The notes under the pieces are model-generated. The model saw only the letters and a program-made list of their open reading frames with translations. It was not told the DNA's origin and ran no database searches. Positions 1-64,000 of a DNA stretch of 64,000 nucleotides are shown in pieces. Every line of letters starts with the position of its first letter. The stretch's first letter is position 1. The position numbers and the translations under genes were made by a program. The stretch comes from Telmatactis stephensoni (lineage: Eukaryota > Cnidaria > Anthozoa > Actiniaria > Isophelliidae), in assembly GCA_029948255.1 (NCBI GenBank), contig JALIZF010001507.1, positions 301,586 through 365,585 on the forward strand. The letters are read 5' to 3'.

Positions 1-203
1 TACAACAGATCTCAACTTCATGTCATTTGTCTTTTTTACTAAACATGTTTCGGCAACTAACATTTGCCATCTTCAGTAGTGGAGATTAACAAAGAACATA
101 ACCTATATTAATATAAGTTAAACAAACAATAAGAAAGAAGGGCTATTGTATTAATTGTAAATTAATATGTTTTACTTGTTGGTTCAGAGATGGTTTCAAC
201 CAA

Positions 204-1370
204 CTAATATGTAACACTTCTTTGAGTTTTAAATTCATAAGCAGCGTGGTCTATAATTACAAAGCATTCCTCATTAGCAAGGCTTCTGCACGACTCCGAG
301 CTATCTAGGTGTTTATATATATGTGACGCCCTATACGAGCGAAGATGTTCACATACGCGTGTCGAAAAGTGGCGAACCGTTTCACCAATATAACAGGCAT
401 TACAGCCTGCACAAACAAACTTATACACGACATGCGAACGCATTCCCATGGGTAAGGGGTCTTTGTTACTAAAATAGCTCTTTATTTTTTGTGAAGTGAA
501 GGCAAGTTTGATATTGATATCTTTGCAATAACGCTTAGTAATTTTCTGAATTCTTTTCTGCGTTACATTGGAAAATTGGCCGATGAATGGTAATTTATAA
601 TAGAAACAGTTAGATTGACTAGCTTGAGAAGTTTTGTTACCATTGTTATCTAGGTTGTTATTAAGATAATTTTTGATCACTTTCTCAATAGTGTTTTTGG
701 GGAAGAGGTTTTTCTTTAGGATATCAACTAGCTTATCTATATTATTATTAAAACCGACCCAAGTATTGTTGATCTTGTAAGCCCTATCCACAAGTGTTCT
801 AATTAATCCTATTTTATAGGAAAAAGATGTAAAACTTAGAAAATTAGTGAATAAGCCTGTGAAAGATTTCTTGCGAAAAACATTCGTGGTCACAGGTCTC
901 GTGCTGTTGTCAATGAATACATCAAGAAAGGAAATTTTGTTGTTAATTTCTCTTTCCATGGTGAACTTGATGTTGGGATGCCTGGAGTTGATGAAATCAA
1001 AAAACACAAGTGCATCTTGTTCACTGTCAAAAATGCAGAATGTATCATCGACATAGCGACGGTAGAATCTTAGAAAATCAAACTTGTTATTAAATTCGTT
1101 CAACCATTTTTCTTCATGATGTCCCATAAAGAGATTGGCTAAAACAGGAGCAAGGGGGGAACCCATAGCTACTCCACGTCAATCTGATCAAAATAATTGC
1201 CATTGCCAACCGCTGTCAGTTTTAAATTGGGATAGCCCTTTCGAATGTAGTCTACCGCTAGATTAATACTTTCTTCGAGAGGAATGTTGGTAAAGAGACT
1301 TTCTACATCGAAAGAGACCATAAAATTGCCAGACACACTCAATTCTTGTATTTCCTTTACAAAGGTAAAC
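204..1370 (-). pseudogene. Penelope-like RT/GIY-YIG polyprotein, left copy (5'-truncated)
   Basis: This is a reverse transcriptase joined to a GIY-YIG endonuclease, the two activities that Penelope-like elements use for copying and target nicking. Reading leftward, RT motif A is seen as FMVSFDVESLFTNIPLEES (about 1300-1245), then GVAMGSPLAP and YVDD in FYRRYVDDTFCIF. The nuclease follows as VYKFVCAGCNACYIGE with downstream STRVCEHL (about 440-340). An extra two bases just before GVAMGSPL (about 1170) shift the frame, a stretch before that point is missing relative to the right copy, and the C-terminus runs out of frame after AAYEFK. A full family member is roughly twice as long. The call is firm; the clade (Neptune-like?) is not. 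Confidence 0.85.
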
Positions 1371-2481
1371 TCAAGTGTTTATTTTCTTTTGCCACTGCTC
1401 AAACTCATTTCCTTTTCAATGGCAATTACTTTGATCAGATTGACGGAGTAGCTATGGGTTCCCCCCTTGCTCCTGTTTTAGCCAATCTCTTTATGGGACA
1501 TCATGAAGAAAAAAGGTTGAACGAATTTAATAACAAGTTTGATTTTCTAAGATTCTACCGTCGCTATGTCGATGATACATTCTGCATTTTTGACAGTGAA
1601 CAAGATGCACTTGTGTTTTTTGATTTCACTCCTCCAGGCATCCCAACATCAAGTTCACCATGGAAAGAGAAATTAACAACAAAATTTCCTTTCTTGATGT
1701 ACTCATTGACAACAGCACGGGGCCTGTGACCACGAATGTTTTTCGCAAGAAATCTTTCACAGGCTTATTCACTAATTTTCTAAGTTTTACATCTTTTTCC
1801 TATAAAATAGGATTAATTAGAACACTTGTGGATAGGGCTTACAAGATCAACAATACTTGGGTCGGTTTTAATAATAATATAAATAAGCTAGTTGATATCC
1901 TAAAGAAAAACCTCTTCCCCAAAAACACTATTGAAAAAGTGATCAAAAATTATCTTAATAACAACCTAGATAACAATGGTAACAAAATTTCTCAAGCTAG
2001 TCAATCTAACTGTTTCTATTATAAATTACCATTCATCGGCCAATTTTCCAATGTAACGCAGAAAAGAATTCAGAAAATTACTAAGCGTTATTGCAAAGAT
2101 ATCAATATCAAACTTGCCTTCACTTCATAAAAAATAAAGAGCTATTTTAGTAACAAAGACCCCTTACCCATGGGAATGCGTTCGCATGTCGTGTATAAGT
2201 TTGTTTGTGCAGGCTGTAATGCCTGTTATATTGGTGAAATGGTTCGCCACTTTTCGACACGCGTACGTGAACATCTTCGCACGGATAGGGCGTCACATAT
2301 ATATAAACACCTAGATAGCTCGGAGTCGTGCAGAAGCCTTGCTAATGAGGAATGCTTTGTAATTATAGACCACGCTGCTGATGAATTTTCTTTAAAACTC
2401 AAAGAAGCTTTACATATTAGTTGGTTGAAACCATCTCTGAACCAACAAGTAAAACATATTAATTTACAATTAATACAATAG
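1346..2481 (+). pseudogene. Penelope-like RT/GIY-YIG polyprotein, right copy (5'-truncated)
   Basis: This is the mirror copy of the left element. It begins within RT (FATAQTHFLFNGNYFDQID), continues through GVAMGSPLAP and YVDD, and ends with the GIY-YIG domain (YKFVCAGCNACYIGE, then STRVREHL) and a complete C-terminus. A one-base deletion near 1630 shifts the frame, and a CAA-to-TAA type nonsense change at about 2128 interrupts the region between RT and nuclease, so it is inactive. It lacks the sequence upstream of RT motif A that the left copy still has; the two are differently truncated and are not simple duplicates. Confidence 0.85.
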
Positions 2482-2625
2482 CCCTTCTTTCTTATTGTTT
2501 GTTTAACTTATATATAGGTTATGTTCTTTGTTAATCTCCACTACTGAAGATGGCAAATGTTAGTTGCCGAAACATATGTTTAGTAAAAAAGACAAATGAC
2601 ATGAAGTTGAGATCTGTTGTATCTT

Positions 2626-4157
2626 ATTTAAGATTTTTAACTTCACTATTGTTGCTGAGGCCATTTGGCAACATCATTCATGATTTCTTAGAATTATTAA
2701 CCACTACTGCAAACTCAATTATAAAATCTGACACTGAATCTGAATAGTCAAGTTTCCCATTACTAGAGATAACTAATGTTCCTGACAAAAGCACATTTAT
2801 ACAGGCTTAATAAGCCCAAAGTCGCTAGGAAATGCACAAAATTTTGATAAAAAACAACACAAAAATCACATTTATTCCCATGGGTTTTCATGGAAAAAAA
2901 GGCTAAGCTTGTACAGATGCACCTTTTGTCAAGAGGTTCAACATCTCTTATAAAGGAAAACTAGACTATTACTGTTAATATAGGTCAATGAGCTTGAAAT
3001 TGATATAATTCAACAAAAGACCAAACTGTTATACAGTATATGCAAACTTAGAACAAATGGATTAGCAATTTTTATTTTAACTTTTTCAAACCCTTTTTTA
3101 AACCAGAGTGAGCCCATGTGTGACATCAAGTCCTCACAATAACTCGATTCTATGTTTGCATATGTTAAACAAGTAAAAAATGGAATCTTCTTTGGCCAAT
3201 AACATAGGAAGCCCAACTCATTTGAAACAAGAGCATTAAAAACTATTAAAACTTGAAGCGCTGTTACCAATGCAATTTTTCTTGCAACTTGCAATGCAAT
3301 GCCATTGTTTCAGAAGAGATTCCCTTTTACAACAATGGCATTGCATTGCAAGTTGCAAGAAAAATTACACCATGTAACAGCGCCTTTAATAGGGAGCTCC
3401 ACAATTAGGTAAAACCTAATTTCTATTAATATTATTTTATACAATGATCTTCCTTTTAATAAGATAAAATCACATTGAAACAAAATAAACATCACTAATC
3501 ACTAAAAGGAACAATTTAAAAAGTGGAAGCTATTCAAAGAAAACTAGTTTATGCCACAATAAACAAAAGTAATTCTTTGAAAAATTCTCAATTATTATGA
3601 TTGCAGTTGATTGTCAGATGTTTATCTACAAAACACTAGAGCTGCCAATGTGCAATTCCAAATTTTCTAAAAGAAAATTATAATTTGTTTGTTTTAAACC
3701 CATGCCATGACTGAGTTTCTTTGAAAAAACAAATGATTTGAAAATGACAACATAATTTCAAAACACTTCTTGTTGTAGGTATCAATGAAATTCATCTTGT
3801 TATAATTGCTAGTCAACCAAGTTTCAAAACATTTTAAACAATTTGCTTATTAGACTAAAACACAACTTTCATAATGGCTCCTGCTAATTATGGCAAAAAT
3901 AAATTTAAACAACTATTTAAATCATTGAAAAAATATGAAGTCATGAAATTTCTTAATTTACATGAGTAGAAGTATCAGTATCAGAAGCCAGTTGGGATTT
4001 TTAAACACTTTATGTTTACCGATTATCAGTGTGTATTTATTTCAGGATTTGAGGACCAGGTTGGAAAAAAGCCTTGCTTTACCTGTTATATCCTCGTTAA
4101 AACAAAACAAAAAAAAAGAGTCTTTTTATCAAAACATCCAGGATAGAATTGATATTT
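2626..4157. other. AT-rich stretch without recognisable genes
   Basis: Only short open frames are found (under about 100 codons), none with a recognisable domain. The one clear structure is the long hairpin at 3255-3386, listed separately. Confidence 0.5.
3255..3386. repeat. Long imperfect hairpin (MITE-like)
   Basis: The stretch GCGCTGTTAC...GCAATGCCATTGTT is followed, after a loop of about 22 bases, by its reverse complement ending ...GTAACAGCGC. The stem is about 55 bp with a few mismatches; the inner 37 bp are almost perfect. It has the shape of a foldback MITE, but no target duplication was identified. Confidence 0.6.
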
Positions 4158-5190
4158 AACTAGACGCACACGTGCGTTCACTCGTGCCCCGGGAGCCCTC
4201 TTCCCCGAGCCGTTTCACGCATTCTTCACCATTCCGGGAAATATTTAACCGTAACATAAGACCTTTTTTGAATCGGTTAACTTATTAAAACTAAAGAATA
4301 TCTGATTAGTCAAGTTGTCTGTCATCACTGAGCTATTAGTGTTTGCCTCTTATCATACATGAGTATTGTATATCTCCGACATGCAAAAATATCCCCTGCG
4401 AATATACCAGTTTTATTCATTTTTTTATTTCACTATGTATCTCAATTGTTTGCTGTAAAATCTTCTACAACGGTGTTTTTAACACAATAACAAATCGTGT
4501 ATTTTTCGGATGTTTTATATATTGAATAAAAGACGTTACGTGACCAAACGCGAAATACAAGGTCAATGGAACCTAATTCCATGCAATGGTCTCCGATATT
4601 AATATTCAGTACAAAAACCTCTCAAGATCTCTTGAATGCTTAAATGAGGAATATAATTGACTTGCTTCTATGTATGTTCGTTTAGCAACATGTAGGATGA
4701 GAAATTCGTAGATTTCCAGCTCATAGGAAATAATTCGTATCGCGAGGGCCTACTTTCAAGTACTCCAATTAGAATTGAATATTTGGTCAAAGTATTGGAG
4801 ATGAAGCTCAAAATAACAGCCCATTCTGAAGCTCTTATGAGTGTCTAGGTATATCTCAAGTTAAAAGCCCCACTTTACGATGTATTATTCCGAGAAGAGC
4901 CTGTCTCTGAAAGCGATTTTCGTTGTAGTCGGCCATCTTGCATTCCTAAAGTTCCTCACTGGCGTTCACTACGAAGAGTAGGCGATGAATGAAGGGCATT
5001 GTTTCTTCCGCTCTTGACCAATTGGGAGTGCATCACTTAGCCGATTCATCACTTAACCGAGTGCGCAAGAATGCTGACTCAGAAATGCTGCATTCTCAGG
5101 ACGACGAGAGAAAAAACATTTGCAATTTATAACTCGTTCCCGGCCTAAAGGCCTGGGCACGAGTAAAAATGCACCAAACAATACCAACGG
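4158..5190. repeat. Repeat bounded by ACTCGTGCCC / GGGCACGAGT, copy 1
   Basis: The left side reads AACTAGACG..TGCGTTCACTCGTGCCC and the right side GGCCTGGGCACGAGTAAAAATGCAC. The same inverted ends bound another segment at 25576-26232, so this looks like a dispersed non-coding repeat family. The interior contains no credible gene. Confidence 0.45.
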
Positions 5191-5572
5191 AAGGCTTTTC
5201 ACAATTTCACATACAAAACAGCTATTTTTCACGGTGAATATTAGGCTTCTCTAATTTTATAGTGTTCAATATATTAAGTAACTCGTAGCATTAATTCACT
5301 TTATGTTAGAAACAGCTAGTTTTAAATCGCTATAAAAGAGTAATATCACGCTTCAAGCTGTCTCGTTTCGCAACGAGAGACGTATTACGATACAAGATGA
5401 GTGATTTTCATTTTCACATTACTGCGCCTTCAAACTCGTTACGTCTCCAAAAGCAGACTATTTTGACAAATAATTTCGATATCTAACGTTTTCAACAACT
5501 TATAAATCAATTTAAATTTCTTTTCTACAAAAACAAACTTTAATATAACTAATAAGACTTAAGCTTAAGCTA
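5191..5572. other. Unassigned AT-rich spacer
   Basis: I see no open frame, repeat or recognisable motif of note in this stretch. Confidence 0.4.
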
Positions 5573-5740
5573 ACAGTGAGGACACTCAAACCATGAACAC
5601 TTGACTTTATTTAATAGATTAGCTGAAATATACTATGTGATCAAAATGAAACTAAATTCTAGTTCATTCTCTCAAGGAATGCATGTTAAAAACAGTTTTA
5701 AAAAAGAACCAAGTGTTCACGGTTAGAGTGTCCTCACTGT
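5573..5740. mobile_element. Small inverted-repeat element (MITE)
   Basis: The left end ACAGTGAGGACACTCAAACC and the right end GGTTAGAGTGTCCTCACTGT are inverted repeats that extend with few mismatches for about 30 bp (through TGAACACTTG). The interior is AT-rich and non-coding. Family unassigned. Confidence 0.6.
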
Positions 5741-5873
5741 AAACTTAGGTAGCTTAATAATCTTATAAATTCGATACGTACCACACATCAAAATCCCAGA
5801 TGGTTAACATGCTTTACTCAAGTCGGTCCAGTTCCACTAAAACCAATTCAGCGTAAAGTTTAACTTATTCTCA

Positions 5874-6603
5874 CCATTTACACGAATCGATAATGAGATG
5901 CACGATTCGTAAACCCCTTTGACGATTCGTACGAATCGATCGAATCGTACGAATCGACAGGCCCCCTTCGAGCAGCTTTGAGTCTGCCAGAGTCGAAGTC
6001 CACTATATGCTCATCTGCGCATGTGCGCGACACAGGAATCCCAACAACATGCGCTAACCATTTACACGAATCGATAATGAGATGCACGATTCGTAAACCC
6101 ATTTGACGATTCGTACGAATCGATCGAATCGTACGAATCGACAGGCCCCCTTCGAGCAGCTTTGAGTCTGCCAGAGTCTAAGTCCACTATACACCCATCT
6201 GCGCATGTGCGCGACACAGGAATCCCAACAACATGCGCTAACCATTTACACGAATCGATCATGAGATGCACGATTCGTAAACCCCTTTGACGCTTCGTAC
6301 GAATCGATCGAATCGTACGAATCGACAGGCCCCCTTCGAGCAGCTTTGAGTCTGGCAGAGTCGAAGTCCACTATACAGCCATCTGCGCATGTGCGCGACA
6401 CAGGAATCCCAACAACATGCGCTAACCATTTACACGAATCGATAATGAGATGCACGATTCGTAAACCCCTTTGACGATTCGTACGAATCGATCGAATCGT
6501 ACGAATCGACAGGCCCCCTTCGAGCAGCTTTGAGTCTGCCAGAGTCTAAGTCCACTATATACCCATGTGCGCATGTGCGCGACACAGGAATCCCAACAAC
6601 ATA
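5874..6603. repeat. Four tandem copies of a 184-bp repeat
   Basis: Units start at 5874, 6058, 6242 and 6426, exactly 184 bp apart, and are nearly identical. Each contains a near-palindromic core built from ACGAATCG/CGATTCGT words (GATTCGTACGAATCGATCGA and on). Short open frames across the units share sequence only because the repeat is copied; 184 is not a multiple of three. The array abuts the truncated 3' end of the BEL element, whose last coding bases also run into ACGAATCG words near 6700-6750. Confidence 0.9.
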
Positions 6604-6744
6604 TTCATTATCCCTTGGTGTAATTATTCATGTTTTATGCATATCAATAACCTGTACTGTCTGCAATGCATTTCAATGAAGTTCACAATCTGTTACGAAT
6701 CGTAAACCACCATTTACGAATCGACTCGATTCGTGTGTATTGGA

Positions 6745-8509
6745 CAACCCTCCATATCCTTGACTACTGGCGTCTGAGAAGTGGTGTAATTCAACTGAGC
6801 ATGGTTTACGTTTACCAAAGTCTTGAGGCTTGTAACAACTTTTAACGTGAAGATTCTCCAAGAAGGGTAGGGTAATAATCCATCTTTCCCATCGCCTTTT
6901 TAGGTATTCAGGAACAGGTTCGTCCCAGTCGATATTATCCTTTGTAATCTCTTGTAGAATTTGTTTGCCAGTAAGAACAACAGGAGCTATGAACCCCAAT
7001 GGATCATACACTGAACTAACTGTTGAAAGTATTCCACGTCTTGTCAAGGGCTTGCTTGGAATATCAATCTTAAACTGAAATACGTCATTCTCAATGCTCC
7101 ATTGTACTCCAAGAGCACGTTCAAGTGGAAGGCTGTTTTGTTGCAAGTCGAGCTCCTTGAGACCTTTGGCTCTGTCTTGGGTAGGAATGGATTCTATAAC
7201 TCTCCTTAAATTGGACGTAAGCTTATGAAATCTTAGTCCACCATGTGCACACATCTGTTGGCTTTTCTGTATCATCGCAATAGCTTCGTCTTCTGTAGCG
7301 AAAGACTTTAAACCATCATCTACATAGAAATCATGCGACGTCACAACCAAGTTCCTCTTCATAGTCAGTAGCAATCTTCTTTAAGCCATAATTTGCGCAA
7401 CCAGGGGAGGATTTTGCGCCAAACAAATGTACAGTCATTCGATATTCAGATGAATTTTCGGTGATATTTCCATTCTCCCACCGGAGGAAACGGAAGAAAT
7501 TTCTGTGTTCTTCATCCACTTTGAACTGATGAAACATACCTTCTATATCTCCAATAAGGGCATAATGCTCTTGTCTAAATCTGCATAAGACGCCAACTAG
7601 ATTATTGGTAAGATCTGGACCAGCAAGCAGGTGATCGTTCAGAGATTGTCCCTTAAATTTCGCGCTACAATCGTATACAACTCTCAGCTTTTCGTTTTTT
7701 TTGGGATGGAAAACACCGTGATGTGGTATATACCAGACTTTACCATCTTCGGTTTCTCGTTGAGATTCGGGCACCTTTTCAGCATATCCCTTTGAAATAA
7801 CCTCATCCATAGAACAGGTGTACATACTTTGATACTTGTTATCGTGAGACATTCGTTTCTTTAGATTTTTCAAACGACAAGTGGCCAAATCCTTGTTGTT
7901 TGGCAGGCTTGGGACTTCCTCGCGAAATGGGAGTGGCATCTGATAATGGCTGTCTGGAAGTTGTGCGATCCCTAGGCCTCTATCCATTATCTGTAATAAC
8001 TTCTTATCGTCACAGGAAAGAGGCTCTTCGTTTGTTTTTGCTTCTGAGAAGTCAAGTTCAAACATCTTGTTCACTTGAAGTGGATCAATGACTTCCTTTG
8101 CTGCGATTCGGCACGACAAATAACATGAGGCTTGTGGATTTTCTGCTTGACAGGTCAAAATTCGATGAGATACACCAATGTGATCTTTTTCATTGTTTAC
8201 ATCAGCATCGTCGTTGAACTTTCCCACGATACCCCAACCAAGGTCTGTTCTCAAAGCATATGGACTGTTATCATCACCAGCAATAACTTCTCGAGGGACA
8301 AGAGCACGAGTACAATCAAGGCCAATCAGCAATCCGACATCTATATCTTCATTGTATGGCATAATTTGATCAGCTATGTCTTTCGTGTGTGACCAGAGCT
8401 TGGCTGTTTCTGGGCGAGGAATTTGACTGCGTTGAGCAGGAATTGAAGATCTTGTAAATGTTCTTGGTAACGCGATGGACACTTGACGATTGAAACTGAT
8501 CTTGAACAA
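6745..8509 (-). pseudogene. BEL/Pao RT and peptidase-A17 region
   Basis: This is the Pol part of the BEL element. The upstream piece (8509-7331) contains the typical BEL RT entry KVWYIPHHGVFHP, then VVYDCSAKFKGQSLND and LIGDIEGMFHQFKV (motif A region). A frame break near 7350 leads to the second piece with FYVDDGLKSF (the YVDD catalytic box) and YDPLGFIAPV, the hallmark of the Pao A17 region, then HHFSDASSQGYG at the start of RNase H. RNase H and integrase are lost at about 6748. The family assignment is secure from these motifs; the copy cannot be functional. Confidence 0.85.
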
Positions 8510-9182
8510 CTAAACCTTTAACCTTGTAGGTATCCACGATCTTGTTTTCAGCATGAAGTGTAGACAGAAACAGATGAGATCTTTCACCTTGAACTTCCAG
8601 ATCTTCTAGTACTTTGTCTTTGACAAACGTTGTGTCAGACTGGTCATCTAAGAGTGCGTAGACGAGCTTTACCTTGTCTGAATCGTTTGTATGGTGAATC
8701 CAAACGGGAACAATCATAGAGTAAGTTGCCTTACTAAACTTTGCTTTGGTGTTATTTGATGTAGCTTGTTTGATATCACCATGAAGCGATGTAGGATGAA
8801 GTTTCTTGCAGAGTTCACAGGACTTCCGTTCTTTACAGTCTTTAGAGCGATGTCCAGTCTTTAAACATCCAAAGCATAGAGCGTTGGTCGCCGCATATTG
8901 CTTTCTCTCTTGAACTGTTTTCTTTAAGAATTCTTCGCAACTGTCGATTTCGTGAGAAGATTTGCACAGCAAGCACGTTGGCTGGTCTGGTTTGTCTTCA
9001 TTACTTGATGTTGAGGTAACTAACTGGGTACTTGGATGTTCACGTGCGTTTTCGTCTTCAGTGACTGTTGAGAACGAGCTTACGACTTTAGTTGATTTGC
9101 CAGAATCCTTCGGTTTCTTGACGGGTTCAAGGACTTGCGAGGAGAATACTGGATCGTTGGCAATATCAGCTTCTTTCGTCAC
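8370..9182 (-). pseudogene. BEL/Pao zinc-knuckle and protease region
   Basis: The frame carries cysteine-rich knuckles (CLLCKSSHEIDSCEEF, CFGCLKTGHRSKDC, CELCKKLHPTSLH) that would bind RNA in Gag, followed by an aspartic protease-like segment, YALLDDQSDTTFV (DUF1758 type, where DD or DS replaces the usual DTG/DSG). The C-terminus goes out of frame at about 8510-8520, where the RT piece opens in another frame. It continues the Gag pieces upstream. Confidence 0.8.
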
Positions 9183-10012
9183 AAAACAAAGTTTTCAAAT
9201 GGTGGAAACTCTTTATTAACTTCCTTATATTCGTAGACCTCTCTCGTCCATCGATTCACCAACCACTTGGGTAACTTAGCTGACATTTTGCGATTCTCCA
9301 GGTCATCGTCGAGGACGTGTAAGGTAGAAGTGCCAACCATAGCCTTTTCACAGTGTATAAGAAAATCAGCGAACTTCCTAAGACCTTTGGCATCACCATT
9401 CTGTATCACAGGCCAAGATTCAAGCTTTTGTCGATACGTGTTGGCTATTGCAAATGGGTCTCCAAACCGTTTTGTGAGGACATCTTTAGCCTTTTGGTAC
9501 GCGTCGTCTGAATTTAGAAGAAGTAGCCCATCGATTGCTTCTTTAGCCCGTCGCCAGCAACGTACTTCCTTAGATAATGAATTCTTTCTTTCGGCTTTGT
9601 AGTCTTGTTCTCAATCAGTGTTTCAAAGGCTTGAATCCAAGAGGGGAATTGAGAGTGATCACCAGAAAATATACCAGGTTCAGGAGACGGTAAACTTAGA
9701 TTGGCGCTGATTCTCAACAAGAGTTTTGATGATTTCCACGAGTTGACGTTCAACAAGGGTGCTTCTAGTTTCAGTTGATGAAGTGGTATCACTTGAGGAG
9801 CTACCAGAGATTTCTTTCTTTCCTTTTGATGACACTTTGATCTTTGCATCGCGTGGCTTACCCTTCGTGACAGTATGGCCGTTGTCTTTATCATGTGCCA
9901 GTTGTTCTTTGTCGGCGTAGCGGCGAGAGTCCTTTAAATATCGTTGTAGAAGTTCATCCACTGCAATTCTTTTGTGGCAGTTGAACGGAGGAATAATCTG
10001 AGGAACATTCAT
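9179..10012 (-). pseudogene. BEL/Pao Gag (DUF1759-like), frameshifted
   Basis: Three pieces in changing frames form one Gag region. A charged/Ser-rich segment (10012-9680) is followed by PEPGIFSGDHSQFPSWIQAF (about 9680-9620), the typical start of the BEL Gag domain, then ERIHYLRKYVAGDGLK. The last piece (9409-9179) has GLRKFADFLIHCEKAM and LPKWLVNRWTREV, typical of the Gag C-terminal half. At least two single-base type frame breaks separate them. Confidence 0.75.
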
Positions 10013-10949
10013 CGTAGACGTTTAACTCTGCTCTCGTACGTTCTAGGTCTTCTTTTGTCTTTAGACCCTCTTCATATCGTTCCAAATCCCTCTTTATTTT
10101 CTTTTCGTTCAGCTCCAATTCCAATTTTTGTTTCTGAATTGCGTCCAGTCTTGAATAAACTTCTTCTTCGAAGTTATGTTTCTTCGAGGTGAGCTCAAGC
10201 TTCGACTGCAAGGCTGCCAACTTCCCATGAAGATCCAACTGTCGTTCACACGACTTAGAAGAATGACTTGAGGATTTTCGGTTGGATGAGTGACCACCAA
10301 AGGAATTGTAATCTGAAGGTTCGTAGCTGATGGAAGAATGATGTTCCGACGAAGAAGTGCTGTGTCTTGATGAGCTGGATTGTTTTGAAGATCTTGAATC
10401 ATTTGAAGCAGTCTTTCTTGTGGAATGATGTTCTTCTTTCCTTGATGGTACAGGACTTGGCTGCTTCGAGTGCCTTGAAGAGGATGCATTTGAAGACTTG
10501 TACGAAGAACTACTGCTGCGTCTTGAATGTCGGGATCTTGAAATTTCTGACGCTTTGGATCTTGAGTCTAGCTCATGTCGATCGATTTCTCTAATTCTCT
10601 CGTTTACCATCCTGAGGAGATCCACGTTCTCTTTAGCTAAACTGTCAAATTCATCATAGAGCTCTATCTTTTGTTCTTCTAAGACCAACTGGTTCTCCAG
10701 TTCTTCGAAGGCTTTGGTAAGATCGGACATTTTATTTTCCAGTATACGGCAATTTGAAGTTAAGACTTGAGAGTTGTTTTCCGTTACAATCGAGGATGCC
10801 ATGGCGTTTAAGTGTATTCTCCAAGAGCGTTTGGCGGATCTGTAGTTAATTTTACTTCGTTCTAGGCAATATTGTTTTCCTTTTGTTGTCATACTTCTTG
10901 CTCTAGTTGCTTTTAGTTGATCGATGTCTTGATCTGGATTCTCAGCCAT
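9954..10949 (-). pseudogene. N-terminal coiled-coil/Ser-rich region of the BEL polyprotein
   Basis: An open frame of 331 codons begins with ATG at 10949 (MAENPDQDIDQLKATRA). Residues about 65-125 and 235-315 are rich in Glu, Lys and Leu with heptad-like spacing (coiled coil), separated by a 100-residue Ser/Arg/His-rich stretch. It runs directly into the Gag pieces, so I treat it as the amino-terminal part of the same polyprotein. Such coiled-coil leaders are common in invertebrate BEL elements. It contains no catalytic motif. Confidence 0.6.
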
Positions 10950-11211
10950 TTTCGTTCACTATATACATTTAATCTTTCTTCGGGAGTTGTTTTACTGTAA
11001 ACTTGAGTCTTAGATAACGGAGACTTGTTTCTGGTACAATTTATTGCTAAACTGTAAAACTATGAAATACAATATAAATCAGGATGAATCTAAATCAAAT
11101 GCTCGATAAATAAAGATCTGAACCAAATATTAAATATTAAGTTAACTCACCAACTGTCCCGCTCTAAGCTCAAGTGTGATAAACGGTTCGCATCGCACGT
11201 GGTGCGTAAAC

Positions 11212-11574
11212 ATGGCCGACGGCCACGTTTTTCTTCGCTCCCTACTTCTGTACCTGTTTCTAACCTATGGCTCAAATTTTCTTAATGGAACCTATTCGTT
11301 TATAGGTTCTAATGATACTCCAAGTACACTCAAGGGTTTTTTCTGTTCTCGTGTTACTTCGTGGGACAATGCTGGCCTTTTTGGTACCTCGGCGTTGTCA
11401 ACTTCTGCCGTTCGAGTGTGGCAAAGAAAGTTTCTTCCACGGAAGGTTTCCTACTATTCAAACTCAGTGGCAGTCCATGGGATTCTACTATTAATCGCTG
11501 GTGATGTCGAGAGGAATCCTGGGGATAATAAGCGAGCGAAATGCTCTGAAGTGTTCAAGAACTATTGCAGTTAA
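11212..11574 (+). pseudogene. LINE N-terminal segment with degenerate 2A motif
   Basis: The likely start is ATG at 11212 (MADGHVFLRSLLLYLFLTYG, a signal-peptide-like hydrophobic stretch). About 85 codons later the frame reads LLLIAGDVERNPGD (2A core at 11500-11526). In functional 2A peptides the consensus is D-V/I-E-x-N-P-G-P, where the last Pro is needed for ribosome skipping. Here the Pro is replaced by Asp. 2A motifs at the N-terminus of APE-type LINEs are known from sea urchins, cnidarians and other invertebrates. The frame breaks soon after, at about 11540. Confidence 0.7.
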
Positions 11575-11887
11575 TCATCGAGTGACATGCTGCATTTCAT
11601 GCGGATTGAAATACCATATTAAATGTGGAGGTGTAACTCCTAAGCAATACGATACTATGGTCTCGACGCCATCTGTTTCATGGTACTGTAACTCGTGTTT
11701 ATTAGATATCATGCCATTTAATTCATTGAAAGATGAATCGTTCGCCGAATTAATTTCTACTTCCACGGAATTATATTTTGAAGATGAAAACCAAGTCTAT
11801 GCAAATGAGGATACGTTACCTGGTATTATTAAGCAGAGAACAAAAGGATTCGCGACAAATATTGATGATGCATTTGAATGTGAATAG
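11536..11887 (+). pseudogene. LINE PHD-like zinc-finger segment
   Basis: After a frame break, the sequence continues as NHRVTCCISCGLKYHIKCGG and SVSWYCNSCLLDIMPFNSL. The C-x2-C, H-x2-C and C-x2-C pairs are spaced as in the PHD fingers found between 2A and APE domains in CR1/L2-like elements. It likely served in nucleic acid or chromatin binding. The frame breaks again near 11860, just before the endonuclease. Confidence 0.65.
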
Positions 11888-14754
11888 TCTTCAGAACAAA
11901 AAAGAAGAGGTTGAATTGTTAATTCATCAGTTCAAAGCACAAGTAATATTCTTAACCGAGACAAAGATCGATGCATCTTATCCAAATAGTCAATTCAGAA
12001 TCAATAACTATCAAATTTACAGGAACGATCGTGCCAAAGGAGGCGGAGGTGTAATGGCATATTTCTCATCTACATTACCCTCTAAAAAATTGAAACTACC
12101 GAGAAACTACAAGACCATTGAGCCACTGGTAATACAGACATCTTTTGGTGGAAAGCATGTGATTGTAATGGGTTTATATCGACCACCGAAAGTAATTGGC
12201 AAGGATTATTACCTACGCTTGGAAGATGAACTCAATGATATCTGCTCTTGGATGTCATTACAAAAACAGTTCATAGTTATAATGGGTGATTTAAACCTTG
12301 ACAGGCTGAGACGAGACCAAAGAGAAGGAAAACTTTTGCATGATATAGAAGAGATACATGGCCTTGAATGTCTGATAACTGAACCGACTAGAGTTACGGA
12401 TAACAGCAGAACTCTCCTGGATGTGATTTTGACGAACAAACCAGAACTGTTTAGAGAGAGCGGAGTGTATAACCCTGTGATCAGTGACCACTGTATGGTT
12501 TATGCAGTGGTAAATGAAAGAGCAATACAGCACAAGAACAACATTGTTAAGGTTCGCAGTTATAAAGATTTGGATGAAGAGAAATTTAAAGAGGATTTGA
12601 GTGTTGCACCCTGGCACGTTGGAGAAATCTTTGATTCTCTTGATGACAGGTATGGATACTGGGATACCCTCCTTAACGACATTGTGAACGAGCATGTGCC
12701 TGCAAAAGATATCAGAAATAGAACAAAGGACGTGCCCTACATGACTAGGGAGTGGAAGAATGCAATAAAAGCCAAGAGGCGATTCTCCAAGAGATTTAGC
12801 AAGAACCCTACACAAGAGAACTATGAGCTAAAAAGGAAATGGCGAAATGAAGCCACCAAACAAAGAAGAGTAGCCATTAAAGCTTATTGGAAGAAAGTAT
12901 CTGACAATATTAAGTCGGACCCGAGGAAGTTCTTCAAGACCTTTACACCGTTTCTTGATGTGAAAAACAAGCAAGGTGATAGACGAGACATTTGTTTAAA
13001 AATTAATGACAAATTGGAAGTGGATCAAGTAAAAGTAGCAGGACATTTAGCTCATTATTTTTCAACAATTGCAGATGGAATTGGCGGAGACAATGCCCAG
13101 AGTTTTGTGGAGGAGGACTTTAAAAATCATAAATCCGTTAAAGATATCTCAAGGACTTTGAGAGTCAATAATAATGATCAATTTCAATTCACGGCGTTAA
13201 GTAACAAGGAAATACAGGATGTATTGGAGAAGCTTAATCCTACTAAAGCTACAGGCTATGATAAGATCGACCCAAGAATACTTAAGATTGGAGCCAAAGA
13301 ACTGACACTATCATTAGCTCAGATTTTTAACCAGAGTATTAGCAGTGGACTATGGATAACACAGTGGAAACGAGGAGAATGGGTGCCTGTCTACAAAAAA
13401 GATGATAGACAGGAGGATAAGAACTATAGGCCTATAACTGTGTTACTCTGTGTAAATAAAGTATATGAGAAGTTGATGGGTGGACAGATCTCTGAGTTTA
13501 TGGATGGACACTTTAATGAAGCTATCACTGCCTATCGTCCTCAGAATAGCTGTGAAACCACTTTGCTGAGACTAGTCGAGAATTGGAAAGAAGAGCTTGA
13601 CTGTAAGAAGTCCGTTGGAGTCTTATCCTCGGACATGAGTAAGGCGTTCGATTCATTGTGTCCGCCCTTATTGATCAACAAGCTTCAAGCTTATAATTTC
13701 TCTGGAAATGCTATCAACTTGATCAGATCATACTTTGATCATAGAGAGAACAGAGTAAAGATTGGGACTGCAACAAGTGATTGGAAGATTATGACAAAGG
13801 GTTAGCCGCAGGGCTCTACATTTGGACCACTCATGTGGAACATTTTTCAGAACTGATCTGCCAAGGCAAGTTGTTGAGGCAAGTATATCTATGTATGCCG
13901 ATGATCACCAAATCTACGTGGCCAGTGAATCGAGCAAGGTGGTGGAGGAAAAGCTCATTGAAAATGGACAGAGGATGACTAAGTGGTATGAGGACAATAT
14001 GTTACAAGTGAACTATGATAAATATCAATGTATGCTATTAGGAAATAGGAATAAGGAAACAACAATTGATATAAGTATAGAAGGGGAAAAAATACAACAA
14101 TCCCAGTCAATTAAAATATTAGGTGTTCACTTGGACGAGCAATTAAATTTTAGTTATCATGTAAGTGAGATATGCAAAAGGGTTAGTAAGCAAGTGGGGG
14201 TACTGTATAGATTGAGAAATCTTATACCATCTAATGCCAAGTTGTATCTGTATAAATCATCAATTATGCCTCATCTAACGTATTGCCACCTTGTGTGGCA
14301 TTTTTCTCGTGTATCTGATAGGCGTAAATTAGAAAGATTACAAGAGAGGGCATTACGAGCAGTTTTTAATAATACCTCTGATAGTTATGGTACATTACTT
14401 AAGAAGGCTAAGTTAACTACATTATATGATAGGAGGTTACAGGATATTCTTATATTAATGTTTAAGGTGAAAAATGGATTAACTCCAAAGTATATTAGAG
14501 ATTTATTTCAAATTAATAATGTGATAAATAATAGATACAATTTAAGAAATTCAGACTTTTGTCTGCCTCGATATAATACTGTAGCTTATGGAAGACACTC
14601 CATTAAATTTTTAGGTCCATTATTATGGGCTAAATTAACCAAAGAAGAAAGAAATATAAAAACTTTGTCAGCTTTTAAGACTGCAATTAGAAAAAAGGAT
14701 ATATCAGCTGTGATTGAAGGATGTGGTAGGGATTGCTATTTATGTCAGAATTAA
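11850..14754 (+). pseudogene. LINE APE endonuclease and reverse transcriptase
   Basis: The endonuclease runs from MHLNVNSLQNKKEEVE through FLTETKID, GVMAYFSS, VMGLYRPP, IVIMGDLNLD and SDHCMVY, retaining the expected catalytic residues of the AP-endonuclease fold. RT follows with WVPVYKKDDRQEDKNYRPI, VLSSDMSKAFDSL (motif A) and, after the break, SMYADDHQIYV (YADD). The C-terminal thumb is typical of CR1/L2 (SIMPHLTYCHLVW, LERLQERALRAVFN). An in-frame TAG at 13803 sits just before PQGSTFGPL, and one extra base near 13853 shifts the frame before YADD. Last codon at 14754. Confidence 0.85.
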
Positions 14755-15251
14755 GTAATTTTATAATTTTATATTTTATATTTTAAGTAAATAATTTTTA
14801 ATGACCATAGATTAGGAATAGGATAGAGTGTTATAAATAATATATTTTTAGTAGTTTTATAATTTATATGATTTTCTTATATTGTATTTCTTTTTTACTA
14901 TTTATTGTATTTTTAATTTGTGTCCCCAATTAGTGCCACCTCGGCGCTAGAACGACTAGACACCTTAATAAAGATTATGTATGTATGTATGTAGGTTCTG
15001 AACTAACGCATCGCATCGATCGCATTTGGATCGCAGAAAAAACTAGACTTCTAGCACTCGCCACCGAAGCCGAGAACAGACAAGAAAACTAACTACAAAA
15101 GGAAAAAATCTAACAAATTTGCATACAAAACTCTCAAGGGTAAACAAAACGATAACCTGAACAATAAACTTAAAACTCAAGGGAAAACAACACTACGAAA
15201 ACGGAAATACTACCAAAACGGAAACGGAAATAAACTAAATACAAAAACGAG
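14755..15251. other. LINE 3' UTR and unassigned spacer
   Basis: The 3' UTR is AT-rich, contains GTGCCACCTCGGCGCTAGAA and AATAAAG, and closes with TATG repeats at about 14976-14993. The following 250 bp (A-rich, with several ACGAAAACGGAAATA-like words) shows no gene. Confidence 0.6.
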
Positions 15252-15765
15252 CTATGAGCCTGCATTTACATGCAGCGGGTTGTCATCTTTGAAGTGTTTA
15301 TCTATTATCTTAAGGAATGACTTGCCAATATTGGTCTTCACGTTCTTGCTAAAATGAGGATTATACCAGATTATGTTACGTTGACGGTTGCGTTTTCTCG
15401 TGTTAGTAGGATAGGTTGTGTACCTCAGCTTTGTAATCATATCCACTTTTTGTTTGTGCATCTTGATAAATAGGAGTAGATTCGTTAAAAGTTTTTTCAT
15501 CTGACGATATTTCTGATAACCTTCGGTTAATTGCTTTAGGTATATTCTTGATTATGTTTGGCGGATGATTAGATTTGCGGTGTACGTATTGTGGTATGTT
15601 ACCAGGCTTTGAATATGGTTTAAAGGAGCTTGAGTTAAGGTCTAGTGTTACGTCCAGAAAGTTGACAATTTTTTTGTTAGCTTCGATAGTTATGCGTAGG
15701 CCGTACTTGCTGAATGTGCTGCATATATCTTTCTTGATATCCTCGATTTCTTTTGGTTACTTTTA
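15252..15765 (-). pseudogene. Penelope-like RT fragment
   Basis: Reading leftward the frames give [19 protein letters not shown], then [20 protein letters not shown] (about 15580-15520) and, after a frame break near 15430, [20 protein letters not shown]. These are the RT-to-nuclease linker motifs of Penelope-like elements common in cnidarian genomes. It is from a different subfamily than the copies at 1-2625. Both ends are truncated and no GIY-YIG domain remains. Confidence 0.75.
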
Positions 15766-17051
15766 CTGAACTTTTACTGGTATCCTAGTAGTATCCAGTG
15801 GATGTGGATATAATAAATTATATCCCACCGATAAATTTTTACGTGCACCTATTGGCTAAAACAGGTCACGTGGTACATTTTCAGCGGACTGTTATCCTGC
15901 GATATCCCCCGTCCGAGGTGATATCAGTCCGCTCAGCGAAAAATAGAAATGAGAGGACAAAAATATAGGGGTTTTTCCTATAAATTAAGGCCGGAGTGAT
16001 AACATTTTAAAGAAAAATTGCTCCGAAAACACAAATTAACAAATCCAAAAGACATTTAAGGAAAAATTTTAATGGCAAAACAATACTTTTCTTGTTAACA
16101 TGCAGACAGATATGTTTTCGGCGTGTCGCCAAAGTTTTTGGGGATTAAGTTTAATGAAAGTTTAGCAATTTATGCAAAACAAAAGATTGTACCTACATTT
16201 CTCACTCAAAATTCCCACCTAGTCAGCTTGCAGTTAACATATAGAACGGCGAATGCCGAGACGGCACTGAAAAACGACTTGTAAACTTTAGCTTCAACTG
16301 CTTCAACAGCGATGGATTTCCGCCAAAGCGGCAAACCTCAGCATTCGATAGGGACAGAAAATTCAGAAATCACCCTTGGCTATCCTTTACGGTCCTTTAC
16401 GGTAGATGACCTAGCCAACAAAACTGTGAAAACAGCTCCTCGTACGCGTGGTCTTTGAAGTCAGCCGTCAGTTTGCAAGTCATCCTCCACCTCGAAATAC
16501 GCCTTTTTCGGCTTTTAAAAACTGCAAATTTCACTTTCAATGATTATCGAATTGCGTCTAAAGCTCTCAGTGTAATCATATGATTTTCCAGCTTATCAGA
16601 AGGAATTTTGATGAATTTTTGATGCATTTTGCTCCCCAAAAATGTTGTGTTCACCTCTACTTGCTGCGAGTAGTTCACTGTAGTCATGTCAACGGCAGAG
16701 CTTACCAGCCAAACAACCAATCAGAGACAGATAAAATGTGTAAGAGCCAATCACAATCGTTTAAAAAGCACTTGAATGATTTTCTTTCAAAGATGAAGCA
16801 AGAAAAATTTTCGGAGGGATATAAAATAAATTAAATGAACCCCTTCTGGCTCACTGGTATATCGAAGAATAATGTCCTCGGATTAGAGATGGTCCTCAAA
16901 ATATCTCATTTTACTAAATACCAACGACAACTAGATAAAAAGACTCCAATCGCGTGGTCGGTGATCATTCCAAGTATATTTTGATGACGTCACAAATCAT
17001 CGTTCACTCTACCAGTTCTCCAGACAAAAAGCACACACATTCAACCGTAGT
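15766..17051. other. Unassigned intergenic DNA
   Basis: No gene was recognised. The longest open frames (under 90 codons) have no domain. A small imperfect inverted repeat (AGCGGACTG...GATATCAGTCCGCT) is seen at about 15889-15937. Confidence 0.4.
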
Positions 17052-18195
17052 CACAGGGAACCCGGCTTTATTCAGCTATATTTCTGCATTTTATCGAAAC
17101 GCAAATATTGGGATTCCTGTGGCATATGAGATCGTTTTGAAGTATCGTGTAACAGAGTTGTAATCAGATTATCGGGCGTTCTTTGAAACAGTAACTTGAT
17201 AAGGGGATTATATTCGAATCAGTAACGCACTCAGTGTAGTAACAGTCAAAAATAGAGAAGGGTTGAAACACAGCGAGATTATCGTAACAACACCACCGCT
17301 ACTTGCCCTGACCAGCTATTTTTAGGAAAGCAGCGGGGGATCTCGTTCGTAACACAATGTAATAAGATCTTGTCAGCTAACTGTAACGGCTAAAACAATT
17401 TTAAAATTGAAAGACACAAGTCCTCAATTCTGATAAGCACAGCAACGATGCTGGGGAATAAATTTTACTAGTAGTGTTCTCTTTAGGGACACAATTATCC
17501 AAGAGATTTTAAAAAACATGTTTAGTCAAGCTGAAGATTCCAATTTTGCGAGAGTATAAATGGAACATTTTCTTTTCAAAGTTGACCTGATGTTTCTAAT
17601 CATATAAAAGAGATATAAATTTTATTTCAGGCTCTTGAAAAACTTCACATTTAAAAATATCCACTAAAACGTCACTAAACTGTCAAGTTCTATTGTTTTG
17701 TGGTTGACGTTCTACAGATACGCCTCGTTTTACAAGCTCACTGGTCAGGGCAAGTAGCGGTGAACATGAAACTAAAAGTCAGCGTTTCAAAATCACAGCG
17801 TAGCATAGAATCGATTCAGATTTCCACGACTTTGAACTTCCTGGCATAGAGTGTATTTATTGGACAATCATTTGGCGGTATTTCATCAATGAAAATTTTC
17901 TCAAAGTATTTCAAATAAGAGTTTTAATTCAGGCACTTAAGTTTTGTTTCAGCCCTTCTCTTCTTCTGATGGTTACTAGAGAATGCGTTACGAAAGTCAA
18001 TAAACTTAATCCCCTATCGGCTTACGAACTAGCAGTGTCAAACGGCTTTATATTACACGCTCATGTAATTTGCTGTAATGGGATGCTCACCGGATGTCGA
18101 TCGTACATTAACGATCTCATGTCACAGGAATCCCGGCCAATATTAGCATTTCGATAAAGTATAGAAATATAGCTGAATAAAGCCGGGTTCCCTGT
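17052..18195. mobile_element. Nested inverted-repeat element, non-coding
   Basis: The left end CACAGGGAACCCGGCTTTAT and the right end (ATAAAGCCGGGTTCCCTGTG on this strand) are inverted repeats of about 75-100 bp. A second inverted pair lies inside: ACCGCTACTTGCCCTGACCA at about 17297 and its reverse complement at about 17742. The interior carries no convincing gene. Probably a non-autonomous foldback or TIR element; no target duplication was established. Confidence 0.55.
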
Positions 18196-18493
18196 GCCGT
18201 AGTACGTAGTCCGTAGTCGGTGTATTTTAAAGTCCCTAGTTTTATAATCATTGCCAACGCTAGCCGTTTGTGATTGTTTGAAATTGCTTTAATTTACTCA
18301 AGGTGCTAAATATTTTGAACTGTGTGTGTCCGACACTGAACCCACTGAACCCACACAACACACAGAAGATAGACAAGAAACATTTGATATATCAGACAAA
18401 GCGGTCTACTTTCGTGAGTTTTAGGGGAACAGTTTAGCTAACGTGGATACACCAGCTATTTTCTGCTCGAGGCATTTCAATTTTTATTGTCAT
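18196..18493. other. Unassigned spacer before the minisatellite
   Basis: No gene or repeat was recognised here. The minisatellite begins at about 18494. Confidence 0.4.
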
Positions 18494-19190
18494 GGCATTT
18501 GCTGAAATAGTTAGTCAGGAAACTCAGCCCATTTGTTGAAATACACGGTGGTCCTCGTAACGTCGGTGATGATATCCAGTGGTATGCATTAGAGTCTAGT
18601 TAGTCAGAAAACTAATGCTATTTGCTGAGATACACGGTGGTCCTCGTAACGTCGGTGTTGAGTCCAGTGGTATGTATTAGACTTTAGTTTGTCAGTAATA
18701 TCATTACAGTTGTTGAAATACTCGGTGGTCCTCGTAACGTTGGTGTTGAGTCCAGTGGTATGTATTACACTTTAGTTAGTCAGAAAAAACAGCCCATTTC
18801 CTGAAATACACGGTGGTCCTGGTAACGTCGGTGTTGAGTCCAGTGGTATGTATTAGACTTTAGTTAGTCAGAAAACTCATGCTATTTGCTGAAATATACG
18901 GTGGTCCTCGTAACGTCGGTGTTGAGTCCAGTGGTATGCATTAGAGTGTAGTTAGTCAGGAAACTCAGCCCATTTGCTGAAAAACACGGTGGTCCTCCGG
19001 CGTAACGTCGGTGTTGAGTCCAGTGATATGTATTAGAGTTTAGTTAGTCAGAAAACTCATGCTATTTGCTGACATATACGGTTGTCCTCGTAACGTCGGT
19101 GTTGAGTCCAGTGGTATGTATTAGAGTGTAGTTAGTTAAGAAACACGGCCCATTTGCTGAATTACACGGTGGTCCTCGTAACGTCGGTAT

Positions 19191-19393
19191 AGACCAGTTT
19201 CGAGTTCCTCTTTGCTCAGGCTAAGCCTCGAATCCAAGTAAAATATTCATGAATTTTAGCAAAAACCCCGTGGAATTCTAAAGTATTCTCTTTGTTTGTT
19301 CATTGCATTCCATCGGACTGTTGCTAAAATTCTATGGAATAAATTTCACGGAATCGAGGCTTAGCCTGAGCAAACAGGAACTCGAAAATGGAG
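19191..19393. mobile_element. MITE with TTTCGAGTTCC inverted ends
   Basis: It interrupts a minisatellite unit. The ends are inverted: TTTCGAGTTCCTCTTTGCTC with GGCTAAGCCTCGA on the left, and the reverse complement on the right. The unit sequence resumes as TATTGAGTCC, giving a possible TAT duplication at 19188-19190 and 19394-19396. Non-coding, about 203 bp. Confidence 0.75.
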
Positions 19394-19691
19394 TATTGAG
19401 TCCATTCCGGCGTATGTATTAGACTTTAGTTATCAGAAAACTCATGCTATTTGCTGAAATATACGGTGGTCCTCGTAACGTCGGTGTTGAGTCCAGTGGT
19501 ATGCATTAGAGTTTAGTTAGTCAGGAAACTCAGCCAATTTGCTGAAATACACGGTGGTCCTCGTAACGTCTGTGTTGAGTCCAGTGGTATGTATTAGACT
19601 TTAGTCAGGAAACTCATGCTATTTTCTGAAATACACGGTGGTCCTCGTAACGTCGGTGTTGAGTCCAGTGGTATGCATTAGAGTGTAGTTA

Positions 19692-19924
19692 GGCCAAGTT
19701 CAGACGTTGAACCTTTGCCGTGTCGAATCTAATAGTTGCATTTTGTAGATGAGAAGTGCGGCGTCTGAACCTACTGTATTTGACAGATTTGATTAAGTAT
19801 TAAATTGAAAAATTCAGTTTGAATCAAATTTGTCAAATTCATTTGGTTCAGAAGCCACACTTCTCATCCACAAAATGCAACAATTAGATTCGACGCAGCA
19901 AAAGTTCAACGTCTGAACTTGGCC
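19692..19924. mobile_element. Harbinger/Tourist-like MITE
   Basis: A 233-bp element begins GGCCAAGTTCAGACGTTGAA and ends TTCAACGTCTGAACTTGGCC, with inverted repeats of about 55 bp. It is flanked by TTA at 19689-19691 and 19925-19927, and the minisatellite unit reads through when one TTA is discounted. TTA/TAA duplications and GG-starting ends are typical of the PIF/Harbinger superfamily. Confidence 0.8.
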
Positions 19925-20483
19925 TTAGTCAGGAAACTCAGCCCATTTGCTGAAATATACGGTGGTCCTCATAACGTCGTCAGTGTTGAGTCCAGTGGTA
20001 TGTATTAGACTTTTGTTAGTCGGGACAGTCAGGCATTTTGCTGAAATGCTCGGTGGTCCTCGTTACGTCGGTGTTGAGTCCAGTGGTATGCATTAGAGTT
20101 TAGTTTGTCAGTAAGATCATTACATTTGCTGAAATACACGGTGGTCCTCGTAACGACGGTGGTGAGTCCAGTTGTATGCATTAGAGTGTAGTTAGTCAGG
20201 AAACTCAGCCCATTTGCTGAAAAACACGGTGGTCCTCGTAACGTCGGTGTTCAGTACAGTGGTATGTATTAGGCTTTAGTCAGGAAACTCATGCTATTTG
20301 CTGAAATACACGGTGGTCCTCGTAACGTCGGTAGTGAGTCTAGTGGTATGTATTAGAGTTTAGTTAGTCAGAAAACTCATGCTATTTGCTGAAATATACC
20401 GTGGTCCTCGCAACTTTGGTGTTGAGTCCAGTGGTATGCATTAGAGTGTAGTTATTCAGGAAACTCAGCCCATTTGCTGAAAA

Positions 20484-21203
20484 AGAGTCCCGAATAGCAT
20501 AGTAAAATAAAAGTAAATTGAGTTTAATTCCTCACGAATGTAAATATCACGATCGGGAGCGACTCTTCAGTGAATACCCTGTAGCATTAAAACTGGACCT
20601 TAGTTATTTGTTTTATTATATATATTGCGAGCAGAAAATCATTTCTTCAAACGTTGTTTATTCTCTCATAAACCACACTTTTTTGGTAGACTTCATGTTC
20701 GATCAATGACGTAACACACAAAAGGTCAAGCCAGTGTCATATAGCTCCGTTTGTTTCAATTTACGTACTTGGTCAGGAAAAATTGAAAAAATATTAGTTA
20801 AAACAAACTTCCGTGGATCACCACAACACAAAGAAGACGATAGGGAATACCACGCTGTATTTGAAAATAGTTCTGTAGAGAAAACGCGGTTCAAAACCGC
20901 CATCGTCCCTACAAACCGACGAGTGTCGATTTGTAATGCCCGCCAAAACCTTCATTTCAGGTCAAATTTCGATCTCCGTCACGTATTAACTATATTATGA
21001 ATACTTTCCTATCTTTCGGCTGATAGTAAACAGGCAAAACGTCAATGATTTTAGCTAGACCTTATAATCCGATTGACACGTTCTCACTTATGCACAACAT
21101 AGCGAACCACAAACGAAAATGACTAGGGATTATCTCCATAGCAACACATATTTTCGATAGACTCCCGGAGCGCATTTTTTAGGCGGTATAAGTTCGTCAT
21201 GAT
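20484..21203 (-). mobile_element. TIR element F, truncated copy F1
   Basis: This is the reverse complement of 23271-23975. On the minus strand it begins ATGACGAACTTATACCGCC and is cut off at GCTATTCGGGAC near 20484. It and the next ~165 bp of minisatellite (21204-21367) lie in the opposite orientation to the surrounding array. No protein domain was recognised. Confidence 0.7.
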
Positions 21204-21367
21204 ATTTCAGCAAATAGCATGAGTTTCCTGACTAAAGTGTAATACATACTACTGGACTCAACAACGACGTTACGAGGATCACCACATATTTCAGCAAATA
21301 GCATGAGTTTCCTGATTAAAGTGTAATACATACCACCGGCTGGACTCAACACCGACGTTACGAGGAC
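21204..21367 (-). repeat. Minisatellite units in inverted orientation
   Basis: About two units of the 88-bp repeat run backwards here. They meet the forward array at GACGTTACGAGGACCACGTA (about 21353-21372), a small palindromic junction that marks an inversion breakpoint. Confidence 0.85.
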
Positions 21368-21654
21368 CACGTAACGTCGGTGTTGAGTCCAGTGGTATGT
21401 ATAAGAATTTAGTCAGGAAACTCATGCTATTTGCTGAAATATACGGTGGTACTTGTAACGTCGGTGTTGAGTTCAGTGGTATGCGTTAGAGTATAGTTAG
21501 TCAGGAAACACAGCCCATTTCCTCAAATACACGGTGGTCCTCGTCACGTCGGTGTTGAGTCCAATGGTATGTATTAAAGTTTAGTTAGTCAGAAAACTCA
21601 TGCTATTTGCTGAAATATACCGTGGTCCTCGTAACGTCGGTGTTGAGTCCAGTG
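21368..21654 (+). repeat. 88-bp minisatellite, block 2
   Basis: About three forward units. The last nine bases, AGTCCAGTG (21646-21654), are the left target duplication of the next element. Confidence 0.9.
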
Positions 21655-22954
21655 TAGCCTGAGTATCAGGCCCTCTGGGGTGGGGAGGGGGAAGGGGAGG
21701 GGAGGGGGAGGGAAAGGGGAAGGGGACTGGGGAGAGGGGAAAGGGAAAAGGAGGGCCTGACACAAACACATATCAGGAGCTGTGTTCATCGGCCATATTT
21801 TGGCCGAAATCCTGATTGGTCAAGAGAACAATAGGTCGCAAACCGGATGTTAACAGACTTGTTCTGAAAGATCAATCCGCCATCTTGAAGTCTTTCTCTC
21901 ATGATTCGACTTTTAGATTTTAGCTGTAATCATCAATGAGTATTTCTGTAAAAGAAGAAGAGTTCGATTTAGCTTTTCGAGCTTTTCCTAGACTTTTTTC
22001 CGGGCATAAATCCCAAGAAAGAACAGATAGAATGTGTCAAAAGTTTGGTCGTTGACCGACAAGACGTACTTGGCGTCCTCCCGACTGGCTACGGGAAAAG
22101 CTTCATCTATCAAATTGTGCCCAAGATTTATTCTAACTTGTGGAAAGCGAAGCACAATGAAGATAAAGTGTTCAAAGTTATTGTGGTCAACCCGCTTGAA
22201 CTGATCTTTGAGGACAGGACGGTACTATCTTTCGCAGGCTTCAATCGTTTTGCTGTCGGACTATTTCCGGTTGGTGTCCTAAAGAAGTAACTCTCTTCGT
22301 TTTTCTCTCCGGAGTCTTTGCTGTGGATCTCGAGTTGAGTGCATCTTTTATTTCTTTATAAGCCTTGCAGCAATTGAAGATCTTCGGGCACACGGCCTAC
22401 AAAGTTTACCAGTTTGGTCTTAGTGTTTTGATCACACTTATTCCGACGGCGAGCAATACATCTGATAATATTATATGTTCACCAAATGAAGAGCAAAATT
22501 CTTTGTTTGTTGAGGCAGAACAGAGGTACAGTGGATGCTTTTACTCCATAATTTACTTTAATGTTTACTTTGCAAAGATGGCAAATCAAAAAAGTCCATC
22601 CGAAGTTGACGGCATGTTCGCTACTGGCCTGAGACTACGCGGCTACTTACAATTGTATAGGTTGCAACCCTAGGGTTGTTCTCTGTCAACCTCCACAATT
22701 TTTTTTGCAAAATATTATATTATTGTATTAAATGTAGAGTGTGGAAATAAAGAAGCTTTGAACCTTTGAACCTACATGTCAAAACAACGCGAACCGGAAA
22801 CGATTTTAATTGGCTGATATTTATTGTCACGCGTCACGAATTCCAAGGGGGCGGAACAGCTCACGATATACGATTGTGTCAGGCCCTCTTTTCCTTTCCT
22901 TTCCCTCCCCCTCCCCTCCCCCTCCCCACCCCAGAGGGCCTGATACTCAGGCTA
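21655..22954. mobile_element. MULE-like TIR element (1.3 kb, 9-bp target duplication)
   Basis: The ends are inverted repeats of more than 100 bp: TAGCCTGAGTATCAGGCCCT, then a G-rich tract and GGAGGGCCTGACAC on the left, with the reverse complement at 22820-22954. AGTCCAGTG flanks it exactly on both sides (21646-21654, 22955-22963) inside the minisatellite. Long TIRs with a 9-bp duplication point to the Mutator superfamily. It encodes no transposase but contains a helicase fragment and, near 22680-22775, a LINE-like tail (AATAAAGAAG, repeated TTTGAACC). Confidence 0.8.
21936..22290 (+). pseudogene. RecQ-like helicase N-terminal fragment inside the MULE-like element
   Basis: ATG at 21936 opens a short frame (MSISVKEEEFDLAFRAF). 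After a frame break near 22000 the sequence reads NPKKEQIECVKSLVVDRQDV, then LPTGYGKSFIYQ, a Walker A motif in the form typical of RecQ-family helicases, and VIVVNPLELIFED, resembling motif Ia (usually V-SPL--L--DQ). The remaining helicase motifs are absent, and the frame ends at 22290. It looks like a captured 5' portion of a host or element-borne helicase gene, not an active enzyme. Confidence 0.65.
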
Positions 22955-23270
22955 AGTCCAGTGGTTTGAATTACACTTTAGTCAGGAAACTCATGCTATT
23001 TGCTGAAATATACGGTGGTCCTCGTTTAACGTCGGTGTTGAGTCTATTGGTATGTATCAGACTTTAGTCAGGAAACTCATGCTATTTGCTGAAATACACG
23101 GTGGTCCTGGTAACGTCGGTAGTGAGTCCAGTGGTATGTATAAGAATTTAGTCAGGAAACTCATGCTATTTGCTGAAATATACGGTGGTCCTGGTAACGT
23201 CGGTGTTGAGTCAAGTGATATGTATTAGACTTTACTTAGTCAGAAAACTCATGCTATTTGCTGAAATATC
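22955..23270 (+). repeat. 88-bp minisatellite, block 3
   Basis: About three and a half forward units between the MULE-like element and element F2, beginning with the right 9-bp duplication AGTCCAGTG. Confidence 0.9.
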
Positions 23271-24331
23271 ACGACGAACTTATACCGCCTAAAAAATGCG
23301 CTCCGGGAGTCTATCGAAAATATGTGTTGCTATGGAGATAATCCCTAGTCATTTTCGTTTGTGGTTCGCTATGTTGTACATAAGTGAGAACGTGTCAATC
23401 GGATTATAAGGTCTAGCTAAAATCATTGACGTTTTGCCTGTTTACTATCAGCCGAAAGATAGGAAAGTATTCATAATATAGTTAATACGTGACGGAGATC
23501 GAAATTTGACCTGAAATGAAGGTTTTGGCGGGCATTACAAATCGACACTCGTCGGTTTGTAGGGACGATGGCGGTTTTGAACCGCGTTTTCTCTGCAGAA
23601 CTATTTTCAAATACAGCGTGGTATTCCCTATCGTCTTCTTTGTGTTGTGGTGATCCACGGAAGTTTGTTTTAACTAATATTTTTTCAATTTTTCCTGACC
23701 AAGTACGTAAATTGAAACAAACGGAGCTATATGACACTGGCTTGACCTTTTGTGTGTTACGTCATTGATCGAACATGAATTCTACCAAAAAAGTGTGGTT
23801 TATGAGAGAATAAACCACGTTTGAACGAAAGAAATGATTTTTTGCTCGCAATATATATATAATAAAACAAATAACTAAGGTCCAGTTGTGATTTTTAATG
23901 CTACAGGGTATTCACTGAAGATTTACATTCGTGAGGAATTAAACTCAATTTACTTTTATTTTACAAAGCTATTCGGGACCTGGACCAACTCATTGTAAAT
24001 TGTGAACGACATTTCGGCAGCGAATCAAACAGCCGGTGTTTCCAGTTGTTCGTTCCATAATAAACTATTTGTATCAACGATGACAGATAAGAAACGGACA
24101 CAAGGCTTTCTGATGTTCAGCGTGCTGAGGATTATAACGCCTCGGCCTAGCTCAAAACCAAAAACATACCAAACATTCGGCTCCCTGGAAATAGCGTTAC
24201 GAGTTACAAAGTTACAGAGTTACGCAGTTACGAAGTTACAAAGTTACAGACACCTCAATAACACCTCGCGGTCACAAACAAGGCAAATGTCTGTCATCAT
24301 CATGTACGGCGTGTCACGATATTGATCCCGT

Positions 24332-24366
<35 letters not shown>

Positions 24367-25453
24367 GGGGGGGGGGGGGGGGTTGCTCGTATTAATTGTC
24401 GTTCAGTTCAAATTCAAGAAAGACAATCCGAATCCCACCCGTCACGAATATTTTCATTCTGAAAACTTGATGACCTAGGTGCCAGAGGATCATGCATAAA
24501 CAACCAATGCCAATATGTCAAGTGGCCTTCATTAGCCGCGCGCCGTAGGCCAGAAAGTATTTGTAAATATAATAATAATTAAAAAAAACTAGCCTGCGGT
24601 GCCTCATTTACTCAGAAGCGTTTTGGGCTAGCGATCGTACTAGAAATTCGGAATTCTGCTTGTACATGTGACAGTATGGGAACATTTCGTAATAAACTCT
24701 CTTGTGATCATGTTGAACGTCAGTAACCTTTGATCGATCGGAAATTCAATATAATTGACGAATTAACAACGGGATTGGTTGAATCGACATACGTCACGTG
24801 GTGCAAAGTTGCACAATGTCTTTTTTAAATTGATGACTCCCATTCGTTTTACGACATTATTTGCGGTGTCCAGGAAGATTCAGACTCGGACTTTTCTCTA
24901 AACTGAACATTTGATTGTTAAACTTAAAACAGATAAAGGAGGTAAATTTACCAAGTCGATTGCATGTAATTTTTTATTTAATTTCTAAATTCTTAGTATC
25001 CTCGATACGCACAAAATAGGCAGAGAAACTTTTACTTTACTACTCGAAAAGCCGCTTCAATTCGACTACCCGCGCACTGGCGAAACTGGGTCGAGCCACC
25101 TTAAAGAATGACAAATCCGCCACAATTCGAATTAAAACAAAAACGGAAATTGACATTTTTGAGTGTTTAAAAAGTTTACATGTAGTAAACAACAATTAAA
25201 ACGAGCAAAAACCCTCTGTCCCTCCCACTGGATCAATATCGTGACATGCCGTACATGATGATGACAGACATTTGCCTTGTTTGTGACCGCGAGGTGTTAT
25301 TGAGGTGTCTGCAACTTTGTAACTTCGTAACTTCGTAACTCTGTAACTTTGTAACTTGTAACGCTATTTCCAGGGAGCCCAAACATTCGACTTTAAAATC
25401 CGGATCCCAGCGGGGACACCGCATTTTTTAGGCGGTATTATAAGTTCGTCATG
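23271..25453 (+). mobile_element. TIR element F, longer copy F2
   Basis: The left end ACGACGAACTTATACCGCCT and the right end GGCGGTATTATAAGTTCGTC are inverted repeats of about 28 bp. The first 0.7 kb is shared, inverted, with F1. Inside, 24174-24335 and 25228-25395 form another inverted pair rich in GTTAC/GTAAC words. A GA/G-rich microsatellite lies between them. No transposase was recognised; probably non-autonomous. Confidence 0.6.
24332..24382. repeat. (GA)n followed by a 27-base G run
   Basis: A GA repeat (about 24332-24355) runs straight into 27 consecutive G. This is a potential quadruplex site and a place where sequencing or assembly length is unreliable. Confidence 0.95.
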
Positions 25454-25575
25454 GGTGGTCCTCGTAACGTCGGTGTTGAGTCTAGTGGTATGCATTAGAG
25501 TTTAGTTAGTCAGGAAACTCAGCCCATTTGTTGAAAAACACGGTGGTCCTTGTAACGTCGGTGTTGAGTCCAGAG
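25454..25575 (+). repeat. 88-bp minisatellite, block 4
   Basis: Just over one forward unit between element F2 and the ACTCGTGCCC-bounded repeat. Confidence 0.85.
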
Positions 25576-26232
25576 TTATTACTCGTGCCCAGGCCGTAGG
25601 CCGGCACGAGTCTAGGTTTACCGTTTCTATCAATCTATCTATCTATCTATCGTAGTCGCAAATGTGTATGCAAATTAGGCAGGCATGGAAACGAGGCCAA
25701 GCACACATCCATGACTCAGCTCAGTTTGACTTGCATCATATCGAAGCAAAGCAGTAAACTTTCTGAGCAAAACAGAGAGTTATTTTAATTTCACGAGTCA
25801 GGAATGTTTAGTAACTTAAACTTCACTATAAATGCAGTCGGATCGAGCCATTGCGTTACAGCAGTCTCTCGTGAGTCTCAATCAAGGTAAATTCAAGCTT
25901 CTTCATTCGAAAAAGAACTGTAAAAGAACTGGCTAACTAATAGCAGACTGTAAATCTTTTTGTTTTCTTTTGTTTCAGTAACAACATTACTAAAATAATA
26001 CAAACCAAATAGTCCTTTTTCTTCCATCTGCACAGTAACTTTAGAACACATTAGACACTTCAATTTTATTTTTTGAAAATATTACAAATTGGATGGGCAA
26101 CCAAGCAAATAAACTGATGGCTGCCAAAGACCATGCAGCTTTGGCATCTAGCTTATGTAAGAACACAGGTATCCCAAGCTTGCTCAATTCCTTGGGCTGG
26201 GCACGAGTAAACGCACCATTGTCCGTCTAGTT
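25576..26232. repeat. Repeat bounded by ACTCGTGCCC / GGGCACGAGT, copy 2
   Basis: It begins ACTCGTGCCCAGGCCGTAGG and ends GGGCACGAGTAAACGCACC..CGTCTAGTT, the same ends as at 4158-5190. The interior holds (TCTA)n and a promoter-like stretch: ACTATAAATGCAG near 25824, followed by AATCAAGGTAAATT, which resembles an exon end and splice donor. No coding region is seen. Confidence 0.5.
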
Positions 26233-26565
26233 AATTAGAGTTTAGTTTGTCAGTCAGATCATTACATTTGCTGAAATTCACGGTGATCCTCCTAACGTCG
26301 TTGTTGAATCGAGGAGCGAGTGGTATTCATAAGAGTTTAGTTTGTCAGTAATTAGATCATTACATTTGCTGAAATACACGGTGGTCCTCGTAACGTCGGT
26401 GTTGAGTCTATTGGTAAGTATTAGACTTTAGTCAGGAAGCTCATGCTATTTGCTGAAATACACGGTGGTCCTCGTAACGTCGGTGTTGAGTCTATTGGTA
26501 TATATTAGACTTTAGTTAGTAAGAAAATTCATGCTATTTGTTGATCTATACGGCGGTGGTCCTCG
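26233..26565 (+). repeat. 88-bp minisatellite, block 5
   Basis: About four forward units ending at CCTCG. The last four bases, CTCG (26562-26565), equal the reverse complement of the CGAG that precedes the LTR at 45316, as expected for the two sides of one retroelement insertion. Confidence 0.9.
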
Positions 26566-27226
26566 TGTTACTGAAGGACTAGATCGGTAGGCTTGGTTCT
26601 GCTTGGTTTTATTGTAGTTCTTCGGAACAACTTTACAACTCGAAATAACTGCTCAACTGTTCAACTCTAACTCTAAGTTACTGTGCAACCCTTTTTATAG
26701 GGCTTTGTTGGAAAATCTAATTAAGTGCCGAGTTGTCAAAATCGTTCGATATTAACTAGGAAATTTCTAGAGGCGTTGCCTCATAATTGAAAACTAAAAA
26801 ATGTAAAGTTTGGACAATAAAAGGGAAAGATATAAAAATCAGTTATCGGACGATTGAAGTACGATCTACAAGGAAGCGTTTGGTCATTGAAAGGTCACAG
26901 GAGCTTTTAGTTTAAGCGGTTTTCGGGCAGTGTTTAAGTGTCCGATTATCTTAATAAACGTCAGGGGGCAAGGAGTCATAGAAGCTAAGAAACACGTACA
27001 GGCCAAGCCAAAGAGCTTTCGTAAGATCAAGGTCGATCAAGGTCAGGCTTGGCTGGTACGTGGATCATACGACCATCATATGACTCTCTGGTCGAGGCTT
27101 GCCTTTAAGGACAACGCGGGCTTGTAACTCGTACTTTGTACATGCGCGACATCTGTTAATAATTCTTCAACAATAAAAATACATTTTAAAACTGGAAATA
27201 TTCGTTCTAAATTCTGTCCCGTAACA
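26566..27226 (-). mobile_element. Gypsy provirus 3' LTR (661 bp)
   Basis: On the minus strand it begins TGTTACGGGACAGAATTTAG and ends CCTTCAGTAACA. It is 661 bp, the same length as the LTR at 45316-45976, and the stretches I compared are identical. The purine-rich AAGGAGGGAGGA just upstream (27228-27240) is the polypurine tract. The 66-codon open frame across it is found in both LTRs and is not a gene. Confidence 0.92.
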
Positions 27227-27241
27227 GTCCTCCCTCCTTAG
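27227..27241 (-). promoter_or_regulatory. Polypurine tract of the Gypsy provirus
   Basis: On the minus strand CTAAGGAGGGAGGAC directly precedes the TG of the 3' LTR. This is the usual plus-strand DNA primer site in LTR retroelements and fixes the orientation of this half. Confidence 0.85.
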
Positions 27242-27852
27242 ATTCGAGCTCCGACGAGTTAAATGAAAGGGAAGAGGTATCTGAAACGGTAGTAAAATTG
27301 ATCAGTTATCACGAAGTAAATAAAGGCAATGTGTAAATCAATAAAAAAAAGGATCCCAAAATAATCACGATTGCTCAATGATTGTAAAAAAATTTCGGTA
27401 ATAACGTGCCTTTACCTGTTCGATCGACTGACATTGAAATGAAAAAATTTCATAAATCTGAATAAAAATTACTGATGTATCAATGATCTAAAACATGCAA
27501 TGTTCAATATTCGATAGAAAAATAGAAATATAAAAAAATTGAAAAAAGAAAAAAAAATATATATAAATGTCAATGTCACTGTATTCCTGGCTGCGTTGGT
27601 GCTGGTGATCCGTTGGGTTTCCTGTGGTAGTTCTGGTCACGTGGGTTTCTGGTCTTGTTGTTGTGTACGTTCCGCCATGCTGGAGTTACTTGATGTAGGA
27701 TGTTGGAAAATCGGTAGAAGTCGTTGCAATCCGCTAAGACAAGGAGAAGATCTGTTGCCGGAGTGCATCAAGATAGATGAAGGGAGCGTGATGTCGGTAT
27801 ATTGTGTAAATTTATGTGGATTTTGGAGATCTGTGGCGGAACGATGCAATGT
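27242..27852 (-). other. Provirus 3' untranslated region
   Basis: This lies between the Env stop at 27853 and the polypurine tract. It is AT-rich and contains no recognisable gene; short frames on the opposite strand are not supported. Confidence 0.5.
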
Positions 27853-28171
27853 TCATTCATGATCACTTGTTGCTTCGACTTCGTTGTTATCGGATGGGTT
27901 GAGAGGAGTACGGCATTCTTTACAGCATTGATCTATACAGAGATCGTCTGTACTTTTAACATATTTGACGATGGGGCGTTTGGGATCAGACGTCTTAGCT
28001 CGTAAGAAGCGGCGAAGAAGGCAAATGATGAAGACCAGTATGGCGATGTTGATAACAGCGAAGGTGAGTGCAACACAAGCGATAATATGGGTTGTCGTTG
28101 TCTCTGTGGTGTCTTTAATTGAAGCAATATCGTCCGTAATCATCTGTATCTTTGTGTTTAAAGGTCCATCT
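27853..28171 (-). pseudogene. Env C-terminal part: membrane anchor and tail
   Basis: The open frame reads MITDDIASIKDTTETTTTHI, then a strongly hydrophobic stretch (IACVALTFAVINIAILVF) and a basic start of the tail (CLLRRFLRAK), ending at 27853. This is the transmembrane anchor and cytoplasmic tail of the envelope protein whose ectodomain lies at 32767-34526. The hAT element sits between the two parts. The reading register on both sides of the insert is the same, supporting a simple insertion. Confidence 0.8.
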
Positions 28172-28541
28172 CATGGACGGCGGAAGCAAAAAATTATTGG
28201 GGGGGCACTGTGAAAATTGTAAAATTTCGGATTTTTAGCAGCCCCCCCCCCTATCGCACCCTGATTTTTCAGTTATTAGACATAAGTACCATTGGCATGC
28301 TAGTGTTTTATTTTATGTTTTTTACATTCCCTCAATGACTAGTAGTTTTTTACAAAATCATAAATTTACTAGTTTCATTACTTGCGTCATTACTTTGTTT
28401 ACAATTTTCCAAATACTATTTCCGGAAACAATACAACTGGATCACTTTATATGGGATAGTTAAGTGATGCCTGCCCTTCACTAGGAAAGATCGATTTGGA
28501 GAAACTCAACGAACAAATTGGTGGCTGTAGGTGGGCAAAAA

Positions 28542-30820
28542 TCAAAATTTTCCAAAAAAAGACTTCCTTCTTTCATTAACTCCAGCAAAGTCTTGACCAA
28601 TTTGGGTAAGGCTCAGCTCATCTGTTCTATGCTTGTGCGCATAAAGCAGGAGCAAGTTATTGAGCCTTTCTTGCGTCATCGTACTTCTAAGCCATGTCTT
28701 AACTCGCCGGAGAGCAGAAAATGACCTCTTAGCTGTTGCTGTTGTCACAGGAATGGTAAGGTAAATCTGAGTTAGCCTGGCTACCTCGCTGAACAACTTC
28801 TTTGTGACTTGAGAAGTATTTAGAACATCGCAAATTGTCCTTATTGATGTTACTTCTTTAATGTTATCTGTAGATGCTGCAATAACATCTGAAAACATTT
28901 TCAGCTGACACTCCAGACGGCTTTGATTGATGTCAGCCGAATAGGTCTTAGTGATGGTTTCTGGGATGCTGAAAAATTTGCCATTGGCAGCCTTTAAAAG
29001 CATGTTTTCCAAGTCACATACTACTTGGAAGTCCTCCTGCTCAAATCGCCTCTCTAGCTGGTTGTCCACAAGTTCCAGAGCCTCAAAAAACTCCTGCCGA
29101 TGTAAATCTTTCGGTGACTGAAATCTGTGGGGTTCTTGTCCATTGTCAAGTCGTCTTGGCCTCTTTCTATAACGAGGAAGGGTTGGTTCAATGTTAAGTA
29201 ACGCGGCTTGCCGAACAGCATCGTCATAAACTGCAGTAAACTCATCCTCAGATCGAAGCCTTTTGTAATAATTCCTGGCTCCTTTACAGGCTTTTTGCGC
29301 CTCCTGCACGGATGTATCTTTGCCTTGGAGGCTAACAGACAGCTGCTCAGCAGCGCTAAAGATAACATGCGAGAGTTTGAGTCCCCACAATGTTTGAAAG
29401 TTATCCATGAGTGAAGCAATGCCTCCCGCTGCTATCCCATTATCGTCACGCTGATGCTTGTTTATTTCTATCATAGTTTCTTGCAGGATAGAGTAGTTCT
29501 TGAGAATTGCATCTATGGCCCCTGTTCTCACAGTCCACCTAGTAGGACATAAGGGCTTGATACCTCTGGCAACCGTGGATTCTTCACCTGATACTAGGTG
29601 ACCTGATGCATCCATCTGATTCTTAGTGAACATCACCTCATGTTTAGGAGAGAATTTTATTAATCGGGAAATTTCTCGTGCAAGATCTAATGCATCCCTG
29701 ATGGCCTTAATGTCTCTGCAAGTGTCCTGAAGAACTAGGTTAACACAGTGTCCCAAGCAATGGACTCTCAGTGCAGCTTGCTGTTCTTCCTTGAATCTTT
29801 TGGCGACCCCAGTAACTTTCCCAAACATATTTGAGGCACCATCGTATCCTTGCCCTCTACATAGTTCAATAGGAAGGGAACATCTCAAAAGCACATCTTT
29901 TATGACTGCAAACAGTGTGGCAGCTGTGGTCTCTGGAACTTGAAACAAACCTATCGGTTCTTCATATACATTGAAATCGCCATCCACCCATCGTAAACAG
30001 ATGACGAGCTGTTCGTTGTTACTCCGGTCTCTTGTTTCATCTGCCAGGACGGCATAGAAACCAGCAACCTTAACTTCTTCAATCAGCTTTCTCAAAAGGG
30101 TGTTACCCATTAGTTTTACAATTTCATTTATGATGTCATGTGACATATATGTGCCATTTTGAAGCCATTCCTTAAGGTTTGGTTGTTCCGAGATACGGAG
30201 TTTCAGCAGTTGGTAAAGGTTTCCCTCTTGCTCGACATTGCCACGAAGAGCCAGGCCTTGCCTCGCCAAGAAGCAAACAGATGACAGTAAAGTCAGAAGC
30301 AGTTCTCGATTTTTCTTCTGCTCGTTTTGCCGCTGAGTAGTCAGTTTTGCCGCGATGTCTGGTTCTTTTGAAGACAGAATAGCCAGTTTGGCTATTGCTT
30401 CCTTGTGACACGCACTTGATTCATGCTCTTTGAACCTACCCATAGCCTTTTTCCAGTTGCAGAAACCAGTACTTATGAATGCTTGCTCCATTTTTGCACT
30501 AAATGTGAGCAATCCGTTCCTCTTAGCTTTCATACAATCGGTGCAAAATGCTTTATACGTCGTACTGCATAGGGTCAGCCATTCGAATGATTTGTACCAT
30601 TCTTTTCTAAAATACCGCTTTTTTAGTTGCTTTCCATGCCCATATTCTTTGATGGTTCGTGTTAAGGTTTCTTCATCCTCTGGTCGGTAGCTTTGTAATT
30701 GACAGCATTGACATGTGCAACTTGGATTTGTGTTGGACTCTTGCTCGGATTCACTCCCACTTTCCTCTCCAAGTGCTGGCTCACTTGTATTTCCTAATAG
30801 CAAATGATTCAACACAAGCT
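28542..30820 (-). CDS. hAT transposase (TTF-type zinc finger, ZMYM1-like)
   Basis: An open frame of about 757 codons without breaks. An acidic, Ser-rich N-terminus with a CTCQCC motif is followed by a TTF-type zinc-finger region (about residues 75-145, FCTDCMKAKRNG...ESSACHKEAI), a DUF4371-like part, the RNase H-like core (VLADETRDRS, then GQGYDGASNMFG) and the hAT C-terminal dimerisation region (TTATAKRSFSALRRVK, QERLNNLLLL). Similar proteins are often annotated as zinc finger MYM-type 1-like. No ATG lies near the N-terminus; the frame opens just after TTTTAG, a possible splice acceptor at about 30822, so the first exon is probably upstream and was not found. The frame ends at 28542. It would cut and join DNA at the element ends in the nucleus. 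Looks intact. Confidence 0.85.
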
Positions 30821-31033
30821 AAAATGAGCTATGGGCTTTTCGACTGACAAATCAATTTTATTCAGAATATTTAACAGTAAAATAACAGTAGTATTTCTTT
30901 ACGATAAGTTATAGTTATAATTCAAACACTAAAATTCAATCATTAAATTTAAGTGATATGTTTGTTGTTGTTTTTTTTTTCAGATGACCTATTTTGTTAC
31001 ATGAAAATGGCTACAATATAAGCCCAGAGTAAA

Positions 31034-32324
31034 CTAGTTATCATTTCTGAGTAACTTCCACTCCTCAATACTGCGACTCTCTAGTTCTGGTGACAAGATG
31101 AGACTTTTGATATTAGGAAGAAAGTTAATTAAAGCTAATACACCATCTTCATTCATTACACTTGTAAAACTAACATCTAATGTTTCGATTGAAGGGTGTG
31201 CCGCAACAATTTGTAAAATATCCCAAAAAGTAAACTGGTTACACCATCTTATATTTAGGTGCTTAATATTAGGGCAAAGATATTCATCAGACAGGATAAC
31301 AGTTGAGGATTCACGGTCAATATTTATGCACCATTCAATGGACAATAACTTAAGCTTATGTAGTTTAGCCAGAAATGGAACGCTGATTATTGCAAAATTA
31401 GAAGTTAGATCAAGTTCTTCTAAGTTTGAGCATAAAGAGAGCTTGTCGTACAAATATTCAATTGAAACTTCCGATAGAAGAGGTTCAAAGTTGCCATTTA
31501 AGTATAAATGTTTGAATTGCTGTGCATGAACAAATATGGCATCTAGAGTAGATTTCTTGTAACTGATCAAGCCACAGTCGTCTACACTTCCAAATGATCT
31601 CCACATGATATTACTGTTTAATAAATGGTAGAAGCGTTTGCACACTCTCGATAACGGAAGAACATCTCGGATACGGATATACCGCAATATGTATAATAAG
31701 ATTTCTTCTGGAAGATCTAGAATAGCAAGTTCACCAGAGCTTGTGTCAGCCTGAGAATTATATTCGTCTAGGAAAACAATAAAGCACCATTTGTGTCAAT
31801 GAATTAAATCAAAAGCCAGTTTATACTGGCTGAATTAAGTTGAGGTGAGCTCCCAGTGACAAAAGATTACCTATGCCCCTAGATCATCACACATTCCTGA
31901 GTGGGAACTACTGAAATATCTCAATTATTGTTTCAAAGCAGTCAAAGAAACTGAATGAATGATACTGTGTCATAAAAAATATGTTTTCCATATATAATCG
32001 TCAATCCTGTCGGTCTATAACTATAGAAAAAACGGCTGGTAAAGCTCAATCTTTCTGTAAGCTTACTTTTAATGATTAAGCTTAACTAACAGGAAAAAAA
32101 TAGTCGCCTCGAATAAAACATGACTAAACATCAAAGCCACAGCCAAAAAGAATAACCACTTGACATTTTATGATCGAAGCACAAATAAATTGTCGAAAAT
32201 GCACATTTAAAAGACTTGCTTTACTAAGTTTACTTGACTTACCTGGAGCTAGTGTTTCTTCACTAACTGAATCACTTGCAGTGTTTTTACTGAAAGACAT
32301 TGAATTTTCAATTACAGTTTGCAT
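31034..32324 (-). CDS. Two-exon F-box/LRR protein carried by the hAT element
   Basis: Exon 1 runs from ATG at 32324 to 32243 (MQTVIENSMSFSKNTA...) and ends at a perfect donor, CTCCAG|GTAAGT. Exon 2 runs from 31767, after TTGTTTTCCTAG, to the stop at 31034. The two join in frame to about 271 residues. Residues about 45-80 form an F-box (LPEEILLYILRY, LPLSRVCKRFYHLL). Leucine-rich repeats follow (LCSNLEELDLTSN, LHKLKLLSIEWC, CPNIKHLNIRWC, HPSIETLDVSFT, LPNIKSLILSP). F-box/LRR proteins are substrate receptors of SCF ubiquitin ligases. The gene lies inside the transposon ends and shares the transposase's orientation, so it appears to be cargo. I see no disabling change. Expression is unproven. 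Confidence 0.75.
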
Positions 32325-32766
32325 TGAAGATTTCCAAAACACTCTCAAAAGAATAACAAAATAAATAGATCAATATATATACGGTAAAAATAAATGTACC
32401 TTTGAAAAAATGTCTTTATAGACCGCTGCATTTTTAACCTTTGAAATTGGTGGACAACACGGGACAGATTGCACATAAAACTTTGGGCCCTTTGGGCGCG
32501 CATGCACAACAACTGACTCCGATCCAGGCTCCAATAAGATGCCAACACACAGGCAACCCCGTCCAGAAAGACGATTAAATAGTGAATAGTCAGATTATCA
32601 AAATATTTGAAATAATTCGAGCGATAAAATTATTACAAATTAACTATTCTATTCAAACGTTAATATTGATAGCCAGAAAATTATTGGGGGGGCCAGGCCC
32701 CCCCAAAAAAATTATTGGGGGGGCCAGTGCCCCCCCTGCCCCCCCGGTTCCGCCGTCCATGCATCT

Positions 32767-34526
32767 ATGCGATTAAACGTCTCGTCGAGAGCTTTTATGG
32801 TGCTTTTGTTGAAATGGAGGCGTGGTCCAATCTTGAGAGACTTGTAATGGAGGTTCAGGATGGGTTTATTTGTGGGAACTATCCATGGAACATAGCGGAT
32901 AATTCGTCGATTAAATATTGGAATAGACATTGTAAGCGTGGAAGGACATTGGCCAAAACCAGTGGGTAGGACTGACGATGTCTCGTTACATGGTATGCTG
33001 TAAACAGAAAGCGCACTCATGGAGAGAGTTCGTGTGGAAAGTCTGATACGTTGTTGCATAGTGGACAGGAAGAAACGTCCTCCAAGATGAATCAATGGTT
33101 GGAAATCAGTGCATTTGGTCTTAACATGATTGCGTGGAAAGTTGTAATGGGCTCCTGGAGTCCACGGCATACCAATCCAAGTACTATCGTGGTTGTTCGT
33201 CAGAATGGCATCGGGACACAGGTATGTTCCTTCTTTGCTAGTATAACATTTTGTTAGTACATCAGCCTTGAGAACAAGTTTTTGCTTAGGACAAGTAATT
33301 AAAATAAGATCATGATAAGCAATTGGACTAGTAAAACAGTGATGGGTTTGTTGATATTTGATTGGAGTAAGAGATTCAATTGTACACAATGCAGTTCGTG
33401 ACTTGATTATAGGAATAGTAGTCACAGTATGTAATTGAATATGTTTATCGCGATGTTGATATTCAGTAACAGGCTTAATTAGGAGAGGGAATCCGTCCTC
33501 TAGAATAGCCGAAGAAAAGTCAAGTTCATTTTGTGCCTTAAAATTAGTAGAAATAGCAGAAATAACAGACTGTGGTAAATCATTGTAGCCAATTAGTTCT
33601 TTGTTTTGGATATGAGCAAATTGAGTGACAATGTCTTGAATTTCAACAAATCGTAATAGTGAGTTAAAGATTTTATTACTTGCATGAGAAAATTTTGAAA
33701 GAAATTCCATGTTGGCATTAAAATGACATTGATCTTTTTGTGCAAATTTATTAAGTTGTTTTTGCCAAGTAACTAAAATTGAATCAAAATGCTTCATGTG
33801 GTCACTTAAGTGGTTCACTCGAGAGGTCAATTGGTCTGTAAGTTTAATAATTTGAACAGTTTTTCCATTTACTGTGCGAATCAAGGAGGCTTCATCTTGA
33901 AGTGTATCCGTGATATCTCGTAGTGTTTTCTTCAAATTAGAGACATGATTTGGCTCACAACTACCTCCAAAAGCTGAATATACTGCTCTGATTAGTCCAA
34001 AAATTCCCGAATGGCATGCCCAAGCTGCGCGCTTGGCTCGAGCATGTGTTTTAAGCCAAATTCGTTCATTTGCACTAATGCCGGTACATTTTTTCAAAGC
34101 CCAGCGTTTACATTCCTGGAGTGATGGACGATAAGTGTGAGGACAAATCATGTGAGAAGGCAAACGTGTTTGAGCGGTATAATAATTACTTAAGTAGGAA
34201 TTGCATTCAATCAGGTGCGAAAAGCCTGGTAATGAAGATAATCGTCTTATGTTTTCACTTGTTTTACGAAATGATTGGAGTAATTTTGTCATAAAATTTT
34301 TCTGTTCGATTGAGCAAAATGTTTTGATTGTTTGCATTCGCCCTAGCGGAACATTTTGGAGTGTCAATGTCAAACGAATTACTTGCGTATCATGATAAAG
34401 AAAAAGCGGGCGCGGGTTAGAGGCCAATGTCAGCGAAGATGGATAGTAGGTTACAGTTTTGCCGTTAGCATCAAAATTCGTATTAGCCGTTATGAGAGGA
34501 ATAAAAAGGGTAACTAGAAGGTACAT
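32767..34526 (-). pseudogene. Env-like fusion glycoprotein ectodomain of the Gypsy provirus (interrupted)
   Basis: The start is ATG at 34526 with a signal peptide (MYLLVTLFIPLITA). A furin-type site RAKR at about residues 163-166 is followed by a Gly/Ala-rich hydrophobic stretch (SGIFGLIRAVYSAFGG) typical of a fusion peptide. After it comes a long helical region with coiled-coil character (residues about 190-300) and many paired cysteines. This layout matches the F-like envelope proteins of errantivirus-type Metaviridae. Coding ends at the hAT insertion; the last codons before a stop at 32712 come from the transposon end. The anchor is at 27853-28171. In a whole element it would mediate membrane entry. 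Confidence 0.85.
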
Positions 34527-34652
34527 CTTGGGTTGGATTGATCACTGCAAAGAAAAGAAAAATGAATGTAGGTGTTATGTAGGCTGAGTGAGACTTAAAT
34601 AAAATTCTATGCCAAAGATAAAAACTAAAAATCACTAAAGATGTCGATTTAC

Positions 34653-35219
34653 TTAGCCTGGTCGATAACGGACATTTTCTGGCACAGGTCTCGGATTAGC
34701 GATATAGTATTGTCGTATTCGCTCCATTTCCTCGGCCCATCCAGGGGGTGGTGGGGGGTGTCTATATTCCGGTACATGGAAATGCGGCTCTCTGCGGGGC
34801 TGACCTGCCACGTCATCCCATTCCTCATCATCGAAAACAAAATTGTTTTCATTGATGTGGATGGGGTTATGACCCCCTCCTGGCTGCCTAAAAATGTGGT
34901 GGTGTACCGGCATGAAGGTAATATGACGGAACCCGATGGAGATGGCGCCAGGTCTCATGGGTGGCCCAAAAGGCTCATCCACATTATAGGGCGCCAAGGC
35001 CTGCCGGCAAAAGGGGCATTTGTAGTCGCCAGGAATGAAGGCGTGGTTGAAAGTCTGTTCTAAACAACTCTCATGGATTCGTTTGCGGCAACACGGTGCT
35101 CCGATTGAAGGCTCATCGCTTTGTTCAAAGCAGATGAAGCAGTGTCTGCGGAGGAACTCCTCCATTCTCCTCTGATCGCGAGCATAATTCTTGCGACGGG
35201 GTTTGTTTTGGTTCGACAT
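34653..35219 (-). CDS. RING-finger protein between Pol and Env of the Gypsy provirus
   Basis: A complete frame of 188 codons from ATG at 35219 to 34653. A Lys/Arg-rich N-terminus precedes a RING-type finger at residues 27-71: CFIC, CC at 43-44, H49, C52 (IHESCLEQ), then CPFC at 68-71. Spacing around the third and fourth ligands is not fully standard. The C-terminal half is His/Pro-rich and acidic (HHHIFRQPGGGHNP, PPPPPGWAEEM). It sits 212 bp after the Pol stop and 126 bp before the Env start, in the same orientation. RING proteins usually act as E3 ubiquitin ligases; its role here is unknown. No break is seen. Confidence 0.8.
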   Translation of the reverse strand: MSNQNKPRRKNYARDQRRMEEFLRRHCFICFEQSDEPSIGAPCCRKRIHESCLEQTFNHAFIPGDYKCPFCRQALAPYNVDEPFGPPMRPGAISIGFRHITFMPVHHHIFRQPGGGHNPIHINENNFVFDDEEWDDVAGQPRREPHFHVPEYRHPPPPPGWAEEMERIRQYYIANPRPVPENVRYRPG

Positions 35220-35431
35220 CTAAAGGATATAAGAATTTTGGAATTTGCTATGAGTGATATGGCAGTCCAATATATATATATATACATATATATATATATT
35301 TGCTCATGGAAATGTGAAAGTGTAGATAGGAAATCCTATGTCAATACAAATGAAAAAAATTGGAGGTTTGAAAAGATGTTGGCTGGGACAAATATGAGTG
35401 AGAGAGACAGTATAAAGTATGATGAATTGGC
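35220..35431 (-). other. Pol-RING gap with (TA)n
   Basis: Spacer of 212 bp with an AT dinucleotide run at about 35268-35300. No coding sequence is evident. Confidence 0.6.
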
Positions 35432-38076
35432 TTAAGATGAGTGAAATTCAGTGATCAATCCTTCGTCGAGAATGTGCTCTTCTGGTTCCCACGTAGCATC
35501 TTTCATTGGCGAATTGGCCCATTTTACTAGGTATTGAGTGACCCCCCTTCGAACACGTTTCTTAAGGAGCTTCTCTGCTCGATAAACGTCATCATTTTCA
35601 AAAATGCTATCACTTTCGTCAATATCATTGTCACTGTCTACATGACTTGATAGGTTTTGATCTTCTGTTTGTATCTGTGTGTCAGTCTGTACCACGCCAG
35701 GTTCTATGTCAGTATTGTCAGAAGTAGGCTGTACATCAGTCTGTGTGCTGTCAGATGTCTCCTCAGTATTTTCAAAGCTGTCGTCTGGAATTTCATCGGT
35801 GCAGAGACATTGATCGTCATTGTCATTTAAGTCTGTAGGTGGTTCTATAGGTCTTTCGTTCGGATCATAGTACTTCTTAAGTCTATTTGCATGAATAACT
35901 GCAGCGACTCGTCGGTTATCACAAGTGCGAAGCACAAAATGAGCTGGAGATAAAATTTCAACTATGCGAAAAGGCCCGTGCCACAAATGCCTAAGTTTCT
36001 TTGACAGCCCAGTTGGTACTACAGGTGTGTACACCCATACTTTATCCCCTACATTGTATTGTGGGTCTCGAGCATTTTGGTCATGGTGATCTTTCATTCG
36101 TTGTTGTGCAAGTTGTATGTTATTCCGAGCTACTTCGTGTGCAGTTTGTATATTTCTAACGATACGAGCCCTATGTTCACGAATGGAAGGAGACATATTC
36201 TTAGGTGGCAAAAGTGCAATATCTAATGGTAGTCTAGGTTCTCTCCCATATAACAAATAGAAAGGTGATTCACCTGTAGCTGCTGACGGTGACGAGCGAT
36301 AACCAAATAGCACCGAGGGGATAAAAAGGTCCCAGTCCTTTTGATCTTTGCTAACATACATAGATAACGAATGAGCTAGTACTGCATTGAACTTCTCCAC
36401 TAAACCGTTTGTTTGCGGATGGTACGAGGATGTGTTCAGTTTCTTTGAATTGATAAGTCGACAAACTTCCCTAACGAGTTTTGAAAGGAAATTAGCACCG
36501 CGGTCCGAAAGTAAAGTTCTAGGTGAGCCATGGCGGCATACTATCTCATCGACTAGTAGCCTAGCGATAGTAGGTGCATCAATAGTTGGTACAGCAAATG
36601 CTTCAGGCCATCTAGTTAAGTAATCAGAGAAAACAACTATGTATTTATTACCAGAATGAGTTGTCGGGAAAGGTCCAAGGCAATCAACAGCAACACGCTC
36701 GAATGCTGACTCGATAGGAATTGGTAATAATTGTACATCAGTGGTTTGTCTAGGGTTCTTTTTCATAGCACAATTCACACAAGATTTAACCCATGCTTCA
36801 CAGTCTTTGTACATGCCTTTCCAATAATACCTAGTTCGAACTTTTTCATAAGTTTTCTCCGTGCCTAAATGTCCAGATAACGGGCTATCATGGCATGCAA
36901 CTAAAACTTCGTGTCTTAAACTCTGAGGTACTACTAATTGCAAGGTAACATCTTTTTGTTTTCGTTGCGGTGGAAAGTAAAGATGGAATAACAATCCGTT
37001 TTCATCTAGTGTAAAATTATCTATTTCGAGCAATACCCGTCTGGCTATAGTTTCATTTTCAGGTAGCTGGTCTGTTTCAAGATAAGTAAGAATGTGATAT
37101 AAGTCCTTATCTTTCCATTGCAAAGTTTTCACTCTGTCTAGTGTTATTTGAAGGTTGTCTAGTACACTACAAGCATAAGGTCTTCGTGAAAGTGCATCTG
37201 CATTTCCATTTTTGACACCTGCACGATGTTCAATTTCAAAATCAAATTGCTGAATCAAGAGAGACCATCGAGCTAAGCGACCAGTAGGGTCCTTAATATT
37301 CATTAACCACTTTAGGGCATTATGATCTGTGTAAACAGTAAACTTTCGACCGTGCAAATATGGTTGAAACTTCTTAATTCCTGTTACGACTGCTAAGGCT
37401 TCGCGTTCAGTAGCACTATAGTTACGCTCAGCGGCATTGAAATCTCGGCCAGCAAACGCAATAGCAACTTCCCTGCCATTTTGAACTTGTGATAATACTA
37501 TACCTAGGCCACTATCACTTGCATCGACATGTAAGAGAAATTCCTGAGTAAAATCTGGAAAAGCTAAAATTGGAGCTTGGACAAGAGCTCTTTTCAGTGT
37601 GTCAAAGGCAGATTGGCAGTCTACTGACCAGCAGAATTTGACATCTTTGCGAGTAAGATTGTTCAGTGGTGCAGCAATTTTGGCAAAGTCCTTAATGAAT
37701 CTTCGGTAGTAATTTGCTAAGCCTAAGAAACTTCGCACACCTTTCACATTAGTTGGTATTGGAAAATCTTGAACTGCCTTCACTTTGTCTGGGTTTGGGC
37801 TAATTCCTTTGCTGGAAATTACATGACCTAGGTATTCGACCTGTTTGGCACCAAAATGACATTTAGATGGTTTGAGCCTGATATTTGCTTCTCGTAAACG
37901 ACAAAAAACATCCTCAAGATCTTTTAAATGTTGTTGGAAATTCCGACTAAATACCACAATGTCGTCGATATAACATAAGGCAATCTTATAGTTCAGATTC
38001 TTAAGCACACTTTCCATTAGGCGTTGAAACGTCGATGGAGCGTTACATAAACCGAAAGGCATAGTGTTGAACTCAT
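35432..38076 (-). pseudogene. Gypsy Pol, 3' half: RT end, RNase H, integrase, chromodomain
   Basis: The open frame enters from T1 and continues EFNTMPFGLCNAPSTFQRL. RT box YIDDIVVFS is at about residue 64 of the frame. RNase H residues are seen in LLHVDASDSGLG, ERNYSATEREALAVV and YTDHNALKWL. The integrase has an HHCC finger (CHDSPLSGHLG...CVNCAMKK), the core with VDCLGPFP, LSDRGANF and GLVEKFNAVL (D,D,E), and a GPY/F-like part (LWHGPFRIVE). After an acidic linker comes a chromodomain (YLVKWANSPMKDATWEPEE), ending at 35432. No stop occurs within it. It is severed from the 5' half at T1, and about 50 residues including RT motif A are on neither side, so RT is disrupted. Confidence 0.92.
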
Positions 38077-38289
38077 GAGGGTTGTCCAAAATAGACGACC
38101 TGATACAGGCCGTAAACTTAGTTTTCCGACGGTACAGGTGGTGAAGGTAAATTGTATGCAAGAAATGTGCATATCATTATTCAAATGTACAGTCATAACA
38201 CAACATGCATGTAAATAACTTTTATGGAAATCTAAAAAACGAATTATGAATGTGAATAAATTATCAGACTTAGGTTGAAGAGAAAGGCC

Positions 38290-39920
38290 ACTCACCAAAT
38301 GTTTACAGGCCGTACCGTTCGTACATCTCGTGAAATGAAGTTTGGTCTTCCTGTGTCGAATGTTAATACAGAATCAGACTTAGGTTGAAGAGAGAGGCCC
38401 CTCACGAAATGTTTACAGGCCGTACCGTTCGTACATCTCGTGAAATGAAGTTTGGTCTTCCTGTGTCGAATGTTAATACAGAATCAGACTTAGGTTGAAG
38501 AGAAAGGCCACTCACCAAATGTTTACAGGCCGTACCGTTCGTACATCTCGTGAAATGAAGTGCGGTCTTCCTGTGTCGAATGTTAATACAGAATCAGACT
38601 TAGGTTGAAGAGAGAGGCCCCTCACCAAATGTTTACAGGCCGTACCGTTCGTACATCTCATGAAATGAAGTGTGGTTTTCCTGTGTCGAAAAGAGAGAGG
38701 CCCCTCACGAGATGTTTACAGACCGTACCGTTCGTATTTCTTGTAAGATATAGTAAGACTAGACTTCATTTCACGACATGTACGAACGGTACGGCCTGTA
38801 AACATTTCGTGAGGGGTCTCTCTCTTCTAGCTGTCTGATAATGTATTCACATTAAACACAGGAAGACCACACTGCATTTCACGAAATGTACGAACGGTAC
38901 GGCCTGTAGACATTTCGTGAGGGGCCTCTCTCTTCAAACCATATATCGCATACATTATCAGATTTAGCTTGAAGAGAGGCCCCTCACCAAATGTTTACGG
39001 CCGTACCGTTCGTACATCTCGTGAAATGTAGTGCGGTCTTCCTGTGTCGAATGTGAATACATTATCAGACTTAGGTTGAAGATAGAGAGGCCCCTCACGA
39101 AATGTTTACAGGCCGTACCGTTTGTACATCTCGTGAAATGAAGTTTGGTTTTCCTGTGTCGAATGTGAATACATTATCAGACTTAGGTTGAAGAGAGAGA
39201 GGTCCCTCACCAAATGTTTACAGGCCGTACCGTTCGTACATCTCGTGAAATAAAGTTTGGTTTTCCTGTGTCGAATGTGAATACATTATCAGACTTAGGT
39301 TGAAGAGAGAGGCCCCTCACGAAATGTTTACTGGCCGTACCATTTGTACATCTCGTGAAATGAAGTTTGGTTTTCCTGTGTCGAATGTGAATACATTATC
39401 AGACTTAGGTTGAAGAGAGAGAGGTCCCTCACCAAATGTTTACAGGCCGTACCGTTCGTACATCTCGTGAAATGAAGTTTGGTTTTCCCGTGTCGAATGT
39501 GAATACATTATCATGCCTAGGTTGAAGGGAGAGGCCCCTCACCAAATGTTTACAGGCCGTACCGTTCGTACATCTCGTGAAATGAAGTGCGGTCTTCCTG
39601 TGTCGAATGTGAATACATTATCAGGCTTAGGTTGAAGAGAGAGGCCCCTTACCAAATGTTTACAGGCCGTACCGTTCGTACATCTCGTGAAATGAAGTGT
39701 GGTCTTCCTGTGTCGAATGTGAATACATTATCACACTTAGGTTGGAGAGAGAGGAGGCCCCTCACCAAATGTTTACAGGCCGTACCGTTCGTACATCTCG
39801 TGAAATGAAGTGTGTTCTTCCTGTGTCGAATGTGAATACATTATCACACTTAGGTTGGAGAGAGAGAAGGCCCCTCACCAAATGTTTACAGGCCGTACCG
39901 TTCGTGAATCTCGTGAAATT
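38290..39920. repeat. ~110-bp subterminal repeats of T1 with palindromic core
   Basis: About 15 units, each with GGCCGTACCGTTCGTAC followed by ATCTCGTGAAATGAAGT and a spacer CTGTGTCGAATGTGAATACA. Two units at about 38760-38945 are inverted relative to the rest, with GTACGAACGGTACGGCC. Similar words (GGCCGTAAA, CGGTACAGG) occur in the terminal repeats, suggesting binding sites for an element protein. Short frames across the units are not genes. Confidence 0.9.
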
Positions 39921-40149
39921 TCATGGTTAAAAGGATTGAAATATAGTGATTCGAATCTATCAGGATTGAAGCTGACAAGGCCTTGGTTCAGTTCAAATAT
40001 TGCCAGCTTGAAAGAGTTGTCATCAAGATGACACGAACATGTTGGAATTACTTTGCAAAGCAATATGTCTTGGAAAGACGGCACATTGTAATGATAAGTG
40101 ATAAGGCGCACAAACGTTTCGATCAATCCATTGAAATCTTTAAAAAATA

Positions 40150-40600
40150 AATTAAACAGATCAACGCTTATTGATTTATACGGGTAAGAGTTTAATCCGG
40201 CCTCTTTTGGAATATGCTGATGTTATTTGGGACAATTGTTTGGCAACTGAAGGTGATTTATTAGAACATGTCCAGTACGAATCTGCCAGAGTGGTCACGG
40301 GTGCAATTATATTAAGGGAACCAGTTCAAAATTTTACGTGAAGAGTTAGCGTGGGATATATTTAAAGTTCCAGACGTAAAGTTCACAAACTCGTACACTT
40401 TTACAAAATTGTATCAAAAGCGACACCCCCTTATCTTTCTGAATTACTACCTGCCACATTAAACCAAAAATCAAACCGTTGTCTAAGATCAAATTATAAT
40501 TTCAGCCTTTTTTCTTGTAGGACAGAACGGTTTCTGCAATCCTTTTTTTCCTTCTGTTATTAAATTATGGAATTCTCTAGCTTTTGTTCACTAATTAAAA
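40150..40600 (+). pseudogene. LINE RT C-terminal fragment inside T1
   Basis: Frames give KLNRSTLIDLYG, then SLIRPLLEYADVIWDNC and further on KATPPYLSELLPATLNQKSN, all typical of the C-terminal thumb region of CR1/Jockey-type LINEs. Several frame breaks separate the pieces. The mirror copy in T2 lies at about 53218-53668. Confidence 0.7.
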
Positions 40601-41191
40601 CTATTATGTTTGTATTCTTGTAGGAATTTAAACTACTTTGTATATGAAAGGGCTTTGAAAAGGATTCTGGTATAGATAGGAGCTCAAAATATCACGCTTT
40701 GGGGGAAAATGGGATAGAGGAAAGCCAATATTGTTCCCTTTCCTTACCAGCCCCCTTCCAAGTGCCAGCAATGCATGATAAAATAGAGAAGTTAAGATGG
40801 GAGACAACTGACAAAAGTATCGCTTGCAGCACTTCACTTTCTATAAGTGGCTAGTGTATGAAATTGATTAGAATTAGGTAGCAATGAGATAATATATCAA
40901 TAATAATTATTGAAAGAAAGTTGAAAAAGGTATTTTTTTGAGCAATCTGCAAAACTTGGGTTTATTGCACTCTTCAAACAAGAATGTGTGTGTTGAATCT
41001 TATGGTTATGTGATAGGACTGTTCTTGAAAAATTTCTTTTGTGCATGCATTAAACTCATTATTTTCTTCCTTCAGTCTTTTTACATGACGTTATGTGGAC
41101 TTTAAGATGGTTATTACCCTACAAACAAGAAAATAATGTGCACCATATATATGCACACAAATTTAGATATATTAAAGGGTTGTATTAAATA

Positions 41192-41685
41192 CAGTAAATA
41201 CCCATGTGTAAGAACCTAGGGATTTAAGAACCTTCTGGCAGAAATTTGCTTTTTTAATACCTCAAAATATAAGAACCTGTTTAGGCAAACAAATTCCAAC
41301 AGGTTCTTATATGTGGGGTTTAACTACAGTACTGTATTTGATTTATATTTTTTTTAACCAAAAAAAACAACCTGCTACAGCAGTATTTCCATATTGACAG
41401 TTCTTGATGGAAAGATACATTTTATATACAGTACTGTATCATTGATCAATTAATGTCGTTGGACTTTAGGCAACATGGGTACATTAATAAATATATATAA
41501 TGAAGAACAGACCAGATTTTATACTATTTTCTGATAATCAACAACAATGTCTACTCTGTAGAGATTATTACGAAGTCAACCTAATTAAGAACCTACTTAG
41601 CCTAAACTGTCAATAAGTACCCCATACAAGAACCTGTTTTGCCAAACTCTGAAAAAAGTTGGTTCTTACACGTGGGTTTTTACTG
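41192..41685. mobile_element. Tc1/mariner-type (pogo-like) MITE inside T1
   Basis: The ends CAGTAAATACCCATGTGTAA and TTACACGTGGGTTTTTACTG are inverted repeats of about 25 bp flanked by TA on both sides (41190-41191, 41686-41687). CAGT starts with a TA target are typical of Tc1/mariner/pogo elements. Non-coding. Mirror copy at 52133-52626 in T2. Confidence 0.7.
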
Positions 41686-42014
41686 TACTAATAAATGCAG
41701 ATATTCCTTGGTACAGTCATTCATTCTGTTTCCTTTGCTCCAAAGAAGCAATTCCATTTCCATAATTGTTTTAAGTCCTGAAAGGATTTTAATGACTTTC
41801 CCACTTACAATTGAAGGGTTCCATGTGAAAATGGCTTTTTTGATGATATTTTTTCAATGGTATAAAATGGTATAATTAACTTTCCTATTCTGGAAAAATT
41901 AATCTCAGGACATCCATCAAAAAGTCACTTTCAAGGTCATTTTCACAGGGAATTAACCCTTCAATTCCTTAAAGGTTTACAACTGACTTTTTGGGTTCCC
42001 CTTAACTAGAATAC

Positions 42015-42196
42015 CAGGGGCATATCCAGAATATTTCAAAGGGGGGTCACACTTTCCATTTGCCACCAAAGGGGGATCACACTTCCAATTTTTCAATCTT
42101 TCTCCAGTCAGATTCTTTTATTTCTATAATCTTTTTGTTTTGAAAGAGGGGTCACAGGCACCCTGGGACCCCCCTCCCCCCTTGGATATGCCCCTG
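42015..42196. mobile_element. hAT-type MITE inside T1
   Basis: The ends CAGGGGCATATCCA and TGGATATGCCCCTG (182 bp overall) are inverted and flanked by AATAC on both sides (42010-42014, 42197-42201). This is a 5-bp duplication like that of the large hAT element. Mirror copy at 51622-51803. Confidence 0.75.
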
Positions 42197-43929
42197 AATA
42201 CTCAGTAAAATATAGCCCTATCCTTCCATTCACTTTTGCATAATGGTATTGCTCTTTCACAGAAAACAGCGATGAATTTTGGAAATTTGAATACCATTTT
42301 TTGGATACCTTTTTGATTCGCTCATACACCATTTGAAGGAGTATTAAGTTATTGTGTGGGTTATTGCTATCACTTTCTTAATGGCATAAAATATTGTGTA
42401 ACTGAATAGCTTATTACACAAATTCTCCAGCCTGCTTTGAGCACTTCCTTTTAGATGGCCCAATATTGTCTTGAATGAGACTAGCTAGTTTGGACACCTC
42501 TCTGAGGCTGGCGGGCACTAAGAGCTTGTCCTGCAAAGTAACTGAGGTAAGGACAGGTGTTGGTCCTAGAGTTACTGTATGCTTTTTTCATTCACTTTTG
42601 CTGTTAACTCATTGGTTTTGTGCAGTATTCATGAGTTGTCTCATTGACACCTTTGACTTTTTTAAATACCTTTTTTGAAGCCAATGTTGCATGCCCCCTC
42701 TTTTGTAAATTTATTTGTAAATACCTTATTTTATCTTTTTTAAGTGTAGGAAATGTTCACCCCATTACTATATATGTATGTGTGTGTAATGTTTAACAAA
42801 ATGATAATTGATAAAAAAATTCTTTATATGTTAAAGAGCAGTATCTACTTTGTTGGCTTCCTTGTAGCCTATTGTCAAAATCCCAATCGAGACTTTAATC
42901 TGGTAATTAATGTAAGTTTCCAAAAGTGCGTGTAGTCCGGTGGGATTTTTTGAAAACGACGGATCACAAATATAAACATCTCACAGTCTTTAGCAGTTCT
43001 TTTAAGCGTGTACCTCTTTAGTAGCATATTGATCTGGCTTCTTTGCTCTTTGGAAACGGCGTATTCACAAATACAAACATGAATAAAAGTGCGTTTAGTC
43101 CGATCGGATTTTTTGAGAACGACAAATCACACTGATAAATCTCACAGCATAATTATCTGGCTTCTTTTCTTTTTGAAAAAGGCATATTCACAAATGCGAT
43201 CGGATTTTTTGAGAACGACAAATCACAAAGAAAACATAATTATCTGGCTTCTTTGCTTTTTGAAAACGGCGTATTCACAAATACACTCATGAATTGAAGT
43301 GCGTGTTTTTGAGAACGACAAATCACAAATAAATATCTCACAACTTTATAGCAGTTCTTTTAAGCGAGTATTTTTTAGTAGAATAATCATCTGGGGTCTT
43401 TACAAATACCAAACTCATAGCCTAAGAAATAAGCAAAGCATTTAGTGTTTGTTAAGTAGCGAATTTGGTCAGGAATGTAATCATGGAGAGTTCACAAATG
43501 TAAACATTTGATCTGGAACGCAACGTACCGAATGACTGCTAGCCGATCGGTATTATTATTATTTGTTTTTGTTTTTGTTTTTGAAAACGACGAAATAAAA
43601 ATGTGAAGGCTCCAATGTGAACTTGTAGCAGTGGCCATGAAGCAGGTTTTGAGCTTGAATTTCTTGTATGGTATATGTAATTATAATTCATGCACGAACG
43701 GTACGGGCCGTACCGCCGGTAAAGGATTCAGCGAGCCATGCTTGAACTTATAATTTATGCACGTAATACCAAAGGGTGACCAGTTTATCATATGTGAACA
43801 GTTCTATAATATAATTGATTCAAGTTTGTGAATATTAATGTGATTGCTTTGCATATAAATTACCTTCACCACCTGTACCGACGGTAAAACTTGATTTACC
43901 GCCCGTATCAGGTCGTCTATTTTGGACAA

Positions 43930-45315
43930 GTATGAACGAGGATCACCGAGCATTTCAGCAAATAGCCTGACTGTCCCGACTAACAAAAGTCTAATACATA
44001 CCACTGGACTCAACACCGACGTTACGAGGAACACTGTGTATTTCAGCAAATGTAATAATCTTACTGACAAACTAAACGCTAATGCGTATCACTTGATTCA
44101 ACAACGACGTTACGAGGACCACCGTATATTTCAGCTAATAGCACGAGTTTCCTTACTAAAGTGTAATACATACCACTGGACTGAACACCGACGTTACGAG
44201 GATCACCGAGCATTTCAACAAATAGCCTGACTGTCCCGACTAACAAAAGTGTAATACATACCACTGGACTCAACACCGACGTTACGAGGACTACCGTGTT
44301 TTTCAACAAATGGGCTGAGTTTCCTGAATAACTACACTCTAATGCATACCACTGGACTCAACACCGTTACGAGGACCACCGTGTATTTAAGCAAATTGGC
44401 TGCGTTTCCTGACTAACTAAACTCTAATGCATACCACTGAACTCAACACCGACGTAACGAGAACCACCGTGTATTTCAGCAAATATAATGATCTTACTTT
44501 CAAACTAAACTCTAATTCATACCACTGTACTCAACACCGACGTTACGAGGACCAAGGTATATTTCAGCAAATAGCATGAGTTTCCTGACTAAAGTCTAAT
44601 ACATACCAGAAGACTCAACACCGACGTTACGATGACCACCGTATATTTCAGCAAATGGCACGAGTTTCCTTACTAAAGTGTAATACATAGCACTGGACTC
44701 AACACCGACGTTACGAGGACAACCGTGTATTTAAGCAAATGGGGTGTGTTTCCTGACTAACTAAAGTCTAATACATACCACTAGACTCAACACCGACTTA
44801 TCAGGACCACCGTATATTTCAGCAAATAGCATGAGTTTCCTGACTAAAGTCTTATAGATACCACTGGACTCAACACCGACATTACGACGACCAACGTATA
44901 TTTCACAAATAGCATGAGTTTCCTGACTAAGTAAAGTCTAATACATATCACTTGACTCAACACCGACGTTACCAGGACCACCGTATATTTCAGCAAATAG
45001 CATGAGTTTCTTGACTAAAGTCTGATACATACCAATAGACTCAACACCGACGTTACGAGGACCACCGTATATTTCAGCAAATAGCACTGAGTTTCCTTAC
45101 TAAAGTGTAATTCAAACCACTGGACTCAACACCGACGTTACGAGGACTACCGTGTTTTCAGCAAATGGGCTGTGTTTCCTGACTAACTATACTCTAATGC
45201 ATACCACTGGACTCAACACCGACGTTACGAGGACCACCTTATATTTCAGCAAATAGCATGAGTTTCCGAACTAAAGTGTAGTACATACCATTGGACTCAA
45301 CAACGACGTTACGAG
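43930..45315 (-). repeat. 88-bp minisatellite in reverse orientation between T1 and the 5' LTR
   Basis: About 15 units run opposite to all other large blocks of the window (for example AACACCGACGTTACGAGGAC). The block ends in ACGAG directly before the LTR. The reversed orientation supports an inversion of the 43930-49888 segment. Confidence 0.95.
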
Positions 45316-45976
45316 TGTTACGGGACAGAATTTAGAACGAATATTTCCAGTTTTAAAATGTATTTTTATTGTTGAAGAATTATTAACAGATGTCGCGCAT
45401 GTACAAAGTACGAGTTACAAGCCCGCGTTGTCCTTAAAGGCAAGCCTCGACCAGAGAGTCATATGATGGTCGTATGATCCACGTACCAGCCAAGCCTGAC
45501 CTTGATCGACCTTGATCTTACGAAAGCTCTTTGGCTTGGCCTGTACGTGTTTCTTAGCTTCTATGACTCCTTGCCCCCTGACGTTTATTAAGATAATCGG
45601 ACACTTAAACACTGCCCGAAAACCGCTTAAACTAAAAGCTCCTGTGACCTTTCAATGACCAAACGCTTCCTTGTAGATCGTACTTCAATCGTCCGATAAC
45701 TGATTTTTATATCTTTCCCTTTTATTGTCCAAACTTTACATTTTTTAGTTTTCAATTATGAGGCAACGCCTCTAGAAATTTCCTAGTTAATATCGAACGA
45801 TTTTGACAACTCGGCACTTAATTAGATTTTCCAACAAAGCCCTATAAAAAGGGTTGCACAGTAACTTAGAGTTAGAGTTGAACAGTTGAGCAGTTATTTC
45901 GAGTTGTAAAGTTGTTCCGAAGAACTACAATAAAACCAAGCAGAACCAAGCCTACCGATCTAGTCCTTCAGTAACA
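45316..45976 (+). mobile_element. Gypsy provirus 5' LTR (661 bp)
   Basis: It begins TGTTACGGGACAGAATTTAG and ends CCTTCAGTAACA, with TG...CA borders. CGAG precedes it (45312-45315). A TATA box (TATAAAAA, 45843-45850) and a poly(A) signal (AATAAA, 45929-45934) lie near its 3' end. The sequence matches the LTR at 26566-27226 in the stretches compared. Confidence 0.92.
45843..45934 (+). promoter_or_regulatory. LTR promoter and polyadenylation signals
   Basis: TATAAAAA at 45843 would place transcription start about 25-30 bp downstream, and AATAAA follows at 45929. A short R region between them is consistent with LTR layout. The same elements occur in reverse in the other LTR. Confidence 0.6.
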
Positions 45977-46281
45977 CTGGTGGAGAACCCGGGTAAGGTA
46001 TGAACCTTCAATGCATGTAGCTTTTGTTTGTACATCAGCCTTATTTCATTGCTTATCTATTGATGTATTATTGATGTGAAATTACAAAATGTACATTTAT
46101 GTTATACATATTCAATATTGAAATGTTAAATGTTCGAACGTAATTTTCTATCTGATTTTCTTATTACTTTTATGAACACAACGTTTTCATTGATTTTATC
46201 GTTTGCGTTGCTGATATTCAGTAGAATTTAATTTTCAAATATTTTATTAGCAATTACTCTTTATCCGATTATTTTTCAATC
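45977..46281 (+). other. Gypsy 5' leader
   Basis: TGGTGGAGAACCCGGGTAAG starts one base after the LTR (45978). TGG is the expected start of a primer binding site, but I could not match the following bases to a tRNA. The rest of the leader is AT-rich and non-coding. Confidence 0.5.
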
Positions 46282-47804
46282 GTGCCTCGTGCAACTCGGA
46301 GAACGCAGATTTTCACAGACAGCGAATCAGAAACTGAATCGCTTGGTAAATCTTGTAAAAAGAAATCAAAATTCACTTCTAATTCCAAAATTTTGAAATC
46401 AAAATCGAAAGTTGGATCAAAATTTTCAAAACGCGAATTGAAATCACAATCTGATGTAAAATCACTTTGTAAATCTTGCAAATCAAAATCAATTAAATCT
46501 ACTTCAAAATCTATTCAATCTGAAATTCAATCGAAAATGCCTACAGGTCAGCCTAGTAGTTCTAGTTCTTCAAACTCGGCAGAAATGGAAACATTAACTA
46601 ACAGATTTTCCCAAATACTACAGGAATCATTTGAAGGCATGAGAGAAAATATGCGCGCGATAAATGATCAACACTCGCAATCAATTTCGACATTAAAAAC
46701 GACTGTACAGGAAATACGACCCAAGAAGGGACCTCTGGAGGATTCTCTGGAGAAGGCGAAGACGCAAATAGCTTTTTGGAAAAATTCGAAATGTATGGAA
46801 AATTCCACAATTGGTCTGACGAGGAATATCGTCAAGCTTTTCCTTTATCGCTGACAGGTTCTGCTGAAGTGTGGTACTCCACTTTAGACAAGACCGCAAT
46901 TACTACTTTTGATCAATTGACGAAACAATTTAGAGACAGATTTCTTTCAGCAACCTCAAATTGGGTATTACGTCAACAATTAGGGCAAAGGAAACAACGC
47001 CCCACTGAATCACTTGATGAATACGCTACTGATATTAGGAAACGCTGCCAGCGATTGGATATCCCAATTGGCGAGCAATTACATTATTTTATACAGGGCC
47101 TTCGCCCAGAATTAAGAAATTATGTAATTTTACAGCAGCCAAAAACACTTGAGGAGGCAGAAAACGCTGCCAGAATCAAAGATTCTCTTGCTGAGTCACC
47201 TAGTAGTAATTTAACGGCAAGTGATGTTTTGGCCTTACAAAAGAGTTTCATTCAAGAACTCGAAGAAAAGAAATTACTTTCTAAACCTAGTGTCGCCGCT
47301 TATCAGCAGAACCCTAGTGCTACAGAGAAAAGCAATGACGATATTAGGCGTATGATTCGCGAAGAATTGCGCTCTGGTATGGGTAGCATCTCTCGTGGGG
47401 CCCCTCCCCCTCGCCTACAGTTTAATTCCCGTGGTGATTTTGGTAGAGCAAATAGGACCACCAACGGACAGGTCATATGTAGCAACTGCAAAAGAGTGGG
47501 TCATCATTTTCGAAATTGCCGTTCACGACCTTTCAGACAAAATGATTATCGATCAAACAGCTACAGATCAAACGATTACAGACAATATGAATTTAGACCT
47601 AATGGTTTCAGATCAACTGGATTTAGACCTCATGATTTCGGGACAAACGAATTTAGGCCAAATGATTTTAGCGCAAATGGATTTAGCCCTAACACCGGAT
47701 TTCAACAGAATGACCCTAGGATACCGATTACTCCACAAAACCCCAGGGGTGGTTTCGTTCGCTCCCCAGGGCGCACCTCTCAGCAGGGTAACCAGTCAAA
47801 CTAG
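46282..47804 (+). pseudogene. Gypsy Gag (frameshifted)
   Basis: The first part is a Ser/Lys-rich frame open from 46282 whose first ATG is at 46537 (MPTGQPSSSSSSNSAEMETL). The capsid part is in another frame: FHNWSDEEYRQAFPLSLTG, WYSTLDKTAITTFDQLTKQF and FIQGLRPELRNYVILQ, as in the retrotransposon Gag domain. A zinc knuckle follows (CSNCKRVGHHFRNC) and then short tandem repeats of the type R-S/P-N-x-Y/F-R. The switch between frames lies around 46700-46760 and looks like a one-base indel, though programmed shifting cannot be excluded. Gag stops at 47804; Pol starts separately at 47849. Confidence 0.85.
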
Positions 47805-47848
47805 AGGGGGTTCCTCAACACCGGGAGATTGGTGGAACCCTACCGAGT

Positions 47849-49888
47849 ATGACAAATAATGAAACCCAGACTGACGACAACAGACCGATACAAAACACTA
47901 ACACAGAATTACTTAATCCGATTACGAATATTAACGAAAACACTTCTTCAGACAATCACGACAATTTACCAGCTACTTCACGAATTGGTTTCCCGGACAA
48001 TTCAACAATTAATACCATTGGTACACAAACAGAAACTGATTTGACTGATACAAATCCTAGCAACAATGTGACAGATGATTTGCCCGTTTATAGTAGCGAA
48101 GATAATACATTCATTTCTGATCTACCTTTCATGAACGAAGATACAATTGAAAACAATAGTATTGGTTTTTGCACTGCGGATGTTCTAAGTTCGCCTGTTC
48201 TATCTATACCTAAGTACATTAGTTCTGTTTGCATGAATGACAATAATACCTTGGAGCGACCATCGGTTAGCACTGTCAGTTTACAAACGAAAATAGAACA
48301 TTTAGACAGACCCAATGAAGATATAGCACATTTAAGGTTTTTGAAATGCATTATTCCAGTGCGAGTTAGTACCATTATCTCTGATTTGACAAAACATATT
48401 CCAAAGAAAGTTATTGCACATAATACAAAAGACATTTCGCAAAGTTCCTTAGTTGTAAAGAGAGACACTCTGAGGACGTATTTTCATGATAATAGCAATA
48501 TTTCAAGTTCTAGTAGTATTTTACAAAAGAGTTTAAAATTTATTCGTGCAACTCCGGAAACTACTTCAGACATTATAAGCAAAGCAATTCAATTTAGTTC
48601 AAGAGATTCAAATATTAGTGTGCAAGGTTCAAGTATTTTACCAGAGGTCACAGAGTCCTCTGTGACACATGAAATTGATGAAAACAGTCAAAGCAATTTT
48701 AACTCGAGCGATCAAGTACAATTTGGTGACAAAGAAGATAGTCCTTTGGAAGATGTAAATGCTATTCATTTTTCACCTACAACCTCAAATCTTTCTATTT
48801 TTGGGTCTTTGTACAATGTAGTTACTAGATTTTTAATTGACACTGGCGCTGCAGTTTCAGCAATCAGTGCTCAAGTTTTTGAACAGTTGCCTGATCACAG
48901 CAAAGCTACACTTTCTCGTGATAAATCAAATGCATTAAGATCCGTAAGCGGAGAGGATATTCCTATTTTAGGTCATCTTAAATTACCATTTTCAATTGAT
49001 GACAAGCTTTATTGGTTCAAGGTTTTTGTCGCCCAACATCTCAGCTATGACGTCATTTTAGGCAAAGACTTTTTGGAACATTTTAATGCTGTCATTGATT
49101 TGAAAAGTAATACACTGACATTGCCTGAGGGAGTTGCCTCTCGCTCAAAACCTACTACTGCTACACAAATTTTAGATCAATGCACTGTCCATCTGTCCGA
49201 AACCACAATTTTGCCACCCTTGAGTGAGACAATTTTGGTTGCGGAACTAAATAGGCCTTTCGATCCAGGTATTACAGGTATTCTAGAACCTAAGCGTGCA
49301 TTGTCAGAACGGTATAATGTTTGTGGTGCTGTAATTTTGGCTATTGTTTCTGATTCACATACTGTGCCTATTAGGTTGTTAAATCCAACAGCATCAGCTA
49401 TAACTTTATACGAAAATACAAATCTAGGACTTTTTAGTAAGTTAGGTGATCCAACTATTGCTGCAATGTTCGACAATATAAACAATGATGATATTAACGA
49501 GACTAAGCCAACTAGCACTCGGGGAAACCCACTTCCATTTGACCTGTCGGAGTCCGAATTGTTAGACGAACAGAAAACAAAATTACTGCAATTACTAAAC
49601 AAATATAGAGATGTTTTTGCTGAGTCAACCAGTGACCTCGGTCGCACTTCTATAGTGAAACATACTATTGATACTGGGAATTCTGCACCAATTAGACTTC
49701 GTCCCTATCGTGTTTCGGACCAGCAGCGCGAAACTATTTCCAAGCATGTAGATGACATGCTTGAGAGGGGGGTTATTCAGCCATCAGTCAGCCCTTGGGC
49801 AGCCCCTGTTGTTCTGGTCAAAAAGAAGGATGGGACAGATAGATTTTGTGTAGACTACCGCCGACTAAATGACGTCACTAAGACATAC
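47849..49888 (+). pseudogene. Gypsy Pol, 5' half: linker, protease, RT start
   Basis: ATG at 47849 opens a long frame. Its first ~320 residues are Asn/Ser/Thr-rich without a known fold. An aspartic protease follows with [12 protein letters not shown] (about residue 329) and [11 protein letters not shown]. The RT start is seen as [39 protein letters not shown] and [18 protein letters not shown]. At 49889 the frame enters T2, and the codons to 50014 belong to T2. The missing remainder of RT continues at 38076, except for about 50 residues found on neither side. Confidence 0.9.
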
Positions 49889-52800
49889 TTGTCCAAAATA
49901 GACGACCTGATACGGGCGGTAAATCAAGTTTTACCGTCGGTACAGGTGGTGAAGGTAATTTATATGCAAAGCAATCACATTAATATTCACAAACTTGAAT
50001 CAATTATATTATAGAACTGTTCACATATGATAAACTGGTCACCCTTTGGTATTACGTGCATAAATTATAAGTTCAAGCATGGCTCGCTGAATCCTTTACC
50101 GGCGGTACGGCCCGTACCGTTCGTGCATGAATTATAATTACATATACCATACAAGAAATTCAAGCTCAAAACCTGCTTCATGGCCACTGCTACAAGTTCA
50201 CATTGGAGCCTTCACATTTTTATTTCGTCGTTTTCAAAAACAAAAACAAAAACAAATAATAATAATACCGATCGGCTAGCAGTCATTCGGTACGTTGCGT
50301 TCCAGATCAAATGTTTACATTTGTGAACTCTCCATGATTACATTCCTGACCAAATTCGCTACTTAACAAACACTAAATGCTTTGCTTATTTCTTAGGCTA
50401 TGAGTTTGGTATTTGTAAAGACCCCAGATGATTATTCTACTAAAAAATACTCGCTTAAAAGAACTGCTATAAAGTTGTGAGATATTTATTTGTGATTTGT
50501 CGTTCTCAAAAACACGCACTTCAATTCATGAGTGTATTTGTGAATACGCCGTTTTCAAAAAGCAAAGAAGCCAGATAATTATGTTTTCTTTGTGATTTGT
50601 CGTTCTCAAAAAATCCGATCGCATTTGTGAATATGCCTTTTTCAAAAAGAAAAGAAGCCAGATAATTATGCTGTGAGATTTATCAGTGTGATTTGTCGTT
50701 CTCAAAAAATCCGATCGGACTAAACGCACTTTTATTCATGTTTGTATTTGTGAATACGCCGTTTCCAAAGAGCAAAGAAGCCAGATCAATATGCTACTAA
50801 AGAGGTACACGCTTAAAAGAACTGCTAAAGACTGTGAGATGTTTATATTTGTGATCCGTCGTTTTCAAAAAATCCCACCGGACTACACGCACTTTTGGAA
50901 ACTTACATAAATTACCAGATTAAAGTCTCGATTGGGATTTTGACAATAGGCTACAAGGAAGCCAACAAAGTAGATACTGCTCTTTAACATATAAAGAATT
51001 TTTTTATCAATTATCATTTTGTTAAACATTACACACACATACATATATAGTAATGGGGTGAACATTTCCTACACTTAAAAAAGATAAAATAAGGTATTTA
51101 CAAATAAATTTACAAAAGAGGGGGCATGCAACATTGGCTTCAAAAAAGGTATTTAAAAAAGTCAAAGGTGTCAATGAGACAACTCATGAATACTGCACAA
51201 AACCAATGAGTTAACAGCAAAAGTGAATGAAAAAAGCATACAGTAACTCTAGGACCAACACCTGTCCTTACCTCAGTTACTTTGCAGGACAAGCTCTTAG
51301 TGCCCGCCAGCCTCAGAGAGGTGTCCAAACTAGCTAGTCTCATTCAAGACAATATTGGGCCATCTAAAAGGAAGTGCTCAAAGCAGGCTGGAGAATTTGT
51401 GTAATAAGCTATTCAGTTACACAATATTTTATGCCATTAAGAAAGTGATAGCAATAACCCACACAATAACTTAATACTCCTTCAAATGGTGTATGAGCGA
51501 ATCAAAAAGGTATCCAAAAAATGGTATTCAAATTTCCAAAATTCATCGCTGTTTTCTGTGAAAGAGCAATACCATTATGCAAAAGTGAATGGAAGGATAG
51601 GGCTATATTTTACTGAGTATTCAGGGGCATATCCAAGGGGGGAGGGGGGTCCCAGGGTGCCTGTGACCCCTCTTTCAAAACAAAAAGATTATAGAAATAA
51701 AAGAATCTGACTGGAGAAAGATTGAAAAATTGGAAGTGTGATCCCCCTTTGGTGGCAAATGGAAAGTGTGACCCCCCTTTGAAATATTCTGGATATGCCC
51801 CTGGTATTCTAGTTAAGGGGAACCCAAAAAGTCAGTTGTAAACCTTTAAGGAATTGAAGGGTTAATTCCCTGTGAAAATGACCTTGAAAGTGACTTTTTG
51901 ATGGATGTCCTGAGATTAATTTTTCCAGAATAGGAAAGTTAATTATACCATTTTATACCATTGAAAAAATATCATCAAAAAAGCCATTTTCACATGGAAC
52001 CCTTCAATTGTAAGTGGGAAAGTCATTAAAATCCTTTCAGGACTTAAAACAATTATGGAAATGGAATTGCTTCTTTGGAGCAAAGGAAACAGAATGAATG
52101 ACTGTACCAAGGAATATCTGCATTTATTAGTACAGTAAAAACCCACGTGTAAGAACCAACTTTTTTCAGAGTTTGGCAAAACAGGTTCTTGTATGGGGTA
52201 CTTATTGACAGTTTAGGCTAAGTAGGTTCTTAATTAGGTTGACTTCGTAATAATCTCTACAGAGTAGACATTGTTGTTGATTATCAGAAAATAGTATAAA
52301 ATCTGGTCTGTTCTTCATTATATATATTTATTAATGTACCCATGTTGCCTAAAGTCCAACGACATTAATTGATCAATGATACAGTACTGTATATAAAATG
52401 TATCTTTCCATCAAGAACTGTCAATATGGAAATACTGCTGTAGCAGGTTGTTTTTTTTGGTTAAAAAAAATATAAATCAAATACAGTACTGTAGTTAAAC
52501 CCCACATATAAGAACCTGTTGGAATTTGTTTGCCTAAACAGGTTCTTATATTTTGAGGTATTAAAAAAGCAAATTTCTGCCAGAAGGTTCTTAAATCCCT
52601 AGGTTCTTACACATGGGTATTTACTGTATTTAATACAACCCTTTAATATATCTAAATTTGTGTGCATATATATGGTGCACATTATTTTCTTGTTTGTAGG
52701 GTAATAACCATCTTAAAGTCCACATAACGTCATGTAAAAAGACTGAAGGAAGAAAATAATGAGTTTAATGCATGCACAAAAGAAATTTTTCAAGAACAGT

Positions 52801-55800
52801 CCTATCACATAACCATAAGATTCAACACACACATTCTTGTTTGAAGAGTGCAATAAACCCAAGTTTTGCAGATTGCTCAAAAAAATACCTTTTTCAACTT
52901 TCTTTCAATAATTATTATTGATATATTATCTCATTGCTACCTAATTCTAATCAATTTCATACACTAGCCACTTATAGAAAGTGAAGTGCTGCAAGCGATA
53001 CTTTTGTCAGTTGTCTCCCATCTTAACTTCTCTATTTTATCATGCATTGCTGGCACTTGGAAGGGGGCTGGTAAGGAAAGGGAACAATATTGGCTTTCCT
53101 CTATCCCATTTTCCCCCAAAGCGTGATATTTTGAGCTCCTATCTATACCAGAATCCTTTTCAAAGCCCTTTCATATACAAAGTAGTTTAAATTCCTACAA
53201 GAATACAAACATAATAGTTTTAATTAGTGAACAAAAGCTAGAGAATTCCATAATTTAATAACAGAAGGAAAAAAAGGATTGCAGAAACCGTTCTGTCCTA
53301 CAAGAAAAAAGGCTGAAATTGTAATTTGATCTTAGACAACGGTTTGATTTTTGGTTTAATGTGGCAGGTAGTAATTCAGAAAGATAAGGGGGTGTCGCTT
53401 TTGATACAATTTTGTAAAAGTGTACGAGTTTGTGAACTTTACGTCTGGAACTTTAAATATATCCCACGCTAACTCTTCACGTAAAATTTTGAACTGGTTC
53501 CCTTAATATAATTGCACCCGTGACCACTCTGGCAGATTCGTACTGGACATGTTCTAATAAATCACCTTCAGTTGCCAAACAATTGTCCCAAATAACATCA
53601 GCATATTCCAAAAGAGGCCGGATTAAACTCTTACCCGTATAAATCAATAAGCGTTGATCTGTTTAATTTATTTTTTAAAGATTTCAATGGATTGATCGAA
53701 ACGTTTGTGCGCCTTATCACTTATCATTACAATGTGCCGTCTTTCCAAGACATATTGCTTTGCAAAGTAATTCCAACATGTTCGTGTCATCTTGATGACA
53801 ACTCTTTCAAGCTGGCAATATTTGAACTGAACCAAGGCCTTGTCAGCTTCAATCCTGATAGATTCGAATCACTATATTTCAATCCTTTTAACCATGAAAT
53901 TTCACGAGATTCACGAACGGTACGGCCTGTAAACATTTGGTGAGGGGCCTTCTCTCTCTCCAACCTAAGTGTGATAATGTATTCACATTCGACACAGGAA
54001 GAACACACTTCATTTCACGAGATGTACGAACGGTACGGCCTGTAAACATTTGGTGAGGGGCCTCCTCTCTCTCCAACCTAAGTGTGATAATGTATTCACA
54101 TTCGACACAGGAAGACCACACTTCATTTCACGAGATGTACGAACGGTACGGCCTGTAAACATTTGGTAAGGGGCCTCTCTCTTCAACCTAAGCCTGATAA
54201 TGTATTCACATTCGACACAGGAAGACCGCACTTCATTTCACGAGATGTACGAACGGTACGGCCTGTAAACATTTGGTGAGGGGCCTCTCCCTTCAACCTA
54301 GGCATGATAATGTATTCACATTCGACACGGGAAAACCAAACTTCATTTCACGAGATGTACGAACGGTACGGCCTGTAAACATTTGGTGAGGGACCTCTCT
54401 CTCTTCAACCTAAGTCTGATAATGTATTCACATTCGACACAGGAAAACCAAACTTCATTTCACGAGATGTACAAATGGTACGGCCAGTAAACATTTCGTG
54501 AGGGGCCTCTCTCTTCAACCTAAGTCTGATAATGTATTCACATTCGACACAGGAAAACCAAACTTTATTTCACGAGATGTACGAACGGTACGGCCTGTAA
54601 ACATTTGGTGAGGGACCTCTCTCTCTTCAACCTAAGTCTGATAATGTATTCACATTCGACACAGGAAAACCAAACTTCATTTCACGAGATGTACAAACGG
54701 TACGGCCTGTAAACATTTCGTGAGGGGCCTCTCTATCTTCAACCTAAGTCTGATAATGTATTCACATTCGACACAGGAAGACCGCACTACATTTCACGAG
54801 ATGTACGAACGGTACGGCCGTAAACATTTGGTGAGGGGCCTCTCTTCAAGCTAAATCTGATAATGTATGCGATATATGGTTTGAAGAGAGAGGCCCCTCA
54901 CGAAATGTCTACAGGCCGTACCGTTCGTACATTTCGTGAAATGCAGTGTGGTCTTCCTGTGTTTAATGTGAATACATTATCAGACAGCTAGAAGAGAGAG
55001 ACCCCTCACGAAATGTTTACAGGCCGTACCGTTCGTACATGTCGTGAAATGAAGTCTAGTCTTACTATATCTTACAAGAAATACGAACGGTACGGCCTGT
55101 AAACATCTCGTGAGGAGCCTCTCTCTTTTCGACACAGGAAAACCACACTTCATTTCATGAGATGTACGAACGGTACGGCCTGTAAACATTTGGTGAGGGG
55201 CCTCTCTCTTCAACCTAAGTCTGATTCTGTATTAACATTCGACACAGGAAGACCAAACTTCATTTCACGAGATGTACGAACGGTACGGCCTGTAAACATT
55301 TGGTGAGTGGCCTTTCTCTTCAACCTAAGTCTGATTCTGTATTAACATTCGACACAGGAAGACCAAACTTCATTTCACGAGATGTACGAACGGTACGGCC
55401 TGTAAACATTTCGTGAGGGGCCTCTCTCTTCAACCTAAGTCTGATTCTGTATTAACATTCGACACAGGAAGACCAAACTTCATTTCACGAGATGTACGAA
55501 CGGTACGGCCTGTAAACATTTCGTGAGGGGCCTCTCTCTTCAACCTAAGTCTGATTCTGTATTAACATTCGACACAGGAAGACCAAACTTCATTTCACGA
55601 GATGTACGAACGGTACGGCCTGTAAACATTTGGTGAGTGGCCTTTCTCTTCAACCTAAGTCTGATAATTTATTCACATTCATAATTCGTTTTTTAGATTT
55701 CCATAAAAGTTATTTACATGCATGTTGTGTTATGACTGTACATTTGAATAATGATATGCACATTTCTTGCATACAATTTACCTTCACCACCTGTACCGTC

Positions 55801-55846
55801 GGAAAACTAAGTTTACGGCCTGTATCAGGTCGTCTATTTTGGACAA
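49889..55846 (-). mobile_element. TIR element T, copy T2 (5958 bp)
   Basis: The reverse complement of T1 with only scattered base differences (for example near 50910 and 55115) and one additional ~110-bp unit, which accounts for the 110-bp length difference. Contents mirror T1: MITEs at 51622-51803 and 52133-52626, LINE fragment at about 53218-53668, repeat array at about 53900-55660. Confidence 0.85.
53900..55660. repeat. ~110-bp subterminal repeats of T2
   Basis: Same repeat as in T1 in reverse, with the palindromic GTACGAACGGTACGGCC core. It has five units where T1 has four at the outer end (about 55200-55650), so one unit was gained or lost between the two copies. Confidence 0.9.
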
Positions 55847-58800
55847 CCCTCGCTATTTGTGAAAAATACGGTGGTCCTTGTAACGGTGTTGAGTCCATTG
55901 GTATGCATTAGAGTGTAGTTAGTCAGGAAACTCACCCATTTGCTGAAAAACACGGTGGTCCTCGTAACGTCGGTGTTCAGTACAGTGGTATGTATAAGGC
56001 TTTAGTCAGGAAACTCATGCTATTTGCCGAAATACACGGTGGTCCTCGTAACGTCGGTAGTGAGTCCAGTGGTATGTATTAGTGTTTAGTCAGTCAGAAA
56101 ACTCATGCTATTTGCTGAAATATACGGTGGTCCTCGTAACGTCGGTATTGAGTCTAGTGGTATGTACTAGACTTTAGTCAGGAAACTCATGCTATTTGTG
56201 AAATATACGGTGGTCCTCGTAACGTCGGTATTGAGTCTAGTGGTATGTACGAGACTTTAGTCAGGAAACTCATGCTATTTGTGAAATATAGGGTGGTCCT
56301 CCTAACGTCGGTGTTGAGTCTAGTGGTATGTACTAGACTTTAGTCAGGAAACTCCTGCTATTTGCTGAAATATACGGTGGTCCTGATAAGTCGGTGTTGA
56401 GTCTAGTGGTATGTATTAGACTTTAGTTAGTCAGGAAACACACCCCATTTGCTTAAATACACGGTTGTCCTCGTAACGTCGGTGTTGAGTCCAGTGCTAT
56501 GTATTAAACTTTAGTAAGGAAACTCATGCCATTTGCTGAAATATACGGTGGTCATCGTAACGTCGGTGTTGAGTCTACTGGTATGTATTAAACTTTAGTC
56601 AGGAAACACACCCCATTTGCTTAAATACACGGTTGTCCTCGTAACGTTGGTGTTGAGTCCAGTGCTATGTATTAAACTTTAGTCAGGAAACTCATGCTAT
56701 TTGCTGAAATATACCTTGGTCCTCATAACGTCAGTGTTGAGTACAGTGGTATGAATTAGAGTTTAGTTTGAAAGTAAGATCATTATATTTGCTGAAATAC
56801 ACGGTGGTTCTCGTTACGTCGGTGTTGAGTTCAGTGGTATGCATTAGAGTTTAGTTAGTCAGGAAACGCAGCCAATTTGCTTAAATACACGGTGGTCCTT
56901 GTAACGGTGTTGAGTCCAGTGGTATGTATTAGAGTGTAGTTATTCAGGAAACTCAGCCCATTTGTTGAAAAACACTGTGGTCCTCGTAACGTCGGTGTTG
57001 AATCCAGTGCTATGCATTAGAGTGTAGTTATTCAGGAAACTCAGCCAATTTGTTGAAAAACACCGTAGTCCTCGTAACGTCGGTGTTGAGTCCAGTGGTA
57101 TGTATTACACTTTAGTAAGGAAACTCGTGCTATTAGCTGAAATATACGGTGGTCCTCGTAACGTCGTTGTTGAATCCAGTGATATGCATTAGCGTTTAGT
57201 TTGCCAGTAAGATTATTACATTTGCTGAAATACGCAGTGGTCCTCGTAACGTCGGTGTTGAGTCCAGTGGTATGTATTAGACTTTTGTTAGTCGGGACAG
57301 TCAGGCTATTTGCTGAAATGCTCGGTGATCCTCGTTACGTCGATGTTGAGTCCACTGGTATGCATTAGAGTTTTTTTGTCAGTAAGATCATTACATTTGC
57401 TGAAATACACGGTGGTCCTCGTAACGTCGGTGTTGAGTCTATTGGTATGTATCAGACTTTAGTCAGGAAACGCATGCCATTTGTTGAAATGTACGGTGGT
57501 CCTCTTATCGTCGGTTTTGAGCACAGTGGTATGAATTAGAGTTTAATTTGCAATTAAGATCATTATATTTGCTGGAATACACTGTAGTACTTGTGACGTC
57601 GGTGTTGAATCCAGTGGTATGCATTAGAGTATAGTTTGTCAGGAAACTCAGCCCATTTGTTGAAAAACACGGTAGTCCTCGTAACGTCGTTGTTGGGTCC
57701 AGTGGTATGTATTACACTTTAGTAAGGAAACTCGTGATATTAGCTGAAATATACGGTGGTCCTCGTAACGTCCTTGTTGAATCCAGTGATATGCATTAGA
57801 GTTTAGTTTGTCAGTAATACCATTACATTTGCTGAAATACACAGTGGTCCTCATAACGTCGGTGTTGAGTCCAGTGGTATGTATTAGACTTTTGTTAGTC
57901 GGGACAGTCAGGCTATTTGCTGAAATGCTCGGTGATCCTCGTTACGTCGATGTTGAGTCCATTGGTATGCATTAGAGTTTTTTTTGTCAGTAAGATCATT
58001 ACATTTGCTAAAATACACGGTGGTCCTCGTAACGTCGGTGTTGAGTCTATTGGTATGTATCAGACTTTAGTCAGGAAACTCATGCTATTTGCTGAAATAT
58101 ACGGTGGTCCTCTTATCGTCGGTTTTGAGCACAGTGGTATGAATTAGAGTTTAGTTAGTCAGGAAACACACCCCATTTGCTTAAATACACGGTTGTCCTC
58201 GTAACGTCGGTGTTGAGTCCAGTGCTATGTATTACACTTTAGTAAGGAAACTCGTGCCATTTGCTGAAATATACGGTGGTCATCGTAACGTCGGTGTTGA
58301 GTATACTGGTATGTATTAGACTTTAGTCAGGAAACTCATGCTATTTGCTGAAATATACCTTGGTCCTCGTAACGTCGGTGTTGAGTACAGTGGTATGAAT
58401 TAGAGTTTAGTTTGAAAGTAAGATCATTATATTTGCTGAAATACACGGTGGTTCTCGTTACGTCGGTGTTGAGTTCAGTGGTATGCATTAGAGTTTAGTT
58501 ATTCAGGAAACTCAGCCCATTTGTTGAAAAACACTGTGGTCCTCGTAACGTCGGTGTTGAATCCAGTGCGATGCATTAGAGTTTAGTTAGTCAGGAAACA
58601 CAGCCCATTTGCTTAAATACACGGTGGTCCTTGTAACGTCGGTGTTGAGTCCAGTGGTATGTATTAGACTTTTGTTAGTAGGGACAGTCAGGCTATTTGT
58701 TGAAATGCTCGGTGATCCTCGCTACGTCGATGTTGAGTCCACTGGTATGCATTAGAGTTTTTTTTGTCAGTAAGATCATTACTTTGCTGAAATACACGGT

Positions 58801-61800
58801 GGTCCTCGTAACGTCGGTGTTGAGTCTATTGGTATGTATAAGACTTTAGTCAGGAAACTCATGCTATTTGCTGAAATATACGGTGGTCCTCTTGCGGTCG
58901 GTTTTTAGCACAGTGGTATGAATTAGAGTTTGCTTTGTAAGTAAGATCATTATATTTGCTGGAATACACGGTAGTACTCGTGACGTCGGTGTTGAGTCCA
59001 GTGGTATGCATTAGAGTTTAGTTAGTCAGGAAACACAGCCCATTTGCTTAAATACACGGTGGTCCTTGTAACGTCGGTGTTGAGTCTAGTGGTATGTATC
59101 AGACTTTTGTTAGTCGGGACAGTCAGGCTATTCGCTGAAATGCTCGGTGATCCTCGTTACGTCGATGTTGAGTCCATTGGTATGCATTAGAGTTTTTTTG
59201 TCAGTAAGATCATTACATTTGCTGAAATACACGGTGGTCCTCGTAACGTCGGCGTTGAGTCCAGTGGTATGCATTAGAGTGTAGTTAATCATGAAACTCT
59301 GCCCATTTGCTGAAAAACACGTTGGTCCTGATAACGTCGGTCAGTGTTGAGTCCAAATGTATGTATAAGACTTTAGTTAGTCAGAAAAGTCAGCCCGTTT
59401 GCTGAAATACACGGTGGTCCTCATAACGTCGGTTTTGAATCCAGTGCTGTGTATTAGACTTTTGTTAGTCAGGAAACTCAGCGCATTTGCTGAAATACAC
59501 GGTGGTCCTCGTAAGATCGGTGTTACGTTCAGTGGATTGTATTAGACTTTAATTAGTCAGAAAGCTCATGCTATTTGCTGAACTATACGGTGGTCCTCGT
59601 AACGTCGGTGTCTCGTTCAGTGGTGTGAATTAGACTTTTGGTTAGTCAGGAAACTCAGCGCATTTGCTGAAATACACGGTGGTCCTCGTAAGGTCGGTGT
59701 TGAGTCAAGTGGTGTGTATTAGACTTTTGTTATTCAGGAAACTCAGCGCATTTGCTGAAATACACGGTGGTCCTCGTAGCGTCGGTGTTGAGTCCAGTGG
59801 TATGCATTAGAGTTCAGTTTGTAAGGAAGATCATTACATTTGCTGAAATACACGGTGGTACTCGTAACGTCGGTGTTTCATTCAGTGATGTGTATTAAAG
59901 TTTAGTTAGTCAGGAAACTCAGCTCATTTGCTGAAATACACGGTGGTCCTCGTAACGTCGGTGTTGAGTCCAGTGGTATGTATTACACTTTAGTAAGGAA
60001 ACTCGTGCTATTAGCTGAAATTACGGTGGTCCTCGTAACGTCGTTGTTGAATCCAGTGGTATGCATTAGAGTTTAGTTTGTCAGCATGATCAATACATTT
60101 GCTGAGATACACGGTGGTCTTCGTAACGTCGGTGTTGAGTCCAGTTGTATGCATTAGATTGTAGTTAGTCAGGAAACTCAGCCCATTTGCTGAAATACAC
60201 GGTGGTCCTCGTAACGTCGGTGTTTCGTTCAGTGGTGTGTATTAGACTTTTGTTAGTCAGGAAACTCAGCCCATTTGGTGAAATACACGGTGGTCCTCGT
60301 AACGTCGGTGTTTCGTTCAGTGGTGTGTATTACACTTTTGTTAGTCAGGAAACTCAGCCCATTTGCTGAAATACACGGTGGTCCTAGTAACGTCGGTGTT
60401 TCGTTCAGTGGTGTGTATTAGACTTTTGTTAGTCAGGAAACTCAGCCCATTTGCTGAAATACACGGTGGTCCTCGTAACGTCGGTGTTTCGTTCAGTGGT
60501 GTGTATTAGACTTTTGTTAGTCAGGAAACTCAGCCCATTTGTTGAAATAGACGGTGGTACTCGTAACGTCGGTATTTCATTCAGTGGTGTGTATTAAACT
60601 TTAGTTAGTCAGGAAACTCAGCCCATTTGCTGTAATACACGGTGGTCCTCGTAACGTCGGTGTTTCGTTCAGTGGTGTGTATTAGACTTTTGTTAGTCAG
60701 GAAACTCAGCCCATTTGTTGAAATAGACGGTGGTACTCGTAACGTCAGTATTTCATTCAGTGGTGTGTATTAAACTTTAGTTAGTCAGGAATCTCAGCCC
60801 ATTTGCTGAAATACACGGTGGTCCTCGTAACGTCGGTGTTTCGTTCAGTGGTGTGTATTAGACTCTTGTTAGTCAGGAAACTCAGCCCATTTGCTGAAAT
60901 ACACGGTGGTCCTCGTAACGTCGGTGTTTCGTTCAGTGGTGTGTATTAGACTTTTGTTAGTCAGGAAACTCAGCCCATTTGTTGAAATAGACGGTGGTAC
61001 TCGTAACGTCGGTATTTCATTCAGTGGTGTGTATTAAACTTTAGTTAGTCAGGAAACTCAGGCCATTTGCTATGATACACGGTGGTCCTCGTAACGTCGG
61101 TGTTTCGTTCAGTGGTGTGTATTATACTCTTGTTAGTCAGGAAACTCGGCCCATGTGCTGAAATACACGGTGGTCCTCGTAACGTCGGTGTTTCGTTCAG
61201 TGGTGTGTATTAGACTTTTGTTAGTCAGGAAACTCAGCCCATTTACTGAAATACACGGTGGTCCTTGTAGCGTCGGTGTTGAGTCCAGTGGTATGCATTA
61301 GAGTTTAGTTTGTAAGGAAGATCATTACATTTGCTGAAATACAGGTTGGTCCTCGTAACGTCGGTGTTTCGTTCAGTGGTGTATATTAGACTTTTGTTAG
61401 TCAGGAAACTCGGCCCATTTGCTGTAATACACGGTGGTCCTCGTAACGTTGAGTGCAGTGGATTGTATTAGTCTTTAATTAGTCAGAAAACCCATGCTAT
61501 TTGCTGAACTATACGGTGGTCCTCCTAACGTCGGTGTTGAGTCCAGTGGTATGCATTAAAGTGTATCTAGTCAATAAACTCAGCGCATTTGCCGAAATAC
61601 ACGGTGCTCCTCGTAAAGTCGGTGTTTCGTTTAGTGGTGTGTATTAGACTTTTGTTATTCAGGAAACTCAGCGCATCTGCCGAAATACACGGTGGTCCTC
61701 GTAACGACGGTGTTTCGTTCAGTGGTGTGTACTGGACTTTTGTTAGTCAGGAAACAAAGCCCATTTGCTGAAATACACGGTGGTCCTCGTAACGACGGTA

Positions 61801-62284
61801 TTGAGTCCAGTGTTATGCATTAGAGTGTAGTTAGTCAGGAAACTCAGGCCATTTGCTGAGATACACTGTGGTCCTCGTAACGACGGTATTGAGTGCAGTG
61901 GATTGTATTAGACTGTAATTAGTCAGAAAACTCATTTTATTTGATGAACTATACGGTGGTTCTCTTAACGTCGGTGTTTGTTCAGTGGTGTATATTAGAC
62001 TTTTGTTAGTCAGGGAACTCAGCCCATTTTCTGAAATACACGGTGGTCCTCGTAACGTCGGTGTTGAGTCCAGTGGTATGCATTAGAGTTTAGTTTGTCA
62101 GCAAGATCATTACATTTGCTGAAATACAGGTTGGTCCTCGTAACGTCGGTGTTTCGTTCAGTGGTGTATATTAGACTTTTGTTAGTCAGGAAACTCGGCC
62201 CATTTGCTGTAATACACGGTGGTCCTCGTAACGTCGGGGTTTAGTCTAGTGGTATGCATTAGACAGTAGTTAGTCAGGAAACTC
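55847..62284 (+). repeat. 88-bp minisatellite, large block
   Basis: About 73 forward units. Subtypes recur in ordered groups, for example TTAGTCGGGACAGTCAGGCT followed by ATCATTACATTTGCTGAAAT around 57280, 57890, 58680 and 59110. From about 59.5 to 62.2 kb a subtype with GGTGTTTCGTTCAGTGGTGT dominates. This is higher-order structure within the array. Open frames of 60-80 codons across the units are chance products. Confidence 0.95.
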
Positions 62285-62850
62285 AGGCTAAAGTTTATTT
62301 ACGCACGATTTTGCTAAATATTTACAATTGACAGTTTTAAATTCAGAAGATTACATAGAGATTGCAATAATTAAACATAGATAGGTGTGCCTAAGGGCTA
62401 AATAAACTAGAGGTTATCTTGTTAGCCCATAGATTAGATGCTGATTTGCAAGTTTAAATGAATAACTAAAGTGTGACGAAAAAAGACAGAAAATTAACAG
62501 AATGTTACATGAGATACTTTAAAAGTTAATACAACGAGATTTAGATGATTCATAAGTTGGTTTCAAAAGCATATAGAAAGTTATATTTTAGGGTCATTCA
62601 AGTTGCCATAACAACAAGTAAGATTTGGCTTTGTTTGAATTTTTTTTAAGCTTTTATTAGACAGCGACTTAATAGCCTGGGGGAGTTTGCTCCATATTTT
62701 TACTGCAATGAAGGAAATACTTTGTTTACCTACATTAGTTCTAGATGAAGGTATATATGTTTTTCTTAGAAGAATATCTTGTATTATAACTATAATATTC
62801 ATTCGCATATTTGAACCAACTATCAAATTGCTATGGTAGTTAGAGTTAGT
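62285..62850 (-). mobile_element. 3' end of a LINE inserted in the minisatellite
   Basis: The minus-strand frame 62826-62581 reads LLRKTYIPSSRTNVGKQSI, then FIAVKIWSKLPQAIKSL, typical of the last residues of CR1/Rex-like LINE RT proteins. An AT-rich 3' UTR follows, with AATAAAC near the end at about 62295. Only the 3'-most ~560 bp are present, as usual for 5'-truncated insertions. Confidence 0.7.
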
Positions 62851-63862
62851 TAGAGTAGTTAGTCAGGAAACTCAGCCCATTTCCTGAAATACACGGTGGT
62901 CCTCGTATCGTCGGTGTTGAGTCCAGTGGTATGTATTAGAGTGTAGTTAGTCAGGAAACCCATGCTATTTGCTGAAATACACGGTGGTCCTCGTAACGTC
63001 GGTGTTGAGTCCAGTGGTATGCATTAGAGTGTAGTTAGTCACGAAACCCATGCTATTTGCTGAAATACATGGTTGTCCTCGTAAAGTCGGTGTTGAGTCC
63101 AGTGGTTTGATGTATTAGATCTGAATTAGACTTTTGTTTGTCAGGTCAGTCGGGAAACTCAGGCCATATCCTGAAATACACCGCGGTGGTCCTCGTAACG
63201 TCGGTGTTGAGTCCAGTGGTATGTATTAGAGTTTAGTTTCTCAGTATGTTCATTACATTTGCTGAAATACACGGTGTTCCTCGTAACGTCGGTGTTTCGT
63301 TCAATGGTGTGTATTAGAGTGTAGTTAGTCAAGAAACGCATGCTATTTGCTGAAATACACGGTAGTCCTCGTAACGTCGGTGTTGAGATCACTTTTATGG
63401 GTTAGAGTTTAATAGGTCAAGAAACTCATACTATTTGCTGAAATACACGGTCGTCCTCGTAACGTTGGTGTTGAATCCATTAGTGGTATGCATTAGAGTT
63501 TAGTTTGTCAAGAAACTCATGCCATTTCAGTGCTGAAATACACGGTAGTCCTTGTAACGTCGTTGTTGGGTCTAGTGGTATGTATTAGACATTTGTTAGT
63601 TAGGACAGTCAGGCTATTTGCTGAAATAAACGGTGGTCCTCGTAACGTCGGTGTTGAGTCCGTTGTTATGCATTAGAGTTTAATAGGTCAAGAAACTCGT
63701 GCTTTTTGCTGAAATAGACGGTGGTCCTCATAACGTCGTTGTTGAGTCCAGTGGTATGCATTAGAGTTTAATAGGTCAAGAAAATCGTGCTTTTTGCTGA
63801 AATACACGGTGGTCCTCCTAACGTCGGTTTTTAGTCCTGTGCAAGATATGCATTAGAATTTA
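62851..63862 (+). repeat. 88-bp minisatellite, last block
   Basis: About eleven more divergent forward units, with small insertions in several of them (for example near 63110 and 63525). Confidence 0.9.
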
Positions 63863-64000
63863 ATCTGCATTGTATTGGTTAAAAAGCACGAGTGTTTCAA
63901 ATAACACTTCTTTATTAGAATAACATTGTGGCTGAAAAAAGCCTAAGGGCTAGGGGCACGCTTCTTTGCATGTGAAACGAACTGCGTAAAACAAAGGAGA
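63863..64000. other. Unassigned end of window
   Basis: The minisatellite stops at about 63862. The remaining sequence contains AGCCTAAGGGCTAGGGGCAC, which resembles the TAAGGGCTA words in the LINE tail at about 62390, so it may be the 3' end of another LINE on the minus strand. Confidence 0.35.

What the first reader, a model, noticed from the sequence alone, without database searches (positions are those of the whole stretch)
31034..32324. hAT transposon carrying a spliced, apparently intact F-box/LRR gene
Between the inverted ends and 5-bp duplications of the hAT element lies a two-exon gene with a perfect GTAAGT donor, a pyrimidine-rich acceptor and an in-frame join, encoding an F-box and several leucine-rich repeats. 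hAT elements usually carry only a transposase. A substrate receptor for SCF ubiquitin ligase as cargo could influence transposase stability or host repression. I know of no described hAT family with this gene.
Basis: partly seen in the sequence, partly recalled or inferred. Interest (0 to 1): 0.85.

Follow-up and report, generated by a model that had tools for sequence, protein, structure and literature searches.

The report
Transposon with alternative F-box exon
A cut-and-paste animal-type transposon appears to carry, inside an intron of its transposase gene, an intact exon for an F-box/leucine-rich-repeat protein (a substrate-picking part of a ubiquitin ligase) that could share the transposase's start by alternative splicing; this is unusual cargo, not yet tested by RNA or experiment.

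Summary
A 4,590-bp element with a hAT-type transposase (28172-32761) has perfect 14-bp inverted ends, a 5-bp duplication CATCT, DUF4371 and hAT-dimerisation domains, a Hermes-like fold, and an F-box/LRR ORF (F-box-like E 8e-13; best solved relative SKP2, E 3e-9). The gene model needs revision. The F-box ORF has no Met before residue 64, inside its F-box, so it needs an upstream exon. The one full-consensus donor (CAG|GTAAGT, 32243) joins in frame to the F-box exon and to the transposase exon. A further predicted 5' exon (32400-32431) encodes MQRSIKTFFQ, a PIP (PCNA-binding) motif; 7 of 67 relatives with long N-termini have a strict match, 0.34 after shuffling. Best reading: the F-box is an alternative last exon of the transposase gene. 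This copy's transposase has Lys where 115 of 116 ungapped relatives have Glu, the Hermes E572 position, so it is probably dead. A 98%-identical F-box protein exists on 3 contigs whose context was not visible. The whole-genome search did not complete. Splicing, expression and function are inferred.

The parts
28172..32761 (.). element with a hAT-type transposase, 4590 bp, coding strand minus
   Evidence: perfect 14-bp TIRs, flanking CATCT
28167..28171 (.). target site duplication CATCT, left
32762..32766 (.). target site duplication CATCT, right
28172..28185 (+). terminal inverted repeat, left
32748..32761 (-). terminal inverted repeat, right
32400..32431 (-). predicted exon 1: MQRSIKTFFQ, PIP-box motif; weak donor AAAG|GTACAT
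   Evidence: motif enriched at N-termini of relatives
32243..32289 (-). predicted exon 2, shared linker, ending in the donor CAG|GTAAGT
31034..31767 (-). predicted alternative last exon: F-box and leucine-rich repeats, stop TAG at 31034-31036
30857..30862 (-). AATAAA between the F-box stop and the transposase acceptor
28542..30793 (-). transposase exon (DUF4371 and Dimer_Tnp_hAT), acceptor CTATTAG|GA
28728..28730 (-). codon of residue 697 of the ORF (Lys here, Glu in 115 of 116 ungapped relatives; aligns to Hermes E572)
28307..28312 (-). AATAAA after the transposase

Best explanation
An element of autonomous layout with a hAT-type transposase acquired an F-box/LRR coding segment in an intron near the 5' end of its transposase gene. 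One transcription unit starts near the right end; its first two small exons encode a PIP-box N-terminus and a linker. The exon-2 donor is spliced either to the transposase exon (PIP-fronted transposase) or to the F-box exon, which ends in its own stop and poly(A) signal (PIP-fronted F-box/LRR protein). The F-box would dock on Skp1/Cul1 and the LRRs would pick a substrate, so the element would encode an SCF substrate receptor regulated together with its transposase. Shown: sequence anatomy, domain matches, reading frames and, for the PIP, enrichment among relatives. Inferred: splicing, poly(A) choice, Skp1 binding, PCNA binding, the substrate and any benefit to the element. This copy probably cannot cut DNA itself, because its transposase has Lys at the catalytic Glu position.
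For: F-box and LRR matches. No Met before residue 64 of the F-box ORF, whose F-box spans 25-67, so it needs a donated start. P0001 (98% identical, 189 aa) also begins only at that Met. One donor is in frame with both acceptors; of 44 YAG sites examined between 30700 and 32200, only 5 open 200 or more codons in its phase: 31767, 31716 and 31707 for the F-box, 30793 and 30775 for the transposase, and 31767 ties for the best pyrimidine tract (13 of 15). No ATG-to-GT[AG][AG]G alternative 5' exon in the right phase was found in the intron. With exons 1 and 2 the transposase has 91 residues before its W..WL motif; the 67 relatives with 60 or more have a median of 106, range 61-430. Strict PIP motifs in 7 of these 67 versus a shuffle mean of 0.34, 0 of 500 shuffles reaching it. 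P0008 reads SSFFQKKN where the spliced window reads KTFFQSKN, across the proposed exon 1/2 junction. AATAAA lies between the F-box stop and the transposase acceptor.
Against: No RNA evidence. The exon 1 donor (AAAG|GTACAT) and the transposase acceptor (9 pyrimidines of 15) are weak; a stronger acceptor-like site just upstream (first base 30818) reads only 12 codons in this phase. AATAAA also occurs twice inside the transposase exon, 4 times in all on this strand of the element, so its position is weak evidence. 60 of 67 relatives lack the strict PIP motif; a Met-to-PIP match arises in 2.1% of Markov sequences of that length, and one other such site exists in six frames of the window, at 34017. 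A start at the ATG 32324 would drop the PIP. 8 weak generic ATG..GT alternatives exist in the intron. None of the 120 listed transposase relatives (of 522 found) carries an F-box label, and two distant relatives with some flanking DNA show no F-box among 7 scanned flanking or overlapping ORFs. Linkage of the F-box to the element outside this copy was not shown.
Confidence: 0.55

Rival explanations
1. Passive capture: a host F-box/LRR coding segment (perhaps from mRNA, since it is open without an intron over 244 codons) was trapped in this lineage of the element and has no role in transposition.
For: No F-box label in any of the 120 listed relatives. F-box GC 0.351 and GC3 0.324 differ from the transposase (0.434 and 0.409). 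The LRR_4 match is just below its cut-off. That TEs often carry host fragments is recalled knowledge.
Against: The ORF is intact and keeps a frame-compatible splice acceptor, and it differs from P0001 by 3 of 189 residues (P0001 also ends one residue earlier), about the rate of the transposase exon against P0002 (11 of 750); without DNA of other copies this is no test of selection. Of 4 short direct-repeat pairs in 30790-32300 none brackets the segment.
Confidence: 0.27
2. Independent gene: the F-box has its own promoter and a 5' exon inside the 475-nt intron or outside the shared exons.
For: 8 weak ATG..GT candidates exist in the intron in the right phase.
Against: None has a GT[AG][AG]G donor; the full-consensus donor lies just upstream.
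Confidence: 0.12
3. Assembly chimera or chance ORF.
For: Only one genomic copy could be examined, because the whole-genome search did not complete.
Against: The F-box match is strong; a 98% identical protein was found on 3 contigs; the ORF is longer than each of 2000 random maxima; it lies inside intact TIRs and TSD.
Confidence: 0.04

Closest known systems
hAT superfamily (Hermes, Ac, Buster, Tip groups)
   Same: Transposase with DUF4371 and hAT dimerisation domain, Hermes-like fold, short TIRs; 4.6 kb is within the 2.5-5 kb given in PMC3942097 (passages read)
   Different: 5-bp instead of the 8-bp duplication given there; extra F-box exon in a transposase intron
OTU-bearing hAT transposases (P0008, P0016; P0087 below cut-off)
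   Same: Same transposase type carrying a ubiquitin-system domain
   Different: OTU proteases remove ubiquitin (recalled) and are fused upstream of the transposase; the F-box would recruit a ligase and sits on a separate exon
SKP2 and FBXL2 (F-box/LRR receptors)
   Same: F-box then LRRs; SKP2 is the best PDB match, colinear over residues 27-237
   Different: The match stops about 100 residues before the end of SKP2; orthology not shown
F-box genes that captured TE domains (Caenorhabditis F-box A2, zebrafish F-box::CxC7; PMC12062965: outline, passages and sections 5 and 12 read)
   Same: F-box and TE sequences combined in one gene
   Different: There a host F-box gene took a TE domain; here an F-box lies inside an element with intact ends
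P element transposase/repressor splicing (recalled)
   Same: Alternative splicing giving a second product with the transposase N-terminus
   Different: P element retains an intron to make a truncated repressor; here the second product would have a new domain

Membership tests
hAT superfamily | hAT transposase domains | tested here: met
   DUF4371 E 7e-23, Dimer_Tnp_hAT E 2e-10; Hermes is the ten best fold matches, best E 2e-9
hAT superfamily | short terminal inverted repeats | tested here: met
   14 bp perfect
hAT superfamily | 8-bp target site duplication | tested here: not met
   5 bp CATCT at both ends. Groups with 5-bp duplications (hAT5) are recalled from Repbase and were found in no call. 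I therefore call it an element with a hAT-type transposase, not a canonical 8-bp hAT
hAT superfamily | catalytic D, D, E (recalled) | tested here: not met
   In this copy the Glu column (Hermes E572; Glu in 115 of 116 ungapped rows of 120) is Lys; P0002, 13 differences in 757, has Glu. A defect of the copy, not of the family
F-box/LRR (FBXL) proteins | F-box domain | tested here: met
   48.4 bits against a cut-off of 24.3
F-box/LRR (FBXL) proteins | leucine-rich repeats | tested here: inconclusive
   LRR_4 26.6 bits against 27.0; colinear SKP2 match; the predicted model is of low confidence (pLDDT 48.9)
F-box/LRR (FBXL) proteins | Skp1 binding | not testable with these tools
   needs biochemistry
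SKP2 orthologue | C-terminal LRRs and tail that hold Cks1 (recalled) | tested here: not met
   match ends at chain residue 320 of 424 (7b5l_T)
PIP-box protein | Q..[ILM]..[FY][FY] motif (recalled) | tested here: met
   QRSIKTFF in predicted exon 1; PCNA binding not tested

The most novel reading that the evidence does not exclude
One hAT-type gene makes, by alternative last exons, both a PCNA-tethered transposase and a PCNA-tethered SCF substrate receptor, so the element brings its own ubiquitin ligase adaptor to replicating DNA and couples transposition to S phase by degrading a host or transposase protein there; sister lineages reached the ubiquitin system from the other side with OTU deubiquitinases.
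Probability: 0.2. Interest if true: 0.88.

Novelty: new variant of a known kind. Interest (0 to 1): 0.6.

Why it matters
hAT elements are usually taken to encode only a transposase (recalled). A substrate receptor co-expressed with the transposase would be a direct, testable link between a cut-and-paste element and host protein turnover, and the PIP motif at some transposase N-termini suggests that this branch is tied to the replication clamp. In the listings of ten paper searches (titles and starts of abstracts only) I saw no hAT element with an F-box cargo and none with a PIP box; two papers were opened, and the searches cover open-licence papers only.

Tried and rejected
Relatives of the F-box: a protein search at E<=0.001 and the same query again at E<=10 gave only P0001 and, at E 0.28, P0122, of 452 candidates. 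Viral contigs: F-box, transposase and transposase alignment A2 gave no confirmed locus. Genome contigs with A3 gave 2 loci of 35 matched stretches, in MAG contigs titled Poribacteria (probably eukaryotic contamination, inferred), 38% and 42% identical in the best segment. Seven of their flanking or overlapping ORFs of 80 or more codons were scanned and gave no Pfam match; L001 has only 342 bases upstream of the transposase ORF, so it says little. Phages: no match. A structure model of the F-box exon had low confidence (pLDDT 48.9); its two best fold entries were FBXL2 and SKP2, none with E<=0.001, so I give it no weight. A retrocopy origin was looked for: no bracketing direct repeat. SKP2 orthology was left unproven: few FBXL proteins appear among the solved structures listed. 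An intron-against-exon comparison on P0002 (2 of 7 intron residues differ versus 11 of 750 exon residues, Fisher p 0.005) is biased, because one difference is the Met by which the ORF was called; I do not rely on it. A first PIP count with a narrower boundary motif kept 27 relatives with long N-termini, 2 with a strict match anywhere (shuffle mean 0.14) and 1 in the first 60 (mean 0.06); I then widened the boundary motif, which gave the 67.

Full report
What is there. The element spans 28172-32761 (4,590 bp). Its 14-bp ends are exact inverted copies and the only two matches in the window at up to 2 mismatches; CATCT flanks both. hAT elements are described with 8-bp duplications (PMC3942097, passages); 5-bp groups are recalled, not found here. 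The element lies in an env-like ORF (named so by position and look; no Pfam match) of a Gypsy-type retroelement.

Transposase. The ORF 28542-30818 (-) has DUF4371 and Dimer_Tnp_hAT. A model from 20 aligned sequences (pLDDT 82.0) has Hermes as its ten best fold matches and its only ones with E<=0.001. With the 120 listed relatives (of 522 found) aligned, 83 columns filled in 80 or more rows are at least 95% conserved; the window departs at two, residue 393 (His, Arg in 114 of 119) and residue 697 (Lys, Glu in 115 of 116). The profile aligns the second with the Glu of SERTFS in Hermes, which by my reckoning from the chain numbering is E572, recalled as the third catalytic residue. The model is poor just there (residues 692-698 of the modelled piece under 50), so this rests on the sequence alignment. 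This copy is probably inactive. P0002, different at 13 of 757 residues, has Glu there: intact copies exist.

F-box exon. The F-box-like match is strong. The best PDB matches are five SKP2 sequences (E 2.8e-9 to 7.5e-9), then FBXL2 (E 4e-7); the SKP2 match is colinear from F-box to LRRs and stops about 100 residues before the SKP2 end. Only P0001, 3 differences in 189 residues, is a clear relative among the 452 candidates that the word-based search reached.

Gene model. The frame has no Met before residue 64, inside the F-box, so the start must come from another exon. The donor at 32243 (CAG|GTAAGT) is the one full-consensus site among 4 GT[AG]AG sites on that strand of the element; another, AAA|GTAAGC at 32067, lies in the intron. 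The donor is in phase with the F-box exon (first base 31767) and with the transposase exon (30793). Of 44 YAG sites between 30700 and 32200, 5 open at least 200 codons in its phase, three into the F-box and two into the transposase. Upstream, ATG at 32431 opens MQRSIKTFFQ; joined to the acceptor before 32289 this stays in frame. Relatives support this start: of 120, 30 lacked the boundary motif and 23 had under 60 residues before it; of the remaining 67, 7 have a strict PIP motif in the N-terminus (shuffle mean 0.34) and 5 have it within the first 30 residues (shuffle mean 0.06), with 0 of 500 shuffles reaching either count. A relaxed motif gives 11 of 67 in the first 30 (mean 0.56). A first pass with a narrower boundary motif had 2 of 27 (mean 0.14). 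Most of the 67 do not have the strict motif, and a Met-to-PIP match occurs in 2.1% of random sequences of that length, so the motif is supported, not proven.

Mechanism. The layout is that of an alternative last exon: shared 5' exons, a terminal exon with a stop and AATAAA at 30862-30857, then the transposase exon with AATAAA at 28312-28307; AATAAA also occurs twice within the transposase exon. The shared start would put the same PIP peptide on the transposase and on the F-box protein. What the LRRs bind is unknown; candidates are the transposase itself, a host repressor or a replication factor (inference).

Context. Of the 120 listed relatives, 2 bear an OTU label (P0008, P0016); a scan of 10 proteins confirmed both (E 2e-6 and 2e-11) and added P0087 (E 0.001, below its cut-off). 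P0008 stands for 190 members. So relatives of this transposase carry at least two different ubiquitin-system parts. A study of F-box/TE fusions (PMC12062965: outline, passages and sections 5 and 12) describes host F-box genes that captured TE domains, the reverse direction.

Limits. The whole-genome search did not complete, and the DNA collections searched are prokaryotic or viral, so constant linkage of F-box and element, copy number, selection and host identity remain open.

Noticed in passing
34653-35219 (-): RING-type zinc finger ORF (zf-RING_2 E 1.2e-4, 22.7 bits, below its cut-off of 27.3) between the pol and env-like ORFs of a Gypsy-type retroelement
   Followed up: partly
32712-34541 (-) and 27853-28170 (-): env-like ORF (no Pfam match) interrupted by the element; a stretch that looks hydrophobic by eye lies on the far side. 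Not joined.
   Followed up: no
P0008, P0016, P0087: hAT-type transposases with OTU domains upstream of the transposase (P0087 below cut-off)
   Followed up: partly
204-1178 (-) and 1262-2130 (+): Two opposed, similar-looking reverse transcriptase ORFs; RVT_1 E 2e-6, below cut-off, for the first, the second not scanned; the Penelope-like label is recalled
   Followed up: no
6673-7380 (-): Pao retrotransposon peptidase (E 4e-24); the neighbouring ORF 7331-8509 gave no match
   Followed up: no
11754-14754 (+): LINE-like ORFs with endonuclease and reverse transcriptase matches
   Followed up: no
46668-50014 (+): Second Gypsy-like element: gag (E 3e-13) and a protease match below its cut-off
   Followed up: no
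L001, L002: hAT-type transposase ORFs in contigs titled Poribacteria MAGs, probably eukaryotic contamination
   Followed up: partly
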